A stretch of 64,000 bases of DNA from the NCBI GenBank assembly GCA_018335035.1, contig JAGXKT010000001.1, positions 62,001-126,000 on the forward strand. Direction: 5' to 3'. The position numbers were made by a program, and so were the translations under genes. Source of the stretch: Phycisphaerae bacterium (GTDB lineage Bacteria; Planctomycetota; Phycisphaerae; SM23-33). The notes below the pieces were generated by a model. That model was not told the DNA's origin. It did no database searches and was given only the letters and a program-made list of their open reading frames with translations. Below are positions 1 to 64,000 of this stretch, piece after piece (the first letter of the stretch is position 1; the number at the start of each line of letters is the position of its first letter).

Positions 1-2
1 GC

Positions 3-2207
3 GTGTTGATGCTGCTGCTGTGGTTGTGGATCGGCTCGCTGACGGCGATGTCTGCGATGGGACTGTTGGTCGTTGGTGCCGGTGTGTGGCTGATGGCGGC
101 CGTTCTGATGTATTGCCGCCAACTCGAATCTCGCGAAGAGGTCGAGTTGGACGAATTGGCGGCCGGACGCGGCGAAAGCGTTTTTGCCGGCGACGAGACG
201 GACCGCCCCGCGGCCGAACGGCGGCGCTGGTTCGACAAATGGGTTTCCCCCGCATTCACCCTTCTGTGGGCGATCTTGCACGCGTTGATCGCTGTTGTGG
301 TGATCCGCTCGCTGATCGGTCGCGAGGCGGCGAATGTCACCGATCCGCTGCCGGGAGTCGTCTTTCTGGCCGTGGCGTCCTTCGCCGCGTTTCTCTTCGG
401 GCGCTACGTTATCGGCATGAGCCGTGACCGGCGCTGGCATCTGTTGCGTGCGCCGGCCAGCTACCTGCTGGGTAACGTCATCGTGATGGTAACGACGATG
501 GCCGCCCTCGCCGCATCGCACTGGGCCTACGCCGAGTTGGACAGGTACCTCGCTTTCGTGGCGCCGGCGCTTCAGGTGCTGCTGGCGGTCGAGTTGGCGC
601 TCAACTTCGTGCTGGATCGCTACCGGCCGCGCGTGCCGGGGCAGGAGCAACGGCCCAGCTTCGACTCGCGCCTGTTGAACATCGCGGCCGAGCCGGACAA
701 GATCGGGCATTCGCTCGCCGAGGCGCTGAATTACCAGTTCGGGTTCGAGGTCTCCGGTACATGGTTCTATCAGCTTCTCCAGCGGGCGTTCGTGCCGCTG
801 CTGCTGTCGGGCGTGGCTGTGCTGGTCGCCGTCAGCTCCGTGGTCATCGTCCCTGCCGGCGAGGTCGGCATCGTCAAGCGCTGGGGACGGCTGGATCGGC
901 AGAAGCGCACTCTGAACCCGGGCGTGCACATGAAGTGGTTCTGGCCGGTCGAGACGGTGCAGCGCCTCGAGACGGCGAAGCTGCAAGACATCCAGCTTGG
1001 GACGGGCGCGCCACGGACGGCAGAAGACCGGGAGAAAATGGTCGTCAAGGGCGTTGAGCTGTACCTCTGGACGGAAGAGCACGGGCGACGAAAAGAGCGG
1101 GATTTCCTCCTGGCCGCCAGCCCGAAGCAAGGGGAGCGACAGGACGAGCAGCACGGTGTGACGATCATCAAGCTTGTCGTATCCGTGAAGTATAGAATTG
1201 TGAAACCCTATGCCTATGCCTACGGGTTCGTCGATGCTCACGGGCTGCTGGAGTCCATCGCGTATCGCGAAATGACACACTACGCCTCGCGGGCGACGCT
1301 GGATGAGCCGGTCGGCGCCGGCGAGGCGAATCGCCCGGAGGCCATTATGACCTACGGGCGGGCCCGCGCCGCTGATGCACTGCAGCATCGGATTCAAGAC
1401 GCCGTGGACGCGTTGGACATGGGCGTGGCGATCGAGCGCGTTCAGATTATCTCCGCTCACCCGCCGAAGGAAGTGGCCCCGGCCTTCGAGAAGGTTCTTC
1501 AGGCGGAGCGCGGGCGCGAGCAGCAACGCTATCAGGCCCAGGCCGACGCAAATCGTACGCTGTCAGCCGCGGCCGGAAGGCCACAGCTGGCTCTGGAGTT
1601 GGCACATCAGATTCGCACCGTGACGGATTTGGAGGGCCTGAGCGTTGTGCGGAACCAGCCGAAGCAGTTCGCCGCGCGGCTCCAGACGTATATTGCGCAG
1701 GTGACCGAGGAGATCGCGCAGCTGGACAAGGAGATCGCGTATCGTCGGCAGCGCGGCCGCGTCGGCGAAGGCATCGAGGGCAAGCGGGATCTTCGCAAGC
1801 AATACGATGAGTACAAGCAGTTTCTCGATGGCATTGCGGATCCTCAAACGTTCGATTTCAACGCGGAGATCGCCGATCGCCGCGCGACGGCCGAGGCGAT
1901 GCTCGCCACGGCCGGCGGCGAGCTGGTGCAGATCATCGAAGAGGCAAAGGTGTACCGTTGGACCAAGGAGCTGACCGTTCGCTCGCAGGTGGACGAGATC
2001 GCACGTCAGATCCCATCGTACCGGGCGGCGCCCGACGTGTACGCGTTGGATCAGTATCTCGACGTCTGGGAACGGTACGCTCCCGACCTGCCCAAGTACA
2101 TCCTTGCTGCGGATCGTGACAAGGTGGAAATGTGGCTCAACTGGGAGCCGAAGATTCGAGCCGGAGCGGGCATGGGTTTGGGGCAGCAATCGCCAACGGG
2201 GCAGTAG
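3..2207 (+). CDS. SPFH/Band 7 membrane protein, HflK-like, with polytopic N-terminus (5' end probably outside window)
   Basis: Membrane-anchored SPFH (stomatin/prohibitin/flotillin/HflKC) protein of at least 734 residues. About six hydrophobic segments (residues 5-37, 84-104, 116-134, 152-174, 184-203, 262-284) precede the SPFH domain, which opens at the AGEVGIVKRWG motif near residue 285 and runs to about 500. A charged, probably coiled-coil tail follows. Typical HflK has one membrane segment, so the polytopic front is unusual. The frame is open to the left edge; the GTG at position 3 is only the first possible start and the gene may begin upstream. First gene of an apparent operon with two more SPFH genes, an ABC ATPase and a permease. 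HflK/HflC cage FtsH in E. coli; whether that applies here is unknown, because ftsH lies 34 kb away. Confidence 0.85.
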   Translation: MLMLLLWLWIGSLTAMSAMGLLVVGAGVWLMAAVLMYCRQLESREEVELDELAAGRGESVFAGDETDRPAAERRRWFDKWVSPAFTLLWAILHALIAVVVIRSLIGREAANVTDPLPGVVFLAVASFAAFLFGRYVIGMSRDRRWHLLRAPASYLLGNVIVMVTTMAALAASHWAYAELDRYLAFVAPALQVLLAVELALNFVLDRYRPRVPGQEQRPSFDSRLLNIAAEPDKIGHSLAEALNYQFGFEVSGTWFYQLLQRAFVPLLLSGVAVLVAVSSVVIVPAGEVGIVKRWGRLDRQKRTLNPGVHMKWFWPVETVQRLETAKLQDIQLGTGAPRTAEDREKMVVKGVELYLWTEEHGRRKERDFLLAASPKQGERQDEQHGVTIIKLVVSVKYRIVKPYAYAYGFVDAHGLLESIAYREMTHYASRATLDEPVGAGEANRPEAIMTYGRARAADALQHRIQDAVDALDMGVAIERVQIISAHPPKEVAPAFEKVLQAERGREQQRYQAQADANRTLSAAAGRPQLALELAHQIRTVTDLEGLSVVRNQPKQFAARLQTYIAQVTEEIAQLDKEIAYRRQRGRVGEGIEGKRDLRKQYDEYKQFLDGIADPQTFDFNAEIADRRATAEAMLATAGGELVQIIEEAKVYRWTKELTVRSQVDEIARQIPSYRAAPDVYALDQYLDVWERYAPDLPKYILAADRDKVEMWLNWEPKIRAGAGMGLGQQSPTGQ

Positions 2208-2213
2208 CCCTGC

Positions 2214-2255
2214 AGGAACCAGGAATGAGGAACCAGGCATTAGGAACGAGATCAG
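2214..2255 (+). repeat. Heptanucleotide array, AGGAAYN type, between two SPFH genes
   Basis: Five in-register 7-nt units start at 2214, 2221, 2228, 2235 and 2242 (AGGAACC, AGGAATG, AGGAACC, AGGCATT, AGGAACG), then a decayed unit AGATCAG. The array begins 7 nt after the upstream stop codon. The rest of the 157-bp gap up to 2364 shows nothing else recognisable. Similar 7-nt arrays with other consensus sequences occur at 33607, 54179 and 56301. Confidence 0.8.
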
Positions 2256-2364
2256 AGCATGGCAAAGCTGGGAGGCGGTCCCGGCCGCGTCTGGGCTCGG
2301 TCGCCCTGGGCCTCTGTATGCGAACTGAACGCCGTTTCCAGGGGCTGGAAGCAGGAAGATAACG

Positions 2365-3330
2365 ATGAGACGACATCTGGGAATACTGATACTGGCCGGG
2401 ATCGTTCTGGTGGTTTTGTTGGCGCTGGTGACGATGTTCACGGTGGGCTCCGAGGAGATCGTGATCGTCAAGCGTTTCGGCGCGATCCATCGCGTGTATG
2501 ACGGCCGAGGGGGCGCCGGCCTGCACTTCAAGTTGCCTTATCCCTTCGAGCGCATAGTGACGTATGACGCGCGGATCCGCACGTTCCGGGACACGTATGA
2601 GCCGGTCCAGATGAACGATGGCACGAACATCATGGTCGGCGTCTACTGCGGGTGGCGGATCGGCGACCCCATCCGGTTCAACCAGAAAACGGAGACCATC
2701 GACAGGGCCCGTGACGGCCTGCGGACGCTAATCCGCGCCGAGAAGAAGGCGAAAATCAGTTCTTACGTGCTCAGCCAGTTGTTGAATACCGATCTTGACG
2801 CGATGAAACTCGACGACGTCGAGGAAGACATTGCTCGCGAAGTCGCCGCGAAGGCGGCGGCGGATTACGGTATTGAGGTCGTCGCTCTGGGGATCGAACG
2901 CAACGGGCTGCAGAAGCAGGTGGCGAAAACCGTCATTACTGCGATGGAGCAGGAGCGCAGCAGCAAGGCGGAGCAATATGTCGCCGAGGGCAAGGCGGAG
3001 GCCACGGCCATCCGCAAGCGCGCCGAGCAGGCCAAGGAGACGATCCTGGCCTTCGCCCGGAAGCGTGCGGCCGAGATCCGAAGCGAAGGCGACCAGATCG
3101 CCGCGAGTTACTACGAGGGCTTCAGCGCCGAGCCGGAATTCGCCATGTTCCTCCGCTGGCTGGAGGCAATGGAAACGGAGCTTCAGGGACGCACCACGCT
3201 GCTTCTGGACGGCTCGCGCCAGCCGGCGCTGCTGTGGTTCCGAGACGGACTGCCTGCGATGAAGCCCGAGACGTGGAAGACCCCTCCCGGCACCGCTGAC
3301 GAGACGGCGCGAGAATCTGAGGGCCCGTAG
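2365..3330 (+). CDS. SPFH/Band 7 protein, HflC-like
   Basis: A 321-residue protein with one N-terminal membrane segment (residues 5-27) followed directly by an SPFH domain (28 to about 220; GSEEIVIVKRFGAIHRVYD region) and an Ala/Glu/Lys-rich helical stretch (about 195-245). The segment EPEFAMFLRWLEAMETEL matches the C-terminal region typical of HflC, where E. coli HflC pairs with HflK to form a cage around FtsH. The ATG at 2365 follows an AGGAAG ribosome-binding site. The gap to the third SPFH gene is 23 bp, so the two are almost certainly co-transcribed. Assignment to the HflC branch is by motif only. Confidence 0.85.
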   Translation: MRRHLGILILAGIVLVVLLALVTMFTVGSEEIVIVKRFGAIHRVYDGRGGAGLHFKLPYPFERIVTYDARIRTFRDTYEPVQMNDGTNIMVGVYCGWRIGDPIRFNQKTETIDRARDGLRTLIRAEKKAKISSYVLSQLLNTDLDAMKLDDVEEDIAREVAAKAAADYGIEVVALGIERNGLQKQVAKTVITAMEQERSSKAEQYVAEGKAEATAIRKRAEQAKETILAFARKRAAEIRSEGDQIAASYYEGFSAEPEFAMFLRWLEAMETELQGRTTLLLDGSRQPALLWFRDGLPAMKPETWKTPPGTADETARESEGP

Positions 3331-3353
3331 CACGCCCACGATGGAGAGCACGC

Positions 3354-4775
3354 ATGGCCGACGAGCACCACGAGCATCATGGCCCGCATGGGCTTCGGCC
3401 GGCGGAGGTTCGTCCTCCTGAGCCGGCTGAGCAAGACCCGGCTGCCCAATCACTGGCCGATGCGCTTCGCGTCAGCTTCCGCCTGCTGACGGTCGTCATG
3501 GCGGGTGTGGTGGTCGCCTTTCTGCTGTCGGGCATCTCGTGTGTCGACCCGACGGAAGTAGCCGTGGTACGCGTTTTTGACAGTATCGAGCGGGAGGTTG
3601 ACGAGGGGCTGGCGTATAACTGGCCGCGTCCCGTCGGGAGCATGGAAAGCGTCAGCACCAGCAACCGTACGCTGACGGTCGATACATTTTGGATGCACGA
3701 GGAGCCGCGTGACAAGGACAGGCCCCTCGACGAGCGGCGCCCCCCGCGCGGCGGCCTGCGTCCCGGCTGGGATGGCTACCTGCTGACCGGTGACCGGTAT
3801 ATTCTGCACGTCAAGCTCAAGGTGGAGTACGTCGTCTCGGACGCGACCGACTATCAGACCGCTGCGGTCGAACCGGAGGATCTCCTGCGCTCGCAGGTAT
3901 GCAACGCCACGGTGCACGAAGCAGGCCGTCGAACAGCCACTGAACTGCAACAGGGCGCCGGGGAGTCTCTCGCCGGTTTCGTCAGCGACATCGAACGCGA
4001 GACGAACGAGCGGTTGACGCGTCTCAATGCGGGCATGCGCATTGTGAGGATTAACCTGGGCAGCGGCAACATCACGTGGCCGTTGCGCGCATTGCCGGCC
4101 TTCAAGGCCGTCCAGAGCGCCAGCAGCGAGAAGCAGCGGCAGATCGACTCTGCCGAGCAGGACGCCTCGAGCACGCTGCGCTCGGCGGCGGGAGAGAATT
4201 ACCGTAAGCTGGTGGGCAATCTGGAATATGTTATCCGGGGCAAAGGCGGCGATGCAGATGGCGAGGCGTTGCCTGGGCTGATCGATCAGTACCGCGCGAA
4301 GCGTGAACAGGCCGAAGCACTCACCGCGAAGGCCGACGCCGCGCGACGTGCTGGGGATCAGGGCGCCGATGCAATGGCTCGCCGTGCGGCCCAACTCGAC
4401 GCAGAGTCCGACGAGCTGCTGCGCGAGATTTACGCCGTGCTTACGGCCCCGACGACCGGCGGCGAGGCCAGCAGCATCATCGCCCGCGCCCGCGCCGAGC
4501 GCGAGGAGAAGTTGCACGAGGTCCGTGCCCGTGCCGAGCGGTTCGCCAAGCTCCTGCCCAAGTACCGCGATCCGGCGGTTTCCTGGCAGGTCGTGCAGCG
4601 CGAGTGGTTCCAGACACGGGACAGGGTCATGGGCTATCCGCTGTTCGAGACCATCCGCCTGACGCCGGGACAGAAGGTCATTTGGCGCATCGGGCAGGAC
4701 CCGACCATCGCGGGGCAGCTCGAACTCGAGCAGCTCCGCCGCGAGGAGAAGAAGAGACGCCAAGGAGACGAGTAG
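3354..4775 (+). CDS. SPFH/Band 7 protein, HflK-like, with long coiled-coil tail
   Basis: A 473-residue protein: a His/Pro-rich cytoplasmic N-terminus (HEHHGPHG near residue 5), one membrane segment (about 42-62), an SPFH domain that starts at DPTEVAVVRVFDS (65 onwards) and a long Ala/Glu/Arg-rich helical region (about 250-400). This resembles HflK rather than HflC. The start ATG follows GGAGAGCACGC. The stop lies 4 bp before the ABC ATPase start, indicating translational coupling. Three different SPFH proteins in a row suggest a hetero-oligomeric membrane scaffold or cage, here linked by gene order to an ABC exporter instead of to ftsH; that functional link is inference. Confidence 0.82.
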   Translation: MADEHHEHHGPHGLRPAEVRPPEPAEQDPAAQSLADALRVSFRLLTVVMAGVVVAFLLSGISCVDPTEVAVVRVFDSIEREVDEGLAYNWPRPVGSMESVSTSNRTLTVDTFWMHEEPRDKDRPLDERRPPRGGLRPGWDGYLLTGDRYILHVKLKVEYVVSDATDYQTAAVEPEDLLRSQVCNATVHEAGRRTATELQQGAGESLAGFVSDIERETNERLTRLNAGMRIVRINLGSGNITWPLRALPAFKAVQSASSEKQRQIDSAEQDASSTLRSAAGENYRKLVGNLEYVIRGKGGDADGEALPGLIDQYRAKREQAEALTAKADAARRAGDQGADAMARRAAQLDAESDELLREIYAVLTAPTTGGEASSIIARARAEREEKLHEVRARAERFAKLLPKYRDPAVSWQVVQREWFQTRDRVMGYPLFETIRLTPGQKVIWRIGQDPTIAGQLELEQLRREEKKRRQGDE

Positions 4776-4779
4776 CCGC

Positions 4780-6072
4780 GTGGTTGCCGAACAGACGCAA
4801 TCCGATGCTGTCGTTCGTACGATCGGGCTTACCAAGGTCTTCCGCGACTTCTGGTTGCGCGAGAAGGTCACGGCCGTGGAGGACCTGGACCTCGAGATCG
4901 CTCGCGAGGAGGTTTTCGGGCTTCTGGGCCCGAACGGCTCGGGCAAGACGACGACGCTTAAGATGATCCTGTCGTTGCTGTTGCCGACGCGAGGCCGGAT
5001 TCACGTGTTCGACCGCCCGCCGACGGACGTCAAAATCAAGGCGAAGATCGGTTTCCTGCCCGAGGATACGTATCTCTACCCGTTTCTCGACTCGCGCGAG
5101 ACCCTGGACTACTACGGGCGGCTGTTTCACCTGCCGCGGGGCCAGAGGCGGCGGCGGATCGAGATGCTGTTGGAGATGGTCGGACTTGGTCCGATGGCGT
5201 ATCGTCGCGTGGCGGAGTATTCCAAGGGCATGCGGCGCCGGTTGGGTCTGGCCCAGGCGCTGATTAACGACCCCGACCTGCTGATCCTCGATGAGCCGAC
5301 CAGCGGAATGGACCCGATCGCCGCGCGCCAGTTCAAGGACCTGATCCTTACGCTGGCGCGCCGCGGCAAGACGGTGTTGCTGTCCAGTCATCTTCTGGCC
5401 GACGTGGAAGACGTCTGCGACCGTGTGTGCGTGCTGTACGGCGGACAACGGCGCGCACTGGGGCGGGTGGAGGAGTTGCTGACGCGTCAGGGATCGACGC
5501 AGATCGTCACCGAGCAGCTCGACGAACCGACGCTGGAGCGGATCTACGCCTTGCTCGACGCGGCCGGCCGGGACGTGTTGGAGGTCACGCGCCCGCGCGA
5601 CAAGCTCGAAGCGCTGTTCATGCGGATCGTGGACGAGGCCCGTCGCGAGAAGGTCGCGGCCGGCGCGGCTGTTTCGACGGGCGAGGTGGCCGAGTTCCTT
5701 CGCCAGGGTGACGGCGGGGACGTTATCGAGCAGTTGGTCCGCGGCGGCGAAGGCGAACCCGAGCGTACCGGCGCCACGGAAGAAGCCGCCACGCCGGACG
5801 AGCGCGATCAGACGGTCGAGCCGCTGCGTGAGCGGGTGCTGGAGGAATTGGTCGTCACGGATGAAGCAAGCCCCGAAGAGGCGCCGTTGCGCGACCAGCC
5901 ACCTGTGTCGAGCGATGCGTCGCGGCCCGCGGCACGCGATGCGCAGGCCGATCGCGGCGTGATAGACGGATTAATCCAGAACGCCGAACGTCGCGAGGGC
6001 GAGACCTCATCCGACGGCGACGACACCGTCGACCCCGATGAGGATCAAGCGCACGGCCGCGAGGAGCCCTAG
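4780..6072 (+). CDS. ABC transporter ATP-binding protein with acidic C-terminal extension
   Basis: ATPase of an ABC-2 type exporter, 430 residues. Walker A GPNGSGKT (50-57), signature YSKGM (147-151, the variant common in drug/NatA-type exporters), Walker B LLILDE (167-172) and H-loop His204 are all intact. After the nucleotide-binding domain and its usual accessory region comes an extra hydrophilic segment of about 130 residues (300-430) rich in Glu, Asp and Arg and probably disordered. GTG start at 4780, 4 bp after the third SPFH gene; the permease starts 2 bp after the stop. The transported substrate cannot be read from the sequence. Confidence 0.92.
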   Translation: MVAEQTQSDAVVRTIGLTKVFRDFWLREKVTAVEDLDLEIAREEVFGLLGPNGSGKTTTLKMILSLLLPTRGRIHVFDRPPTDVKIKAKIGFLPEDTYLYPFLDSRETLDYYGRLFHLPRGQRRRRIEMLLEMVGLGPMAYRRVAEYSKGMRRRLGLAQALINDPDLLILDEPTSGMDPIAARQFKDLILTLARRGKTVLLSSHLLADVEDVCDRVCVLYGGQRRALGRVEELLTRQGSTQIVTEQLDEPTLERIYALLDAAGRDVLEVTRPRDKLEALFMRIVDEARREKVAAGAAVSTGEVAEFLRQGDGGDVIEQLVRGGEGEPERTGATEEAATPDERDQTVEPLRERVLEELVVTDEASPEEAPLRDQPPVSSDASRPAARDAQADRGVIDGLIQNAERREGETSSDGDDTVDPDEDQAHGREEP

Positions 6073-6074
6073 CC

Positions 6075-7835
6075 ATGAGCGGCGTCTGGGCTGTCGCTCG
6101 TTACACCCTTTCGCAGTGCCTTCGCATGAAGTTGGCGGCGGTGTTTCTCGCCGCTTTGGCCGTGACGCTTCTCGTGCTGCCGCTGGCGCTCGAGGGCGAT
6201 GGCACGCTGGCAGGACGCATCCGGAGCGTGTTGACCTATTCCACCGCCACGGTCAGCGTTTTGCTGAGCTTCATGACCGTGTTGCTGACGGTGGGCATCG
6301 TCGCCGGCGACATGCAGGCCCGCACTGTGTTCCTGCTGGCAGTCAAGCCCTTGCCGCGATGGAAGTATATCGTCGGGCGCTGGGCCGGCGTCGTTCTGCT
6401 GGATGCGGCGCTGCTGGCGATCTCCGGCGGGGCGATCTATGCCGTCGCGCAGCATTTGCGCGAGGAAGAGGCCCTGAATCACACGGATCGCGTGGCTGTC
6501 GAGACGGAAGTCTTTGTGGCGCGCTCGGCCATGCGACCCAGACTGCGGAAGGATGCGTCCGAACCGATCGCGCCCGGCACGAGTCGCCGCTGGACCGTCA
6601 GCGGCGTCCGGGCGTCTCCGGTGTCCGTGGAGGGCCGCGCGCGGCTGCAGGCGCGCCTCACGGAGCACCACGCTTTCGTTCGCGGCGTCAGTGCGAACCT
6701 GCGCCCGCTTCTGGAGAACGCCAGGCGTCGGGACGCTATCGCAGAGGCATGGATCACGGGCGATGAGCGGGGACGCGGCATTCGCGCCCGTGTGGAGGCC
6801 GAAGGTCGACGACTTGTCGTCGTTTATCGAGCCGGCAATGAACAGCTCGCCGAAGCGCTGCGCCCGGGTCAATCCGTGACCGTTGTTCTGGTCGAGCATC
6901 GCCACGGCGGCCCGCAGACGCGCGGTGAGGGCGCCGTTGTGGCCCGCGAGTCGCATCTGCGAGCGGCATTCGAAGCGCTGGACGATGTGGCGGATCATAT
7001 CGCCGTGGGGGAGTACGTCGGCATACGCGGCGTTGACGGGCGCGTGGAACACTTCCGCGACAATCGTTTCACGGTACGCTTCCTGCCGCGCGATGCCCAC
7101 CGGCCTCAGGTTGCCGACCTGACAGCAGGTGAAGATGTTCCCGTGACCGTCCGCCCGTCGCTGCAGTTGCGATACGAGCTATCGGGTCGCGGGACCAGCG
7201 GCGGCGTGTTCGGACAGTGGACGGCGGGCAGCGCCCGATCGCCCTACCCGCCGCTGCGAATCCGGCGGCGATTTCCTGCGGGCACGATCGACACGTTGGC
7301 GATTCCCGAACGTCTCGTGGGCCCGGGCGGCGACCTGTTCGTGGAGTTCACGAACGGCTCCGGCGTGAACGTGACGGTTGATGAGGATACGCTCAGCGTT
7401 CTGTACCGCGCCGGCGGCTTCACGGGGAACTTCCTGCGCGGCTTCGGGTTGATGTTGGCGCAGATGATGTTCCTGGCCGCGTTAGGCGTATTTGCGGGCA
7501 GCTTCCTGTCGTTTCCGGTCGGCTGCCTGTTCTGTGCGGCGATGCTTCCGTTCGCCATGATGCGATCCTTCATTGCCGATGCCGTCAAGCTACCGCGCCA
7601 TGGCGAAACCGATCCCGTTGTCTGGATCGGGCACGGGGCCTTCCGCCTTATGCAGATCCTCGTGCCGGACTTCGCGCGGACCTCGCCGTCCGACGCGCTG
7701 GCGGCCGGTAGGATTATTCCGTGGCGCGAGGTCATCGAGCTCGTTGGGCTGACCGGCGGGCTGCAATGTGTTCTGGCCATCACCTTTGCGTGTCTGATCT
7801 TTCGCAAGCGGGAACTGGCCCGCGTGCAGGTGTAA
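6075..7835 (+). CDS. ABC-2 type transporter permease with large extracytoplasmic domain
   Basis: Membrane partner of the preceding ATPase, 586 residues. Hydrophobic segments at about 18-38, 56-78 and 99-126 are followed by a soluble domain of roughly 310 residues (130-450), then hydrophobic segments around 455-505 and 555-577. The large domain between membrane segments 3 and 4 is not part of the minimal ABC-2 fold; it should face the periplasm and could bind substrate or partner proteins. The ATG at 6075 lies 2 bp after the ATPase stop, and the next gene starts 6 bp downstream. No substrate-specific motif was recognised. Confidence 0.85.
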   Translation: MSGVWAVARYTLSQCLRMKLAAVFLAALAVTLLVLPLALEGDGTLAGRIRSVLTYSTATVSVLLSFMTVLLTVGIVAGDMQARTVFLLAVKPLPRWKYIVGRWAGVVLLDAALLAISGGAIYAVAQHLREEEALNHTDRVAVETEVFVARSAMRPRLRKDASEPIAPGTSRRWTVSGVRASPVSVEGRARLQARLTEHHAFVRGVSANLRPLLENARRRDAIAEAWITGDERGRGIRARVEAEGRRLVVVYRAGNEQLAEALRPGQSVTVVLVEHRHGGPQTRGEGAVVARESHLRAAFEALDDVADHIAVGEYVGIRGVDGRVEHFRDNRFTVRFLPRDAHRPQVADLTAGEDVPVTVRPSLQLRYELSGRGTSGGVFGQWTAGSARSPYPPLRIRRRFPAGTIDTLAIPERLVGPGGDLFVEFTNGSGVNVTVDEDTLSVLYRAGGFTGNFLRGFGLMLAQMMFLAALGVFAGSFLSFPVGCLFCAAMLPFAMMRSFIADAVKLPRHGETDPVVWIGHGAFRLMQILVPDFARTSPSDALAAGRIIPWREVIELVGLTGGLQCVLAITFACLIFRKRELARVQV

Positions 7836-7841
7836 CTGGCT

Positions 7842-9887
7842 ATGTCCCGACCAAGAGTCCTTCAGGTAATCTTCGTCGTAGCTGCTGTCGGTTTCGCGAC
7901 GGCCGCGGTGATGCTGCGCCGCCCGCTGGATCGCATCAGCGAGGAATCGGGGTTGACCTCGCCGGGCAATGTTGTTGCCGAGGAGCATCCTCAGCTTGCC
8001 GTGTGGACCACGGCGTTCGGTGGACTGCGAGCGCCGGTCGTTGCGGGGCTGTGGATCCGCGCCGATCAGCATGTGCAGGCGGGGCGGTTCTACGACGCTA
8101 AGCAACTCGGCGACCTGATCTGCCAGCTCCAGCCGCGGTTTCCGGGTGTATGGGGGTATCACTCGTGGAACATGGCGTGGAACATCTCCGTCAAGACGAA
8201 AACGCGGGAGCAACGCTGGTTGTGGGTCACCAACGGCATGCGCTTGCTGCGCGACCGTGGCATTCCCCTCAACCCGCGCGCCCTGGGGCTCTACAAGGAC
8301 TTGGCGTGGTTGTTCTATTCCAAGATGGGCGGACACACCGACGAGATGCACAGGTATTACAAGAAGCGTTGGGCCGACGAGATGCAGCGCCTGCTCGGCG
8401 CGCCACCGATGGGAACGACTGACGAGGTCATCGACGCGTTCCGACCCGTGGCCACCATGGCGGACAGGCGCCTGGACCGCGACCCTCGGCGCCAGGGACG
8501 CTCCCTGATTCAGGGCGATGAATTCGCCCGTTTGCTGGCCGACCGCCCCGCTACGCGGGCGTACCTGGCGGAACTGCGGCGTCGACTTGCGGATGCCCTT
8601 GGTGCCGGCGTGGTGCATCCCCGCGTGCGGCGCGTCGCTGACGACGAGCCACTCATCGACATCGCTGACGAGCCGCTACTGAGGACGTACAACCTGTTCA
8701 GCCGGGACGAGGCCGTCCGAAACTGGCGCTTCGCTGCGCCCGACCCGGTCGACGAGCGCGAGCAGCGCCTGGCCGAGTGGATCAATGACGACGCCACGCG
8801 TGAGGCGCGCAACGCGCTTCTAGCCTTTGTCCGCGCACAGAAACTGTGGAACGTCTACAAGATGGACGCCACGTTCATGTTGCGGATCATGGAGAAGTGG
8901 CACATTCCGCTCGACTGGCGCATGTGCCGCGCTCACGGGCTCTACTGGAACAGCTACGGCATGAACGTCTGCGAAGGCGTCATGGCGCTCGACGACCTCA
9001 ACACCGTCAACACAGGCCGAACGTTGCTGTTTTGCCTTCGGGACATGGTCTTCTACGGAAAGGTGATGTACAGGCCAAGCGCGTCGGACCCGCTCGATCC
9101 TGACAAAGCGCAGTTGATCCGGCGCGGCGATTGGCGGTTCATCAAGCCTGCCCAGGCGCAGCAGCTCGAGTTGATCGAGAAGATTCGCGAGCCCCGTGGC
9201 GAATCCTTCAAGGAGAACATCTATCGCGCCGGACACATCAACTGGCTGACCGATTGCATCAAGATGCTCTATGCCGGCGGGCGCCGACGGTGGCCTCTAG
9301 CCAAGGATTTGCTGGCGTGGATAAAGGACAATTACGACCCTAAGGGCCCGGAGTGGGAGCGGCTCGATCCAAGAAGCAATGACGATTTGCGGCGTTTCGT
9401 CCGGTACCGCCTGACGCAAAATGGTTCGCCGATCATCTCCGTTGCCGTCAGCCAGATTGAGGCGGCACTGATCGCGGCGCTGGAGCACCTGACGGACGGA
9501 AATACGGGACAGCACGCGTTCTTTCTCAATCACGCGCAGCGCGTGTATGGCCTGTATCAACGCGATGCTCCCCCACGGCTGAAGCTGGCGCCATTCGCGC
9601 GCTACTACTACGAGGTGCTGGCACACATGATCGCGCATCCAGCGTCGCTGGGGACCCAACTGGACAAGAAGGCGAGGCGAGCGCTGTATGTGGGGTTCCG
9701 CGGTGCGCCGTTCGCTCCGCAACTCTATCAGCACGTGCGCCTGTTCGTCGAGCCGAACTGGCAGGCCGACGGATGGCGAGATGAGCTTGAGGTCTCGTTC
9801 AAGACGGCCTTTCGCAAGCCGCCCGACTACGACGCGTTTCTCGAACAGCAGCGTCGTCAGCGCGAGGCGCCCGCCACGGCTGAGTAG
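7842..9887 (+). CDS. Large membrane-anchored protein of unknown function
   Basis: A 681-residue protein with one N-terminal hydrophobic segment (about 5-24) and an otherwise soluble, Trp/Arg-rich, largely helical body. The region 60-180 (GLWIRADQHVQAGRFYDAKQ, then a WGYHSWNMAWN motif) resembles degenerate TPR-like helical repeats, but I do not recognise a named family. It starts 6 bp after the permease gene and ends the operon, since a gap and a new promoter-like element follow. Position suggests an extracytoplasmic partner of the ABC exporter and SPFH scaffold. Function unknown. Confidence 0.75.
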   Translation: MSRPRVLQVIFVVAAVGFATAAVMLRRPLDRISEESGLTSPGNVVAEEHPQLAVWTTAFGGLRAPVVAGLWIRADQHVQAGRFYDAKQLGDLICQLQPRFPGVWGYHSWNMAWNISVKTKTREQRWLWVTNGMRLLRDRGIPLNPRALGLYKDLAWLFYSKMGGHTDEMHRYYKKRWADEMQRLLGAPPMGTTDEVIDAFRPVATMADRRLDRDPRRQGRSLIQGDEFARLLADRPATRAYLAELRRRLADALGAGVVHPRVRRVADDEPLIDIADEPLLRTYNLFSRDEAVRNWRFAAPDPVDEREQRLAEWINDDATREARNALLAFVRAQKLWNVYKMDATFMLRIMEKWHIPLDWRMCRAHGLYWNSYGMNVCEGVMALDDLNTVNTGRTLLFCLRDMVFYGKVMYRPSASDPLDPDKAQLIRRGDWRFIKPAQAQQLELIEKIREPRGESFKENIYRAGHINWLTDCIKMLYAGGRRRWPLAKDLLAWIKDNYDPKGPEWERLDPRSNDDLRRFVRYRLTQNGSPIISVAVSQIEAALIAALEHLTDGNTGQHAFFLNHAQRVYGLYQRDAPPRLKLAPFARYYYEVLAHMIAHPASLGTQLDKKARRALYVGFRGAPFAPQLYQHVRLFVEPNWQADGWRDELEVSFKTAFRKPPDYDAFLEQQRRQREAPATAE

Positions 9888-9932
9888 CGCCGTGACGCCG
9901 GCCGGGCGGTTTTCTTGTCGACCGCTCTGACG

Positions 9933-9938
9933 TACAGT
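9933..9938 (+). promoter_or_regulatory. -10-like hexamer before the GH3 gene
   Basis: TACAGT lies 8 nt before the ATG at 9947, with GGAAGG in between. A transcript starting about 7 nt downstream of it would have almost no leader. No convincing -35 element was seen. Confidence 0.35.
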
Positions 9939-9946
9939 GGAAGGCC

Positions 9947-11599
9947 ATGGGTATCCGCCGGACATTGCTGAGACCCCTGGCCTTCCTGGCCGGCGCCCAC
10001 GCCGACCGCCAGGTCCGCGCGTGGCTCGCCGCCCACGAGCGGACCGCCGAGGAGCAGGAGACGCTTCTGGGCGACCTGATTGCTCGTCATGCAGGCACGG
10101 CGTTCGGGCGCGACCACGGCTTTGACCGGATCGGCTCGTACGCGGCCTTCGCCCGCCGGGTGCCGGTTCGCGACTACGAGCACATGCGCCCGTACATGGA
10201 CCGCGTCTTCGCCGGCGAGTCGACCGCACTGCTGCCGCCGGGTGAGGCGGTGTGCATGTTCTCCCGCACCAGCGGAACTACGGGCTCGCCGAAGCACATC
10301 CCCATTACGCGACAGTACCTGGCCGACCTACGGCGGGGCTGGAACGTTTTCGGCGTCAAGGCGCTGCGGGACCATCCTCACGCCTGGCTGCGCGGCATCC
10401 TGCAGATCACCTCGCCCCTACGCGAGACCGATAGTCCCGCGGGCTTGCCCTGCGGCGCCGTTAGCGGCCTGCTGGCTGCCACGCAGAAGCGCATCGTCCG
10501 TCGCATGTACCCTGTGCCGCGCGGCGTCTATGGCATCGCCGATGCGGAAACGCGCTACTACACGGCGTTGCGATGCAGCGTGCATCGCGACGTCGGCGTG
10601 GTGACCACGCCGAACCCCTCCACGACCATCAAACTTGTGGAGACCGGCCAGACCCACGCCGAGCGCCTGATTCGCGACGTGGCCGATGGGACGTGCACGC
10701 CGCCTGGTGACGGCGACCCCTCCGCCTGCGGGCGATTGCGTCTGCGCCGCCGGCCGGTGCTGGCGCAGCGCATGGCCGAGGGACTGCGACGCGACGGGCG
10801 GCTGCTGCCCGAGCACTTCTGGAACGTGGCATTGCTGTTGAATTGGACCGGCGGGACGCTCGGGCTTTACCTGCCGCGGCTGCGCGAGCTGTTCCCCGGG
10901 GTGCCGATTCGTGACATCGGTCTTCTGGCCAGCGAAGGGCGGTTCTCCATCCCGCTTGCTGACGAGACGCCCGCCGGCGTGGCCGAGATCACGGGCAACT
11001 TCCTTGAGTTCATCCCGGCCGACGAGCGTGACGCGGCGCAGCCCACGGTCCTGCGCGCCGGTGACGTGCGCGTCGGGCAGGAGTACTTCCTGGTGGTCAC
11101 GAACCGCGCCGGGCTGTGGCGGTACGACATCGACGACCGCGTCCGCGTGACGGACTTCCTCGGCGGCTCACCGGTTTTCGCGTTCCTCTCCCGCGGACGC
11201 TCGACGGCGAGCATCACCGGCGAGAAAATCACCGAGCATCAGGTGGTCGAGGCGATGGCGCAGGCGACGGCTGACATGGGCGTTCGCGTGGAGCGCTTCG
11301 AGCTTCAGGGGTGCTTCCCCTCAGGTGCGGTGCCCCACTACGAGCTTCGCCTGGAGCGGTTAGACGGGCTGGACGAGGCGGACTTGGCCGGTCGGATGGA
11401 TCGGGCGCTGGCGGCGTTGAACGTGGAGTACGCCTCGAAACGCTCCAGCGGGCGGTTAGCTGCGATTCGTCCGCGCTTGCTCCCTCCGGAGACATTGCTG
11501 CGCAAGGACCAGCAACTCAGCCGCAAGGGAAGAAGCGAGCAGTTCAAGCGGCGATACCTGATTCGCGAGGTGGCCGCCGACGACGGAGATGGCACATGA
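9947..11599 (+). CDS. GH3-family acyl-adenylating enzyme (GH3 auxin-responsive promoter-like protein)
   Basis: A 550-residue member of the GH3 branch of the adenylate-forming superfamily. Members activate a carboxylic acid with ATP; plant enzymes then conjugate hormones such as jasmonate or auxin to amino acids. Visible motifs: ATP-binding motif I TSGTTGSPK (near residue 108), LLASEG (near 325) and WRYDIDDRV (near 389). Bacterial substrates are largely unknown. Stop and the next start overlap as ATGA (11596-11599), so it is translationally coupled to the DUF2520 gene and grouped with folD. Family membership is secure; the reaction is not. Confidence 0.88.
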   Translation: MGIRRTLLRPLAFLAGAHADRQVRAWLAAHERTAEEQETLLGDLIARHAGTAFGRDHGFDRIGSYAAFARRVPVRDYEHMRPYMDRVFAGESTALLPPGEAVCMFSRTSGTTGSPKHIPITRQYLADLRRGWNVFGVKALRDHPHAWLRGILQITSPLRETDSPAGLPCGAVSGLLAATQKRIVRRMYPVPRGVYGIADAETRYYTALRCSVHRDVGVVTTPNPSTTIKLVETGQTHAERLIRDVADGTCTPPGDGDPSACGRLRLRRRPVLAQRMAEGLRRDGRLLPEHFWNVALLLNWTGGTLGLYLPRLRELFPGVPIRDIGLLASEGRFSIPLADETPAGVAEITGNFLEFIPADERDAAQPTVLRAGDVRVGQEYFLVVTNRAGLWRYDIDDRVRVTDFLGGSPVFAFLSRGRSTASITGEKITEHQVVEAMAQATADMGVRVERFELQGCFPSGAVPHYELRLERLDGLDEADLAGRMDRALAALNVEYASKRSSGRLAAIRPRLLPPETLLRKDQQLSRKGRSEQFKRRYLIREVAADDGDGT

Positions 11600-12483
11600 G
11601 TTCGCCCGACATCGCAATCATCGGCGCGGGGCGCGTGGGCACGGCGCTCGGCGTGCTGGCCGCGCGATCGGGATGGGGCGTACTGGTGGCGTCGCGCCGC
11701 GCCGCGGCGGCCGAGGCGGCGGCCCGACGCATCGACGACCGCGCGCGGGCGTGCTCGGTGGCGCAGGCAGCCAGCGCCGCCGGGCTGATCCTGCTGACCG
11801 TTCCTGACGACGCGATCGGCACGCTCTGCGGTGAGTTGGCGGCCGGCGGGGCGCTGGCGCACCGGCCGGTAGTTGCCCATTGCAGTGGTGCACTGTCGAG
11901 TGAGGTCCTCGCGCCGGCGCGGCAAGCCGGGTGTCCGGTCGGGTCGTGCCATCCGCTTCAGACGTTTCCGACGGTTGATGCAGCCGTCGAGCGTCTCCAC
12001 GGGGCGCGCTTCTTCATCGAGGGCGATGAGTCGGCCATTGCTGCCCTGGAGCCGTTGGTTCGGGACGTTGGCGGACGCGCGGTTCGCATCGCCGGTGATC
12101 GCAAAACGCTGTACCACGCCGCGGCCGTGCTGGCTTCAAACGGGCTGGTGACGCTTCTGGACGCCGTTGGCCGGCTCGGCGCCGCCGCGGGTCTGGATGC
12201 GGACGAGCACCGTACCGCATTGGGCCCGCTGGTGCGCGCAACGGTGGACAACGTCCTGTCGCTGGGGCCGCCAGTCGCCTTGACCGGACCGATCGAGCGC
12301 GGTGACGTGGCGACGATCCGTTGCCATGTCGCGGCGCTGCGCCGGGACGTGCCCGACGTCGCGGAGGCATTTTGCGCGTTGGGCAAATTGACGGTTGACC
12401 TCGCCCGGCGAAAGGGCAGTATTGACGCCGAGACGGCCCGGACGCTTCGCGACGTTCTCGATACGCCTCATGGCAAGGAGTAG
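11596..12483 (+). CDS. Rossmann-fold oxidoreductase-like protein with DUF2520 domain
   Basis: A 295-residue protein. The N-terminal NAD(P)-binding Rossmann domain begins with GAGRVGTALG (residues 10-19) and resembles pyrroline-5-carboxylate reductase/6-phosphogluconate dehydrogenase-type enzymes. The C-terminal helical DUF2520 half carries the conserved HPLQTF motif (near residue 119). Neither substrate nor product is known for this family. The ATG at 11596 overlaps the GH3 stop; the same frame is open further upstream, but the ATGA junction fixes the start. The next gene starts 5 nt after the stop. Confidence 0.85.
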   Translation: MSSPDIAIIGAGRVGTALGVLAARSGWGVLVASRRAAAAEAAARRIDDRARACSVAQAASAAGLILLTVPDDAIGTLCGELAAGGALAHRPVVAHCSGALSSEVLAPARQAGCPVGSCHPLQTFPTVDAAVERLHGARFFIEGDESAIAALEPLVRDVGGRAVRIAGDRKTLYHAAAVLASNGLVTLLDAVGRLGAAAGLDADEHRTALGPLVRATVDNVLSLGPPVALTGPIERGDVATIRCHVAALRRDVPDVAEAFCALGKLTVDLARRKGSIDAETARTLRDVLDTPHGKE

Positions 12484-12487
12484 CACC

Positions 12488-13465
12488 GTGCCCTCAGAGA
12501 TTATCGACGGCAAAGCCGTAGCGGCCGAGATCAAGCAGCAGGTCGCCGTCGAGGCCGAGACGTTGCGACAGGCACACCACCCGCCGTCGCTCGTAGCGGT
12601 TCAGGTCGGCGACGATCCCGCCAGCGAACTATACACGAACATGCAACGGCGCAACTGCGCGGCCGTGGGGATCAACTATCAACTGTTGAACCTCTTCGGC
12701 GACATCTCGCAGCACGGGCTTCTCCAGCAGATCGACACGCTCAACCGCTCGGACACGGTCGACGGCATCGTGCTGCAACTGCCTCTACCCGCCCACATCG
12801 ACACGCGCGCGGCCCAGATGGAGATCGACCCGGCCAAGGACGTCGAGGGCGTCCATCCGGAGAACATGGGCCGACTGTTCTACGGAGGATGGGTCACGGC
12901 CGATTGCACGCCCATGGCCGCCGTGGAACTGTTGCGGCGCGTACGGGAGGACATGTCGGGCCTGGAAGCCGTCGTCATAGGACACAGCGCGATCGTCGGA
13001 AAGCCGCTGGCCATGCTGCTGCTCCAGAGCATCGACCGTTCGCCGACGGTCACGATTTGCCACGTGGCGACGCGGGACCTGACCGCCCACACGCGGCAGG
13101 CGGACATCGTCGTCGCCGCTACGGGCGTTCGCCAGATGCGCTGGCTGCGCTACAAGCACGACCGCGCGGCGGGTAAGTCGCCCGAGCGTCCGGACCTCTC
13201 GCCGCTGATTACGAGCGATATGATCAAGCCCGGAGCGACCGTCATCGACGTGGCGATCAATCGCATCCCCGTCGGCTTCGACGACACCGGCGAGCCACTG
13301 CGCGACGACGAGGGCAAGGTGTGGCTGCAGACGGTTGGCGACGTGGACTTCGATGCGTGCCGGGCAGTCGCCGGGGCGATCACGCCCGTGCCCGGCGGCG
13401 TCGGGCCGGTCACGGTCGCGATGCTCCTGCGCAATACGATCGCCTGCGCCGAGGGCTGGGGCTAG
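12488..13465 (+). CDS. folD: FolD-family methylene-tetrahydrofolate dehydrogenase, cyclohydrolase residues altered
   Basis: A 325-residue protein of the FolD family, which interconverts 5,10-methylene-, 5,10-methenyl- and 10-formyl-tetrahydrofolate. The GTG start at 12488 follows AAGGAG with 7-nt spacing. Family landmarks are clear: VLQLPLP (95-101), the KDVEGVHP segment (117-124), GHSAIVGKP in the nucleotide-binding domain, and PVPGGVGPVT near the end. Aligned without gaps to E. coli FolD, the essential cyclohydrolase lysine (K54) is Gln53 and D121 is Glu120, while Tyr49 and Gln97 are kept. Extra residues follow the nucleotide-binding domain (an RYKHDRAAGK segment). It may act mainly as a dehydrogenase, like the monofunctional yeast enzyme Mtd1. 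Confidence 0.88.
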   Translation: MPSEIIDGKAVAAEIKQQVAVEAETLRQAHHPPSLVAVQVGDDPASELYTNMQRRNCAAVGINYQLLNLFGDISQHGLLQQIDTLNRSDTVDGIVLQLPLPAHIDTRAAQMEIDPAKDVEGVHPENMGRLFYGGWVTADCTPMAAVELLRRVREDMSGLEAVVIGHSAIVGKPLAMLLLQSIDRSPTVTICHVATRDLTAHTRQADIVVAATGVRQMRWLRYKHDRAAGKSPERPDLSPLITSDMIKPGATVIDVAINRIPVGFDDTGEPLRDDEGKVWLQTVGDVDFDACRAVAGAITPVPGGVGPVTVAMLLRNTIACAEGWG

Positions 13466-13488
13466 ACGGCACGCAAGCTGCAACGCGC

Positions 13489-15783
13489 TCATTCCGTCGC
13501 GCTCATGCGGTGTGCCTGTAGCGTCTTGCGCAGCGCTTTGAGCTTTGTGCGGTCGGTCGGTGTCAGGCGAAAGCCGCTGTCCATGCGTCTGCGGACGGCA
13601 TCGATTCGTTCGGCCGCCGCGAGCTGCTCGCCGCAAGCGTCCCAGGCGCCGATCGCGGCCAGAACGTCGGCGTACTCCAATCGCAAACGTGCGTCCCGGG
13701 GGTTGCGCCGGACGGCTTCACGCATGTGGTTGGCGGCCTCGTTCAGAAGCGTGTGCGCTCGATCACCTTCGATTCGCGGAGCGCATCGGCGCGTGATCGA
13801 TGCGGCAAGCTGGCGGTGGGCAGCGTTCTTCGGGTCGCGGCCGCAGGTGTCTTCGGACCAGGATATGGCTGCGTTACAGCGCCCGCTGGCCAGCAGCACG
13901 CGAGCGGCGTCGCCGGCGGCGACCGGATCTAGCGAGTCGGCCTTCGCGGCGCGGACGGCATGATCCGCCGCGGCGGCCGTGCGCCCCGACGCCAACGCTT
14001 GGACGGCGGCTTCGGTGTGCCGCACCCGCCGCCAGACGGGCAGCCACAACAGCGCCACCGCGGCGACCAGGCCCGCGCCGGCGGCAAGCGCCTTCGGTCG
14101 CGCCAGCACGTCCAGCCGCCACGGGCGGCATCGCGTTCGGGCCAGCAGCGCCCCGGTGCCGCACCAGAATGCCGTCGCCGCCGCGGGGGTCCAGAGGGAA
14201 AACGTGACCATGTTGTGCAGGACGAATGCCGCCAGCCCGCACCCCAGAGTGATCCGAACGGCACGTCCGCATGCGATGTCCGTCAGTCGCCGCCCGCCGG
14301 TCCACGCGGCCAGAAGCACTGCGCCGCCCAGTACGGCTGCCGGGATCAGGCCCTCGACGACCAGCAGCGCCGTCGACCCACCTGCCTGCGCCCACAGCCC
14401 GCGGGACAGCAGCACGGCCGCAGCCAGGCCGCCGGCGACGATTCCGACCTCGCGCGGACGGGGCGGGGCGACGTCGCCGGAGGATGCGTCGTCGGCGGGC
14501 GGACCCGTCAACCCTATCAGCGCGCCCGCAAGCAACAGGGCATACAGCGCCCCGCCGATCAACCCGTAGCACGCCGCCGCGTGGACGAGGCCGTTATGGG
14601 GCATTCTGACGGCTTCCTCGGCCTCAATGCGGCGATAACGCGTGTAGGCGGAGTCGAAATTCGCCGGACCAACACCGAAAAGCGGATGGTCTCGGGCGAT
14701 CTCCGCGCCGGTTGTCCAGTAATACCAGCGGAAGGTCAGCGTTTTGGTTGGCAGGCCGTCGCGATGCAGCCCCCAGGCGACGACGCCAGCTCCGATCAGC
14801 AGAACAGCCCCGGCCGCACAACCCAACGCCAATCGGCGCTGGTGCGCCAGGCGGCGTCCCCAGAGCCCCAACCCGGCCGCGCCGATCGCGCCGACACATG
14901 CCGCGGCGATCGCGCCGCGGCTGCGAGTTAGCGCTGCGACGACGGCGATGGTGGCGGTCGCCATGAGCGTCAGCACGGCCGCTAGCGTCGGTAGGTGAAT
15001 CTCGCCGCGTTTGGCGTTCTCGCGCCAGCGGCGACAGGTGCGGCGGGCGTCGAACAGCTTTTTGGCGGCCAGCGCTGCCGACGCCGCCAGCCCGACCAGC
15101 AGCAGCGAGGCGAAGACATTGGCCAGGCCGGCGTACCCCGTTGGCGAGCGGTCGGCGATGCGCTCACCCAGCATGGCGGCACGCGTCGATCCGGGCTCAA
15201 AGCCGGCTTGTCGGGCCGCGGCGCCGGGATCGGCCTCGAAGGCCGCGATCCGCTCGGGAATCTCGACCGCGACCTGGTAGACCCCTTTGGCGGCCAATGC
15301 CGTGCCCATCGCCGCCAGCGCAACCACCATCCAGGCGAACCGTCGCCTGTCGGCGCACAGTTGGATCATCAGCATCGCGGCGATGAGCAAGGTTGCCTGT
15401 TCACCCCAGGCGTCAAGGGCGGTCCGCACATCGGACGCGCACAACGTCGAGACGAGCGACCAGACGATGAAGCCCCCGGCCGGGATCGCCAGCCATCCGT
15501 GACGCATGCGGAGGCGCCTGCGCAGGGCGCCGGCCGCGGACCACGCGCCAGCTGCGGCGAGAATGGCAATGGCGAACGTCAGCCGTGCGAGTTCCTCACG
15601 TGCCGCAGTGCGCGTGACGACAGCGTCGTCGGGTTCGCTGAGCAGCCCTTTGAGTACCGACGTACGGTAGGGCATCTCACCCAGAAAAGCCCGCGCGACC
15701 AAGACGCCCGTCAGCAACCAGAAGGCGATCGCCTCCAGCCGACGGGACGTGCTGTCGGCGGGCGTGTCCGTCGCGGGCGTCAT
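13489..15783 (-). CDS. O-antigen ligase/Wzy-like polytopic membrane protein with TPR-like C-terminus
   Basis: A 764-residue membrane protein with about ten or more hydrophobic segments. The Wzy_C (O-antigen ligase/polymerase) signature appears as DHPLFGVGPANF, in the loop before a YRR-containing segment. After the membrane part the C-terminal 200 residues are Ala/Arg-rich helical repeats (ALASGRTAAAADHAV, then NPRDARLRLEYADVL), consistent with TPRs. The family joins or polymerises undecaprenyl-linked glycans on the periplasmic face. The ATG at 15783 overlaps the TGA of the upstream glycosyltransferase gene (ATGA), so the two are coupled. Confidence 0.85.
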   Translation of the reverse strand: MTPATDTPADSTSRRLEAIAFWLLTGVLVARAFLGEMPYRTSVLKGLLSEPDDAVVTRTAAREELARLTFAIAILAAAGAWSAAGALRRRLRMRHGWLAIPAGGFIVWSLVSTLCASDVRTALDAWGEQATLLIAAMLMIQLCADRRRFAWMVVALAAMGTALAAKGVYQVAVEIPERIAAFEADPGAAARQAGFEPGSTRAAMLGERIADRSPTGYAGLANVFASLLLVGLAASAALAAKKLFDARRTCRRWRENAKRGEIHLPTLAAVLTLMATATIAVVAALTRSRGAIAAACVGAIGAAGLGLWGRRLAHQRRLALGCAAGAVLLIGAGVVAWGLHRDGLPTKTLTFRWYYWTTGAEIARDHPLFGVGPANFDSAYTRYRRIEAEEAVRMPHNGLVHAAACYGLIGGALYALLLAGALIGLTGPPADDASSGDVAPPRPREVGIVAGGLAAAVLLSRGLWAQAGGSTALLVVEGLIPAAVLGGAVLLAAWTGGRRLTDIACGRAVRITLGCGLAAFVLHNMVTFSLWTPAAATAFWCGTGALLARTRCRPWRLDVLARPKALAAGAGLVAAVALLWLPVWRRVRHTEAAVQALASGRTAAAADHAVRAAKADSLDPVAAGDAARVLLASGRCNAAISWSEDTCGRDPKNAAHRQLAASITRRCAPRIEGDRAHTLLNEAANHMREAVRRNPRDARLRLEYADVLAAIGAWDACGEQLAAAERIDAVRRRMDSGFRLTPTDRTKLKALRKTLQAHRMSATE

Positions 15784-16892
15784 CCGCGGGGGCCTCCGCG
15801 CGAGGTTCCGCCGGCCTCGAGCAAGGCGATGATGGCCAACACTGCAATCGTCTGGGACAGCACCAGGGCGCCGCCGACCATGTCGACGCGCGGCAGCAAG
15901 CAGGCGCCGAGCGCCGTCGCGCCGGTGCACAGGTAGATCGTCACCACGGCCGTACGCACCGACATGCCACGCCGCACCAGCCGGTGTGAGAAATGTCGCC
16001 GGTCGCCGATCATCGGATTGCTTCCGGCGATCAGGCGCAGAATCACCACGCTGACGGTGTCATACAGCGGCACAGCTAGAAGCACGAGCGGAACGAACAG
16101 CCCGTATATGAGCCGTTCGGCATCCGGGGGAACGTACGTGGTCAGGCAACTGACCACGCCGATCAGAAAGCCGATTGTCATCGATCCGGCGTCGCCCATG
16201 AACGTACGGGCCGGCGCGAAGTTATACGGAAGGAAACCGCCCAGCGCACCGATCAGCAAACACAACCACGCCCCGACAAAGACCTGCCCCATGTCAGCGG
16301 CGGCCGCAAGCAGGGCTACGCAGCAGACCAGCGCCACGCCCGCCGACAGCCCGTCCATGTTGTCCAGGAAGTTGAACGCGTTCGTGACGACCACGAGCCA
16401 GACGACAGACACGGCAATGCTGATGGTCGGACCGGCGAGCGTCAACACGCGGACGTGGAGCGCCCACGCGGCAATGAGTGCTACGGCGACTTGCGCGGCG
16501 AGTTTCGTCCAGGCCCCAAGGTGCTTACGGTCGTCGATCAGGCCGACGACGTGCAACGCCGCGGCGCAACCCAGAAGCCCCAGCGCCATAGGCGATCGAG
16601 CGGCCGCACCGGTAACGTGCCGCGCCAGCGACGGCGCGCGTGTCGCCAGCCATGGCGGTACGTCGGTGGCCGCCCAGACGCGCGCCAGTGCCAAAGCCAG
16701 AAGCGACGGGCCCAGCACGGCCGCGAATATCGCCGAGCCGCCCAGCGCAGGGGTGGGCCGAGCATGGGCCTTGTGGCGCGCCGGGCGGTCAAGCATGCCC
16801 AGACGTACGGCGACGCGGTTGGACAGCGGCGTTGCCAAGGCGGAGATGTACAAGGCCAAGGCGATGGTGCCGACGGCGGCCCAGACCATCAT
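15780..16892 (-). CDS. WecA/TagO/MraY-family undecaprenyl-phosphate sugar-1-phosphate transferase
   Basis: A 370-residue polytopic enzyme of the polyprenyl-phosphate N-acetylhexosamine-1-phosphate transferase family, which starts polysaccharide or teichoic-acid synthesis on the cytoplasmic membrane face. Motifs visible: GGSAIF and an Asp-rich GLIDDRKHLG segment, NAFNFLDNMDGLSAG (the hallmark of the WecA branch), and the HFSHRLVRRGMS histidine motif. About ten membrane segments. The start is set at the ATG (16892) that overlaps the TGA of the DUF4416 gene; an upstream TTG is less likely. Its product would feed the ligase-like protein encoded next. Confidence 0.88.
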   Translation of the reverse strand: MMVWAAVGTIALALYISALATPLSNRVAVRLGMLDRPARHKAHARPTPALGGSAIFAAVLGPSLLALALARVWAATDVPPWLATRAPSLARHVTGAAARSPMALGLLGCAAALHVVGLIDDRKHLGAWTKLAAQVAVALIAAWALHVRVLTLAGPTISIAVSVVWLVVVTNAFNFLDNMDGLSAGVALVCCVALLAAAADMGQVFVGAWLCLLIGALGGFLPYNFAPARTFMGDAGSMTIGFLIGVVSCLTTYVPPDAERLIYGLFVPLVLLAVPLYDTVSVVILRLIAGSNPMIGDRRHFSHRLVRRGMSVRTAVVTIYLCTGATALGACLLPRVDMVGGALVLSQTIAVLAIIALLEAGGTSRGGPRG

Positions 16893-17434
16893 GGTGTGCA
16901 ATTCCTTAGGGCGGACGCAATCGCGTCACGCGCTCGCGTCAGGAAAGCGTCATAGCGGCCTGACGCATAATCGGGAAAGGTCCAGTCCAGCGACTGCCAA
17001 TGCTGGTTGCGATAAATCAGCGTCACTTCCGCCCACACACCGTGCGAGAGGTAAATGCGGTGGGAGAAATCCTTCATGCTCGCCAAAATGAGTTTCGACG
17101 GGGCGATGAGTCCGACGTCGAGGTTGATCGGGCGGTCCGGACCGTCGGCGTGCCGCTGAGCGACATCCGCCTCTATGGCATTCGTACAGCATTTGGCGTC
17201 AGCCAGCACGTCGGGGCAGACCGGCTCGTCGAAACTGACGAACTGCCGCCAGAGCGGATCGCCCATCTGAGCGGCGTAGTAGTGCGTCAGGTCGAACGGG
17301 TAGACCTCGCTGAGGATGTCCACCGCGCCGAACGCATTGCGCAATGGCGTCAGCACCTCGTCAAAGAGGGACGTCTCAGACGCGATCATCCCGCAAATGA
17401 GCCGCGCCGGCTGTGGCGGTTTGGGGTGAGCCAT
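16889..17434 (-). CDS. DUF4416 domain protein
   Basis: A 181-residue soluble protein that matches the DUF4416 family from end to end: PARLICGMI near the N-terminus, DILSEVYPFDLTHYY in the first third and LSHGVWAEVTLIY near the C-terminus. The function of this family is unknown. It is the upstream partner of the phosphosugar transferase and ligase genes, with an ATGA overlap to the former, so a link to glycan synthesis is possible but unproven. Confidence 0.82.
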   Translation of the reverse strand: MAHPKPPQPARLICGMIASETSLFDEVLTPLRNAFGAVDILSEVYPFDLTHYYAAQMGDPLWRQFVSFDEPVCPDVLADAKCCTNAIEADVAQRHADGPDRPINLDVGLIAPSKLILASMKDFSHRIYLSHGVWAEVTLIYRNQHWQSLDWTFPDYASGRYDAFLTRARDAIASALRNCTP

Positions 17435-17467
17435 AGTGCGGCATTGTCCCGTCGCCTCGCGGCGCTG

Positions 17468-17776
17468 TCAACGATGGCTGCCGAGGTCCTGGCGCTCGGA
17501 CGCGTTGTTGCGATCTCGTTGCCGCCGCCCCAGAACGACCACGAGAATAACGCTGCCGATGCCGACGACGGCCGGAATTATCAGCCACAACGTCCAGCCG
17601 GGCGAACGCGGCGCCTGTCGGCGTCCCCAGACGGCGCGGGGCATGCCGGGGGCGAGGGTGGCGTTCCGTGACAGGCGAGCGACCTGGTCGACGCCGGACG
17701 TATCCGTGACGGCTTGTCGAGGTGCGATTGCAAGGCACATTGCCAGAACCGCGAGAATGTACGAGGTTCGATTCAT
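17468..17776 (-). CDS. Small predicted membrane protein
   Basis: A 102-residue protein with an N-terminal signal-like segment (about 5-19, RTSYILAVLAMCLAIA) and one strong membrane helix near the C-terminus (about 61-83) followed by an Arg-rich cytoplasmic tail (RRQRDRNN). The loop between them (about 25-58) would be periplasmic. No family recognised. It lies 33 bp upstream of the DUF4416 gene on the same strand and could be the first gene of that transcript. Confidence 0.55.
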   Translation of the reverse strand: MNRTSYILAVLAMCLAIAPRQAVTDTSGVDQVARLSRNATLAPGMPRAVWGRRQAPRSPGWTLWLIIPAVVGIGSVILVVVLGRRQRDRNNASERQDLGSHR

Positions 17777-17857
17777 GGACCCCTGCCCGTCTTCGGACTT
17801 GGCAAACGTGATTTTAGCACCGCGTCGTTAGACAATGCAACCGCTCGGATGTGACGA

Positions 17858-17863
17858 TATAAT
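17858..17863 (+). promoter_or_regulatory. Consensus -10 (TATAAT) 8 nt before a start codon
   Basis: Perfect TATAAT separated from the ATG at 17872 by 8 nt, so transcription would begin within a few nt of the start codon. No good -35 at 16-18 nt (ATGCAA at 17835-17840 is weak). Confidence 0.5.
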
Positions 17864-17871
17864 GCATCACC

Positions 17872-19221
17872 ATGAGCGCTCATAGGTCAATGGCCGTATG
17901 GCTCGCTGTGCTGTCGATCCTGTCGTATGCCGGTGCCGCGGACCCGGCGACGCGACCGGCATTGCGGTATGTAGACTATCGGCACGGGTTTTCCTTGTCG
18001 CCGCCTCTCGGCGCCCAGCGTTTGCGGGCGCCGTCCCCGAGTCGCCTGGTCAGTTGGCGGATGCGCGATGCCGAAACCAACGCCATCCGCTGGACGCTGA
18101 GTGTCCACCGCGCCGTTGAGGGTGAACCCGTTGTCGACCTGGCGGCCCATGCTAAGCTGCTGGCCGCGCGGCTCAAGCGCGGCGAGAACTTTGACGTAAA
18201 GGCCGCCGAGGTGGTCGATCATCGCGACGGGAAGGCAATCGAGCTTCGCGGTGTCTCGCCGGGACGTGCACGATTCTACCAGCGGCAGCTGTGGGTCCCG
18301 GCCGACAAGCGGCGATTCATCTTCCTGAAGCTGACGGGCCCGGCGGGGCAGCGCGAGGTCCTGAACGGCGTGTTCGATGCCGTTGCGGCGACGTTTGAGG
18401 TGGTTGACCCGGCCACAGCGGCGCAGCAGCGCCAAGCGCGGCTCGATCGCGGACGCACGCTTCTGGACAAGCTGGACACCGAACGCGTGCTTACGGCGGT
18501 CCACGCCGAGCCGCGCTGGTTTCTGATGCGACGGGGCGACGCGGCGGTCGGGTTCCTGCGCATCGTCGAGGAGACGGAAACGCGGGGCGGCGTGCGCGGG
18601 GTACACATCGAGACGTGGGCCTATGTTCGCGTCGCAGAGCGGCCCCCGCGGCGCGTGCGGCGGGAGCTGTTCGCCGCGGCGGATCGCAGCGCGGAAAAGT
18701 GGATCGAGCGGGCGTGGGTCGGCCGCGACGACGGCAGGCCGCGACGGGCATACGCCATTTCGGCCACGATGGCCGACGACATCATCGCGTGTACTGTGAC
18801 ACGGCACGGCGATCGCGGCCCACAAAGCAAACGCGTCGAGCGCGAAATACCTCCCGGGAACGTGGGGTTGTATCTTCCACAGGCCTTCGTTGAATTGCTG
18901 CCGCGGCTGGTGGAGCGCGACGCGCCGGTCGCATGGGCGTTGGCGACCTATAACGCCGCGGCTAACGGCTTTGATATGCACACCTTTGCCGTCGCCGGAC
19001 CGGATGATATCGAAATCGACGGCGAAATGGTCACGGCCACCCGCTGTATGGAGCAGCGTGCAGCCGACCGTACCGGCGCGACCGTCTGGTTGGACGAGAC
19101 CGGCCTGCCATTGCGCATTGTGGATGCAGGCGGGCTCATCACCGAAGCCACGGACAAGGCCTCCGTGCTCAAGGCGTTCGGCCGGGCCGAACGCATCGTC
19201 GCCGAGATGGGCGGCGACTGA
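17872..19221 (+). CDS. Exported protein with PsbP/DcrB-like N-terminal domain, function unknown
   Basis: A 449-residue protein with an N-terminal signal peptide (about 1-23; MAVWLAVLSILSYAGA). The first 160 mature residues (starting DYRHGFSLSPPLG) have the pattern of the DcrB/PsbP-like fold: a short strand, a YRHGFSL-type turn and a long helix before the VLNGVFDAVAATF strand-helix. The remaining 280 residues form a second, unrecognised domain rich in beta strands. A lipoprotein at 26696-28108 has a related PsbP-like domain at its C-terminus. The start is supported by a TATAAT element 8 nt upstream. Function unknown. Confidence 0.65.
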   Translation: MSAHRSMAVWLAVLSILSYAGAADPATRPALRYVDYRHGFSLSPPLGAQRLRAPSPSRLVSWRMRDAETNAIRWTLSVHRAVEGEPVVDLAAHAKLLAARLKRGENFDVKAAEVVDHRDGKAIELRGVSPGRARFYQRQLWVPADKRRFIFLKLTGPAGQREVLNGVFDAVAATFEVVDPATAAQQRQARLDRGRTLLDKLDTERVLTAVHAEPRWFLMRRGDAAVGFLRIVEETETRGGVRGVHIETWAYVRVAERPPRRVRRELFAAADRSAEKWIERAWVGRDDGRPRRAYAISATMADDIIACTVTRHGDRGPQSKRVEREIPPGNVGLYLPQAFVELLPRLVERDAPVAWALATYNAAANGFDMHTFAVAGPDDIEIDGEMVTATRCMEQRAADRTGATVWLDETGLPLRIVDAGGLITEATDKASVLKAFGRAERIVAEMGGD

Positions 19222-19271
19222 ACAGGCCGCAGCGCGCCACCTGCGAACCGCCCTTGTTGTAAGGAAGCGAC

Positions 19272-20276
19272 ATGAATAACGAGAAGCTTCGAGACTGTGT
19301 GATCGTCGGCGGGGGCCCGGCCGGGTTCGCCGCGGCGCTGTACGCCGCGCGCGACCGATACGACGTACTGGTGTTGGAGAAGAACGGTTTGTCCGGCGGG
19401 CAGATCCTGCTGACCGAGAAGGTCGAGAACTACCCGGGCTACGAGCAGGTCGGCGGCCCGGAGCTGATGCAGACGATGCAGAAGCAGGTGGAGAACTTCG
19501 GCGCGGAGGTCGCAGCGGGCAAAGCCGTCACGTCCCTGCGCGCCGAGGATGATGTCCTCGTCGTGGAGATCAACGACGGCGACGAGATCGTGCGTGCCCG
19601 GGCCGTGATCCTCGCGCCTGGAAGCGACTACCGCACACTTGGCGTGCCGGGTGAGGATGACATGCGCCAAGCGACGCGCGTCAGCTACTGCGCCACGTGC
19701 GACGGGGCGTTCTATCGTGACATGCACGTGCTGGCCGTCGGTGGGGGCAACACGGCCGTGGAGGATTCGACCTACCTCGCCACGCGCTTCGTCAAGAACC
19801 TCACGCTCGTCCATCGTCGGCGGGAGTTCCGCGCCCAGAAAGTCCTGGTCGAGGAACTCTACAACGCTGCGGACGAGCATGATATCGATATCAAGCTGCC
19901 GTACGTCCTGGAGCGGATCGTCCCGGCCGACGGCGGCGAGCAGATCGACCATGTCGTGCTGCGCAACGTCGAAACCGACCAGACGGAAGACCTCAAGGTC
20001 GACGGGGTGTTCATCTTCGTCGGCATGGTGCCCAATACGGGCTGGCTTCGCGGCGCTGTGGACATGGACGACAACGGCTACATCGCCGCCGACCCGATCA
20101 CGATGAAGACGTCCATGCCGGGGGTGTTCGTGGTCGGGGATTGCCGACAGGCGGCGGCGCTTCAACTGGCTACCGCGACGTCCGACGGCGTCATCGCCGC
20201 GATGCAACTCAAGCACTACTTCCGCGACCCGAGCACCTGGCAGTCCGAAACGACGGCTGAAGGGACCGGCTGGTAG
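19272..20276 (+). CDS. trxB: Thioredoxin reductase
   Basis: A 334-residue flavoprotein that reduces thioredoxin with NADPH in the cytoplasm. FAD-binding GGGPAGFAAALYAA (13-26), redox-active CATC (Cys140, Cys143), NADPH-binding GGGNTAVEDS (about 157-166) and the C-terminal FAD motif VFVVGDC (about 285-291) are all present. Length is slightly above the usual 310-320. The ATG follows AAGGAAGCGAC. Possibly co-transcribed with the exported-protein gene 50 bp upstream. A GC-rich hairpin follows the stop. Confidence 0.93.
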   Translation: MNNEKLRDCVIVGGGPAGFAAALYAARDRYDVLVLEKNGLSGGQILLTEKVENYPGYEQVGGPELMQTMQKQVENFGAEVAAGKAVTSLRAEDDVLVVEINDGDEIVRARAVILAPGSDYRTLGVPGEDDMRQATRVSYCATCDGAFYRDMHVLAVGGGNTAVEDSTYLATRFVKNLTLVHRRREFRAQKVLVEELYNAADEHDIDIKLPYVLERIVPADGGEQIDHVVLRNVETDQTEDLKVDGVFIFVGMVPNTGWLRGAVDMDDNGYIAADPITMKTSMPGVFVVGDCRQAAALQLATATSDGVIAAMQLKHYFRDPSTWQSETTAEGTGW

Positions 20277-20280
20277 CGCC

Positions 20281-20296
20281 GCCGGCGTCGGCCGGC
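20281..20296 (+). terminator. Possible hairpin terminator after trxB
   Basis: GCCGGC-GTCG-GCCGGC followed only by TTC. A strong 6-bp GC stem without a T-tract, so weak evidence. Nothing else recognisable lies in the 249-bp gap up to 20525 apart from the promoter at its end. Confidence 0.3.
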
Positions 20297-20437
20297 TTCA
20301 ACGCACAGTTTGCGAGGTGCGACAAGCGTTCCCAGCGCCATCCTGCTTCGCGGCGCGGCGATTGTCATGAACCGGTGCGAAGTCTTCGTCTCGCAAGGCG
20401 ACTCAAGTCACCTCTTTGCGCGCCTCTATTTTTGCGC

Positions 20438-20465
20438 TTGGCGCCCGCGGCGTTTCGGGTAAAGT
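20438..20465 (+). promoter_or_regulatory. Candidate promoter of the MtaA-like gene
   Basis: TTGGCG (20438-20443), 16-nt spacer, TAAAGT (20460-20465). Sixty nt of leader and a GAGGAA ribosome-binding site precede the ATG at 20526. Confidence 0.35.
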
Positions 20466-20525
20466 GCCGCGGACGAAGCGCCGGAGCAGGTGTGGCGGGC
20501 ACGGGCGCGTTTGAGGAATTGAGCG

Positions 20526-21506
20526 ATGCGGCTGATCGACTGGGTCCACGGGTCACCACGGCGGTTGGCGGTTCCTTTGGCGGGGTACCCGGGCACGCAA
20601 CTGACGGGGTCATCCGTCAAGCAGAATGAGTTCAACGCCGAGTTGCAGGCGCGGTCTCTGTACAAGCTGGTCGAGCGCACCGCACCGGACGCGGTGTTCA
20701 CCATGATGGACCTGTCGGTCGAGGCAGGGGCGTTGGGCCTGCCCGTACGGTTCCCCCTGGCCGACAGCGCCACGGTCGAGTGGCATCCGGTTCGCAACGT
20801 GGCTGATCTGGGCCAGTACAAGGGTGTCGACCCCCTTTACGACGGACGCGTGTGGGTGTTTCTCGAGACGGTGCGCATCCTCAAGCGGCGCCTGGCGATC
20901 CCCATCGGGGTATACGTGATCGGCCCGTTCACGCTGGCCGGTCTGATGATGGGCGCCAACGCGATCGCCCTGGCGACAATCGAGAAGCCGGACCTGGTGC
21001 ACGCGACGTGCAATTTTTCCGAACGCGTGGTCACCGCCTACGCGCGGGGCCTCCAAGATGCGGGGGCGGACATGATCTGCATCCTCGATCCGACCTGCGT
21101 GATGCTCTCGCCGGATGCCTACGCGACGTTCTGCGGCCCTCCGGTCGAAAGCGCCATCCGCCAGGTGGCCTCGCCGATCATTCTGCACATCTGCGGCAAC
21201 AGCACGCACCTGATTGAGGCCATGTGCAGCACGGGCGCCCAGGGCATCAGCGTGGGCAACCTCGTTCCGATTGTCGACATCGCTCCACGTGTGCCGTCGG
21301 AAACGGTTATCTTCGGGAACGTCAGTCCCATCGACACGTTGCGCAACGGAACGCCGCAGGAAGTGATCGCCGAGACGACTGAGCTTCTCGAAGCCATGCG
21401 CAGCTGCGACAATTTCGTGCCCGCCACCGGGTGCGATCTACCGGCCGGGACGCCGCTGGAGAACATCAAGGCCTTCGTCGACGCGGTCAAGGCGTTCGCG
21501 CTGTAG
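20526..21506 (+). CDS. Uroporphyrinogen decarboxylase-family (MtaA/CmuA-like) protein
   Basis: A 326-residue protein with the uroporphyrinogen decarboxylase fold. Instead of the heme-enzyme motif it carries the zinc ligands of the methyltransferase branch: His221-x-Cys223 (HICGNST) and Cys303 (ATGCDLPAGTP), as in MtaA/MtbA/CmuA, which move methyl groups between corrinoid proteins and thiols such as coenzyme M. A methyltransfer role is therefore more likely than heme synthesis; the substrate is unknown. GAGGAA precedes the ATG. The gene ends one base before the convergent cysteine desulfurase gene. Confidence 0.8.
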   Translation: MRLIDWVHGSPRRLAVPLAGYPGTQLTGSSVKQNEFNAELQARSLYKLVERTAPDAVFTMMDLSVEAGALGLPVRFPLADSATVEWHPVRNVADLGQYKGVDPLYDGRVWVFLETVRILKRRLAIPIGVYVIGPFTLAGLMMGANAIALATIEKPDLVHATCNFSERVVTAYARGLQDAGADMICILDPTCVMLSPDAYATFCGPPVESAIRQVASPIILHICGNSTHLIEAMCSTGAQGISVGNLVPIVDIAPRVPSETVIFGNVSPIDTLRNGTPQEVIAETTELLEAMRSCDNFVPATGCDLPAGTPLENIKAFVDAVKAFAL

Positions 21507-21507
21507 C

Positions 21508-22671
21508 TCACAGAGCGCTGAGTTCGCGGAGATCGGCGACGGCGCCGGCGAGCCGTTCCACGACGCGGTCGATCTCGTCGGGCGTGTTGAATCGCCCGAC
21601 GCTGAAACGCAATGTCCCGTTAATCCACTCCGGCGGCGTGCCGATAGCGCGGAGCACGTGACTTGGGCCTTCGGAGGTGCTGGAGCATGCCGACGCCGAC
21701 GAGACTGCCACGCCGCCTAGCCGGCCGATCAGTGCCTCCGCATCGATTCGCGCGAACGAGAGACTCAACGTGTTCGGCAGCGTCTTCGTGGCGTGGCCGT
21801 TGCGGCGGACGTCGTCGACGTGCGCCGTGATGCCCGCGTAAAGCCGATCGCGCAGCGCGGTCAGGCGGCGCTGCTCGTCGGCCAATTCGCTGGCGATGAT
21901 TTCCGCGGCCGCACCGAGCCCCACGATGCCCGGAACGTTCAGCGTGCCGCTGCGCAAACCGCGCTGATGTCCGCCGCCGTGAATCTGCGCCGCCGGGCGC
22001 ACGCGCGGTCCGCGCCGCCGTACATAGAGCGCGCCGGCGCCCTTCGGGCCGTACATCTTGTGTGCCGAGATGCTCGCGAGGTCCGCCCCCAACTGCTCGA
22101 CATTCACCCGCACCTTGCCCACGGCTTGCGCTGCGTCGGTGTGCAGCAGCACGCCGCGCTGCTTGCAGATTCGGCCGATCTCGGCAAGCGGCTGCAGCGT
22201 GCCGATCTCATTATTGGCGAGCATCACGGTCACCAGGACTGTGCGATCCTCGATCGCCTCGGCGACCTGTGCCGGCGCGACGCGTCCGGTTGCATCCGGC
22301 TCGAGGTACGTCACGCGCAGGCCGATGGCCTCTAGGTATTCGCAGATGTCCAGCACGGCGCGGTGCTCGGTGCGTGATGTGATTATATGGTCGCCGCGGT
22401 CGCGATACGCCTCGCAGACGCCCTTGATCGCGAGGTTGTTGCTCTCCGTGGCGCCGCTGGTCCAGACGATGTCGCCGGACGCGGCGCCGATCAGCTCGCC
22501 CAGAAGCTCCGCCGCGCGATCGACGGCGGCTTTGGCGCGCCGTCCGGCGGGGTGATCGCTTGAGGGGTTGGCGAAATGGTCGGCGAAGTAGGGGCGCATC
22601 TGGTCTGCGACGCGCGGGTCGACCGGCGTGGTGGCGTTGTTGTCGAGATAGCTGGTCTCGTTGCGGCCCAT
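21508..22671 (-). CDS. Cysteine desulfurase (NifS/IscS family)
   Basis: PLP enzyme of 387 residues that takes sulfur from cysteine for Fe-S clusters and other thio-cofactors. Landmarks: N-terminal YLDNNATTPVDP, the PLP lysine in SAHKMYGPKGAG, and the persulfide cysteine in a SSASACSSTSEGPSHVL loop typical of NifS-like (group I) enzymes. The frame is open upstream to 22707, but the start was set at 22671 because TACAAT lies 7 nt upstream and would make the mRNA leaderless there; ATG 22680 is the alternative. No IscU or IscA gene is adjacent. Confidence 0.9.
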   Translation of the reverse strand: MGRNETSYLDNNATTPVDPRVADQMRPYFADHFANPSSDHPAGRRAKAAVDRAAELLGELIGAASGDIVWTSGATESNNLAIKGVCEAYRDRGDHIITSRTEHRAVLDICEYLEAIGLRVTYLEPDATGRVAPAQVAEAIEDRTVLVTVMLANNEIGTLQPLAEIGRICKQRGVLLHTDAAQAVGKVRVNVEQLGADLASISAHKMYGPKGAGALYVRRRGPRVRPAAQIHGGGHQRGLRSGTLNVPGIVGLGAAAEIIASELADEQRRLTALRDRLYAGITAHVDDVRRNGHATKTLPNTLSLSFARIDAEALIGRLGGVAVSSASACSSTSEGPSHVLRAIGTPPEWINGTLRFSVGRFNTPDEIDRVVERLAGAVADLRELSAL

Positions 22672-22678
22672 GCGGCCC

Positions 22679-22684
22679 ATTGTA
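22679..22684 (-). promoter_or_regulatory. -10-like TACAAT before the cysteine desulfurase gene
   Basis: TACAAT on the minus strand, 7 nt before the ATG at 22671, with GTGGCG 17 nt further upstream as a poor -35. Confidence 0.35.
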
Positions 22685-22722
22685 GGCGAGCCGGCGACCG
22701 ACGCCACCCCGGTCGCGACGGC

Positions 22723-24078
22723 TTATCGGACGGCACGGCGTTTGCGGCGGGTGGCGGCGCGGTCAAGCACTTTGCGCAGGGCAGTGCGCCGCCGGCGCTT
22801 GAGCAGGGCGGGGAGCTTGTCAATCACGGCGTCGACCTGTTCGGGCGGCATGCCCGGCATGTCGAGCGTGGCGCGGTTGGCATAGGCATCGGCGTCGCGC
22901 CGTCGCGTCAGCCAGCCGTTCTCACGGCACAATTCGGCCGCACGCGTGCCCGGCGCGGGCCAGTAGCCCCGTGGGTGCACGTCGTCAATGCCCGCACGGC
23001 GCAGCAGGCGAATCGTCTCTTCGACCGTGATCTCCGACTCGTAGGGGGCGCCGATGAAGACTTCCGCGGCGATGCGCAGCCCGGCCGCCGACAGGTGCCT
23101 GCAGGCATCTACCACGGTTGCGTCGCTCATGTGCATCGAGAGCACGTCTTCGCGAATGAAGCGGCTTCCCGACCCGATGTGCGTGTGGACCCAGCGGCAG
23201 TTGCCAGCCGCCAGCGTCGCGGCCAGCTCGGGCGTGACTTTCTCCAGGCGGACGTGACAGCGGAAGGGCAACTCGCAGGCGCCGCCATAGGCGGCGGCGA
23301 ACTGCTCCAGCCAGTTGCGATCGGTCGCGAAGGCATGGTCGTAGAACACGACGGACGAGCCGTGGGGATACGCCGTAGCAACGGAGCGGACCTCGTCGAG
23401 GACGTTGCCGACGCTACGACGCCGCACGAACGGCACTTGCTGGTTATCGTACTCGTAGAGGTCCATGTACCAGTCGTTAATGCAATAGGCGCACCAGAAC
23501 GGGCAGCCGCGCGCCGTCTTGAACGTCAACTCGCCGGTGGCCTTGACGATCCGGTCCGTGTCGAACAGGGCGCGATCCGGATAGGGCAGATCGTCCAGGT
23601 TCTCAACCAACGGCGCCGGACGCGAGCGAATGAGCCCGCTGTCCGCATAGGTCCATAGCCCGTCGATTCCCGACGGGGCCCGCCCGTCGCGGATCGCTTC
23701 CAGCCATGCGACGGTCGGACGTTCATACTCGCCCAGGATCAGCGCCGTGGCACCGGGAAAGCTGATCGCCCGCGTCGGCCGCGCCGTGGCGTAGGCGCCG
23801 ACCACGACAACCGGCGCGTCGGTCAGTTCGCGCAGCGCCGCGGTCGTCCGGCGCGCCGCGGCCACGTCTTGAAGCGGCACGTCGACCACGATTGCTTCCG
23901 GGGTGTGTTCAGTGACGGCCGCAACGAGGGGCTCCCGGCGGAATCCGCCCAGCGTCACCAGCCGGCACGTGATGCCGCGCTGCTGCGCCAAGGCCGCCAG
24001 CACACCGAGCGTGTGGGAGAATACGGCAAGCGGCTCGGGCCGACGCGGATCGGCAAACTGAATCAACAAGGCGTGCAC
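22723..24078 (-). CDS. B12-binding-type radical SAM protein
   Basis: A 451-residue protein. An N-terminal Rossmann-like domain of the cobalamin-binding type (about 1-150) lacks the DxHxxG motif needed for base-off cobalamin. The radical SAM TIM barrel starts at CPFWCAYC (CxxxCxxC, three cysteines for the 4Fe-4S cluster). The C-terminal 40 residues are Arg/Lys-rich. This architecture is shared by the BchE/MiaB-like 'TIGR03960' and related families, but the substrate is not predictable. Start: GTG at 24078 follows GGGAGG with 5-nt spacing; an upstream GTG at 24111 lacks such a site. Confidence 0.8.
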   Translation of the reverse strand: MHALLIQFADPRRPEPLAVFSHTLGVLAALAQQRGITCRLVTLGGFRREPLVAAVTEHTPEAIVVDVPLQDVAAARRTTAALRELTDAPVVVVGAYATARPTRAISFPGATALILGEYERPTVAWLEAIRDGRAPSGIDGLWTYADSGLIRSRPAPLVENLDDLPYPDRALFDTDRIVKATGELTFKTARGCPFWCAYCINDWYMDLYEYDNQQVPFVRRRSVGNVLDEVRSVATAYPHGSSVVFYDHAFATDRNWLEQFAAAYGGACELPFRCHVRLEKVTPELAATLAAGNCRWVHTHIGSGSRFIREDVLSMHMSDATVVDACRHLSAAGLRIAAEVFIGAPYESEITVEETIRLLRRAGIDDVHPRGYWPAPGTRAAELCRENGWLTRRRDADAYANRATLDMPGMPPEQVDAVIDKLPALLKRRRRTALRKVLDRAATRRKRRAVR

Positions 24079-24098
24079 GAAGACCTCCCGACCCGCAC

Positions 24099-24131
24099 AT
24101 TCTACCACCACGGCCTGTTGACGCCAACAGG
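24099..24131 (-). promoter_or_regulatory. Promoter of the radical SAM gene with overlapping palindrome
   Basis: Minus strand: TTGGCG (24127-24122), 17-nt spacer, TAGAAT (24104-24099). A perfect inverted repeat CCTGTTG-ACGC-CAACAGG (24114-24131) covers the -35 side and lies between this gene and the divergent fucosidase gene, so it could be an operator. Confidence 0.5.
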
Positions 24132-24194
24132 CATTGACTGTAGCGTGCGCGTCCTTCGTCGGTCGCGCGCCGACGGGCGGATACGGGAGATGCC

Positions 24195-25454
24195 ATGAGC
24201 AAGCGGAAGTACGAAGCCACGGCCAAGGCCGAGACGAATCGCACCCGTCGCATGACGTGGTGGCGCCGCAGCCGTTTCGGCATGTTCGTTCACTGGGGAC
24301 TGTATTCGCAGCTCGGCCGGCACGAGTGGGTAATGAACCGCGAGCGGATTCCGCGGCAGCAGTATGCCCGACTGGCCAAGACGTGGAAGCCCAAGCCCCG
24401 CGCCGCGCGCGACTGGGCCAAGCTCGCCCGCGACGCCGGCATGAAATACATGGTGATGACCACCAAGCATCATGAGGGCTTCTGCCTGTGGGATACCAGG
24501 CAGACCGACTACAACGCGGTCAAACGCGGACCGGGTCGGGACCTGGTGGCCGAGTACGTCGACGCCTGCCGCGAGTTCGGCCTGAAGGTCGGCTTCTACT
24601 ACTCGCTGCTGGACTGGCATCATCCCGACGGGCACACGTGCGCGACCAACGCCGCGGCGCGGAAGCGCTTCGTGGCGTTCACGCACGGCTGCGTCGAGGA
24701 GTTGATGAGCCATTACGGCAAGATCGACATCCTGTGGTACGACGTGCCCGAGCCGCTGGCGACGCCCAAGGCCTGGGGCAGCGCCGCGATGAACGAGATG
24801 GTCCGCCGCCTCCAACCGCACATCCTCATCAACAACCGCTCCCGCCTAGACGAGGACTTCGGCACGCCCGAAGAGCACATCCGCGCCGAGCAGGCCGGCC
24901 GGGCGTGGGAAGCGTGCATGACCTTCAACGGCTCGTGGGGCTACATGCCCTCGGCGCCGGACGAGGACTGGCACAGCGCGCGCGACGTGGTCAAGATGCT
25001 CCGCCAGGTAACCGGCGGGGCGGGTAACCTGCTTCTGAACATCGGGCCTAAGCCGGATGGCTCGGTTCCCGACGAGGCCTGTCCGCGCCTCCGGACGGTC
25101 GGCAAGTGGCTGGACAAGTACGACCAGTGCGTCTACGGCGACGTGGACCGCGCCGACGAGCTGGTCGGCATGCCGTTCGGCAGCTTCACCCGCAAGGGAC
25201 GGACGGCGTTCTTCTGGGCCGACCGTTGGGTTGGCCGCGAGATGACCATCGGCGGCGTCCGCGGGAAGGTCAAGGCGGTCGAGCTGATCGGCAGCCGGCG
25301 GAAGGTCCGCTTCCGCCAGAAGGGCGAGCGCCTGATGGTGAGCAACCTTCCCGCGACCTGTCCGGACAAGCTCGTGGGCATCGCGCCGATTGCCATCACG
25401 TTCGCGGGCAAGCCCAGGCAGATCTGGGCGGCGAGCTACCCGGCCGGGCGGTGA
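24195..25454 (+). CDS. GH29-family alpha-L-fucosidase-like glycoside hydrolase
   Basis: A 419-residue retaining glycosidase of family GH29. N-terminal GMFVHWGLYS, the TTKHHEGFCLWD segment with its substrate-binding His pair, and ILWYDVPEP carrying the likely nucleophile Asp in the position of the usual LLWFDG motif. The C-terminal 100 residues form a small beta domain. There is no signal peptide (N-terminus MSKRKYEATAK), so a cytoplasmic enzyme acting on imported or internal oligosaccharides is implied. The ATG follows GGGAGATGCC. Substrate specificity within GH29 is not certain. Confidence 0.85.
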   Translation: MSKRKYEATAKAETNRTRRMTWWRRSRFGMFVHWGLYSQLGRHEWVMNRERIPRQQYARLAKTWKPKPRAARDWAKLARDAGMKYMVMTTKHHEGFCLWDTRQTDYNAVKRGPGRDLVAEYVDACREFGLKVGFYYSLLDWHHPDGHTCATNAAARKRFVAFTHGCVEELMSHYGKIDILWYDVPEPLATPKAWGSAAMNEMVRRLQPHILINNRSRLDEDFGTPEEHIRAEQAGRAWEACMTFNGSWGYMPSAPDEDWHSARDVVKMLRQVTGGAGNLLLNIGPKPDGSVPDEACPRLRTVGKWLDKYDQCVYGDVDRADELVGMPFGSFTRKGRTAFFWADRWVGREMTIGGVRGKVKAVELIGSRRKVRFRQKGERLMVSNLPATCPDKLVGIAPIAITFAGKPRQIWAASYPAGR

Positions 25455-25461
25455 GGAATCG

Positions 25462-26643
25462 TTAGCGCCCGAAGAGGATCACCAGGTCTTCGCCGTAGGG
25501 GCGCAGGACGGTCATGAACGGGTCGTAGGCGAGCATGACCAGCACGGACGCCGCGGCCAGCCAGGGACCGTAGGGCAACTCGCGCCGCGCGCGACCCAGG
25601 GAGGCGCCGGCCGCCCAGAGCAGTCCGAAGAACGGCGCGACGAAGAACGCCACCGACGGGACGATCCAGCCGGTCGCGGCGCCGACAGCCGCGAGGATGT
25701 GCACGTCACCGAGGCCCATTGCCTCCTTGCCGAAGCCCAGCGTGCCGAGGATGCGCATGCCCCAGATCCACAGCCCGCCGATGAGGTAGCCGAACACGGC
25801 CGCTCCGGCGCCGAGCAGGCGCGGCGCCATCTGGGGGTGGCGACCTTCGTCGAGCAGGTCGGCCCAGGCCTGCCCGGCCGCGGGGACGTAATGCAGCACG
25901 GCCCAGGCGGCGATTGCCAGGATCACGGACGGGGTCAGGAACAGCACCTCCCGAAGCACCTCGATGCGCGGGTTGACGCCGTGGGCGCGCGTCACGGCGA
26001 CGCCGCTGGGACGTTTCGGGTCGGTCGCCTCGTCGCCGCGCGCGGTGGGTTCGGCATCGGCGAAGCTCGGGCGGATGAACCCCGCGCGCAGCAGGGCGAC
26101 GGCAATCGCCAGGCCCGGCACGGCCGCAAAGCTCATCGCCACGGGCACCGGTCCGACGGGCGTCCAGAAGGGGTGCGGCTGGAAGCCGGCGGCGGCGACG
26201 GCGATGATTGAGCAGACCCAGAGGACTTCCAGCGGCACCAGCCACAGATCGGCGTCGACGAGCGACGCGGCCAGAAGACCGCAGAGCAGCGCGGCGTGAG
26301 CGGCGAACATCGGCCAGTCCTGCGGGAGGGTCGTCGCGCCGCGGCGGACGTCCAGGACGAAATAGCAGACGTACAAGCCGGACACCAGCACGGCGGTGGC
26401 GAACTCCACGATCGCGTAGCGCGGCGAGATGCGCCCGGAGCAGTCGCGGCAGCGTCCGCGCAGGATGAACCAACTGGCGATGGGGATGTTATCGTACCAG
26501 CGGATCGGCCGGCCGCAACGGGGGCAGTGGCTTCCTGGGAAGACGATGCTCTCGCCGCGAGGCAGGCGATATACCAGCACGTTGAGAAAACTGCCCACGC
26601 ACGCGCCACCGACGAACAGAATGACCGTCCAAAACAGTTCCAT
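25462..26643 (-). CDS. Prepilin peptidase (A24 family)
   Basis: A 393-residue membrane aspartic peptidase that cleaves the leader of type IV prepilins and methylates the new N-terminus. The N-terminal methyltransferase-type domain shows GSFLNVLVYRLPRGES and the zinc tetracysteine CPRCG...CRDC. The catalytic aspartates appear as DADLW (first) and GLGDVH (second, GxGD motif). The protein is about 100 residues longer than usual because of an extra hydrophilic loop and membrane region between the two catalytic motifs (about 180-290). No pilin or secretion gene is nearby. Confidence 0.92.
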   Translation of the reverse strand: MELFWTVILFVGGACVGSFLNVLVYRLPRGESIVFPGSHCPRCGRPIRWYDNIPIASWFILRGRCRDCSGRISPRYAIVEFATAVLVSGLYVCYFVLDVRRGATTLPQDWPMFAAHAALLCGLLAASLVDADLWLVPLEVLWVCSIIAVAAAGFQPHPFWTPVGPVPVAMSFAAVPGLAIAVALLRAGFIRPSFADAEPTARGDEATDPKRPSGVAVTRAHGVNPRIEVLREVLFLTPSVILAIAAWAVLHYVPAAGQAWADLLDEGRHPQMAPRLLGAGAAVFGYLIGGLWIWGMRILGTLGFGKEAMGLGDVHILAAVGAATGWIVPSVAFFVAPFFGLLWAAGASLGRARRELPYGPWLAAASVLVMLAYDPFMTVLRPYGEDLVILFGR

Positions 26644-26695
26644 GGTCGCTTCCCCGCGACAGGATACCAGTCGTGTCGGATTTCGCCAGCGCCGA

Positions 26696-28108
26696 TCAGC
26701 GCGCGCCGGTCGTTGTATCCGCGGCGGGCATTGTCAGTCGTAGGGTGCGAACGATGCGCTCCAACTGCTTGCGCCGGTTGGCCCTGTGCGGCGCTGCGGC
26801 CGTCACGGCCACCACGCGCCGACGATCGACGGCCACCAGAGCGACCAGCACGTGGTCGCGTCCGTCGCGGCGGAAGGTCCCTGTCAGCAGTGCCGCCGGC
26901 ACGCCGCCGGCGAGCATCAGCGACTGTTGGGGGTTGGGCTCGAATTCGCTGTAAGCGGTCTGCAGCCGCTCGGCCATTTGAGTCAGGCGGCGGTCCGGCT
27001 CCACGGGGCGAGGGGCGCGTTGCTGACGAATCTGGAGATGGGCGCCGTCGTCGGCGCGAAAGGCGACTGCGGCCGGGCCGCCGTCCGTATCGCTCGGCGC
27101 GAATGCCGCCGGAATGTCCATGCTGAAGCCCGCACGGGCGTCTCGGTAGCGGTTGGTGTCCGCGCCCGCCGCCTCCCAACCGACCGCGTGGAGCCCGCCG
27201 GGCAACGGTTTGGGCGGTTCGCCGTCGCCGCGACGAAATCGCACGGACTTGCGGGATGTGATCCGGTGGACGCGGCGGAAGCCCTCGATGCGGGTTCGCG
27301 CCTCGACCTTGGCCGATTCGTCCAGCCAGATGCCCGTTCGCGTGTCGATCAGCCAGCGGCGCGTGGCTGTGGCGTCGATGGGCCGCCCCGCGGCTTCGGT
27401 CTGGAGCGTCATCCGTCCGCGGACCTCGGCGACGCCGTCGCGGACGGCCTCCAACGTGAACTGCGCCTCGCGGACGGTCCACGGCGCTCCGCCGGTCGGT
27501 GCCGCCGCTTTCGTCCACGCCTTGAGTCCCTCGGCCGGCGGTGTCCACGCCTCACCGACGGCGAGGGACCGTTTCGGCATTAGCGCCGCGCGGTGCGCCG
27601 GGCGGGCCTGAAGCCACGTCCGGCCCAACATAACGTCCTTGATCAGGGCGATTTGTGCGGCGGACAGCGTGGGCGTATCCGGGCTGACGAGCGTGGACGG
27701 ATCGCAGCGATAGGCCCCGTTGCTGCGGTCGGCCCGGCCGAAGACGATCCCCAGTCGCACGGTGTCGGCGAAGGCCTGCTCACGCGGGCGGGTGGCATAG
27801 ACGTCGCGCGTGATAGAGGCCGCCCGCAGGCGAAGCCGGCTTGCCCGGCCGTCGGCACCAATGTCGAGAACGGTCTGGGACACCTGTCCCGTCGTCCGTT
27901 CGTGATGGTCGCGGACAGTGCGTCCTGCAGTCGTCTTGAACTGCATGACGCTTTCGCGAACGGTGGACCAGTAGACCACGTCGCCGCGGCGCAGCTCCGG
28001 CCGGCGGGACAGGTCGTACCGCTCATCGCTCCACGCGCCGTTGCAGCCGCAAGCGAGCAGCGTCGCGGCGGCGAGAAGCGCGATTGCGAACAGGCCTGTC
28101 CGTCTCAT
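26696..28108 (-). CDS. Predicted lipoprotein with C-terminal PsbP/DcrB-like domain
   Basis: A 470-residue protein with a lipoprotein signal (LLACGC lipobox around residue 19). The central part (about 30-310) is an unrecognised beta-rich domain. The last 150 residues, beginning at a YRDARAGFSMDIPAAF motif, resemble the DcrB/PsbP-like fold also seen in the protein at 17872. Start: ATG at 28108 preceded by GGGAG with 6-nt spacing (ATG 28114 is an alternative). The frame is open well upstream, but that part overlaps argG on another frame and is not coding. Confidence 0.7.
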   Translation of the reverse strand: MRRTGLFAIALLAAATLLACGCNGAWSDERYDLSRRPELRRGDVVYWSTVRESVMQFKTTAGRTVRDHHERTTGQVSQTVLDIGADGRASRLRLRAASITRDVYATRPREQAFADTVRLGIVFGRADRSNGAYRCDPSTLVSPDTPTLSAAQIALIKDVMLGRTWLQARPAHRAALMPKRSLAVGEAWTPPAEGLKAWTKAAAPTGGAPWTVREAQFTLEAVRDGVAEVRGRMTLQTEAAGRPIDATATRRWLIDTRTGIWLDESAKVEARTRIEGFRRVHRITSRKSVRFRRGDGEPPKPLPGGLHAVGWEAAGADTNRYRDARAGFSMDIPAAFAPSDTDGGPAAVAFRADDGAHLQIRQQRAPRPVEPDRRLTQMAERLQTAYSEFEPNPQQSLMLAGGVPAALLTGTFRRDGRDHVLVALVAVDRRRVVAVTAAAPHRANRRKQLERIVRTLRLTMPAADTTTGAR

Positions 28109-28124
28109 CGCCATCTCCCATATG

Positions 28125-28220
28125 GGGGTGCTAGTCACCACCAAGGGCACAAAGCGAGAGCTTGTAGACAATAAGAACCCTTTTGTGGTGCATGTTTTCG
28201 CAGTGTTCCTTGTGTTGAGC
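28125..28220. repeat. Degenerate inverted low-complexity arms between two minus-strand genes
   Basis: The 125-bp gap upstream of the lipoprotein gene is AT-richer than its surroundings. It holds CACCACCAAGGGCACAAAG near its left end and, reading the other strand, CACCACAAAAGGG and CAACACAAGGAACAC near its right end. The arms are similar and inverted but too diverged to define a unit. Possibly a decayed relative of the 7-nt arrays elsewhere. Confidence 0.3.
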
Positions 28221-28233
28221 CGTGACGCTTGCG

Positions 28234-29439
28234 TCAGTCGCCGCCGCGTCCGCGCATCTGCAGACCGAACAGGCGGATAAAGCCCGTCGCGTCGGCCGGC
28301 GTATACTCGGCGCCCATCGTGAAGCTCGCCAGGTCGGTCGAGTACAGGGACTGGGGCGACTCGATGCCGGCGACGGTGGCGTGGCCCTTGAAGCATTTGA
28401 CCCGCACCGAGCCGGTGACGTTTCGCTGCGTCGCGTCGACGAAGGCGTCCAGCGCCTCGCGCAGCGGCGTGAACCATTTGCCGTCGTAAACCAACTCGGC
28501 GTACTTCAGCGCGAGTTGCTGTTTGTGGTGGGCCGTGTCGCGGTCCAGCGTGACGCTTTCCAGCGCGCGATGGGCCGTCAGCAGCATCGTCCCGCCGGGC
28601 GTCTCGTAGCAGCCGCGGCTCTTGATGCCCACCAGGCGGTTTTCCACGAGCCCAACCTGCCCGACGGCGTGCTTGCCGCCGAGGGCGTTGAGCCGCTCGA
28701 TCAGGTCCTCGCCGGACAGTCGCACGCCGTCCAGCGCGACCGGCACGCCGCGTTCGAAGTCGATCTGCGCGTAGGCGGGCGCGTCGGGCGCCTGGGCGAC
28801 CGGGACGGACATCATCCACAGGTCGTCGGATGGCTCGTTGGCCGGGTCCTCCAACTCGGCGCCCTCGTGGCTGATGTGCCAGAGGTTCCGGTCGCGGGAG
28901 TAGATTTTCTCGGACGTGACGGGCACGTCGATGCCGCGCGCCTCGGCATAGGCAATCGCCGCCTCGCGGCTGGTCAGGTCGAATGTGGGGTCTTTCCACG
29001 GCGCGATGATCGCCAACTCCGGCGCTAAGGCCATGAACGTCAGCTCGAAGCGGACCTGGTCGTTGCCTTTTCCCGTCGCCCCGTGGGCGACGGCGTCGGC
29101 GCCTTCGGCGCGGGCGCAGTCGACCTGGGCCTTGGCGATCAGCGGCCGGGCGATCGACGTGCCCAGCAGGTACAGGTGCTCGTAGACGCTTCCGGCCCGC
29201 AGGAGCTTGAAGCAATAATCCTCGGCGAACTGCTTGCGCAGGTCGGCCACGACGCACTTGGCGGCGCCGCTGGTGCGGGCCTTGTCCTCGATGCCCTCCA
29301 GTTCGCCGGCGCCTTGCCCGACGTCCGCGGCAAAGGCGACGACCTCGCAGTCGTAACGCTCCTTGAGCCACGGCAGTATCACCGAGGTATCCAGCCCGCC
29401 GGAGTAGGCCAGCACGATCTTCTTGACAGCTTTTGCCAT
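28234..29439 (-). CDS. argG: Argininosuccinate synthase
   Basis: A 401-residue cytoplasmic enzyme that condenses citrulline and aspartate with ATP in arginine synthesis. The N-terminal PP-loop AYSGGLDTS (about 10-18), the citrulline/aspartate-binding ARAEGADAVAHGATGKGNDQ region and family length are all standard. The ATG at 29439 follows GGGAGACGCGCG; the open frame upstream to 29547 lacks a ribosome-binding site. No argH is adjacent; a likely argD lies 30 kb away. Confidence 0.95.
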   Translation of the reverse strand: MAKAVKKIVLAYSGGLDTSVILPWLKERYDCEVVAFAADVGQGAGELEGIEDKARTSGAAKCVVADLRKQFAEDYCFKLLRAGSVYEHLYLLGTSIARPLIAKAQVDCARAEGADAVAHGATGKGNDQVRFELTFMALAPELAIIAPWKDPTFDLTSREAAIAYAEARGIDVPVTSEKIYSRDRNLWHISHEGAELEDPANEPSDDLWMMSVPVAQAPDAPAYAQIDFERGVPVALDGVRLSGEDLIERLNALGGKHAVGQVGLVENRLVGIKSRGCYETPGGTMLLTAHRALESVTLDRDTAHHKQQLALKYAELVYDGKWFTPLREALDAFVDATQRNVTGSVRVKCFKGHATVAGIESPQSLYSTDLASFTMGAEYTPADATGFIRLFGLQMRGRGGD

Positions 29440-29583
29440 CGCGCGTCTCCCGCAAAAGGCGACATGGTAGCAGTCCTTACGCCGTTGTTCCAGCGAAGCT
29501 GCCCGCGCCACCGGCGAAAGCGGCCCGTCGCCCATAGGGGGCGGCATATCGCCAGATCCGTCCGGGCTTACCTACCAATCAGC

Positions 29584-29685
29584 TATGCAGAAACGTCACC
29601 GCTGACGTGTCAGCCCGGGTGGGCATGCCTGCCCACCAACCGGCCCGTAGCTGCTTATGCAGAAACATCACGGCTGCCGTGCTAG
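29584..29685 (+). repeat. 30-nt direct repeat pair with intervening hairpin
   Basis: Two copies of a 30-nt unit starting TATGCAGAAACRTCAC at 29584-29613 and 29656-29685 (5 mismatches), 72 nt apart. Between them is a perfect 8-bp hairpin GGTGGGCA-TGCC-TGCCCACC (29618-29637). The first copy also contains GCTGAC-GT-GTCAGC. The element lies in the 260-bp space between the TPR lipoprotein gene (ends 29700) and argG (starts 29439). No gene, terminator or tRNA fits. Confidence 0.7.
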
Positions 29686-29699
29686 TCTTCGCCCGGAGG

Positions 29700-30608
29700 T
29701 TACTCGTCGGCCGTGATGTGCTGCTGGAGCATTTCGGCGCGGCTGGCGCCGGCGCGGGCCTCGTCATCGTGTCCGTTGGAGGCCTTCCACACGGCACGGT
29801 AGTGGCGTTCGGCCGCAGCGAACTCGCCCGCCGCCTCGCAGGCGGCCGCAAGGTTCAACCGCAGGTCCGCCGCATCCGGCCGCTTCGCCAGCGCCGTGCG
29901 GAAATGCTCCGCTGCGGCGACGAAGTCGCCCTCGCCGGCGGCGCGGCGTCCGGCGTCGGCGTCCTCGCCGCCGCCGGCGCGAAACGTCAGCGTCACTGGT
30001 ACGTTCAGCGGCTCGACCATCGATCGGGCGGTCTCGACGCAACGCCTCAGCAACTCGCGGATGATCTGCCCGGTCGGCGGGACATGTTCCGGATCGTCCC
30101 CGCGCCGCAAGCCGTCCGGACTGCGGACGCGCGGGTCGCGCGTCGAGTCGTACGTCTTGCGTACCTCCAGCCGCACGGGCGCGGGGTGTCCCGCGGCCGC
30201 AACAGCGAGCACCGTTCGCACGCGGACGTGCCGGATCAGCGACGGCAATGCGACCGTGACCAAGGCATGGTCGGCTCTGTCGGCGATCGACGGATCGCGC
30301 CGCCGCACGGACCGCGTGCCGCGCTCGTCAGTGGCCTCGACGGTGACGCTTCCGGTGACGATGCGCGCGGCGCCGTTGTCGGCGGCATCCAGGTCCGCGA
30401 ACTGCCGGGCGACTTCCGCCTTCAGCACGTCCGCGGTCCAGTCGCTGCCTTCGCCGACGGCCTGAAAGCGCCCCGCCTGCACGGCATCGCCGGGCGGCAG
30501 GTTCACGGCCGCCGGAAGCGCGTGAGTGATGTGAACGGTGGGGCCTGCACAGCCGACCAGCACGGAAGCCAGCGCCAGTGCGAAACATACGAGATGCCGT
30601 GTCCGCAT
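29700..30608 (-). CDS. Predicted lipoprotein with C-terminal TPR motifs
   Basis: A 302-residue protein with a lipoprotein signal (SVLVGC lipobox, Cys about residue 20). The middle part is an unrecognised beta-rich domain that mentions no known motif; the last 90 residues contain two TPR-like helices pairs (GEGDFVAAAEHFRTALAKRP, then AGEFAAAERHYRAVW). Probably an envelope-facing protein-interaction protein. Preceded by GAGGAGAAGG. It is divergent from the HAD lipoprotein gene, sharing a 135-bp intergenic region. Confidence 0.7.
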   Translation of the reverse strand: MRTRHLVCFALALASVLVGCAGPTVHITHALPAAVNLPPGDAVQAGRFQAVGEGSDWTADVLKAEVARQFADLDAADNGAARIVTGSVTVEATDERGTRSVRRRDPSIADRADHALVTVALPSLIRHVRVRTVLAVAAAGHPAPVRLEVRKTYDSTRDPRVRSPDGLRRGDDPEHVPPTGQIIRELLRRCVETARSMVEPLNVPVTLTFRAGGGEDADAGRRAAGEGDFVAAAEHFRTALAKRPDAADLRLNLAAACEAAGEFAAAERHYRAVWKASNGHDDEARAGASRAEMLQQHITADE

Positions 30609-30650
30609 GATGCCTTCTCCTCATCGGCCGGGCGCGACCAACCGTACGGG

Positions 30651-30683
30651 CAGTTAACTGTATACGCCACGCACGTGCAAGTG
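30651..30683 (-). promoter_or_regulatory. Candidate promoter with 10-bp palindrome for the TPR lipoprotein gene
   Basis: Minus strand: TTGCAC, 17-nt spacer, TTAACT. The -10 overlaps a perfect palindrome CAGTTAACTG (30651-30660), and GCACGTGC lies near the -35. Possible operator. Confidence 0.35.
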
Positions 30684-30743
30684 GCTTGATTCCGACTCGT
30701 GTCGCGCCTACCTTTCAGTGGACCCGCGTTGTCGGAGACCGAC

Positions 30744-31733
30744 ATGCGACAGTGGCTTGCACTGGCGTTTCTGGCATTGCCCGGCTGTGGCGCTCAGGCG
30801 CACCTGCTCGGCACGCGCGGCACGTATCTGATGACCGTCTACGACGTCCTGAGCCGTCCAGGCGAGACGGTGGACCTCGCCGCACGCCTCCGCGGCGGAG
30901 ATTTCCTGCGAGACCGTCCAGGTTACGTCGTTCGCTTCCGTCGCGGCGCCGGTCCGGAGCTGTTCAAAGCCGCCGAGACGGACGAGAGCGGCCGGGCCGT
31001 TGTCGAATTCACGCCCGAGATGCCCGGCGACTACCGCTTCACCATCGATCTGGCCGCCGCGGGCTTCGCCGGCTCGCCGCCGCGGCCGCAGGAGTTGCAC
31101 GTCGCCTGCCGCGCCGCCGACGAGCCGATCGCCGTGGTGGATCTCGACCGCACGCTCGTCGCAAGCGGCTTCCAGGCGGTCCTGGTCGGCGATCCCGAGC
31201 CGATGCCCGGTTCCGTGGCGGTCATGCAGCGCCTGGAGAAGGACCACACCATCGCTTACCTGACCCACCGCCCGGACTTCTTCGGCATCAAGAGCCGCGC
31301 CTGGCTTGCCGAGCACGGCTACCCGCCCGGACCCGTGTTGCTGTCCAGCGTTTCCGGCTTTCTCGCCGGCAGCGGCGCCTACAAGACCGAGGCGATCGCC
31401 CGATTGCGCGAGCGGTTCAGCGCGCTGCGCGTCGGCATTGGCGACAAGGTCTCCGATGCCCTGGCCTACCACGAAAACGGCCTCCACAGCATCCTCATCC
31501 TACCCATGCCCACCGGCGACGACCCGGAGGATTACGCCGAACTGGCCCTTGCGCTGGGGCGCCTTCCCGACGCCGTCGACGTGGTTACCAACTGGGACCA
31601 GGTCGCCCGCGCTATCTTCGATGGCGAGCGCTTCCCCGCGCGCCCGATCGAGGAGCGCCTCGAACGCCGCGCCAGGCAGTTGAAGCTCGACACAGCCGGC
31701 GCGACGTCCCGGCGCCAGGGAGGCAGCCCATGA
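30744..31733 (+). CDS. Exported lipoprotein with HAD-type phosphatase domain (lipin/App1-like)
   Basis: A 329-residue protein. N-terminal lipobox LPGC (Cys about 15) is followed by a beta-sandwich-like domain (about 20-120) and then a HAD-fold phosphatase domain: motif I DLDRTLVAS (about 130-138, DxDxT), motif II Thr in LTHRPD, a lysine (YKTEAI) and motif IV GDKVSDALAY. The order beta-domain plus HAD resembles the lipin LNS2 and yeast App1 phosphatidate phosphatases, but the substrate is not established. A HAD enzyme exported as a lipoprotein is unusual. ATG at 30744 follows GGAG; the stop overlaps the next ATG as ATGA. Confidence 0.72.
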   Translation: MRQWLALAFLALPGCGAQAHLLGTRGTYLMTVYDVLSRPGETVDLAARLRGGDFLRDRPGYVVRFRRGAGPELFKAAETDESGRAVVEFTPEMPGDYRFTIDLAAAGFAGSPPRPQELHVACRAADEPIAVVDLDRTLVASGFQAVLVGDPEPMPGSVAVMQRLEKDHTIAYLTHRPDFFGIKSRAWLAEHGYPPGPVLLSSVSGFLAGSGAYKTEAIARLRERFSALRVGIGDKVSDALAYHENGLHSILILPMPTGDDPEDYAELALALGRLPDAVDVVTNWDQVARAIFDGERFPARPIEERLERRARQLKLDTAGATSRRQGGSP

Positions 31734-33217
31734 GCCCCGTGCCGCGACACGCCGTCTGCGTTGTCACGGCCGTATTTCTGGGCGCCGCGCAGTCCGGGTG
31801 CATCGCCCATCATCCGGTCACGCCGGAGCAGATGGATCGCTACTGGACATTGCGGCCCGATCCGGTGGAAGGGGCGGACCTCTACCGTCCCGTGGTCAGC
31901 CAGACGAAGCTGCCGGGCAAGTGGATCATCCGTCGAGAGGAAAGCTTGCTGCGATCGACGATCAGCATCGTCCAGGCGCTGGACCGCCTGGACGAAGGGG
32001 CGCCCGTCATCGATCTCAGCGTTAGCGACGAGCACGCCGAGATGCTTTCCGAGATGCTTTCCGAGACACGCGCGGCGCTGGAGGAGCTCCAGCGGCTGTC
32101 CCGCGCCAGCGCGACGGGGGATTACGACCGATGGGCCGAGACGCTCGCTCACGCGCTGGCGCAGTTCGAGCGGATCTCGCGCCTCGCCGCCGGGCGCCCG
32201 GGCGATGAAGGCGCCGGTGAGGGGGTGTCCGCCCGCCCGGTGCTGGAAATGCTCGCGGTGTACCTCAACGAGCAGACCGGCGGCACGCTGCTCGGAGGCC
32301 TCGGTGGCGATGACGTCTCCCGCTTGCGCCGCACGCTGGGACACCTGACACTGCGACTGGGCTTCGCCATTTCCGGGCGCCGCCCACCCGACGGGCTGCT
32401 CGACGAGACGCTGGATCGCCTTGCCGCTGCCGAGGATCCCTACGCCGCCGAGGAGGCGCTGGCGGAACTTCTGCTAGCGCAGGTGCGCGACGCCGAGCCG
32501 GTCGCACGCAGCGATACGCTCGCCGGCAGCGTGCGATCGGCCGTCGACGCCGGGGTCAAGGCCGTCGCCGTGCTCGACCACCTCGTCCGCCAGTGGGATC
32601 GCGTCGACCGTGTCGAGTTGGCACTGCGCCGCCGCGCCGAACGCGACGGTAACGCGGCGTCTGCGGACGATTCCGGCGTGGTTCTCGAGGCGCTCGTCGC
32701 CGTCCGTGCGGGTCATGAGGTTCGCCTCGCCGACGTCGTTCCGTTCCAGCCGGTGGTTACCTTTGCCGGCACCAGCCGCATCGCCGTCGTTCCGTCCGCG
32801 CCACCGACCGGCGAACTCGTCGTGTCCTTCAATGCGGTCAGCGACGATGGGGGAGTGGCGCTGCGTTTCGAGGGGCTTATCTACGCCCTGGCGCGGCTTC
32901 TGGTGGTCCCCATCGACGACGCGCACCTCCGCGAGGTTCGCGTCCTGTCCGAATCGCGCCGAACGGGGACCGGACTGCTGCATGTGTCCGTTCTGCTGGA
33001 GGCCACCGGCGGGCGCGGCGACCGCCGTCGCATGATCGTCTACGAGCAGGCCGCCCGCCGCGAGGTTCGCCGCAGGCCGTTCGCCATCGCGTATCCGCTG
33101 CAAGGCCGGCTGAGGACATTCAGCTACCTCACGCCCACTCGTCGCTACACCTATCGAAGCGTCAAGGGGGATGCCGGCTGGTTCGCCGCCGACGCCGAGG
33201 AAAATTCCTCCCGCTGA
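31730..33217 (+). CDS. Predicted lipoprotein of unknown function
   Basis: A 495-residue protein with a lipoprotein signal (AAQSGC lipobox, Cys about residue 24). The body is Arg/Glu/Leu-rich and mainly helical up to about residue 330, with a beta-rich C-terminus (PFAIAYPLQGRLRTFSYL). No family recognised. The ATG at 31730 overlaps the stop of the HAD lipoprotein gene, so the two are translationally coupled and may act together at the membrane. The frame is open upstream, but that part is a shadow of the HAD gene. Confidence 0.7.
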   Translation: MSPVPRHAVCVVTAVFLGAAQSGCIAHHPVTPEQMDRYWTLRPDPVEGADLYRPVVSQTKLPGKWIIRREESLLRSTISIVQALDRLDEGAPVIDLSVSDEHAEMLSEMLSETRAALEELQRLSRASATGDYDRWAETLAHALAQFERISRLAAGRPGDEGAGEGVSARPVLEMLAVYLNEQTGGTLLGGLGGDDVSRLRRTLGHLTLRLGFAISGRRPPDGLLDETLDRLAAAEDPYAAEEALAELLLAQVRDAEPVARSDTLAGSVRSAVDAGVKAVAVLDHLVRQWDRVDRVELALRRRAERDGNAASADDSGVVLEALVAVRAGHEVRLADVVPFQPVVTFAGTSRIAVVPSAPPTGELVVSFNAVSDDGGVALRFEGLIYALARLLVVPIDDAHLREVRVLSESRRTGTGLLHVSVLLEATGGRGDRRRMIVYEQAARREVRRRPFAIAYPLQGRLRTFSYLTPTRRYTYRSVKGDAGWFAADAEENSSR

Positions 33218-33229
33218 GACGCCATGGGG

Positions 33230-33258
33230 TTGACGCCGGCCGTCCGTTAGGGTAATGT
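33230..33258 (+). promoter_or_regulatory. Candidate promoter of the umuD-like gene
   Basis: TTGACG (33230-33235), exactly 17 nt, TAATGT (33253-33258), then only 6 nt to the ATG at 33265. This predicts a leaderless umuD-like mRNA. No LexA-type operator (CTG-N10-CAG or GAAC-N4-GTTC) was seen. Confidence 0.4.
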
Positions 33259-33264
33259 ACGGGT

Positions 33265-33603
33265 ATGGAAACGTCGCGAATTCCATACCTGGGCCCCATC
33301 ACGGCCGGGTTCCCGAAGGCATCCGAGGGCTATGAGGATTGCCCGATCGACCTCCAGGCACTGCTGGTGCCCCAGCCGGCGGCGACGTTTTTCTTCCGTG
33401 TCGTCGGCGACGACCTCCGCGCCGACGGCGTTCCGGCCGGGGCGGTGCTGGTCGTCGATCGCTCCTGTCGCCCGCGCCGCGGACGCCTGGCCGTGGTCGA
33501 GCAGGACGGGGCCTTCCTCGCTACGCGCCTCGGCGACACACCGCGCCCCGACGCCGTCGTCGGTGTCGTCACCGCCTCCATCGTGCAGATGGGACGGGGA
33601 TGA
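33265..33603 (+). CDS. UmuD-like protein without the catalytic Ser-Lys dyad
   Basis: A 112-residue protein of the LexA/UmuD S24 family. It aligns without gaps to residues 11-122 of E. coli UmuD (constant offset of 10). An Ala14-Gly15 bond stands where UmuD cleaves (Cys24-Gly25), and PIDLQALL matches RIDLNQLL. The catalytic Ser60 is Asp50 (VVGDDL in place of ASGDSM) and Lys97 is Thr87 (DGAFLATRL in place of DGEFTVKKL). Self-cleavage by the known mechanism should therefore be impossible. It is 198 bp upstream of umuC, so a role as an obligate partner of UmuC is likely; whether it needs processing is open. Confidence 0.85.
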   Translation: METSRIPYLGPITAGFPKASEGYEDCPIDLQALLVPQPAATFFFRVVGDDLRADGVPAGAVLVVDRSCRPRRGRLAVVEQDGAFLATRLGDTPRPDAVVGVVTASIVQMGRG

Positions 33604-33606
33604 GGG

Positions 33607-33641
33607 AGGGCTGAGAACAGAGGACTGAGGGCTGAGGATTG
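33607..33641 (+). repeat. Heptanucleotide array, AGGRYTG type, between umuD-like and umuC genes
   Basis: Five contiguous 7-nt units at 33607, 33614, 33621, 33628 and 33635 (AGGGCTG, AGAACAG, AGGACTG, AGGGCTG, AGGATTG), starting 4 nt after the umuD-like stop codon. The rest of the 198-bp gap contains a small hairpin GCATGG-CTAA-CCATGC (33684-33699) and GAGCGTAGCGAGTCGAAGGG (33765-33784). Confidence 0.8.
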
Positions 33642-33801
33642 AGAGCGGGGCGTGGCGTGGCATGGCTTGGCCGGGCGTTTTTTGCATGGCTAACCATGCT
33701 CTCCCGGATCGGGAATGCCGTGGTGGGCTCTGCGCGCCAAACCACGGCGCCGGCTCGTCCTGGGCGAGCGTAGCGAGTCGAAGGGCGGATAGCGTCGAGA
33801 C

Positions 33802-35112
33802 ATGCTTGTCCACGTGGATGCCAACAACTTCTATGCCTCCTGCGAGAAGGTATTCGATCCGACGTTGCGGGACCGGCCCGTCGTCGTGTTGTCCAACAAC
33901 GACGGCGTCGTCGTCGCGCGCTCGTCCGAGGCCAAGGCGTTGAACATCGACATGGCCCGGCCTTACTTTCAGATCGCCGACCTGCTCCGCCGCTACGACG
34001 TCCGCGTGCTCAGCAGCAACTACACGCTCTACGATGACATGAGCAACCGCCTGGCGGCTGTCTATCGCCGCTTTACCGACGCGCTGGAGATTTACTCCAT
34101 CGACGAGTGCTTCCTGTCGTTCGATCACGTTCCGCCCGACCGGCTCGACGCCGAGGCGCGCCGCCTGCGGACCACGGCCGGGCGGTGGACGGGCATCCCC
34201 GTCGGCGTCGGCGTCGCCGCGACCAAGACGCTGGCGAAGCTCGCCAACCGCCTGGCCAAGAAGGTTCCCGCCAACGACGGCGTCTGCGTGTTGGGCGACG
34301 CCGCGTCCGTTCGCGACGCCCTCGGGCGTATCGAGCTGACGGACCTGTGGGGCGTGTCTCGGGGTTTTCAGTGCCGCCTGCGGTCGTTGGGGATCGCCAC
34401 GCCGCTGGAGCTGGCCGAGGCCGATTCGCACCTCGTGCGCCGGCGCCTCGGCGTGGTCGGTCAGCGGATCGCCCTCGAGCTGCGCGGGCAGCGATGCATC
34501 CCCATGGAGGTGATCGCGCCGGACAAGCAGACCGTCTGCTGCTCGCGCTCGTTCGGGACCGAGACGCGCCGGTTCGACGACCTCCGACAGGCCGTCTGCA
34601 CCTTCGCCTCGCAGGCGATGGTCAAGCTCCGCCGCCAGGACCTCGCCGCCGGGGCGGTCACCGTGTTCGTCGACACGAACATCCACGCCCCGCCCGGCGT
34701 CAAGCAATATCACAATGCCCGAACCACGGGTCTGCCGACCGCCTCGTGCGACACGCGCGAGATTGCCGCCGCGGCCGTCCGCGCCCTGCGACGCGTCTAC
34801 CGCCCGGGCTATTCCTACAAGAAGGCCGGCGTCCTGCTGCACCGGCTGGTGAAGCGGTCGGGCGTGCAGCCGAACCTGTTCGACCGGCGCGACCACGGGC
34901 GCGCGGGGCGGCTGATGGCCACGGTGGACCGGATCAACCGCCGCTTCGGGCGCGGGGCGGTGCGGATCGCCGCGGCCGTGCCGTTCGGCATGGCGCCGTC
35001 CGGCCTGACCGCCGGGCGGACCGTTCACTGGCGCGGTCGCTGCGACCGCCGGAGCCGATGCTACACCACACGTTGGGACGAACTGCCGATCTGCTACGCG
35101 AAGTCCGCGTAG
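33802..35112 (+). CDS. umuC: Y-family translesion DNA polymerase (UmuC, DNA polymerase V catalytic subunit)
   Basis: A 436-residue error-prone polymerase. Catalytic carboxylates are in place: Asp6 (VDANNFYASCE) and Asp101-Glu102 (YSIDECFLSF), at the same numbers as in E. coli UmuC. The little-finger and C-terminal UmuC-specific region (RYTTRWDELP-like SRCYTTRWDELP near the end) is complete. It copies past lesions in the SOS response when partnered with processed UmuD. Here the only partner in sight is the UmuD-like protein lacking its dyad. Intact reading frame and normal length suggest a working gene. Confidence 0.93.
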   Translation: MLVHVDANNFYASCEKVFDPTLRDRPVVVLSNNDGVVVARSSEAKALNIDMARPYFQIADLLRRYDVRVLSSNYTLYDDMSNRLAAVYRRFTDALEIYSIDECFLSFDHVPPDRLDAEARRLRTTAGRWTGIPVGVGVAATKTLAKLANRLAKKVPANDGVCVLGDAASVRDALGRIELTDLWGVSRGFQCRLRSLGIATPLELAEADSHLVRRRLGVVGQRIALELRGQRCIPMEVIAPDKQTVCCSRSFGTETRRFDDLRQAVCTFASQAMVKLRRQDLAAGAVTVFVDTNIHAPPGVKQYHNARTTGLPTASCDTREIAAAAVRALRRVYRPGYSYKKAGVLLHRLVKRSGVQPNLFDRRDHGRAGRLMATVDRINRRFGRGAVRIAAAVPFGMAPSGLTAGRTVHWRGRCDRRSRCYTTRWDELPICYAKSA

Positions 35113-35471
35113 GCATAGGCGGGCGCCCCCCTTGAAGCTTTGGCGCCCACGCTTTCTGGCTCGCGTCACGAAAAGCATTGTGTCGCCTCCTCAGGGCTGC
35201 GGGAGCTTGGCCGGGCCCCGGACGGGGCGGGGGCTTGGTCCGTGCGTGGCCGTTGACCGCGCATCTTAATAATGTCGGCTGGGGTTGGCAATTCGCGATG
35301 GGCGCGCCTACTATTTTGCGCTCGGATGGCTTGGCGGGGCGGATGCGGGCCACGCCGGGGGGCGAATGCGGTGGGTCACACACCCCGGCGGCCGGGCGCG
35401 ACGGTACAACCGGCGTTGACGCACAAGCACGGACCCGGCGCGAAACGCGCCCCAGCACGAGGAGACGCACG
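35113..35471. other. Non-coding gap of 359 bp
   Basis: No credible gene on either strand. A plausible sigma70-type promoter lies inside (35285-35314), and the downstream 150 bp would be the leader of the DUF378 gene. The first 100 bp are simply GC-rich, without a clear umuC terminator. Confidence 0.6.
35285..35314 (+). promoter_or_regulatory. Candidate promoter of the DUF378-fasciclin pair
   Basis: TTGGCA (35285-35290), 18-nt spacer, TACTAT (35309-35314). Leader of about 150 nt to the ATG at 35472. Confidence 0.5.
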
Positions 35472-35696
35472 ATGAAAGCATTACAGATGGTCGCATTGGT
35501 GTTGCTGATCGTAGGCGGGCTCAACTGGGCGCTGGTCGGCCTGGCGGAGTTCGACCTGGTTGCGGCGATTTTCGGCGAGATGAGCGTCGTCAGCCGGATC
35601 GTCTACGTCCTGGTCGGCTTGGCGGCGGTGGTCTCGGTGATCGGACTTCTGACCCAGGCGAACCATGCGGCCGAGCCGAAGCACGCGGCCGCCTGA
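35472..35696 (+). CDS. DUF378 family small membrane protein
   Basis: A 74-residue protein made of two membrane helices (about 5-27 and 37-62) with the LNWALVG motif in the first helix typical of DUF378. Function unknown in this family. GAGGAGACGCACG precedes the ATG. The fasciclin gene starts 40 bp downstream on the same strand, so they probably share a transcript; both products act at the envelope. Confidence 0.85.
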
Positions 35697-35736
35697 ACGG
35701 GCGTCACGGAAAACCTCGCGTAAGGAGAATCGGACC

Positions 35737-36258
35737 ATGAGAACCTTCCCTGTATGGTTGGCGGTCGCGGCGTTGGCTGCGGCTGGGTGCGGGCCGACGC
35801 ATCACGATTCCGCGACCAAAGGCGGCTCATCGTGCGGCGCGGCGGGCACGTCGGCGGACATTGTGGACACGGCCGTCGGCGCGGGTGAGTTCAACACGCT
35901 CGTGACCGCCGTCAAGGCGGCCGGGTTGGTCGAGACGCTCAAGTCCGACGGGCCGTTTACCGTGTTTGCCCCGACGGATGCGGCGTTCGACAAGCTCCCG
36001 GACGGCACGGTCGAGGCGCTTCTGGCCGATAAGGCCAAGCTCAAGGCGGTGCTGCTGTATCATGTGGTGCCTGGCAAGGTCACGGCCGAGGAGGTCGTCA
36101 AGCTGCACGAGGCCGAGACCGCCGGCGGGGCGCACTTGCCGATCAAGGTCTCCCACGGCACGGTGCACGTCGGTACCGCGCGCGTGACCCAGACGGACGT
36201 GATGGCTTCCAACGGCGTGATCCACGTGATCGACAGCGTGTTGATCCCGCCGAAGTAG
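35737..36258 (+). CDS. Fasciclin (FAS1) domain lipoprotein
   Basis: A 173-residue protein with a lipoprotein signal (AAAGC lipobox, Cys about 18) and one FAS1 domain (about 45-172). The H1 motif [17 protein letters not shown] and the H2 motif region [12 protein letters not shown] are clear. FAS1 domains mediate adhesion in secreted proteins of bacteria and eukaryotes. TAAGGAG precedes the ATG by 9 nt. A 7-bp GC hairpin follows the stop. Confidence 0.9.
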
Positions 36259-36264
36259 CAGTCA

Positions 36265-36281
36265 CACCGGCCGGGCCGGTG
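36265..36281 (+). terminator. Possible terminator after the fasciclin gene
   Basis: CACCGGC-CGG-GCCGGTG stem, no T-tract. Weak evidence. Confidence 0.3.
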
Positions 36282-36383
36282 GCATAGCGTGCGGCGTTTG
36301 GGATGCCCGAGAGCCGCCGCGAACCGCCGGTCCGGCCGATTGCTACGGGGCGATGTGCATTTCGACGCCGGGCCCGGTGACCG

Positions 36384-36389
36384 TACAAT
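36384..36389 (+). promoter_or_regulatory. -10-like TACAAT before the QueG-like gene
   Basis: TACAAT 8 nt before the GTG start at 36398. A near-leaderless transcript is implied; no good -35. Confidence 0.35.
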
Positions 36390-36397
36390 GACAGGTT

Positions 36398-37345
36398 GTG
36401 AGTGCATCCCCGAGACAAGCCAGGGAACGTGCCGCGGCGATCAAACGGCTGGCACGCGAGGTGGGCTACGTCGATTGCGGCATCACCACGACGGAGCCGT
36501 TCACGCGGTTCGAGCGGGCCGTCCGGGAGCGGATGGAGCGGTTTCCCGACGCGGCCGGGTTGTACGAGAAGATGCTCCATCGTGTGGACCTGCGCGCGAA
36601 GCGGCCGTGGGTGCGGTCGGTCGTGGTGTGCGTGCGTCAGTACGGCAAATACGCGATTCCGGTGGGCCTGGACGAGCATATCGGGCGCAACTACCTGTTC
36701 GACCGACGCGCGGCGGCCTGTCCGGACCACGCGATGCCGCGGCGCATGAAGGACGGGCTGCGGGCGCTGGGGCTTCGGACGGCGGTCGGCGGCTGCCCGG
36801 ATCGCTGGGCGGCGGCGCGGGCCGGCGTGGCGCGGTTCGGGCGGAACTGCTTCGCCATCTCGCCGGTGTGCGGCTCGTGGATGAACGTGGAATGCCACTT
36901 GGTCGACGCCGAGCTGCCGCCGGACGAGCCGACATACGAGTTGGCCTGTCCGGACGGCTGCACGGCGTGTATCGACGCCTGCCCGACCGGCGCGCTGACC
37001 GAGCCGATGAGCATGCGGTTGGACCGGTGCATCGCGTACCTCACCTACGACGCGCCGGAGCCGATCGCGCCGGAATTGTGGGAGCGGATGGGCCCGTGGG
37101 TCTACGGCTGCGATGTCTGCCAGCGCGTCTGCCCGTTGAATGAGGGTAAATGGGTCCCGCGGCAACGGGCCGACTGGCTCGACGCCGTCGCCGACCAACT
37201 CACGCCACAGGCCCTGGCGGAGATGGACGAGCAGACGTACCGACGCGTCGTCCATCCGCTGTTCTGGTACATCCCGGCCGGGGACATCGAGCGGTGGCAT
37301 CGCAATGCGCGCCGGGCGTTGGCGGCGCAACAGGCCGGAGGTTGA
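36398..37345 (+). CDS. QueG-like protein with two 4Fe-4S clusters
   Basis: A 315-residue protein of the epoxyqueuosine reductase/reductive-dehalogenase-like group. Two ferredoxin-type motifs: CPDGCTACIDACPTGAL and CDVCQRVCPLN, plus DRCIAYLTYD and YGCD as in QueG. The HEAT-repeat C-terminus of long QueG proteins is absent, as in many short forms. In the conserved segment where QueG reads DSAPILER..AGLGW with a catalytic Asp, this protein has GGCPDRWAAARAGVARFG, so that Asp seems replaced by Gly. It may be a paralogue with another substrate rather than a bona fide QueG. GTG start at 36398. Confidence 0.75.
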   Translation: MSASPRQARERAAAIKRLAREVGYVDCGITTTEPFTRFERAVRERMERFPDAAGLYEKMLHRVDLRAKRPWVRSVVVCVRQYGKYAIPVGLDEHIGRNYLFDRRAAACPDHAMPRRMKDGLRALGLRTAVGGCPDRWAAARAGVARFGRNCFAISPVCGSWMNVECHLVDAELPPDEPTYELACPDGCTACIDACPTGALTEPMSMRLDRCIAYLTYDAPEPIAPELWERMGPWVYGCDVCQRVCPLNEGKWVPRQRADWLDAVADQLTPQALAEMDEQTYRRVVHPLFWYIPAGDIERWHRNARRALAAQQAGG

Positions 37346-37458
37346 GCGCCGAAGCTGCCATAGGCCATTTGGGTGTGGGCACGCGGAATTGCCTCGGACG
37401 TTACGTGGTTGCTGCGAAACCATGGCACCGCCTTGCCTGCGCCCGATTCGAGTTGGCT

Positions 37459-37746
37459 TCAGCCGGTGGGGTTCTCGATCCACGCCGCGTAGCAGCGCCC
37501 GCAGAGGTGCAGCGTCATACGTCGGTAGACCTGTTCGGCCAGGTCCGTGGCGCTGCTGTGGCGCATCTGCTCGATGAGGCGTTCGATCTCGGCGGCCGTT
37601 TCGGCCGGGTCGGCGTCCGTGGCGATCTCGGGCGGGGTTGGGTCGGCGAACGCCTCGACGCGGACGACGTACCAGTTGCCCGCGCCGGGGCGCAACACGG
37701 CGCCGCAACGGTGGCAGAGCAGTGCGTTGTCGGCCTCGTCGTTCAT
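37459..37746 (-). CDS. Small zinc-ribbon-like protein
   Basis: A 95-residue protein with two CxxC pairs (CHRCG near residue 11 and CGRCY near residue 82) that could bind one zinc. The middle is acidic (ATDADPAETAAEIERL) and probably helical. No family recognised. It starts 5 bp downstream of proA on the same strand and is likely co-transcribed. Confidence 0.65.
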   Translation of the reverse strand: MNDEADNALLCHRCGAVLRPGAGNWYVVRVEAFADPTPPEIATDADPAETAAEIERLIEQMRHSSATDLAEQVYRRMTLHLCGRCYAAWIENPTG

Positions 37747-37751
37747 AGCGG

Positions 37752-39008
37752 CTACTGCCGCGTGTGTCCGTTTCCGGTGACGATCCACTTGTAGGTGGTC
37801 AGGTCTTCGGCGCCCATCGGTCCGCGTGCGTGGAGCTTGTCGGTGCTGATGCCGATTTCCGCGCCGAGTCCGTACTCGCCGCCGTCGCTGAAGCGCGTCG
37901 AGCAGTTGACCATGACGCTGGACGAGTCGACGCCGGCGACGAACCGCTCGGCCGCGGCGATGTCCGTCGTGACGATCGCGTCGGTGTGCGTCGAGCCGTA
38001 GCGGTTGATGTGCGCCACGGCGGCGTCGAGGTCGTCGATGACTTTGACCGCCAGGACGAGGTCGAGATACTCCCGCGACCAGTCGCCGTCCTGGGCGGGC
38101 GTCATGTCGTCGAACAGCGCGCGAGATCGCTCGCAGCCGCGCAGTTCCACGCCCGCGTCGCGCAGGGCCGTGGCGATACGCGGGACGAACGCCTCGGCGA
38201 CGCCCGCGTCGACCAGCAGCGTCTCGGCCGCGTTGCACACGGCGGGGTACTGGCACTTGGCGTTGAGGCAGATTTGCTCGGCCATGTCGAGGTCCGCCGC
38301 GGCGTGGACGTAGACGTGACAGTTGCCGGAGTAATGCTTGATGACGGGGACGGTGGCGGCCTCGGCGACGGCGCGGATGAGCCCCTCGCCGCCGCGGGGG
38401 ATGATCAGGTCCACCAGCCCCTCGGCCCGGGCCAGGGCGGGGACGACGTCGTGGTCGGTGGTTTCGACGACCGTGACGGCGGCGGGGGGCAGGTCAGCGG
38501 CCTCGATGCCGGCGCGGAGCGCCTCGGCGATGGCGAGGTTCGAGTGCAACGCCTCCTTGCCGCCGCGGAGGATGCAGGCGTTGGCGCTTTTGAGGCACAG
38601 CCCGGCCGCGTCGGACGTGACGTTCGGGCGGGACTCGAAGATGATGCCTACCACGCCCAGCGGCACACGGCGTTTCTCGATCCGAAGCCCATTCGGGCGG
38701 TTGTATGCCGCGATCGCCTTGCCGACCGGGTCGACCTGGTCGGCGATCTGCTCCAACGCGGCGGCCATCTTCTCGATCTTCGCCTCGCTGAGCGTCAGGC
38801 GCTTGATCATCGCGTCGGACAGGCCGAACGCCTCACTTTGGGCGAGGTCCTTGGCGTTGGCGGCCTGGATGTCAGCGGCGCGGTCGCGCAGGGCCTGGGC
38901 GCACGCGCGGCAGGCGGCGTCACGCCGCTCGCCACGGGTTACGGCGAGCGTGGCGGCGGCGTCGCGGGCGGCCGTGGCGATCTCGTGGACGTAGCGCGTG
39001 GGGTCCAT
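37752..39008 (-). CDS. proA: Glutamate-5-semialdehyde dehydrogenase
   Basis: A 418-residue aldehyde-dehydrogenase-fold enzyme that reduces glutamate 5-phosphate to the semialdehyde in proline synthesis. The catalytic cysteine lies in CQYPAVCNAAETLLVD; the RRVPLGVVGIIFESRPNVT segment is characteristic. Length is standard. The start ATG at 39008 follows GGGAGACGACC; the frame is open upstream but not supported. The usual partner proB is not in the window. Confidence 0.95.
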   Translation of the reverse strand: MDPTRYVHEIATAARDAAATLAVTRGERRDAACRACAQALRDRAADIQAANAKDLAQSEAFGLSDAMIKRLTLSEAKIEKMAAALEQIADQVDPVGKAIAAYNRPNGLRIEKRRVPLGVVGIIFESRPNVTSDAAGLCLKSANACILRGGKEALHSNLAIAEALRAGIEAADLPPAAVTVVETTDHDVVPALARAEGLVDLIIPRGGEGLIRAVAEAATVPVIKHYSGNCHVYVHAAADLDMAEQICLNAKCQYPAVCNAAETLLVDAGVAEAFVPRIATALRDAGVELRGCERSRALFDDMTPAQDGDWSREYLDLVLAVKVIDDLDAAVAHINRYGSTHTDAIVTTDIAAAERFVAGVDSSSVMVNCSTRFSDGGEYGLGAEIGISTDKLHARGPMGAEDLTTYKWIVTGNGHTRQ

Positions 39009-39097
39009 GGTCGTCTCCCTGTCTGTACGGCGTGCATCGGGAACTCTGAGCGTATCCGCCCGCGGACCGTCAGGCAAGCGGCAGACATGTGGCGGCG

Positions 39098-40258
39098 CTA
39101 CTGGGGCGCGCCGCGTGTCCGGACCTCGAACTCCACTTGGGGCGGGGCTTCCACCTCGCGGTAGGTGCCGGTGTCCTCGTCCTTTTCGACCAGGCGAAGG
39201 TCCAGCCCCGGCGGGAAGCGGATGGTAACGTCCTTGCCCCAGGATACGCCCTTTACGGCTTCCTCGATGTCGGCTTTGCGGTCCAGCGCGACATAGGCGT
39301 GGACCTCGTCGCGAACTGCGGAGAGTTCGTCGATATCGTCGGCGGGGCCTTGGACCGTGATCGTCAGATTCTCCCACGGGGATCGCTTGTCTGTGGGCGT
39401 AAAGACAAAATCCTGCCACAGGGCCTTCTCTCCTCGTCCCGCCCAGGCGGGCGGGGTGAGGAGTTGGACGTTCACGGTCAGCGTCAGCACCTTGCGCGCC
39501 GGTCCCGGGCGACTTCCGACGGTGACGGTGAACGGCACCGTTGTCCGTTCAAGCACATCGACGGCCGCTATAGTTCCGTCGATGATTGCTTTGTCGCTGA
39601 CTTCCTTGCCGGGCTCGTAGCCGCTCAAGTCGATGGGGCGCGTGACGAATGCCGGCGCGTTGCCCGTCTTACGCTTCAGTCGCTGCCACTTCGTGTCACT
39701 CAGCGTGACGGAAAGTTCGATCTCCGGGTCGGCTTCCGCCGCGCCGCCAACGAAGCGGAAGTCGACAGGGATGCTCTCCCGCACGACGGGCTCGAGCGGG
39801 ACGTCGGCGATGCGTTGTGGACGGACAGACAGCACGGTCACGCCGAGTTTGTCCAGGTCGATGAGGTCGCCGAGAATTTCTTCGGTCTCGATGTCCTGCG
39901 GTTGCGGCTCGCGTCCACGCGAGACGTCGTAGGTTACGGGCGACCCGAGGATGGCGAGCCGACGCTTGAGCGTGGCCAGCGACCGTCGGCTGCCCCGGAC
40001 GTGGCAGGTCAACGTGTACTCGCGCTGGGCGGGCGGCAGCGGGTCGCCGTCCGCGTCAATCAGCATGGCCCGGTCCGGATCGGTCGTCAGGCGCAGCGTT
40101 ATCTTGATCGACTCGCTGTCGATGAACTCCATGTCCGCGTAGACCCAGATCAGCACGGTGATCAGCGCCACCCATAGCAGATTCCGCGACGCTGACGTCC
40201 ACCATCGCCGCGAGAAGCGGGGCGGCTCGCTCTCGTTGGTGGTGTAGCGCTTGGTCAT
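39098..40258 (-). CDS. YbbR-domain protein (CdaR-like)
   Basis: A 386-residue protein with one membrane helix near the N-terminus (about 24-41; RNLLWVALITVLIWVYADME) and an extracytoplasmic region of YbbR-like beta repeats (around residues 50-140, 140-240 and 255-340). In Firmicutes the YbbR protein CdaR regulates the diadenylate cyclase CdaA. Here the gene overlaps the cyclase gene (ATGA at 40255-40258), which supports the same pairing. The protein ends with a proline/valine-rich segment rather than a further repeat. Confidence 0.8.
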   Translation of the reverse strand: MTKRYTTNESEPPRFSRRWWTSASRNLLWVALITVLIWVYADMEFIDSESIKITLRLTTDPDRAMLIDADGDPLPPAQREYTLTCHVRGSRRSLATLKRRLAILGSPVTYDVSRGREPQPQDIETEEILGDLIDLDKLGVTVLSVRPQRIADVPLEPVVRESIPVDFRFVGGAAEADPEIELSVTLSDTKWQRLKRKTGNAPAFVTRPIDLSGYEPGKEVSDKAIIDGTIAAVDVLERTTVPFTVTVGSRPGPARKVLTLTVNVQLLTPPAWAGRGEKALWQDFVFTPTDKRSPWENLTITVQGPADDIDELSAVRDEVHAYVALDRKADIEEAVKGVSWGKDVTIRFPPGLDLRLVEKDEDTGTYREVEAPPQVEFEVRTRGAPQ

Positions 40259-41139
40259 GTCCGCGTGGCCTCCTCGGCGTCTTGGCGCTGCTTTTCCCGG
40301 GCGCGACGCGACGGGGCAAGCAGGCCCAGAAGCATCTCACGTAACGCCGGGGCGGCCAACCCGAGCGACAGTTGTCCCTCGCAGGCGATGGACACACGGC
40401 CGGTTTCTTCGCTGACGACGAGCACGACGGCGTCGGTCTCTTGCGCCAGACCCAGCGCGGCGCGGTGGCGGCTGCCCAGCGAGGGGTCCACGTCCTCGCT
40501 CTCGGCGAGGGGGAACTGGCAGCCGGCCGCGGCGATTCGCCCATGGCGGATGATCGCCCCCATGTCATGCAGCGGGCTGCCCGGATAGAAGATCGTGTTC
40601 AGCAAGCTGGGGACGACGTCAGCGTCGATGTGGTGCCCGGATTCCAGCAAGGCCCCGAGGCCCACGGTCCGCTCGACGGCGATGATGGCGCCGATCTTGT
40701 TGCGCGATAGAAAACCCGCGCTTTCGACCAGGGCGTCGGTCACGGCACGGGCCTGCTCCCCCCGACCCCGAAACAAACGCGTCTGACCGAGCTGGATCAG
40801 GGCTCGTCGCAGTTCCGGCTGGAAGGCCACGACAGCCGCGACGAAGGCGAACAGGAGGAACTTGCCATAGAGAAACTCGATCCGTTCCCATCCGAGTTCC
40901 TCCTCGCCGCCGAGGTTCTTCGGCAGAAGGCGGATGACGACGTAGACCGTAACCAACAGGAAGGCCACACCCTTGACCAACCGCGCGCCGCGCGTGCCGC
41001 GCAGGAAACGCATAACCCACCCGACGACCGCGCCGATCAGGATCAGCTCGACGGCCACCACCAGCGGGTTGTAGGTGGCCACGCGGGTCAGGTATCGCGA
41101 GATTGCCTCGAGCAATTCCGTCATCGTTTCAGGCGACAC
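40255..41139 (-). CDS. cdaA: Membrane diadenylate cyclase (CdaA/DacA family) with altered DGA motif
   Basis: A 294-residue enzyme that makes cyclic di-AMP from two ATP. Three membrane helices (about 25-45, 56-72, 90-106) precede the DisA_N domain. The RHR motif is intact (GSRHRAALG, 222-230), as is SEETG (243-247). The usual DGA motif reads Asp192-Met193-Gly194 (SPLHDMGAIIRHGRI), of the same overall length as SPLHDGAVIIRxGRI, so Gly and Ala are replaced. Start is GTG at 41139; ATG 41124 is an alternative. Neighbours: ybbR (overlap) and folP, an order seen in many bacteria. Confidence 0.9.
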   Translation of the reverse strand: MSPETMTELLEAISRYLTRVATYNPLVVAVELILIGAVVGWVMRFLRGTRGARLVKGVAFLLVTVYVVIRLLPKNLGGEEELGWERIEFLYGKFLLFAFVAAVVAFQPELRRALIQLGQTRLFRGRGEQARAVTDALVESAGFLSRNKIGAIIAVERTVGLGALLESGHHIDADVVPSLLNTIFYPGSPLHDMGAIIRHGRIAAAGCQFPLAESEDVDPSLGSRHRAALGLAQETDAVVLVVSEETGRVSIACEGQLSLGLAAPALREMLLGLLAPSRRAREKQRQDAEEATRT

Positions 41140-41293
41140 CGGCTGAAAGGGGGCAAAGATCGAAAATCCCAGGCCGGTCTTGTATCGCTACGGCAACCCG
41201 ATCATGTCATGTCGCCCGCGGCGGCGTCGCACACCGGGTGGGACCTTAAGGCGCCTGGATACCTATCGTCCTGTCGGCCGCACCTGCTGTAGC

Positions 41294-42154
41294 TTAGCTC
41301 GCCGACGTCTGCGTCTGGCGGGCGGTCTCGATCGCCGCGGTGACCGTCAGCGCCTGACGCAGCGCCTTGACGTCGTGCACACGAAACAGCCGCGCCCCGC
41401 CGCGACGGGCTTCCAGACAGGCGGCGAGCGTCCCGGCAACGCGGTCGGTCGGCTGGGACTCGCCGCTCAACTCGCCGATAAAACTCTTGCGTGACGGGCC
41501 GACGAGCACCGGCGCACCGAGAGCCGCCAGTACGTCGATCCGTTTGAGCAGGGCGAGGTTGTGCTCCAAGCGCTTGCCGAAGCCAATGCCCGGATCAACG
41601 ACGATCCGGTCGAGCGGTACGCCGGCGGCTTCGGCGGCGGCCATCCGCTCGTACAGGAAGTCGCGCACCTCTACGACCACATCGTCGTAGTGCGGGTTGC
41701 GCTGCATTGTGTTTGGCTCGCCAAGCATGTGCATGAGTACCACGACGGCCTCGCGGCGGGCGGCCAGCGGCAGCAGGTCCGGATCGTCACGTCCGGCCGA
41801 GACGTCGTTGACGATCGTCGCGCCGGCGTCCAGAGCGGCCTCGGCGACGGCGGCGCGCGTGGTGTCGATGCTGACGGGCAGGCCCGTCGCGCAGACGGCC
41901 GGCAACACCTCGCGCAGGCGGGCGATCTGCTCGCCCGCCGAGATCCGCGCCGCACCGGGACGGGTGGATTCGGCGCCGACGTCGATCGCATCGGCACCGT
42001 CGTCGACGAGCCGGCGGGCGTGATGGCGAGCGCTGGCAGGATCGAGGAATTCCCCGGCGTCGGAGAAGCTGTCCGGCGTGACATTCAGCACGCCGATGAC
42101 TACGTCGCGCCGTGTGTCATGTGCGAGGATGCTTCCGTCAGCGATAGCGGCCAT
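41294..42154 (-). CDS. folP: Dihydropteroate synthase
   Basis: A 286-residue TIM-barrel enzyme that joins p-aminobenzoate to the pterin in folate synthesis (sulfonamide target). Standard motifs: GVLNVTPDSFSD, ESTRPGA, NDVSAG, MHMLGEPNTMQ, DPGIGFGK, GPSRKSF and RVHDV near the end. The start ATG at 42154 is 6 nt from a TATCTT -10 element, suggesting a leaderless mRNA. 154 bp separate it from cdaA. Confidence 0.95.
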   Translation of the reverse strand: MAAIADGSILAHDTRRDVVIGVLNVTPDSFSDAGEFLDPASARHHARRLVDDGADAIDVGAESTRPGAARISAGEQIARLREVLPAVCATGLPVSIDTTRAAVAEAALDAGATIVNDVSAGRDDPDLLPLAARREAVVVLMHMLGEPNTMQRNPHYDDVVVEVRDFLYERMAAAEAAGVPLDRIVVDPGIGFGKRLEHNLALLKRIDVLAALGAPVLVGPSRKSFIGELSGESQPTDRVAGTLAACLEARRGGARLFRVHDVKALRQALTVTAAIETARQTQTSAS

Positions 42155-42160
42155 ATCCGG

Positions 42161-42189
42161 AAGATATCGTCACCGCAGATGGCGGTCAA
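42161..42189 (-). promoter_or_regulatory. folP promoter (leaderless type)
   Basis: Minus strand: TTGACC (42189-42184), 17-nt spacer, TATCTT (42166-42161), then 6 nt to the ATG at 42154. Best-matching promoter on this strand in the window. Confidence 0.6.
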
Positions 42190-42208
42190 GCGGCGTGAGG
42201 ATGCAGGG

Positions 42209-42236
42209 TTGCGGGCGATGGCGGCAAGGGTATAAT
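42209..42236 (+). promoter_or_regulatory. Promoter of the BamD-like gene
   Basis: TTGCGG (42209-42214), 16-nt spacer, perfect TATAAT (42231-42236), then 6 nt to an ATG at 42243. It lies back to back with the folP promoter, 20 nt between the -35 elements. Confidence 0.6.
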
Positions 42237-42281
42237 GGCCGCATGACGCCGCGGGGGCGGCGAGGCCTACAGGAAGCTTCC

Positions 42282-43259
42282 ATGAGACCGTCGTGTATCC
42301 TTGCGTTGTGTTATGCCACCGTGTTGACATTCGTGACGGCGCCGGTCGTCGGCGAGCACGTCTGGCGGGACGGGCAGTGGGTCGAGGCGGCGCCGCCTGC
42401 GGAAGGCACGCCGGCCGGCGAGTTGGCGCTGATCCGCCAGTATCTGTCCGAGGACGAGCCCGACGACGCCGCCGACGCGGCGGAGGAATTCCTTGAGGAC
42501 TACCCCGCGGATCCCCGCTGCGAGGAGGCGATGATCCTCTGGGCTCAGGCCGAGCGGGCCGACGGGGACTTCTACGACGCCTTCGAGCGATACGAGGCCT
42601 ATCTGGAGGCCTATCCGAACGGGCGGTACGTCGAACGGGCGTTGCGGCGGGAGTACGACATCGGCGTGGCCTTCTTGGAAGGTCGTCCGCGCAAAGCCCT
42701 CGGCATTTTCCGCCTGCCGGGTGCGCCGGACGGCGTGGAGATACTCGAGAAGCTCGTCGCCCGCGCGCCCCGGTCGCATGCGTCGGCGGATGCTCTGGTG
42801 AAGCTGGCGGATTACTGGATCAGCGAAGGCAAGCATGCCCGCGCCGTGCAGACCTGCGATCAGTATCTCGAGTTGTTTTCCGATGCGCCGCAGACGCCGG
42901 ACATGATGCTCAAGGCCGCTCGCGCGACCTATCGCGCCTTTCAGGGCGTGCCGCACGACCCGACGCCGCTTCTGGAGGCGGAGCAGCGCTTCGCCGTGTT
43001 CATTGAACGCTACCCCGAGCGGGCCGAGAAGGCCGGCGCCAAGGAGGTGCTTGATGAAATTCGTCGGTTGCGCGCGGCGAAGCTGATGGAGACGGCGGAG
43101 TTCTACCGGCGCGTCGATCGTCCGGAATCGGCGATCTACTACTGCCACCGGGTGTTGGAGCGTTACCCGAGTACGCCGTCGGCCGATGAGGCCCGCGCGG
43201 CGTTGAAGGCGCTGGGCGCGCCGGTCGAGAGCGCCTCAGAGGAGAATGAATCGCAATGA
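42282..43259 (+). CDS. BamD-like outer-membrane assembly lipoprotein-type TPR protein
   Basis: A 325-residue exported protein with a signal peptide (ILALCYATVLTFVTAP) and five or more TPR-like helix pairs (about 45-320), such as DPRCEEAMILWAQAERADG and a YESAIYYCHRVLERYP-like unit near 290 (PESAIYYCHRVLERYP). The repeat pattern and the gene order with lptE fit BamD, but no lipobox cysteine is evident near the cleavage site except Cys5 or Cys10 inside the signal. The ATG at 42282 follows AGGA; an upstream ATG at 42243 sits 6 nt from TATAAT and could be a leaderless start. Overlaps the next gene by ATGA. Confidence 0.7.
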   Translation: MRPSCILALCYATVLTFVTAPVVGEHVWRDGQWVEAAPPAEGTPAGELALIRQYLSEDEPDDAADAAEEFLEDYPADPRCEEAMILWAQAERADGDFYDAFERYEAYLEAYPNGRYVERALRREYDIGVAFLEGRPRKALGIFRLPGAPDGVEILEKLVARAPRSHASADALVKLADYWISEGKHARAVQTCDQYLELFSDAPQTPDMMLKAARATYRAFQGVPHDPTPLLEAEQRFAVFIERYPERAEKAGAKEVLDEIRRLRAAKLMETAEFYRRVDRPESAIYYCHRVLERYPSTPSADEARAALKALGAPVESASEENESQ

Positions 43260-43804
43260 CGAGCATGCAGCGCGTGATGTGGACGTTGGCGGCGGGGTTG
43301 GCGGTTTCGGCGACGGGCGGGTGCGGCTATTCCACCGCGTCGCTTTACCCGCAGGACGTGGAGACGGTGGCGGTTCCGATTTGGCAGCGCGGGCGGCACG
43401 TCTACCGGCGCGGCGTGGAGATTCGCGCCACTGAGGCGATCGTCAAGCATATCGAGAGCAAGACGCCCTACAAGGTGGTCACTCGCGCCACGGCCGACAC
43501 GGAACTGACCGGCACGATCGAGCGAATTGCTCAGGAGGTCATGAGCTACAATCCGGATACGGGCCGGCCCCGCGAACTCGAGGTAACGCTGTTCGTCTCC
43601 TTCACGTGGAAGGACCTCCAGTCGGGCGAGGTGCTGGTGCAGCGTACGAACTTCCCTGTCAGCACGACGTATATTCCGCATGAGCCGTTTGGGCGGGATT
43701 TTTTCCTCGGCAGTGAAGACGCGCTGAACGACTTGGCCCGTCGCGTCGTGGAGCAGTTGCAGAACAGTTGGTCCGAGCCGCCCGCGGCCCGGCGCGATGC
43801 CTGA
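43256..43804 (+). CDS. LptE-like outer-membrane LPS assembly lipoprotein
   Basis: A 182-residue lipoprotein (lipobox ATGGC, Cys about 23) followed by GYSTASLYP, the typical start of LptE-family proteins, and a compact alpha/beta domain (DVETVAVPIW; ELTGTIERI; TLFVSFTWKDL). LptE plugs LptD, which inserts lipopolysaccharide into the outer membrane. No lptD is in the window. ATG at 43256 overlaps the preceding stop, so the two genes are coupled. Confidence 0.8.
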   Translation: MTSMQRVMWTLAAGLAVSATGGCGYSTASLYPQDVETVAVPIWQRGRHVYRRGVEIRATEAIVKHIESKTPYKVVTRATADTELTGTIERIAQEVMSYNPDTGRPRELEVTLFVSFTWKDLQSGEVLVQRTNFPVSTTYIPHEPFGRDFFLGSEDALNDLARRVVEQLQNSWSEPPAARRDA

Positions 43805-43828
43805 GTCGCCTGCCATGTGCGGATCACA

Positions 43829-43858
43829 TTGGCGAAACGCCCCCCCGTGCGGTATGAT
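43829..43858 (+). promoter_or_regulatory. Candidate ftsH promoter
   Basis: TTGGCG (43829-43834), 18-nt spacer, TATGAT (43853-43858), with a leader of about 60 nt to the ATG at 43926. Confidence 0.5.
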
Positions 43859-43925
43859 GGCCCAGGGGCGTTGACCGGACGAGGGGCCCTGGGCGGGTTC
43901 TGACACCGGCGGCGCCGAATAACCC

Positions 43926-45986
43926 ATGCCTGAACCGAACCAACCACCGCAGTCTCAGCCGCCGCAGCGCCCGAACCGTCCTGGCCGCAGTCTTATGAGC
44001 TGGGTCATCATCATCGGTGTGGGCCTGCTGCTGATGATGCTCATCACCGAGGGCTTCGGCGACAATCGTCGGGAGATCTCCGCCAGCGAATTCTGGCAGT
44101 TCGCGGACAACGGTCAACTCGTCGGCAAGCTCATCATCAAGGAGGATCGCATTGAAGGCGAAAATCCCGAGAAGATGACGATGCTCAAGGAGGATGAGCC
44201 GCGCAAGTTTTACTGCGTCTACAACTACCAGGCGCACGACAACTTTGAGCCGCGCCTCGAGCAGGCCCTGGCCGGACGCGTGCCGTTCGTCTACGAAACC
44301 GCCAGTTGGTGGAAAGGTATGCTGCCGCAACTGCTGTTTCTGGTCGTCGTGTTTCTGGCGATCTGGTTTCTGTTGTTTCGACGTTTGGGGTCGGCGGCCA
44401 GCGGGGGCGGGTTCCTCGGAAGCTTCGGGCGAAGCCGGCATCGCGTGACGACCAAGGAGCACACGAACATCACGTTCGAGGATGTCGCCGGCATTGACGA
44501 GGCCAAGCAGGACGTCACGGAGATCATCGAGTTCCTAAAGGATCCGGGCCGCTTCCGTCGGCTGGGTGGACGCGTCCCGCGGGGCATCCTGCTGGTCGGC
44601 GAGCCGGGGTGCGGCAAGACGCTTCTGGCCAAGGCGATCGCCGGCGAGGCGGACGTGCCGTTCTTCAGTATCTCCGGCAGCGACTTCGTGGAGATGTTCG
44701 TGGGTGTGGGTGCATCGCGCGTACGGGACCTGTTCAAGCAGGCCAAGGAGTCCTCGCCGTGCATTATCTTTCTCGACGAGATCGACGCGGTGGGGCGCCG
44801 GCGCGGCACGGGCTTCGCCGGGGGCGGGCACGACGAGCGCGAGCAGACGCTCAACGCAATCCTCGTGGAGATGGACGGGTTCGAGACGTCGGACCAGGTG
44901 ATCGTCATCGCGGCGACCAACCGCATGGACGTGCTGGACCCGGCGCTGACGCGCCCCGGGCGGTTCGACCGTCAGATCGACGTACCCCTGCCGGATCTCA
45001 AAGGGCGTTACGAAATCCTCAAGATCTACGCGGCGCGGGTCAAATGCAGCATGGACGTGGACCTGCACAAGCTGGCGCGCGGCACGCCGATGTTCTCCGG
45101 AGCCGATCTCGAGGCACTGGTCAACGAGGCCGCCATCGAGGCGACCATCGCTGAAAAGGACTTCGTCGAGCAGAACGACCTCGAAGAGGCACGCGACAAG
45201 GTCCGCTGGGGACGGGCGCGCAAGAGCCGCGTCATCGACGAGCAGGAAAAGAGGATCACCGCCTACCACGAGGCCGGGCACGGGCTCGTCCAGATACTTA
45301 CCTCTGAGGCCGATCCGTTGCATAAGGTTTCCATCATTCCACGCGGCCAGACCGGGGGGGCGACGTTCTCACTGCCCGAGAAGGATCGCTACCTCTACAC
45401 GCGCAACTATTGCAACGCGCTTATCCGCGTGGCGCTCGGCGGGCGCCTGGCCGAAGATTTGTTCATCCATGACATCTCCAGCGGTGCGCAAAATGACATT
45501 CTTCAGGCGACGGAAATCGCGAAGAAGATGGTGCTCGACTGGGGCATGTCGGATCGCGTCGGGCCGATTAACTACGACAACGGGCGCCAGCAGGCGGCAT
45601 ACTGGCCGCCTCAGGGCAAACAGTATTCCGAGCGGACGGCCGAACTGGTTGACGAGGAAATCAAGGCAATCATTGACGAGGCCTACGCCGCCACGCGCAA
45701 GACGCTGGAGGACCACGCCGACAACCTCGAGACGCTGGCGGAGGCGCTGATGCGGTACGAAACACTTAGCGCTGAAGAGGTCCAGCGCATCTGCGACGGC
45801 GAGCCGCTGGACAAGCCGACCGTCAGCGATTTGCTGGATGCCGAGCAGGCCAAGGGGCGGAATGCGTCGGGCGGCGAGACGTCTGGCGAGGACGCCTCCG
45901 CCAATCCATCGTCGAACAAGGGCTCCGCGGATGATGATACGCCCGCGTCGGTCGAGTCGTCTTCACCTTCCGAGCCGAGGCCGTAA
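43926..45986 (+). CDS. ftsH: ATP-dependent zinc metalloprotease FtsH
   Basis: A 686-residue membrane AAA+ protease that degrades membrane and short-lived cytoplasmic proteins. Two membrane helices (about 24-41 and 132-151) flank the periplasmic part. Walker A GEPGCGKT (225-232), Walker [12 protein letters not shown] (about 277-287), the arginine-finger region [10 protein letters not shown], zinc motif HEAGH (about 450) and the third zinc ligand in an [15 protein letters not shown] region. The C-terminus is an unusual Ser/Pro/Asp-rich extension of about 50 residues. The SPFH genes at the left end are its likely modulators if HflKC-like, but they are not linked here. Confidence 0.95.
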
Positions 45987-45992
45987 ACGTAT

Positions 45993-46012
45993 CGCCGCCC
46001 GTTCGGGCGGCG
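45993..46012 (+). terminator. Hairpin 6 nt after ftsH
   Basis: Perfect 8-bp stem CGCCGCCC-GTTC-GGGCGGCG. No T-tract, but position directly after the stop makes a terminator likely. Confidence 0.45.
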
Positions 46013-46224
46013 CAGTATCGACCAGCCGCGAAACGCTCGCCGAAGGCGCCCTCGCCCACCAAAAGCAGCAGAGACGCTAAAGGCGCCAAGAGCAGATAAG
46101 GTTCTTGGCTGCTATGGGGCGCGCGGCGTGCCAAAGGGGAGGCACCGGCGGCAAGGCCATTGGCCTGCCGCGCAAAAAAACAGCAGGCATCGCGCTGTTC
46201 GCGTGCCTGCCGTTTGCCTTTCTC

Positions 46225-46248
46225 GTCCCCACGGTCCTACCGTGGGAC
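46225..46248 (-). terminator. Possible terminator of the H1-like gene
   Basis: GTCCCACGG-TAGGA-CCGTGGGGAC stem (one bulge) on the minus strand, 43 nt past the stop. No T-tract. Confidence 0.3.
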
Positions 46249-46290
46249 TCCGCTGGGCGTAATGCCTGCGGAACTGCGAAGCTGGCCGGC

Positions 46291-46641
46291 CTACTTGCGG
46301 CTTTTCTTGCGCGAGGCCTTCTTGCGCGACTTCTTCGCGGCCTTCTTGCGCGTTGGCTTCTTGCGCGACTTCTTTGCGGCCTTCTTGCGCGTGGACTTCT
46401 TGCGCGACTTCTTTGCGGCCTTCTTGCGCGTGGACTTCTTGCGCGTGGACTTCTTGCGCGACTTCTTTGCGGCTTTCTTGCGCGTCGCCTTTTTGCGCGT
46501 CGACTTCTTCGGCGCGCTGCGCTTCCGCGTGGATTTCTTGCGGGTGCTCTTCTTCGCCCGCTTGCGGGACGTGCGCTTCTTTGCCGGCGACTTCTTCGAA
46601 CTGCTCTTACGACGTGTCTTCTTTGCTGCTTTCTTGGCCAT
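46291..46641 (-). CDS. Histone H1-like lysine-rich DNA-binding protein
   Basis: A 116-residue protein made almost only of Lys, Arg, Ala, Ser and Thr, of the kind found in bacterial H1-like proteins such as Hc1/Hc2 and AlgP. Four 13-residue units (KKAAKKSRKK type) match 39-nt DNA repeats at 46319-46489. No globular domain or hydrophobic core. It should bind DNA non-specifically and condense the nucleoid; post-translational modification is possible but not shown. AAGGAGATCAAC precedes the ATG. The opposite strand carries a long leucine-rich reading frame that is only the complement of these repeats. Confidence 0.85.
   Translation of the reverse strand: MAKKAAKKTRRKSSSKKSPAKKRTSRKRAKKSTRKKSTRKRSAPKKSTRKKATRKKAAKKSRKKSTRKKSTRKKAAKKSRKKSTRKKAAKKSRKKPTRKKAAKKSRKKASRKKSRK
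46319..46489 (-). repeat. 39-nt coding repeats in the H1-like gene
   Basis: Four near-identical 39-nt copies at 46319-46357, 46358-46396, 46397-46435 and 46451-46489, with a 15-nt partial copy between the third and fourth. Each encodes 13 residues. Copies differ by a few bases, consistent with repeat expansion and contraction. Confidence 0.85.
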
Positions 46642-46696
46642 GTTGATCTCCTTCCATGTCCGACCAATACGCCAGCTTCGAAGAAAGGCCAGTGTC

Positions 46697-46739
46697 TATT
46701 AGATGCGCGTGTTGCGCGCGTGCAAGGAATTACTTGCAG
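46697..46739 (-). promoter_or_regulatory. H1-like gene promoter with adjacent inverted repeat
   Basis: Minus strand: TTGCAC (46726-46721), 18-nt spacer, TAATAG (46702-46697). A perfect inverted repeat TGCAAG-GAATTA-CTTGCA (46722-46739) overlaps the -35. It lies between the H1-like gene and the divergent ribonucleotide reductase gene, so a single factor could control both. No NrdR-box consensus was found. Confidence 0.45.
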
Positions 46740-46844
46740 TTTTTTTCGTCATTGTGCGCGCATTGCGCTCAGCTTTTTCTGCGCGCGCTGCGTCGCGTAC
46801 GGCGTGGCGCGCCTGCGCGCGTACAATTAGGGCGAGGGCGCATC

Positions 46845-48725
46845 ATGAACGCTGAGCTTGGTGAGTTGTCGGATAACGCGCACCTCACGCTCGAGGCGCG
46901 CTACCTGCGGCGTGACGCGAGCGGGCGCATCGTCGAGACGCCGCGCGACATGTTCGAGCGCGTCGCCCGTAGCGTCGCGCGCGCCGAACAGCGATACGCC
47001 GACTCCGCGGCGACCGTTGACTACTGGCGCGGCAGGTTCGCCGAGCAGATGATGCGCGGGCGGTTCCTGCCCAACAGCCCGACGCTAATGAACGCTGGGC
47101 GACGGTTGGGCATGCTCAGTGCGTGCTTCGTGTTGCCCGTGCCTGACAGTATCGAGGGCATCTTCGAGTCGGTGAAGAACGCCGCTCGCATCCAGCAGGC
47201 CGGCGGAGGGACGGGGTTTTCGTTCGATCTTCTTCGCCCGACTGGAGATACGATCTCGACCTCCGGCGGGAGGACCTCCGGGCCGATCAGCTTCTGGCGC
47301 GTGTTTTCAGAGGCGACGCACGCCATTCAGCAGGGGGCCTTCCGCCGCGGGGCGAACATGGGCATGATGTCGCTGAATCACCCGGATGTGCTGAAGTTTA
47401 TCACGGCCAAAAACGCGCCCGGAAGGTTCGAGAACTTCAATATCTCCGTGAAAGTCACCGAAAAGCAGTGGCGTCTTCTGCAGGAGCAGCCCGACGACGC
47501 GCACGTCGTGACCAACCCGCGCACCGGTCGATCGTACCACCTGCCCCGTTGGCTGGCGGGCGCCGACTACGCGCTCGACGACCTCCGCCCGGTTGCCGAC
47601 GGCGGCACCGAGTGCCTCACCCGGCGCGAGGTGTGGGAGATGCTCACTGCGGCCGCTTGGAACACCGCGGAGCCGGGCGTGTGCTTCATCGATCGCGTCA
47701 ATGCGGACAACCCCACGCCGCGCCTGGGGCGGATCGAGGCGACGAACCCGTGCGGCGAGCAGCCGCTGTTGGATTACGAAGCGTGCAACCTCGCATCGAT
47801 CGACGTGGCGAAGTTCATCCGTTCCGGCGCGCTGGACGAGGCGGCCTTCCGCGCAACGGTGCGGCTCGGCGTACGCTTCTGCGACGACGTGATCGACGTC
47901 AACAATTACATCACCGATGCCATCGCCGAACGCTGTCACGGTAATCGCAAGATCGGCCTCGGCGTGATGGGCCTGGCCGACGCCATGTATGAGTTCGACA
48001 TCCGCTACGACAGCGACGAAGGGCTCGCGTTCGCGCGGCGCGTGGCGGACGTGCTGACCGATGAGGCCTTCAACGCCAGCGAAACGCTTGCCGGCGAGCG
48101 CGGCTGCTTTCCCAACTATTCCGGGAGCGTGTGGGACGAGCGCGGGCGCGAGATGCGAAACGCCGCCGTCACCACCATCGCGCCGACCGGGACGCTGAGC
48201 ATTCTGGCCGGATGCACCGGCGGGATCGAGCCGGCCTACGCCCTGGCGTTTGACCGCCACGTGCTGCAAGGCCGCAAGCTCCGCGAAGTCAATCGTCCGC
48301 TGAAACGTTACGCAGAGCGTCGGGGGCTTTGGAGTGAGTCCGTGGCTGCCCGCTTGGCCGAAGGGGCTGCGCTGTCCGAGCTTCCCGGGTTCACCGCCGA
48401 CGACGCCGCCCGCTTCGTCACGGCCCACGACGTGTCGCCCGAGTGGCACGTTCGCATGCAGGCGACGTTTCAGGAGTATATCGACGGGGCGATCTCCAAG
48501 ACCATCAACATGCCTCGCGACGCGACCGTCACGGACGTCCGAGAGGTGTACGCCCTGGCGCACCACCTGGGCTGCAAGGGTATCACGGTCTATCGGGACG
48601 GATGCCGGGAGGGGCAGCCCATGGCCGCGGGACGCAAGGGGCGGTGTCCGCGATGTGGCGGGCCCATCGCCGACGAGGCGGCATGCAGCCGCTGCCCGCG
48701 GTGCGGCGGGACATTGTGTCCCTGA
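46845..48725 (+). CDS. nrdJ: Class II (adenosylcobalamin-dependent) ribonucleotide reductase
   Basis: A 626-residue enzyme that makes deoxyribonucleotides, using adenosylcobalamin as radical source and therefore without a beta subunit. Cys94 (MLSACF), the thiyl-radical region NPCGEQPL (Cys about 302) and YEACNLASID (Cys about 313), TLSILAGCTGGIEP, and a C-terminal zinc-ribbon-like CPRCGG...CSRCPRCGG tail that should shuttle electrons from thioredoxin. Length is a little short for the family. The ATG at 46845 was chosen after GAGGGCG; the frame upstream is non-coding. TACAAT is at 46822-46827. Trp/Met-rich features of class I are absent. Confidence 0.92.
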   Translation: MNAELGELSDNAHLTLEARYLRRDASGRIVETPRDMFERVARSVARAEQRYADSAATVDYWRGRFAEQMMRGRFLPNSPTLMNAGRRLGMLSACFVLPVPDSIEGIFESVKNAARIQQAGGGTGFSFDLLRPTGDTISTSGGRTSGPISFWRVFSEATHAIQQGAFRRGANMGMMSLNHPDVLKFITAKNAPGRFENFNISVKVTEKQWRLLQEQPDDAHVVTNPRTGRSYHLPRWLAGADYALDDLRPVADGGTECLTRREVWEMLTAAAWNTAEPGVCFIDRVNADNPTPRLGRIEATNPCGEQPLLDYEACNLASIDVAKFIRSGALDEAAFRATVRLGVRFCDDVIDVNNYITDAIAERCHGNRKIGLGVMGLADAMYEFDIRYDSDEGLAFARRVADVLTDEAFNASETLAGERGCFPNYSGSVWDERGREMRNAAVTTIAPTGTLSILAGCTGGIEPAYALAFDRHVLQGRKLREVNRPLKRYAERRGLWSESVAARLAEGAALSELPGFTADDAARFVTAHDVSPEWHVRMQATFQEYIDGAISKTINMPRDATVTDVREVYALAHHLGCKGITVYRDGCREGQPMAAGRKGRCPRCGGPIADEAACSRCPRCGGTLCP

Positions 48726-48749
48726 GGCCGCAGCAGGGCGTTCAAAGCA

Positions 48750-48779
48750 TTGAACGTGCCGGTCGAAAGCCGGTATGCT
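48750..48779 (+). promoter_or_regulatory. Promoter of the esterase gene
   Basis: TTGAAC (48750-48755), 18-nt spacer, TATGCT (48774-48779), 9 nt before the ATG at 48789. The spacer holds the inverted pair CCGGTCG..AGCCGG. Confidence 0.5.
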
Positions 48780-48788
48780 GGCTTTGAG

Positions 48789-49568
48789 ATGAAGCTACGG
48801 AGCCCGCTGGTGAGAACGCGATGGATGGTTATGCTGCTGATGGGGCTTGCCTCGTTTGGGGGCTGTCACGTTCCGGCATACCTGGAGCGTGCACCCAAGC
48901 CGCATCAGTACAGTCGCGACCCGGCCACCGGACGCGGCTTTTACTACTATGTGCCCAGCACGTATCGCCACGACAAACCTGCGCCGCTGATCATCTCCTG
49001 TCACGGGACGCCGCCGTACGATGTCGCCCAGCACCACGTGAGGGAATGGAAGGCCCTGGCCGAGCGCAACGGCTGCATCGTGGTTTGCCCGGAGCTGATC
49101 GGCACGGACGGCATTCTGGGCGACGGTCCGCTGGCGGGCATGTTCGCCGACGAGCGGTACATCCTGTCGCTGATCAGCTTGATGGGCTATCGGTACAACG
49201 TCGATCGTGCGAACGTGATGATCACGGGTTTCTCCGGCGGCGGGTTCCCGACGTATTGGGTGGGGCTACGGCACCCGGACGTGTTCAGCGTGATCGCCGC
49301 GCGGAACTGCAACTTCTCCGAGGTCAACACGGACGGCTGGTTCCCGGACGAGGCGCGGCGGATCGCGATTCTGGTCTACTACGGCAGCAACGATCCCGGT
49401 GCGATACAGGCCCAGTCGCGCAACGCCATTCGCTACCTGCGAGGCCAGGGCTTCAGCGTGCGCAAGAAGGTACTCCAGGGCTTCGGACACCAGCGCAAGC
49501 CGGAGGTCGCGATGGACTTCTTCCTGGCCCATATGCACGAGCCCGTCCCCTCTCTGCCGATACAGTAG
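48789..49568 (+). CDS. Predicted exported alpha/beta-hydrolase (esterase/PHB depolymerase-like)
   Basis: A 259-residue protein with a hydrophobic N-terminus and a possible lipobox (SFGGC, Cys about 26). The alpha/beta-hydrolase core shows the oxyanion region PLIISCHGTPP and the nucleophile elbow GFSGGG (GxSxGG), with downstream YYGSNDPGA and GFGHQRKPE supplying candidate Asp and His of the triad. This pattern fits feruloyl-esterase/PHB depolymerase-like carbohydrate esterases. Substrate unknown. Ends 30 bp before a bidirectional terminator. Confidence 0.72.
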   Translation: MKLRSPLVRTRWMVMLLMGLASFGGCHVPAYLERAPKPHQYSRDPATGRGFYYYVPSTYRHDKPAPLIISCHGTPPYDVAQHHVREWKALAERNGCIVVCPELIGTDGILGDGPLAGMFADERYILSLISLMGYRYNVDRANVMITGFSGGGFPTYWVGLRHPDVFSVIAARNCNFSEVNTDGWFPDEARRIAILVYYGSNDPGAIQAQSRNAIRYLRGQGFSVRKKVLQGFGHQRKPEVAMDFFLAHMHEPVPSLPIQ

Positions 49569-49598
49569 CGCAAGAACCGGCGGGGGATAGCGCATAGA

Positions 49599-49628
49599 AA
49601 AGCCCACGCGCCACAGCGCGCGGGCTTT
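49599..49628. terminator. Bidirectional Rho-independent terminator
   Basis: AAAGCCC-A-CGCGC-CACA-GCGCG-C-GGGCTTT: a 12-bp stem with one mismatch, flanked by A on the left and T on the right. It sits between the convergent esterase gene and the V/A-ATPase operon. Confidence 0.8.
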
Positions 49629-49693
49629 GTTGTGACGCCCGTGCTATCAGCATGGATGCGCACGTTCACGAATCCGCGCCGGCGGCAGAGGCG

Positions 49694-50158
49694 CTACAGC
49701 GTCGTCAATTGGAGGTAGAGGAAGACGAAGCCGAACATGCCGACGGTCTCGGCGATGCCCATGGCGATAATCATGAACACGAAGCCCTTGCCCTCGCCCT
49801 CGGACAGAGCGCGGATCGCCGAGGCGCCGATCATGCCCTGCATCCAGGCGCTGAACATCTCCGCCAGGCCGCCGGCCACGCCCACGCCCATCAGCAAGCC
49901 ACCGTACCGGCTGACGGTTTCGGGTTCGAGGACAAGCCCGCTGAGTCCGACGTACATGAGGATAAAGGCGTAGATAGTCTGCGTCAGCGGCATGCCCAGC
50001 AGGACCATGTAGGTGAAGCTCAGCCGCTCGCCGGCCTTGGCCTCCTTGCCCCAGGCCCCGGCCGCGGCTCGCCCGGCCGCTCCGATGCCAAGAGCGCTGC
50101 CTAGGGCGCCCAGGCCCAGCACAATGCCTAGTGCCGTCTGTCCGAGAAACGTTTCCAT
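49694..50158 (-). CDS. ntpK: V/A-type ATPase proteolipid, subunit K (Na+ type)
   Basis: A 154-residue protein of four membrane helices, the ion-carrying rotor ring subunit. The Enterococcus hirae Na+ ligands map one-to-one: Thr59-Gln60 (MPLTQTIYAF), Gln107 (AWMQGMIGASA) and Glu136 (MGIAETVG) correspond to T64, Q65, Q110 and E139. This predicts a sodium-coupled enzyme. Last gene of the operon; the start was set at the METFLG methionine, as the open frame upstream is not coding. Two bases separate it from the subunit I stop at 50161. Confidence 0.93.
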   Translation of the reverse strand: METFLGQTALGIVLGLGALGSALGIGAAGRAAAGAWGKEAKAGERLSFTYMVLLGMPLTQTIYAFILMYVGLSGLVLEPETVSRYGGLLMGVGVAGGLAEMFSAWMQGMIGASAIRALSEGEGKGFVFMIIAMGIAETVGMFGFVFLYLQLTTL

Positions 50159-50160
50159 GT

Positions 50161-52053
50161 CTAATGCTCCCTGATCTGTTGTGTGGCGAAGGGTTGATAC
50201 GGATAGCCGGCCCATTCGACGCCGGCGTGGCTTGAGAACTCCAGCATATTCAGCCGGACGCCGTGGGCAAAGATTGCGATGATGACCATGGCGATGTTGA
50301 GCCCGTGGCCGAAGATCAGCACCGGCGCAGCGCCAAACCACGTGGCCGATTCGGCGAGCTGAGCCGCCATGCCGTTGAACGCGAACGCGATGAAGTACGT
50401 GGCGATACCGACCGCCATGAGGCGGATGTAGCTGATCGTGTCGCCGAAGGTGTTGATTAGCGGCAGCAGTGAGGCGGCGAACCCACCCAGAACACGGACG
50501 ACGGGATTGCGGTTCGGCCGGGCGAACGCTGCGGCCAGTATCAGGCCGCCGACCAGCGCATACACCACCGCTGGTGGCGTCTGGGCCACGTCGGCGAAGA
50601 CCATGTGCCACACGATCAGCAGCATGGCCACGACGATGACGACCCAGCCGACGTCGGCCAGGGCACGCTGGTCCGGGGCCAGAGCGATCACGCGCCGCAC
50701 GTGCGCCAGGGCCATGTGAATCCCGCCGATGATGAAGGCGATCTTCATCAGCAGGAACAGGCCGGCCTGTTCGTTGGCCCGCCACAGCACGGCCGGAGTC
50801 GTCATCGCCCGCGCCGCGGCGCCCCAACCGTCACCGGCGGCAAATAGCGCGCCGTAGTCGGGCACGGTCTCGTCGCCGACGGTTTGCACGTAGCCGCCGC
50901 CCGTGGCCAGCGTCTGCGGCGTGACGCCAAAGTAGTTGGCCGACATCACGCCCCAGGCCAGAGCGCAGACGCCGACCGCCAGCACGAGGTGGGCCTTTTC
51001 GGCCTGCTTGGCCGCCGCCAGGCGGCGGTAGAACAGTCCGCCCAGAAGCAGGAAGATCAGCCCGTAGCCGGCATCACCGATCAGCATGCCGGCAAACAGC
51101 GGCAGGGCGATCATGAAGAACCCCGACAGGTCCATCTCCCGGTAGCCCGGCAGCGTGCCGAGGATGTCGAACAGGCCCTTCGTCGGTCGGGCCCAACGCG
51201 GATAGCGGATCAGCGTCGGCGGCTGCTCGTCTTCGTCCGGGGCGATCTGCTCGACGGCCGTGTCGATGCCCGCCTCGGTAAGGTGACGCGACAGCTTGGA
51301 CGCCTCGTCTGCCGGCACCCAGCCCTGGACCGCAAACAGCCCGCCGGTCGCCAGCCCGCTGCGCTGCGCGGTGGTGTATTCGGCCTTTGCGGCCAACTGC
51401 TCACGCTTCTGGCTCATCACGTCGGTCAGATGCGCCAGGCGACCGAGACGCTCGGTGGTGTCCTTGAGTTGGCGGTCGATCTTCCCGGCCTCGGCCCGGA
51501 GCGTCGGGCGGTCGCGCGACGGCAGGTCGACCGGCTCGGCTGATTCCGGAGCGTCCGGCTCGCGGCCGCGCGTCACGGCCACGACCAAGACCCTCCGCCC
51601 CGATCGCTCGGCGACGACGTGCACGCACTCGGCGTCCACGTCCGCGACCTCGTCGGCCGGCAACTCGTAAAACCACAGCGCCAGGCCGCGCTGTTTGAGG
51701 GCCTCGAACTGTTCCAGTCGTACGTCGCCCCAGGCGGCGAGTGTTTCGATCTGGCGGTGCAGGGATGCCAGCCGTCTGCGACGCTCGGCGTTGTCCCGCT
51801 CGATCCGGAGCACCTCCGCGGCCGCGTCGGCCGGCTCGACCTCGGGTGTCTCGCCCGCCGGGTCGATCGATTCGAGAATCTGCATCGCCCGGTCGAGGTT
51901 GGCGATCGCCGTGGTGGTTTCCTCGTCCGGCGCGGCGGCAGCCGGATCGACCGGCGTGATGTGCACCACGCCGCGGTCGGCCAGGGCGTCCAGCAGGCAG
52001 TTGCGTTCGGTTGCCCGGCCGACGACATAAACCTTTGACATCTTTGCGATCAT
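50161..52053 (-). CDS. ntpI: V/A-type ATPase subunit I (a subunit)
   Basis: A 630-residue stator subunit. The first half is cytoplasmic with long coiled-coil segments (about 85-320); the second half has seven to eight membrane helices (about 350-600) that supply the ion half-channels. Hydrophobic C-terminal helices and RLMAVGIATYFIAFAFNG fit the family. The ATG at 52053 overlaps the stop of subunit D (ATGA). The conserved arginine of the channel is probably the one in the RLMAVG helix. Confidence 0.9.
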   Translation of the reverse strand: MIAKMSKVYVVGRATERNCLLDALADRGVVHITPVDPAAAAPDEETTTAIANLDRAMQILESIDPAGETPEVEPADAAAEVLRIERDNAERRRRLASLHRQIETLAAWGDVRLEQFEALKQRGLALWFYELPADEVADVDAECVHVVAERSGRRVLVVAVTRGREPDAPESAEPVDLPSRDRPTLRAEAGKIDRQLKDTTERLGRLAHLTDVMSQKREQLAAKAEYTTAQRSGLATGGLFAVQGWVPADEASKLSRHLTEAGIDTAVEQIAPDEDEQPPTLIRYPRWARPTKGLFDILGTLPGYREMDLSGFFMIALPLFAGMLIGDAGYGLIFLLLGGLFYRRLAAAKQAEKAHLVLAVGVCALAWGVMSANYFGVTPQTLATGGGYVQTVGDETVPDYGALFAAGDGWGAAARAMTTPAVLWRANEQAGLFLLMKIAFIIGGIHMALAHVRRVIALAPDQRALADVGWVVIVVAMLLIVWHMVFADVAQTPPAVVYALVGGLILAAAFARPNRNPVVRVLGGFAASLLPLINTFGDTISYIRLMAVGIATYFIAFAFNGMAAQLAESATWFGAAPVLIFGHGLNIAMVIIAIFAHGVRLNMLEFSSHAGVEWAGYPYQPFATQQIREH

Positions 52054-52712
52054 GTCGCCATGGCCTCCTCGGCGTTGCCGGACCCGGGCGTGCCGCTGTA
52101 GGCCGACTCCGACTCGGCCAGCTTGCTCTTGGCGATTTTGGCGCGGGCGACCTGGGCGGTCTGACGGTCGCCCAGGGCGATGCGGATGCGGCGAATGTTC
52201 TCGCGTGTCTCGGGGATCTTGACCTTTTCGAAGAGGTTGACGCGCTGCGTGACCTTGGTCAGCTCGTAGCTCAGCAGCTCGTACTCGCGGCTGAGTACGT
52301 CCAGTTCCGCCTGGTGGCGGGCGATCTCGCGCAGGTCGGCCAGGGCGCGGTCCACCCACGGCGGCGTGGCGAACAAGCTGTACCGCGCCTCGGGAAAGGT
52401 GGCGCTTTCGAATCGTGGCACGTTGATGCCGGCGACGTTGGCCGTGGAGGTTTGGATGTCCTCGAATTCGGCCAGACCGCGAAAATCAACGCCGGCGAGG
52501 TCCTTGAGCACCGGTTCGTACGGCTCAAGCTTCTTGCGGGCACGATCCGTCGCTTCGCGAACCTCGTCCTGCTTGGCCGCGACGTCACGGACCGAGACCT
52601 GCAACTGCTGCTGCTTGAGCTTCAAGATGGGCAGAAACCGCTCGTAGCGGCGCAGCAGGTCGCGCTGGCGTCGCATCTCCGGGCGGGTAAGTTTTACCTT
52701 TCGTTTAGCCAT
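52050..52712 (-). CDS. ntpD: V/A-type ATPase subunit D (central shaft)
   Basis: A 220-residue, almost wholly helical coiled-coil protein that forms the rotating axle. N-terminal KVKLTRPEMRRQRDLL and the C-terminal LTKVTQRVNLFEKVKIPETRENIRRIRIALGD segment are diagnostic. The stop overlaps the subunit I start. No gene for subunit F or G was recognised nearby. Confidence 0.92.
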   Translation of the reverse strand: MAKRKVKLTRPEMRRQRDLLRRYERFLPILKLKQQQLQVSVRDVAAKQDEVREATDRARKKLEPYEPVLKDLAGVDFRGLAEFEDIQTSTANVAGINVPRFESATFPEARYSLFATPPWVDRALADLREIARHQAELDVLSREYELLSYELTKVTQRVNLFEKVKIPETRENIRRIRIALGDRQTAQVARAKIAKSKLAESESAYSGTPGSGNAEEAMAT

Positions 52713-52763
52713 GTATATTGCGGATTGCGCCCATACGGGCGGCCGTATGGCCGCAATCGGCAG

Positions 52764-54131
<1,368 letters not shown>

Positions 54132-54157
54132 CGTTTCACGCACCTCAAAACGGCCTT

Positions 54158-54292
54158 GCGACACAGAGATTCTTGAGGTCGAAGATCGAAGAGCGACGTT
54201 CGACGTTCGATGTTCGACGTGCCGCATTCGCTACGAACTTCGACTTTCGAACTTCGACCTTGTCGTTTGTTGTCTCTGTTCCTCTGTGTAGC
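54158..54292. repeat. 7-nt array in inverted arms between ATPase subunits A and B
   Basis: Plus-strand units of 7 nt run without interruption from 54179 to 54220 (TCGAAGA, TCGAAGA, GCGACGT, TCGACGT, TCGATGT, TCGACGT) and from 54233 to 54260 (ACGAACT, TCGACTT, TCGAACT, TCGACCT). The arms pair: GGTCGAAGATCGAA (54177-54190) with TTCGAACTTCGACC (54246-54259), one mismatch in 14. Outer arms GACACAGAGA and CTCTGTTCCTCTGTGT extend the possible stem. Confidence 0.85.
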
Positions 54293-54299
54293 GTATTTT

Positions 54300-56252
54300 T
54301 CATTCAGCGGCGGTCGCTTCTTGCGGCTCGGCCTGCTTGCTCTCGTCGCTTTCCTGCGCGCCGGTTCGGCCCTTGGCGGCGATGAACGCCTCGATCTCGC
54401 CGAGGATGCGCTTGAACTCCTCGCTGCGGCCTTCGACGATCTCTTCTTCCGAGCGCGTCTGGTCCTTGCCGCCTTCGTTCTCGCCTTCGCCTTGCTTCTG
54501 ATCGCCCTGGTCGGCGCCCGGTTCCTGGGGCTGGGCTTGGCCGTTCGGTGTTGTTGTTTCTTCTTCGGTCTCGTGTTCGTTGGTACCCTCGGGCAGCCAG
54601 GGGGCATAGTTCCAGTTGCGGAACAGGTCGGTCGCGCGGAACATGACCTTCCGCGCGTCGTCCTTGTTTTCGAAGCCGAAATCCAGGTCAACGACGTCCA
54701 GGACCTTCCCGAAGACAAATTCCTGGCGTTCGCGCGGCGTGGCCGCGTCAACCGGGTCGAAGGCGTTCTGCTGGAGATAGACGCTGTCGACGAACTCGGC
54801 CTTAAGCATGGCGGTAAAGTCGTCGATGGGCGTGCCTTCCTCGCCGACGACGGTCATCATCTGCCGCACCTCGTTGCCCCGCCGTAACAGGGCGCGGACG
54901 CGCCCGGCTTTCTTGGCGTCGATAATGCCGGTGTACTGGCTCCAGGAGTCCAGCGGGTCGATCGCCGGGTAGCGCCGGGCGTCGGACCGCTCGCGCGACA
55001 GTCCATGAAAAGCCCCGACGACCTTCAGCGTGCCTTGTGTGACGGGCTCCTCGAAGTTACCCCCGGCCGGGCTGACCGTTCCGCCGACCGTCACGGAGGC
55101 GGTGCGCCCGTCGTTCAGCTCCACGGCTCCGGCACGCTCGTAGAAATCGGCGATGCGGCTTTCCAGGTAGGCCGGGTAGGCCTCCTCGCCGGGAATCTCC
55201 TCCAGCCGCCCGGAGATCTCACGCATCGCCTGAGCCCACCGGCTGGTCGAGTCGGCCAGTAGAAGCACGTCCAGGCCCATCTGGCGGTAGTACTCGGCCA
55301 GCGTTACGCCCGTGTAGACCGACGCGTCGCGTGCGGCGACGGGCATCGCCGACGTGTTGCAGACGATGATGGTCCGCTCCATGAGCGACTTGCCGGTTCG
55401 CGGGTCGGTCAGCTCGGGGAACTCGCGGATAGTCTCGACGACTTCACCGGCTCGCTCGCCGCAGGCGGTCAGCACGACCACGTCGATCTCGGCGTGGCGC
55501 GAGGTGATCTGCTGGAGGACGGTCTTGCCCGCCCCAAACGGGCCCGGGATGCAATACGTGCCGCCGCGCACGACGGGGAACATCGTGTCGATGATGCGGA
55601 CGCGTGTCACCAGCGGGTCGGACGGCATAAGCCGCCGCTTGAATGCGCTCATCTCGCGCTTGACCGGCCAATCCTGCTGCATGGTCACTGGATGCTCGTT
55701 GCCGTCAGCGTCGGTGAGCGTGGCGATTGTGTCGGCGACCGTGTATTCGCCGGCCTTGGCGACGGATGCGACCTTGTATTCGCCGCGCCATGCGAACGGC
55801 ACCATGATCTGATGCGTGAACATGCCCTCGGGAACGAAGCCCAGGACGTCGCCGGCGCGGACGGTCGCGCCTGTTTCCGCTGTGGGGGTGAAGGCCCACT
55901 TGGCTTCCGTATTCAACCCGTGGATGTAGTGTCCGGGCTCGAGGAAGTAGCCCACTGCGTCAGCGAGCTCGGGCAGCGGGTTCTGGAGCCCGTCATAGAT
56001 CTGCCCCAGCAACCCCGGGCCCAGCGTCACCGAGAGCATCTCGTCGCGGAAGGTCACCTTGTCGCCGACCTTCAGTCCGCGGGTCTCCTCGAAGACCTGC
56101 AAGTCGGCCAGCTTGCCGCGAACGCGGATGACCTCGCTGAGCAACTCGGCGCCGTCTTGGCGATGGCAGGTCCCCACGGCGTTCTGGACGACACGTCCGT
56201 CGATTTCCGCGATCACCATGTTTCCGAAGCATGCGACGATCTTTCCAGTCAC
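54300..56252 (-). CDS. ntpA: V/A-type ATPase subunit A (catalytic)
   Basis: A 650-residue catalytic subunit. Walker A GPFGAGKT (237-244), the non-homologous region typical of V-type A subunits (about 115-200), DSTSRWAQAMREIS and the LEEIPGEEAYPAYL motif. The C-terminus carries an acidic, low-complexity tail of about 65 residues (585-650) not usual in the family. The GTG at 56252 follows GAGAGG. The stop precedes a 168-bp spacer with the 7-nt array, then subunit B. Confidence 0.95.
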   Translation of the reverse strand: MTGKIVACFGNMVIAEIDGRVVQNAVGTCHRQDGAELLSEVIRVRGKLADLQVFEETRGLKVGDKVTFRDEMLSVTLGPGLLGQIYDGLQNPLPELADAVGYFLEPGHYIHGLNTEAKWAFTPTAETGATVRAGDVLGFVPEGMFTHQIMVPFAWRGEYKVASVAKAGEYTVADTIATLTDADGNEHPVTMQQDWPVKREMSAFKRRLMPSDPLVTRVRIIDTMFPVVRGGTYCIPGPFGAGKTVLQQITSRHAEIDVVVLTACGERAGEVVETIREFPELTDPRTGKSLMERTIIVCNTSAMPVAARDASVYTGVTLAEYYRQMGLDVLLLADSTSRWAQAMREISGRLEEIPGEEAYPAYLESRIADFYERAGAVELNDGRTASVTVGGTVSPAGGNFEEPVTQGTLKVVGAFHGLSRERSDARRYPAIDPLDSWSQYTGIIDAKKAGRVRALLRRGNEVRQMMTVVGEEGTPIDDFTAMLKAEFVDSVYLQQNAFDPVDAATPRERQEFVFGKVLDVVDLDFGFENKDDARKVMFRATDLFRNWNYAPWLPEGTNEHETEEETTTPNGQAQPQEPGADQGDQKQGEGENEGGKDQTRSEEEIVEGRSEEFKRILGEIEAFIAAKGRTGAQESDESKQAEPQEATAAE

Positions 56253-56300
56253 GGTCTATACCTCTCTAATGCCGAAGGGCGAAGTACGAATAACGGATCA

Positions 56301-56420
56301 ATGATGAAGCTCGAATGGCGAACGAATGACGAAGCTTGAATGACGAAGGCACGATACCCGCCGGCGCGTTTATCATTCGGCATTCGGACTTCGTTCGATA
56401 TTCGGGCGCGCTCATTCGGA
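56301..56420. repeat. 7-nt arrays between DUF2764 gene and subunit A
   Basis: Left array 56301-56346 on the plus strand: ATGATGA, AGCTCGA, ATGGCGA, (ACGA), ATGACGA, AGCTTGA, ATGACGA. Right array in the opposite sense: ATTCGGC (56375), ATTCGGA (56382), ATTCGGG (56400), ATTCGGA (56414). The last unit runs into the final codons of the DUF2764 gene. Inverted arms, with roughly 30 nt between. Confidence 0.75.
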
Positions 56421-57122
56421 TTTCTCTGCTTCCAGTCGTTCCCAGCGTCGCAGCAGCGACAGCTTGGCCGCGTAGGCGGCGACCTCGTCGTCGGCGAAGC
56501 TGAAATACGCGTCATGGGCGACCAACCAGTGCCATCGCCACCGGTCCAGCGCCCGCAGGCCGTCCAGTGGATTGGCGGCCGACGTCCAGGCGATGACCGC
56601 CTCGGAGACCTCCTCGTCGCCTGCCAGATCCGGCGCGACGAGGTAGTCCTCGGCGACCAGCTCCAGGGCCTTGGTTCGCTCGCGCGCCAAGGCGTTCCGG
56701 AGGGCAACTTCCCATTCCACCCAGGCGGCGAGGAACTCACTGCCGGTCTGCCGCGCGGTCGCCGCGGCGTGGCGGAAATACGCCTCCCAGACTGCGTCGA
56801 CGCCGGTCCGTGCGGAGGCGTTGCCAGTGTCGGTCTCGCCGCCGGTCAGGTGGGCCGGCAGGGGCGCCTCGCCGCGGAGTTGATCGCTGCCCAGAACGGC
56901 CGGGCTTCGCAGAGCATCGTTTGTCGTCGCGTCGACCTCCCCGGCGAGCACGGCATCGCGCAGCCGGAGGTCGTCGGCAAGCAACACGGTGTCGACCAAC
57001 ACCAGCGGCCCGTCCGCCTCGGCGGTTATGCGGCGCAGTTCGCGCGGCGTCAGCGGCGGGGCGGCGCCGGGGTCGCCCAAAGCGGGCAGCATGGTCAGAA
57101 GGTAGTAGTTCTGCGAGCCCAT
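56412..57122 (-). CDS. DUF2764 protein, V/A-type ATPase subunit C-like
   Basis: A 236-residue helical protein starting MGSQNYYLLTMLP, the typical DUF2764 N-terminus. Family members occur in V/A-type ATPase operons between subunits E and A, in the place of subunit C, and are presumed to link the shaft to the membrane ring. Nine bases after the subunit E stop. No other subunit C candidate is in the operon. Confidence 0.85.
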   Translation of the reverse strand: MGSQNYYLLTMLPALGDPGAAPPLTPRELRRITAEADGPLVLVDTVLLADDLRLRDAVLAGEVDATTNDALRSPAVLGSDQLRGEAPLPAHLTGGETDTGNASARTGVDAVWEAYFRHAAATARQTGSEFLAAWVEWEVALRNALARERTKALELVAEDYLVAPDLAGDEEVSEAVIAWTSAANPLDGLRALDRWRWHWLVAHDAYFSFADDEVAAYAAKLSLLRRWERLEAEKSE

Positions 57123-57131
57123 CCGTGGGAC

Positions 57132-57818
57132 CTAGTCGCCCCCGTTGGCATTCCGCTCGTCTTGTTGGCCGACGTGCGCCGTCGCGTCCCCGTCGCTCAT
57201 CGCCTCGCGGAGCAGTTCGCCCAGCGAGGGCTTGACGATCTCGGTGAGGTTCTGGACGACCGCATCAAGCGTGACCTCCACGTTGCCCCCGTCGGCGATT
57301 TCGTACTCGAAGCCGGCCTCGCGGAGCGTACCCTTCAGGTCGATCGCCGTGTGGTCGCCGCCGACGCTCTCCTGTCCGAGTTCGCGCAAAGCCCAATCCA
57401 CGAGTTGGTCGCGGATCGTGTCCGGTACGTTGATTCGAATCGCCCGCTTGTGTTCGCATTCGCTCTTGGCGTACATCAACACCAGTTCGTGCAGCACGCG
57501 CCCAAGGAAGTCTGGATCGTCGAGCTTCTCCCGCGACGCCTGGGCTGCCAGCGCCGACAACCCCTTGCTCAGCCGCTCGCGCAGCTTCAGCGCCGTGTCG
57601 CGTGCCGCGATCTGAAGGTCCGTCTTGCCGCGGTGGACGATCCTTTCGGCCTCGGCCTTGGCGTCGGCGATGATAGTCTCGGCCTGCTCTCGCGCCTCTT
57701 GGAGAACCTGCTGTTTCTCCGCTTCCGCCTGGGTCTTAAGCTTGTCGGCCTTCTGCTTGCCGGCCTCGACACCCTCGGCCTGAAGCTTCGCGACGAATGA
57801 TTCGATGGTTTCAGGCAT
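57132..57818 (-). CDS. ntpE: V/A-type ATPase subunit E (peripheral stalk)
   Basis: A 228-residue subunit. The first 100 residues are a Lys/Glu/Ala-rich coiled coil (LQEAREQAETIIADAKAEAE); the rest is the compact head domain (IRINVPDTIRDQL; VEVTLDAVVQNLTEIVKPSLGELL). First gene of the operon; ACAGGAGTCAGAC precedes the ATG. The 124-bp gap upstream holds a 13-nt palindrome AGGACGCCGTCCT near 57855 and no clear promoter. Confidence 0.9.
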   Translation of the reverse strand: MPETIESFVAKLQAEGVEAGKQKADKLKTQAEAEKQQVLQEAREQAETIIADAKAEAERIVHRGKTDLQIAARDTALKLRERLSKGLSALAAQASREKLDDPDFLGRVLHELVLMYAKSECEHKRAIRINVPDTIRDQLVDWALRELGQESVGGDHTAIDLKGTLREAGFEYEIADGGNVEVTLDAVVQNLTEIVKPSLGELLREAMSDGDATAHVGQQDERNANGGD

Positions 57819-57942
57819 GTCTGACTCCTGTGTATACGTCCATGCGGCACGCAGGACGGCGTCCTACGGCCGTTCATAATGCATTCGTGTTTCATCACGA
57901 CCGGTGGGACCACAAGCATTGTCGATCAGGCGGGACAGGGCC

Positions 57943-59214
57943 TTAGCTGTTCTTGCACTGCCCGAAGATCATGCGCCCGGCCGATGTTTGCAGCACGCTG
58001 GTCACGGCGATTTCCACCTCCTCACCGATTCGGTCGCGACCCTTCTCGACCACCACCATGGTTCCGTCGTCAAGGTAGCCAACGCCCTGTCCCGTCTCCT
58101 CGCCGGGCTTGACGACCTTGACGCGCATCGACTCGCCGGGCAATACCACGGGCTTCAGTGCATTGGCTAGATCGTTGATGTTGATGACTGTCACGTCATG
58201 CAGCCGCGCGACCTTGTTCAGATTATAGTCGTTGGTGACGACGCGCGCGTCGAGGTGTCCCGCCAGCGCGACCAGCTTGGCGTCCGCCTCCTTGATCTCC
58301 CGAACGCCCGGCGTCGTCACGTCCATAATGCGGATGTCCAGCTTGTCGCTGCTGCGCAGGCGATTGAGCACGTCCAGGCCGCGCCGACCCCGGTTGCGCT
58401 TCAACTTGTTGTCCGAATCGGCGATCCCTTGCAGCTCGGCCAGTATGAACCGCGGCACGATCACTTCCGCATCGAAAATCCGTGTCTCGGCGATGTCGGC
58501 GATGCGGCCGTCGATGATGGCTGACGTGTCCAGAAGCAATGGCTGCGTGCCTTTCGCCTGGCGCGAGAACTCCACGTAGGGAATGACAAAACGGAAATCG
58601 TCCTTGGTCTGCAAGACGAAGCTGACGCACAAGAACACGGCCGTCGCACCCAGCACCAGCTTGACCAGCTGCAATGCTTGTACGTGGGCTCGGTATGTTG
58701 CGTAGGCCTCCAGGCGGCGGTCGTACGCCTCCTTCTTCTGAACATACGCTTGCAGAGCGGATGCGTAGGCCGCGCTGTCATCTGCCGAGGTGGCCTCGAT
58801 CGCGCCTGGGGCCGCCCGGACGGTCGCGTCGGATACACCGCCCCGGTCGGCCGCGGCGCCGTCGACGATGGGCGACCTCTGCTCCGGCGGCTCGGGCGGC
58901 AGGCCCGGATGCGACGCCGGGGGTGGACTCGGCACGAACGACGCGACGAGGTTGACGATGAGCGACAGGGCGTAGGCAATCACCAGTCCCCCCAGCAACC
59001 CGAAAAACAAGCCCCCAATAACCTGAAGATGTTTGCGACGCCACAGCCAATCGATCAGCATCACGCCAACGGCCAGCAACGGCGGCAGCAGGAGATACGC
59101 GTACACCACCTTGGAGGACGTGCCCTGCTGGTAAATCTCCGGCTGGAAGGCGTAGCTGAGTGTTGCGCCGAGCACCACCAGCAGGAAGATCACCCGTATC
59201 GCATGTAGAGCCAT
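57943..59214 (-). CDS. PIN-TRAM domain membrane protein (YacL-like)
   Basis: A 423-residue protein: four membrane helices (about 5-25, 38-58, 72-97 and near 185), an Ala/Pro-rich loop, a PIN-type nuclease domain ([16 protein letters not shown] onward, with acidic residues Asp in DTSAIIDGR and further Asp in [15 protein letters not shown]), and a C-terminal TRAM RNA-binding domain ([16 protein letters not shown]). This is the architecture of YacL-type proteins. Start: ATG at 59214 follows GAGGA; ATG 59229 lacks a site. The Firmicutes relatives are near ispD; here the neighbour is the ATPase operon. Confidence 0.85.
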
Positions 59215-59496
59215 TGCCGTTATCCTCATGGGACGGACGCCGGCGACATTGTGCCGCCCACGCTACGTGCGGGCAAATCATATCATGCCGATGTTCCTCA
59301 CGAAAGACGCCGCCCGAGATGCAACGATTGCCTTGTCGCCGCTCCTCGACACGCCACGGTTCCGACGCCTCCGTCGGTCGGTGACGCCAACGCCGCCGTT
59401 GGGGCCTTCGTCGTGGGTGGTTCCTTGACGCGAGCGGACGGTAGGCGTACAAGGACCGGACTTTGTCGATGAATCGTCGCTATATGGAGAGACGCC

Positions 59497-60678
59497 ATGA
59501 GCGCTGCACGCGAACTGATCGACGCGACCGATACGTACATCATCCCGAGCTACGGGCAGCGTGTGCTGGCGGCCGAGCGGGGCGAGGGCGCGCGCCTGTG
59601 GGACGCCGACGGCAAGGAGTATATCGACTTCTTCGCCGGCTTCGGCGGCGCGGGCATCGGCGGGCATTGCCATCCGAAGATCGCCGACGCCGTCCAGTGC
59701 CAGGCGCGGACGCTGTGGTGTCACGGGAACTTTTTTACGAGTCGCCCGCAGGTGGACCTGGCGCGGCGGATCGTCGAGAACGGTTTCGGCGGGAAGGTGT
59801 TTTTCGGTCACAGCGGCGCCGACGCGGTGGAGGCGGCGTTGAAGCTGGTCCGCCGCGTCGCCGGCGACGGGCGCTACAAGATTATCAGCTTCCATGGCTG
59901 CTTCCACGGACGGTCGATGGGCGCGCTGTCGCTGACGCCGGAGAAGTACCAGGCCGGCTTCGAGCCGATGCTGCCGGGCAACGTCAAGGCCGACTACGGC
60001 GACCTCGACAGCGTCGCGGCGCTGATCGACGACGAAACGGCCGGGGTGTTCGTCGAGCCCATCCAAGGCGAGGGCGGCGTGAATGTTCCGGACGCGTCGT
60101 TCCTGAAAGGATTGCGCACGCTCTGCGACGAGAGGGGCCTGGTGCTCGTGTGCGACGAGGTCTGGACGGGCCCGGCGCGGACGGGACGGTGGTACGCGCA
60201 TCAGCATTTTGGCATCGAGCCGGACGTGATGACGCTGGCCAAGGCGCTCGGCGGCGGGGCGCCGATCAGCGCGTGCGTCGCGTCGCCGAAATACGCGGAC
60301 GTGCTGAGCCCCGGGACGCACGCCTCGACGATGGGTGGCAACCCGCTGTGTGCTGCGGGCGGGGTGGCGGCGATGGACCTGATCGCCGAGGAAGGGCTGG
60401 TCGACCGAGCGGCCGAGAAGGGCGCGTGGCTTTGCCGGACGCTGCGCGAGGCGCAGATCGGCTGCGTGCGCGAGGTGCGGGGGCATGGCATGCTGATCGG
60501 TATCGAGCTGGACGCCGGCGTCGAGGCCAGGCCGCTGTTCCTCGAAGCGATGCAGCGCGGGCTGCTGATCGGCTATGCCCAGACGAACGTGCTGCGCCTG
60601 GCGCCGCCGCTGATCACGCCGGACGACCTGCTGGACCGCGGCGTGGGCATGCTGGTAGACCTGCTACGAAGCGCATAA
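59497..60678 (+). CDS. argD: Class III aminotransferase, acetylornithine aminotransferase-like
   Basis: A 393-residue PLP enzyme. ArgD-like motifs: RLWDADGKEYIDFFAGFGG, GHCHPKI, VEPIQGEGG, CDEVWTGPARTG, and the PLP lysine in TLAKALGGGAPISA. It most likely converts N-acetylglutamate semialdehyde to acetylornithine; other class III substrates (ornithine, 4-aminobutyrate) remain possible. GGAGAG precedes the ATG. Confidence 0.82.
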   Translation: MSAARELIDATDTYIIPSYGQRVLAAERGEGARLWDADGKEYIDFFAGFGGAGIGGHCHPKIADAVQCQARTLWCHGNFFTSRPQVDLARRIVENGFGGKVFFGHSGADAVEAALKLVRRVAGDGRYKIISFHGCFHGRSMGALSLTPEKYQAGFEPMLPGNVKADYGDLDSVAALIDDETAGVFVEPIQGEGGVNVPDASFLKGLRTLCDERGLVLVCDEVWTGPARTGRWYAHQHFGIEPDVMTLAKALGGGAPISACVASPKYADVLSPGTHASTMGGNPLCAAGGVAAMDLIAEEGLVDRAAEKGAWLCRTLREAQIGCVREVRGHGMLIGIELDAGVEARPLFLEAMQRGLLIGYAQTNVLRLAPPLITPDDLLDRGVGMLVDLLRSA

Positions 60679-60697
60679 CCGAATCGCGGCCGCTATC

Positions 60698-60716
60698 GGC
60701 GGGGGCGCTGCCCGCC
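60698..60716. terminator. Possible hairpin between convergent genes
   Basis: GGCGGG-GGCGCTG-CCCGCC in the 99-bp gap between argD and the guanylyltransferase gene. No T-tract. Confidence 0.3.
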
Positions 60717-60777
60717 TCGCTCGGTTTAGCCGATGTGGCGCGTTGGAGCAGGCCCGGCCGCGTCGTATCGGCTTGCG

Positions 60778-61851
60778 CTAGAGGTACTTGTTTCCGTACT
60801 TCTCGCCGAGTTGGCCGACGAAGTCCTTGATGCGCTGGGCGTCGGATTTTCGACAGACGAGCGTCGCGTCGGGGGCGTGGACCACGATGCAGTCGTCCAT
60901 GCCGATCACGGCCAGCAGGTGGTCCCCCTCCGTTACGATCACGTTCCGATACCCGTCGACGACCATGGCGTTGTCGGCCAGAACGACGTTGTCCGACTCG
61001 TCGTGCTCGGTGACGTCCGCCAGCGCCGGCCAGGATCCCACGTCCAGCCACTGGCAATTCAGCTCGACCATCATCACGCGTGGGGCCTTTTCCATCACGG
61101 CGTAGTCGATGCTGATTCTCTCGAGCTGCGGATAGACCTCGCGCAGGGTTTCGGTGTAGTCCTGCCTGTCGCGTTCGGCCTCAGCGACGCACGCCAGTGC
61201 CGCCAGCGACTCGGGGAGGAATTGTTCCAGGGCATTGCGAATGGCCGGCAACGTCCAGACAAACATGCCGCTGTTCCAGTAGTGGTGTCCGCTCTCGACG
61301 TAGCGACGGGCGGTTTGGTGGTCGGGCTTCTCGCGGAACGCCTCGACCTCGCGGATGCCGTCGGCGACCCGGGCTCCGGCGTGGATGTAGCCGAGTCCCG
61401 TGTGCGGCCAGGTCGGGTGGACGCCGAAGGTCAGCAGGGCGTCCGGATTGGCCTCGGCCGCCTCGCACGCTGTCCGCACTGCGTCGGCGAAGCATGCTTC
61501 CGGGCGGATGACGTGGTCGGCGGTGAACACCGCCATCGTTGCCTGCTCGTCGCGTCCGGTCAGCACCTGTGTCGCCAGGGCGACGGCGTTGGCCGTGTCG
61601 CGGCCTTCGGGCTCGCCGATGATGTTGGCCCGCGGTACGTGCGGCAGCGCCGCGGCGATCTGATCGGCGTACTGAGCGTTGGCGACAATCAGAATGTTCT
61701 CCGTCTCGAACACGCTGCCCAGCCGCTCGACCGCTACCGTCAGCAGGTTCTTGCCGTCGACCAGGGGCAGCAGTTGCTTCGGGCGGTTCTGTCGGCTCAG
61801 CGGCCAGAGGCGCTTGCCGGCGCCCCCGGCCATGATGACTGCATGACGCAT
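60778..61851 (-). CDS. manC: Mannose-1-phosphate guanylyltransferase
   Basis: A 357-residue nucleotidyltransferase that makes GDP-mannose for glycans. Standard motifs: VIMAGGAGKRLWPLSR (5-20), EPEGRDTANA (about 90-99), FTADHVI and the FREKPD and WNSGMFVW segments. It is the short form, without the C-terminal phosphomannose isomerase domain. GGGAG precedes the ATG by 6 nt. Provides GDP-sugars that could feed the surface glycan genes at 13-17 kb. Confidence 0.93.
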   Translation of the reverse strand: MRHAVIMAGGAGKRLWPLSRQNRPKQLLPLVDGKNLLTVAVERLGSVFETENILIVANAQYADQIAAALPHVPRANIIGEPEGRDTANAVALATQVLTGRDEQATMAVFTADHVIRPEACFADAVRTACEAAEANPDALLTFGVHPTWPHTGLGYIHAGARVADGIREVEAFREKPDHQTARRYVESGHHYWNSGMFVWTLPAIRNALEQFLPESLAALACVAEAERDRQDYTETLREVYPQLERISIDYAVMEKAPRVMMVELNCQWLDVGSWPALADVTEHDESDNVVLADNAMVVDGYRNVIVTEGDHLLAVIGMDDCIVVHAPDATLVCRKSDAQRIKDFVGQLGEKYGNKYL

Positions 61852-61901
61852 CGCATTCTCCCGCGTTTCATTCGTTGGGTTCGTGTTCGTTTCCGAGGGG
61901 A

Positions 61902-61907
61902 ACTATA
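61902..61907 (-). promoter_or_regulatory. -10 element of manC
   Basis: TATAGT on the minus strand, 50 nt before the ATG at 61851; TGGCAA 18 nt upstream is a poor -35. Confidence 0.35.
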
Positions 61908-61972
61908 GACAAAGGCCCCCTTCGTTTGCCACCGCAAAAACCTGCCTGTGTCGGCGGCGAACGCGCCGGCGC

Positions 61973-62000
61973 TTGACGCCCACGCCGCGGCGCGTAAGAA
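61973..62000 (+). promoter_or_regulatory. Candidate ilvC promoter
   Basis: TTGACG (61973-61978), 16-nt spacer, TAAGAA (61995-62000), then AGAGGAG and the ATG at 62042. Confidence 0.45.
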
Positions 62001-62041
62001 TCGCGCCTTGGCTTTTGGCTATCAACAGAGGAGTTCGTCCC

Positions 62042-63139
62042 ATGGCGAAGATCGATTTTGGCGGCGTCAAGGAAAACGTCGTGACGCGCAAGGAGTTTCC
62101 GCTGTCCAAAGCGCGGAGCGTTTTGAAGAACGAGACCATTGCCGTGCTGGGCTACGGCGTGCAGGGGCCCGCCCAGGCGTTGAACATGGCCGATAACGGC
62201 TTCAACGTCATCGTCGGGCAGTCCAAGCGGTTCAAGAAGGACTGGAACCGCGCCGTCGCCGACGGGTGGAAGCCCGGCAAGACGCTATTCGACATCGACG
62301 AGGCCGCGGCGCGCGGTACCATCGTGCAGATGCTCGTCTCTGACGCGGCGCAAAAGAAGATCTGGCCGACCGTCGCCAAACAACTCAACGAAGGCGACGC
62401 GCTGTATTTCTCGCACGGGTTTTCGATCGTCTACCGCGACCAGACCAGGGTCATTCCGCCGGAGGATGTGGACGTGATCCTCGTGGCCCCGAAGGGTTCG
62501 GGCACGAGCGTTCGCAGGAACTTCCTGTCCGGTGCGGGCATCAACTCCAGCTACGCCGTCGACCAGGACTACACCGGCAAGGCCGAGCAGCGCTGTCTCG
62601 CCGTCGGCATCGCCATCGGAAGCGGCTACCTGTTCCCCACGACCTTCGAAAAGGAGGTCTACAGCGACCTGACCGGAGAACGCGGCGTGCTGATGGGCGC
62701 CCTGGCAGGCGTGATGGAGGCCCAGTACGAGACGCTCCGAAAGCACGGGCATTCGCCGTCTGAGGCGTTCAACGAGACCGTCGAGGAGCTGACGCAGAGT
62801 TTGATCCGCTTGGTCGACGAGAACGGCATGGACTGGATGTACTCGAACTGCTCGGCCACCGCCCAGCGCGGCGCGCTGGACTGGAAGCCGAAGTTCAAGA
62901 AGGCCGTCAAGCCCGTCTTCCAGGAGCTTTACAAGCGCGTCGCCAACGGCGACGAGACAGCCCGCGTGCTGCGCCTCTGCGGGCGGAAGGACTACCCGCA
63001 GCGCGTCGCCGGGGAACTGGCCGAGATCCGAAACTCCGAGATGTGGCAGGCCGGCAAGGCCACCCGCAACCTGCGCCCGTCCGAAAAGGCCAAGAAGGTC
63101 ACCAAGGCCACCAAGGGCGTCAAGGGTCGTAGCGGCTGA
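62042..63139 (+). CDS. ilvC: Ketol-acid reductoisomerase
   Basis: A 365-residue enzyme of branched-chain amino-acid synthesis that isomerises and reduces acetolactate with NADPH. GYGVQGPAQA nucleotide motif, SHGFSIVY, GSGTSVRRNFLSG, and the Mg-binding YSDLTGERGVLMGAL region. The sequence type resembles the yeast Ilv5-like bacterial branch. The C-terminal 25 residues (KAKKVTKATKGVKGRSG end) are a Lys/Gly-rich tail not needed for catalysis. AGAGGAG precedes the ATG; the upstream frame is not supported. Confidence 0.93.
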   Translation: MAKIDFGGVKENVVTRKEFPLSKARSVLKNETIAVLGYGVQGPAQALNMADNGFNVIVGQSKRFKKDWNRAVADGWKPGKTLFDIDEAAARGTIVQMLVSDAAQKKIWPTVAKQLNEGDALYFSHGFSIVYRDQTRVIPPEDVDVILVAPKGSGTSVRRNFLSGAGINSSYAVDQDYTGKAEQRCLAVGIAIGSGYLFPTTFEKEVYSDLTGERGVLMGALAGVMEAQYETLRKHGHSPSEAFNETVEELTQSLIRLVDENGMDWMYSNCSATAQRGALDWKPKFKKAVKPVFQELYKRVANGDETARVLRLCGRKDYPQRVAGELAEIRNSEMWQAGKATRNLRPSEKAKKVTKATKGVKGRSG

Positions 63140-63186
63140 CGCGCCGGAAGACGACAACCCGGCTGGCGCGAGGCCAGGAGGCGGCG

Positions 63187-64000
63187 ATGACCGTGTCGCT
63201 GGATATTTATCTCGGCGACAACCTGAGCGTGCTTTCGCAGTTCGCGGCCGGGATGTTCGACCTGATCTACGTCGATCCGCCGTTCAATACCGGCAAGGCC
63301 CAGTCGCGCCTGCGCACGCGGACCGTCCGCGACGCCGATGGCGACAGGACGGGGTTCCAGGGCCGGCGCTACCGAACGGAGGCCGTTGGCTCGCAGGCCT
63401 TCGCCGACAACTTCGACGACTTCCTGGCCTTTCTCGCCCCGCGTCTCGAGCAGGCCCATCGTCTTCTGGCGCCCCGTGGAAGCTTCTTGTGCCATCTCGA
63501 CTACCGTGAGGTGCATTACGTCAAGGTGTTGCTGGACGACATCTTCGGGCGAGACGGCTTCATGAACGAGATCGTCTGGGCCTACGACTACGGCGCCCGG
63601 TCCAAGCGACGGTGGTCGGCCAAGCACGACACGATTGTGTGGTACGTCAAGGACCCAAAACGCTACACGTTCCGCTTCGAAGAGATGGATCGGATTCCGT
63701 ACATGGCCCCGGGTCTGGTGACGAAGGAAAAGGCGGCACGCGGCAAGACGCCGACGGACGTATGGTGGCACACGATTGTCCCCACCAACGGCAAGGAGCG
63801 GACGGGTTACCCGACACAGAAGCCCCTGGGCATCCTCAACCGCATCGTCGGCGTGCATTCGAACCCGGGCGATACGGTGTTGGACTTCTTTGCTGGGAGC
63901 GGCACGACCGGCGAGGCGGCGGCGCGAAGCGGGCGCAGCGCCGTGCTGATCGATTCGAACCCGGAGGCGGTGAAGATCATGTCCGAGCGGCTGGCGTTCG
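63187..64000 (+). CDS. Site-specific DNA methyltransferase, N4/N6 type (3' end outside window)
   Basis: At least 271 residues of a beta-class DNA methyltransferase. Catalytic motif IV DPPFNTG comes first (about residue 31) and the SAM-binding FxGxGT motif I later as DFFAGSGTTGEAA (near 235), the order of beta enzymes. DPPF fits N6-adenine or N4-cytosine methylation. AGGAGG precedes the ATG at 63187. No adjacent restriction gene is visible in the remaining sequence. The reading frame continues past the right edge. Confidence 0.85.
   Translation, partial: MTVSLDIYLGDNLSVLSQFAAGMFDLIYVDPPFNTGKAQSRLRTRTVRDADGDRTGFQGRRYRTEAVGSQAFADNFDDFLAFLAPRLEQAHRLLAPRGSFLCHLDYREVHYVKVLLDDIFGRDGFMNEIVWAYDYGARSKRRWSAKHDTIVWYVKDPKRYTFRFEEMDRIPYMAPGLVTKEKAARGKTPTDVWWHTIVPTNGKERTGYPTQKPLGILNRIVGVHSNPGDTVLDFFAGSGTTGEAAARSGRSAVLIDSNPEAVKIMSERLAF

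Follow-up and report, generated by a model that had tools for sequence, protein, structure and literature searches.

We describe a gene pair that probably specifies a translesion polymerase of the Pol V type, in which UmuD is a pseudo-peptidase, permanently pre-activated in the manner of UmuD', with control exerted through transcription and RecA. The pair lies in a 64,000-nucleotide stretch of a Phycisphaerae bacterium genome, and this whole stretch is called the window below. In E. coli, UmuD has to lose a 24-residue arm to become UmuD', and this cutting is the textbook post-translational brake through which the action of error-prone Pol V is delayed once DNA is damaged. On balance, we lean towards a broader proposal: a chromosomal Pol V lineage would have dropped the self-cleavage checkpoint by mutation of the protease (Lys first, Ser later, and repeatedly), its UmuD would have become a constitutively active structural cofactor, and mutagenesis would be controlled only by transcription and RecA. 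The literature searched, which lay largely outside subscription journals, yielded no description of a UmuD lineage that has lost the dyad.

A short UmuD without the Ser-Lys dyad precedes an intact umuC

The upstream gene (positions 33265–33603, forward strand) encodes a protein of 112 amino acids. A C-terminal fold of the S24/LexA type, related to UmuD, was recognized in several comparisons: the Pfam Peptidase_S24 profile scored 35.5 bits, above its cut-off; the NCBIfam UmuD model NF007621 scored 61 bits, below the model cut-off of 110 bits; and the PDB match was E. coli UmuD (E 1.7e-10). When the protein was aligned to E. coli UmuD, the equivalent of Ser60 was found to be Asp50 (codon GAC, 33412–33414) and the equivalent of Lys97 was Thr87 (codon ACG, 33523–33525). 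Both substitutions had been proposed in a first-pass annotation of this DNA, and reading of the codons bears them out: the Ser60-Lys97 catalytic dyad is absent from the short UmuD of the window. Given the missing dyad, RecA-stimulated self-cleavage of this protein is very unlikely. The same annotation had assumed a constant offset of −10 residues to E. coli UmuD; the offset holds up to the Lys97 position and breaks down beyond it, where about 22 residues are deleted. Such a deletion could alter dimerisation or UmuC binding. Taken alone, it was rejected as a mark of catalytic loss, as two UmuDs of about 120 amino acids (L167 and L178) lack a comparable stretch after Lys97 and keep both Ser and Lys.

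The Gly of the cleavage site, also noticed at first pass, is indeed present as Gly15. The preceding residue is Ala14, which makes an Ala-Gly pair of the LexA type, as opposed to the Cys24 of E. coli UmuD. The retained Ala14-Gly15-Phe-Pro, a former cleavage site, belongs to an N-terminal arm region (33265–33315, forward strand) of low model pLDDT. The arm before the Gly has at most 14 residues, compared with 24 in E. coli UmuD, because the ATG is the sole start codon available and a TAA in the same frame occurs 9 nt ahead of it. The arm ends in a scissile-type pair and is short of the canonical length.

An AlphaFold model of the short UmuD, built with a 19-row alignment, shows a confident core (pLDDT ~90) and a floppy arm (residues 1–18, pLDDT below 50). 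The top Foldseek match of the model was E. coli UmuD' (1ay9; E 1.4e-5, TM 0.66–0.68). The S24 fold is retained in the short UmuD despite the lost catalytic site. The likeness to E. coli UmuD/UmuD' thus includes the fold, the best solved structural match, the Gly-Phe-Pro region and the position of the gene straight upstream of umuC; the differences are the missing dyad, the shorter arm, the deletion past position 97 and the presence of Ala-Gly instead of Cys-Gly.

The downstream gene (33802–35112, forward strand) encodes UmuC, the catalytic subunit of Pol V. The protein matches Pfam IMS, IMS_C and DUF4113 (63.8 bits for the latter), and scores 363 bits against NCBIfam NF002955, below the cut-off of 431 bits. 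A check of individual residues agreed with the earlier statement that Asp6, Asp101 and Glu102 are intact. Besides this Asp/Asp/Glu set of Y-family polymerases, the protein has the C-terminal extension (RecA-NT/DUF4113, C-tail), with a tail that reads RCYTTRWDELP, and a clamp-binding-like motif, QPNLF.

The two genes are separated by 198 bp (33604–33801, forward strand), and the spacer contains an array of the heptamer GAGGACT repeated 5.4 times (33606–33643); both features had been reported at first pass and are real. In relatives with both genes in view, the gap between umuD and umuC is 0–12 bp or the genes overlap (ATGA in G966). Judged by its absence at related loci, the spacer is an insertion peculiar to the window's lineage and lies outside the system. 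A regulatory role of the spacer or its array was considered and rejected, as relatives do without it and arrays of this type are dispersed in the genome, with five other matches elsewhere. The inserted spacer also harbors a palindrome, GCATGGCTAACCATGC, at 33684–33699.

In two relatives (G452 and G638), a divergent SRAP gene lies directly upstream of the pair, and in a third (G446) it lies nearby. This arrangement recalls SRAP-linked UmuC-like polymerases, as a link between SRAP and UmuC has been reported (PMC12926913). In the window's genome, however, a SRAP gene was looked for and not found, and UmuD is present.

The dyad is lost in various ways across a small lineage

A scan of GTDB genome contigs yielded one close relative, L034 (G446), with 70% identity, in a Planctomycetota MAG (JAIOPN010000015.1). 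This relative has Ala and Arg at the dyad positions, and its umuC begins 1 bp past the umuD stop codon. Further members were retrieved by searching relatives of the L034 genome, its order and the window's class, and one was obtained from IMG/VR. The window is thus joined by members from eight genomes and from one metagenomic contig, L191, which carries a viral label, for a lineage of 10 in all.

Residues at positions 60/97 are D/T in the window, A/R in G446 and G457, V/R in G452, D/R in G638, E/C in G513, S/C in G482, S/E in G966, D/E in L191 and H/R in G455, whose copy is broken. Lys97 is therefore replaced in all ten (by T, R, C or E) and Ser60 in eight (by D, A, V, E or H). Canonical UmuDs from the same class and phylum show Ser and Lys in essentially all cases examined. 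No relative within the lineage has both residues. Dyad loss is real and is not confined to a single strain; a one-strain mutation or a sequencing error at either codon was ruled out by the nine additional members, in which the dyad is lost variously. The first-pass annotation had asked whether Asp and Thr are fixed among Planctomycetota relatives. They are not: position 60 may be D, A, V, E, H or S, and position 97 may be T, R, C or E. Because both positions vary freely, Asp/Thr was rejected as a new fixed catalytic pair. Universal loss of Lys, together with scattered retention of Ser, suggests that Lys was lost before Ser.

Gly-Phe-Pro is conserved in the lineage alignment and is preceded by 8–18 residues, and the first half of the arm is poorly conserved. 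Four close members are 61–70% identical to the window protein, and the reading frame is open in nine of the ten umuD genes. The exception is G455, where umuD contains a stop codon and umuC is truncated; in G457, a stop codon lies within umuC. The damaged cassettes may reflect either decay in some genomes or assembly errors. With two damaged loci in ten, the system may be dispensable.

Members whose kinship is stated belong to the window's class, albeit to different families. Broad samples of the phylum provided no additional members, and the lineage is therefore rare. Searches of plasmids and phages with both proteins gave no matches at 60% identity or above. A plasmid or phage origin was thus set aside; the viral label of L191 does not prove a viral origin, as the neighboring genes have no PHROG match. 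On that contig, a gene for an OST-HTH/LOTUS-domain protein (L191:2754–3632) adjoins the short UmuD gene.

Seven members were included in a tree of 38 UmuC proteins built by maximum likelihood; they formed one clade with 100/100 support, and a single change sufficed to explain the lineage label. A quicker tree with an eighth member, G966, left the clade intact (SH-aLRT 100); the trees thus cover seven and then eight of the ten members. Pairwise dN/dS of the umuD-like gene was 0.09–0.28 among the five closest members, a rough figure as synonymous sites are near saturation. At the sequence level, this ratio shows constraint on the short UmuD protein.

Other S24 proteins of the member genomes were also examined. 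A Peptidase_S24 search in nine genome entries (two of which, G455 and G645, are apparently the same genome, as their coordinates coincide) detected one LexA and the short UmuD in each, and an HTH-S24 protein in some. No second, canonical UmuD was found in these nine entries, whose assemblies are incomplete (96.84% completeness for the window's genome). In the latter genome, S24 matches other than the short UmuD are confined to LexA and an HTH-S24 protein. The idea that a canonical UmuD encoded elsewhere might cut the short UmuD in trans was accordingly rejected for the genomes searched. LexA with both Ser and Lys was present in the eight genomes examined, and so was RecA (8/8). The HTH-S24 protein of the window's genome (L002; G000:C66:31510–31845, outside the window) reads VGDPM, with Ser changed to Pro and Lys kept, which gives this genome two S24 proteins whose dyad is broken; its relatives L058 and L134 have both residues.

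The putative promoter of the short umuD overlaps a candidate SOS operator

Inspection of the sequence upstream of umuD revealed a putative sigma-70-like promoter (33230–33258, forward strand) made of TTGACG (33230–33235), a 17-nt spacer and TAATGT (33253–33258). An automatic promoter scan omitted it, since TAATGT has 3 of 6 consensus bases. A similar layout, TTGACG or TTGATC followed by 17 nt and TAATGT or TAATGC, precedes umuD in G446, G452, G457 and G638. Because the −10 element ends 6 nt ahead of the umuD ATG and the layout recurs in these relatives, the arrangement suggests that the umuD mRNA may be leaderless.

A direct repeat of the form GTTA-N7-GTAC (GTTAGGGTAATGTAC; 33246–33260, forward strand) overlaps the −10 element. 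In Alphaproteobacteria, the LexA box is GTTC-N7-GTTC (PMC8565304). Repeats of this type, with up to two mismatches, were found in 8 of the 10 lineage promoters, compared with 3.55 expected (P ~0.007, 300 shuffles), a figure to be read with the 7 of 10 obtained with a control spacing of 13 nt and with the fact that the consensus was chosen post hoc, once the data had been seen. Elements of the form TGTT[CAT]GG are also enriched before recA, canonical umuD and short umuD in these genomes; this pattern was likewise picked post hoc, and its shuffle P-values overstate the enrichment. In the window's genome, the promoter of recA contains GTACGGAATTTGTTC on the minus strand. No LexA box for the window's phylum was found in the literature searched, and none could be defined in the lexA promoters. 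With these reservations, the direct repeat at 33246–33260 is a probable, still putative, SOS operator, and expression of the short umuD looks damage-regulated.

A proposed pre-activated UmuD and its alternatives

A permanently UmuD'-like subunit is the simplest reading, since the arm is short and there is no protease. The short UmuD would be neither able to cut itself nor in need of doing so, as it would be made directly in a UmuD'-like form. It would dimerise, bind the C-terminal tail of UmuC and offer its short AGFP arm to the polymerase. In models of Pol V, UmuD' binds the UmuC C-tail and a short arm is inserted near the UmuC active site (PMC11791011). Being made UmuD'-like and without self-cutting, the subunit would leave no place for the RecA-stimulated checkpoint. 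Control would have shifted to two other levels: transcription, through the putative LexA-type direct repeat that overlaps the candidate leaderless promoter, and the RecA subunit by which UmuC is activated.

The natural precedent is HumD of phage P1, a pre-activated protein of the UmuD' type, encoded already shortened, which skips the cut (PMC7092418). The alignment also shows differences, however: HumD of phage P7 starts at a Met before Gly-Phe-Pro, has no arm and keeps Ser and Lys, whereas a start at Gly-Phe-Pro is not seen in our lineage. The HumD homologue gp26 of N15 has Thr and Lys at the dyad positions. No umuC is annotated alongside HumD or gp26 in the stretches examined, while the short UmuD belongs to a chromosomal umuDC pair, with the arm shortened and the dyad lost. 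A second parallel is provided by YqjX/YolD-type subunits of Bacillus subtilis, which are small, non-proteolytic and partner a UmuC-like polymerase of the Y family; their arm is predicted to reach into it (PMC12926913). This family is evolutionarily distinct and has only the SH3 core in common with UmuD' (PMC6511836), in contrast with the short UmuD, which is a true S24 homologue.

Three options had been left open at first pass: a polymerase that is always active, control by another protease, and use of an uncleaved UmuD. The short arm, the conserved Ala-Gly-Phe-Pro and the UmuC C-tail favor a pre-activated, UmuD'-like subunit, and the term "always active" needs to be qualified if transcription responds to damage. 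Part of the arm remains and its Ala-Gly is conserved, so the protein could also act as uncut UmuD does. A permanently uncut UmuD might then play a restraining, checkpoint-like role and hold UmuC inactive. Conservation of Ala-Gly-Phe-Pro where self-cutting is impossible fits such a brake, and in E. coli the S60A substitution in UmuD strongly lowers UV mutagenesis (PMC3901139). We nonetheless consider it unlikely. The lineage arm is 6–16 residues shorter than that of E. coli UmuD, and an E. coli UmuD deleted for residues 1–17 acts like UmuD' in several assays, including arm mobility and binding to the alpha subunit (PMC5342242). Furthermore, a brake on the sole UmuC found is hard to square with a conserved polymerase active site.

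Somewhat less probable still is removal of the arm upon DNA damage by another protease, be it a housekeeping enzyme or LexA working in trans. Every genome examined has a dyad-intact LexA, the Ala-Gly site is kept, and trans cutting among S24 proteins can occur within heterodimers: UmuD deleted for residues 1–17 cuts UmuD S60A in this way (PMC5342242). Documentation of UmuD cutting by LexA in trans was not found in the literature searched, however. In addition, the length of the arm varies between 8 and 18 residues with little conservation in its first half, and no recurring neighbor of the pair could be recognized as a dedicated protease, SRAP being the only neighbor annotated.

The damaged copies in G455 and G457 raise the question of whether the dyad was lost as the locus became a pseudogene. 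We give this explanation little credit, as nine of ten umuD frames are open, close members retain 61–70% identity, dN/dS is 0.09–0.28, the promoter layout is conserved and umuC is co-conserved. Finally, an alternative active site within the S24 fold, made of Asp/Thr or of the Ser kept in G482 and G966 with Cys or Glu, can practically be dismissed, for the pairs D/T, A/R, V/R, D/R, E/C, S/C, S/E and D/E have no chemistry in common.

If the pre-activated reading is correct, a lineage that has UmuC and the UmuD fold but no cutting machinery amounts to a natural experiment on whether the brake is needed. Members with Ser and without Lys hint at the order in which the catalytic residues were lost. 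The lineage also bears on the roles that the UmuD fold plays beyond self-cutting, and on the minimal arm that UmuC requires.
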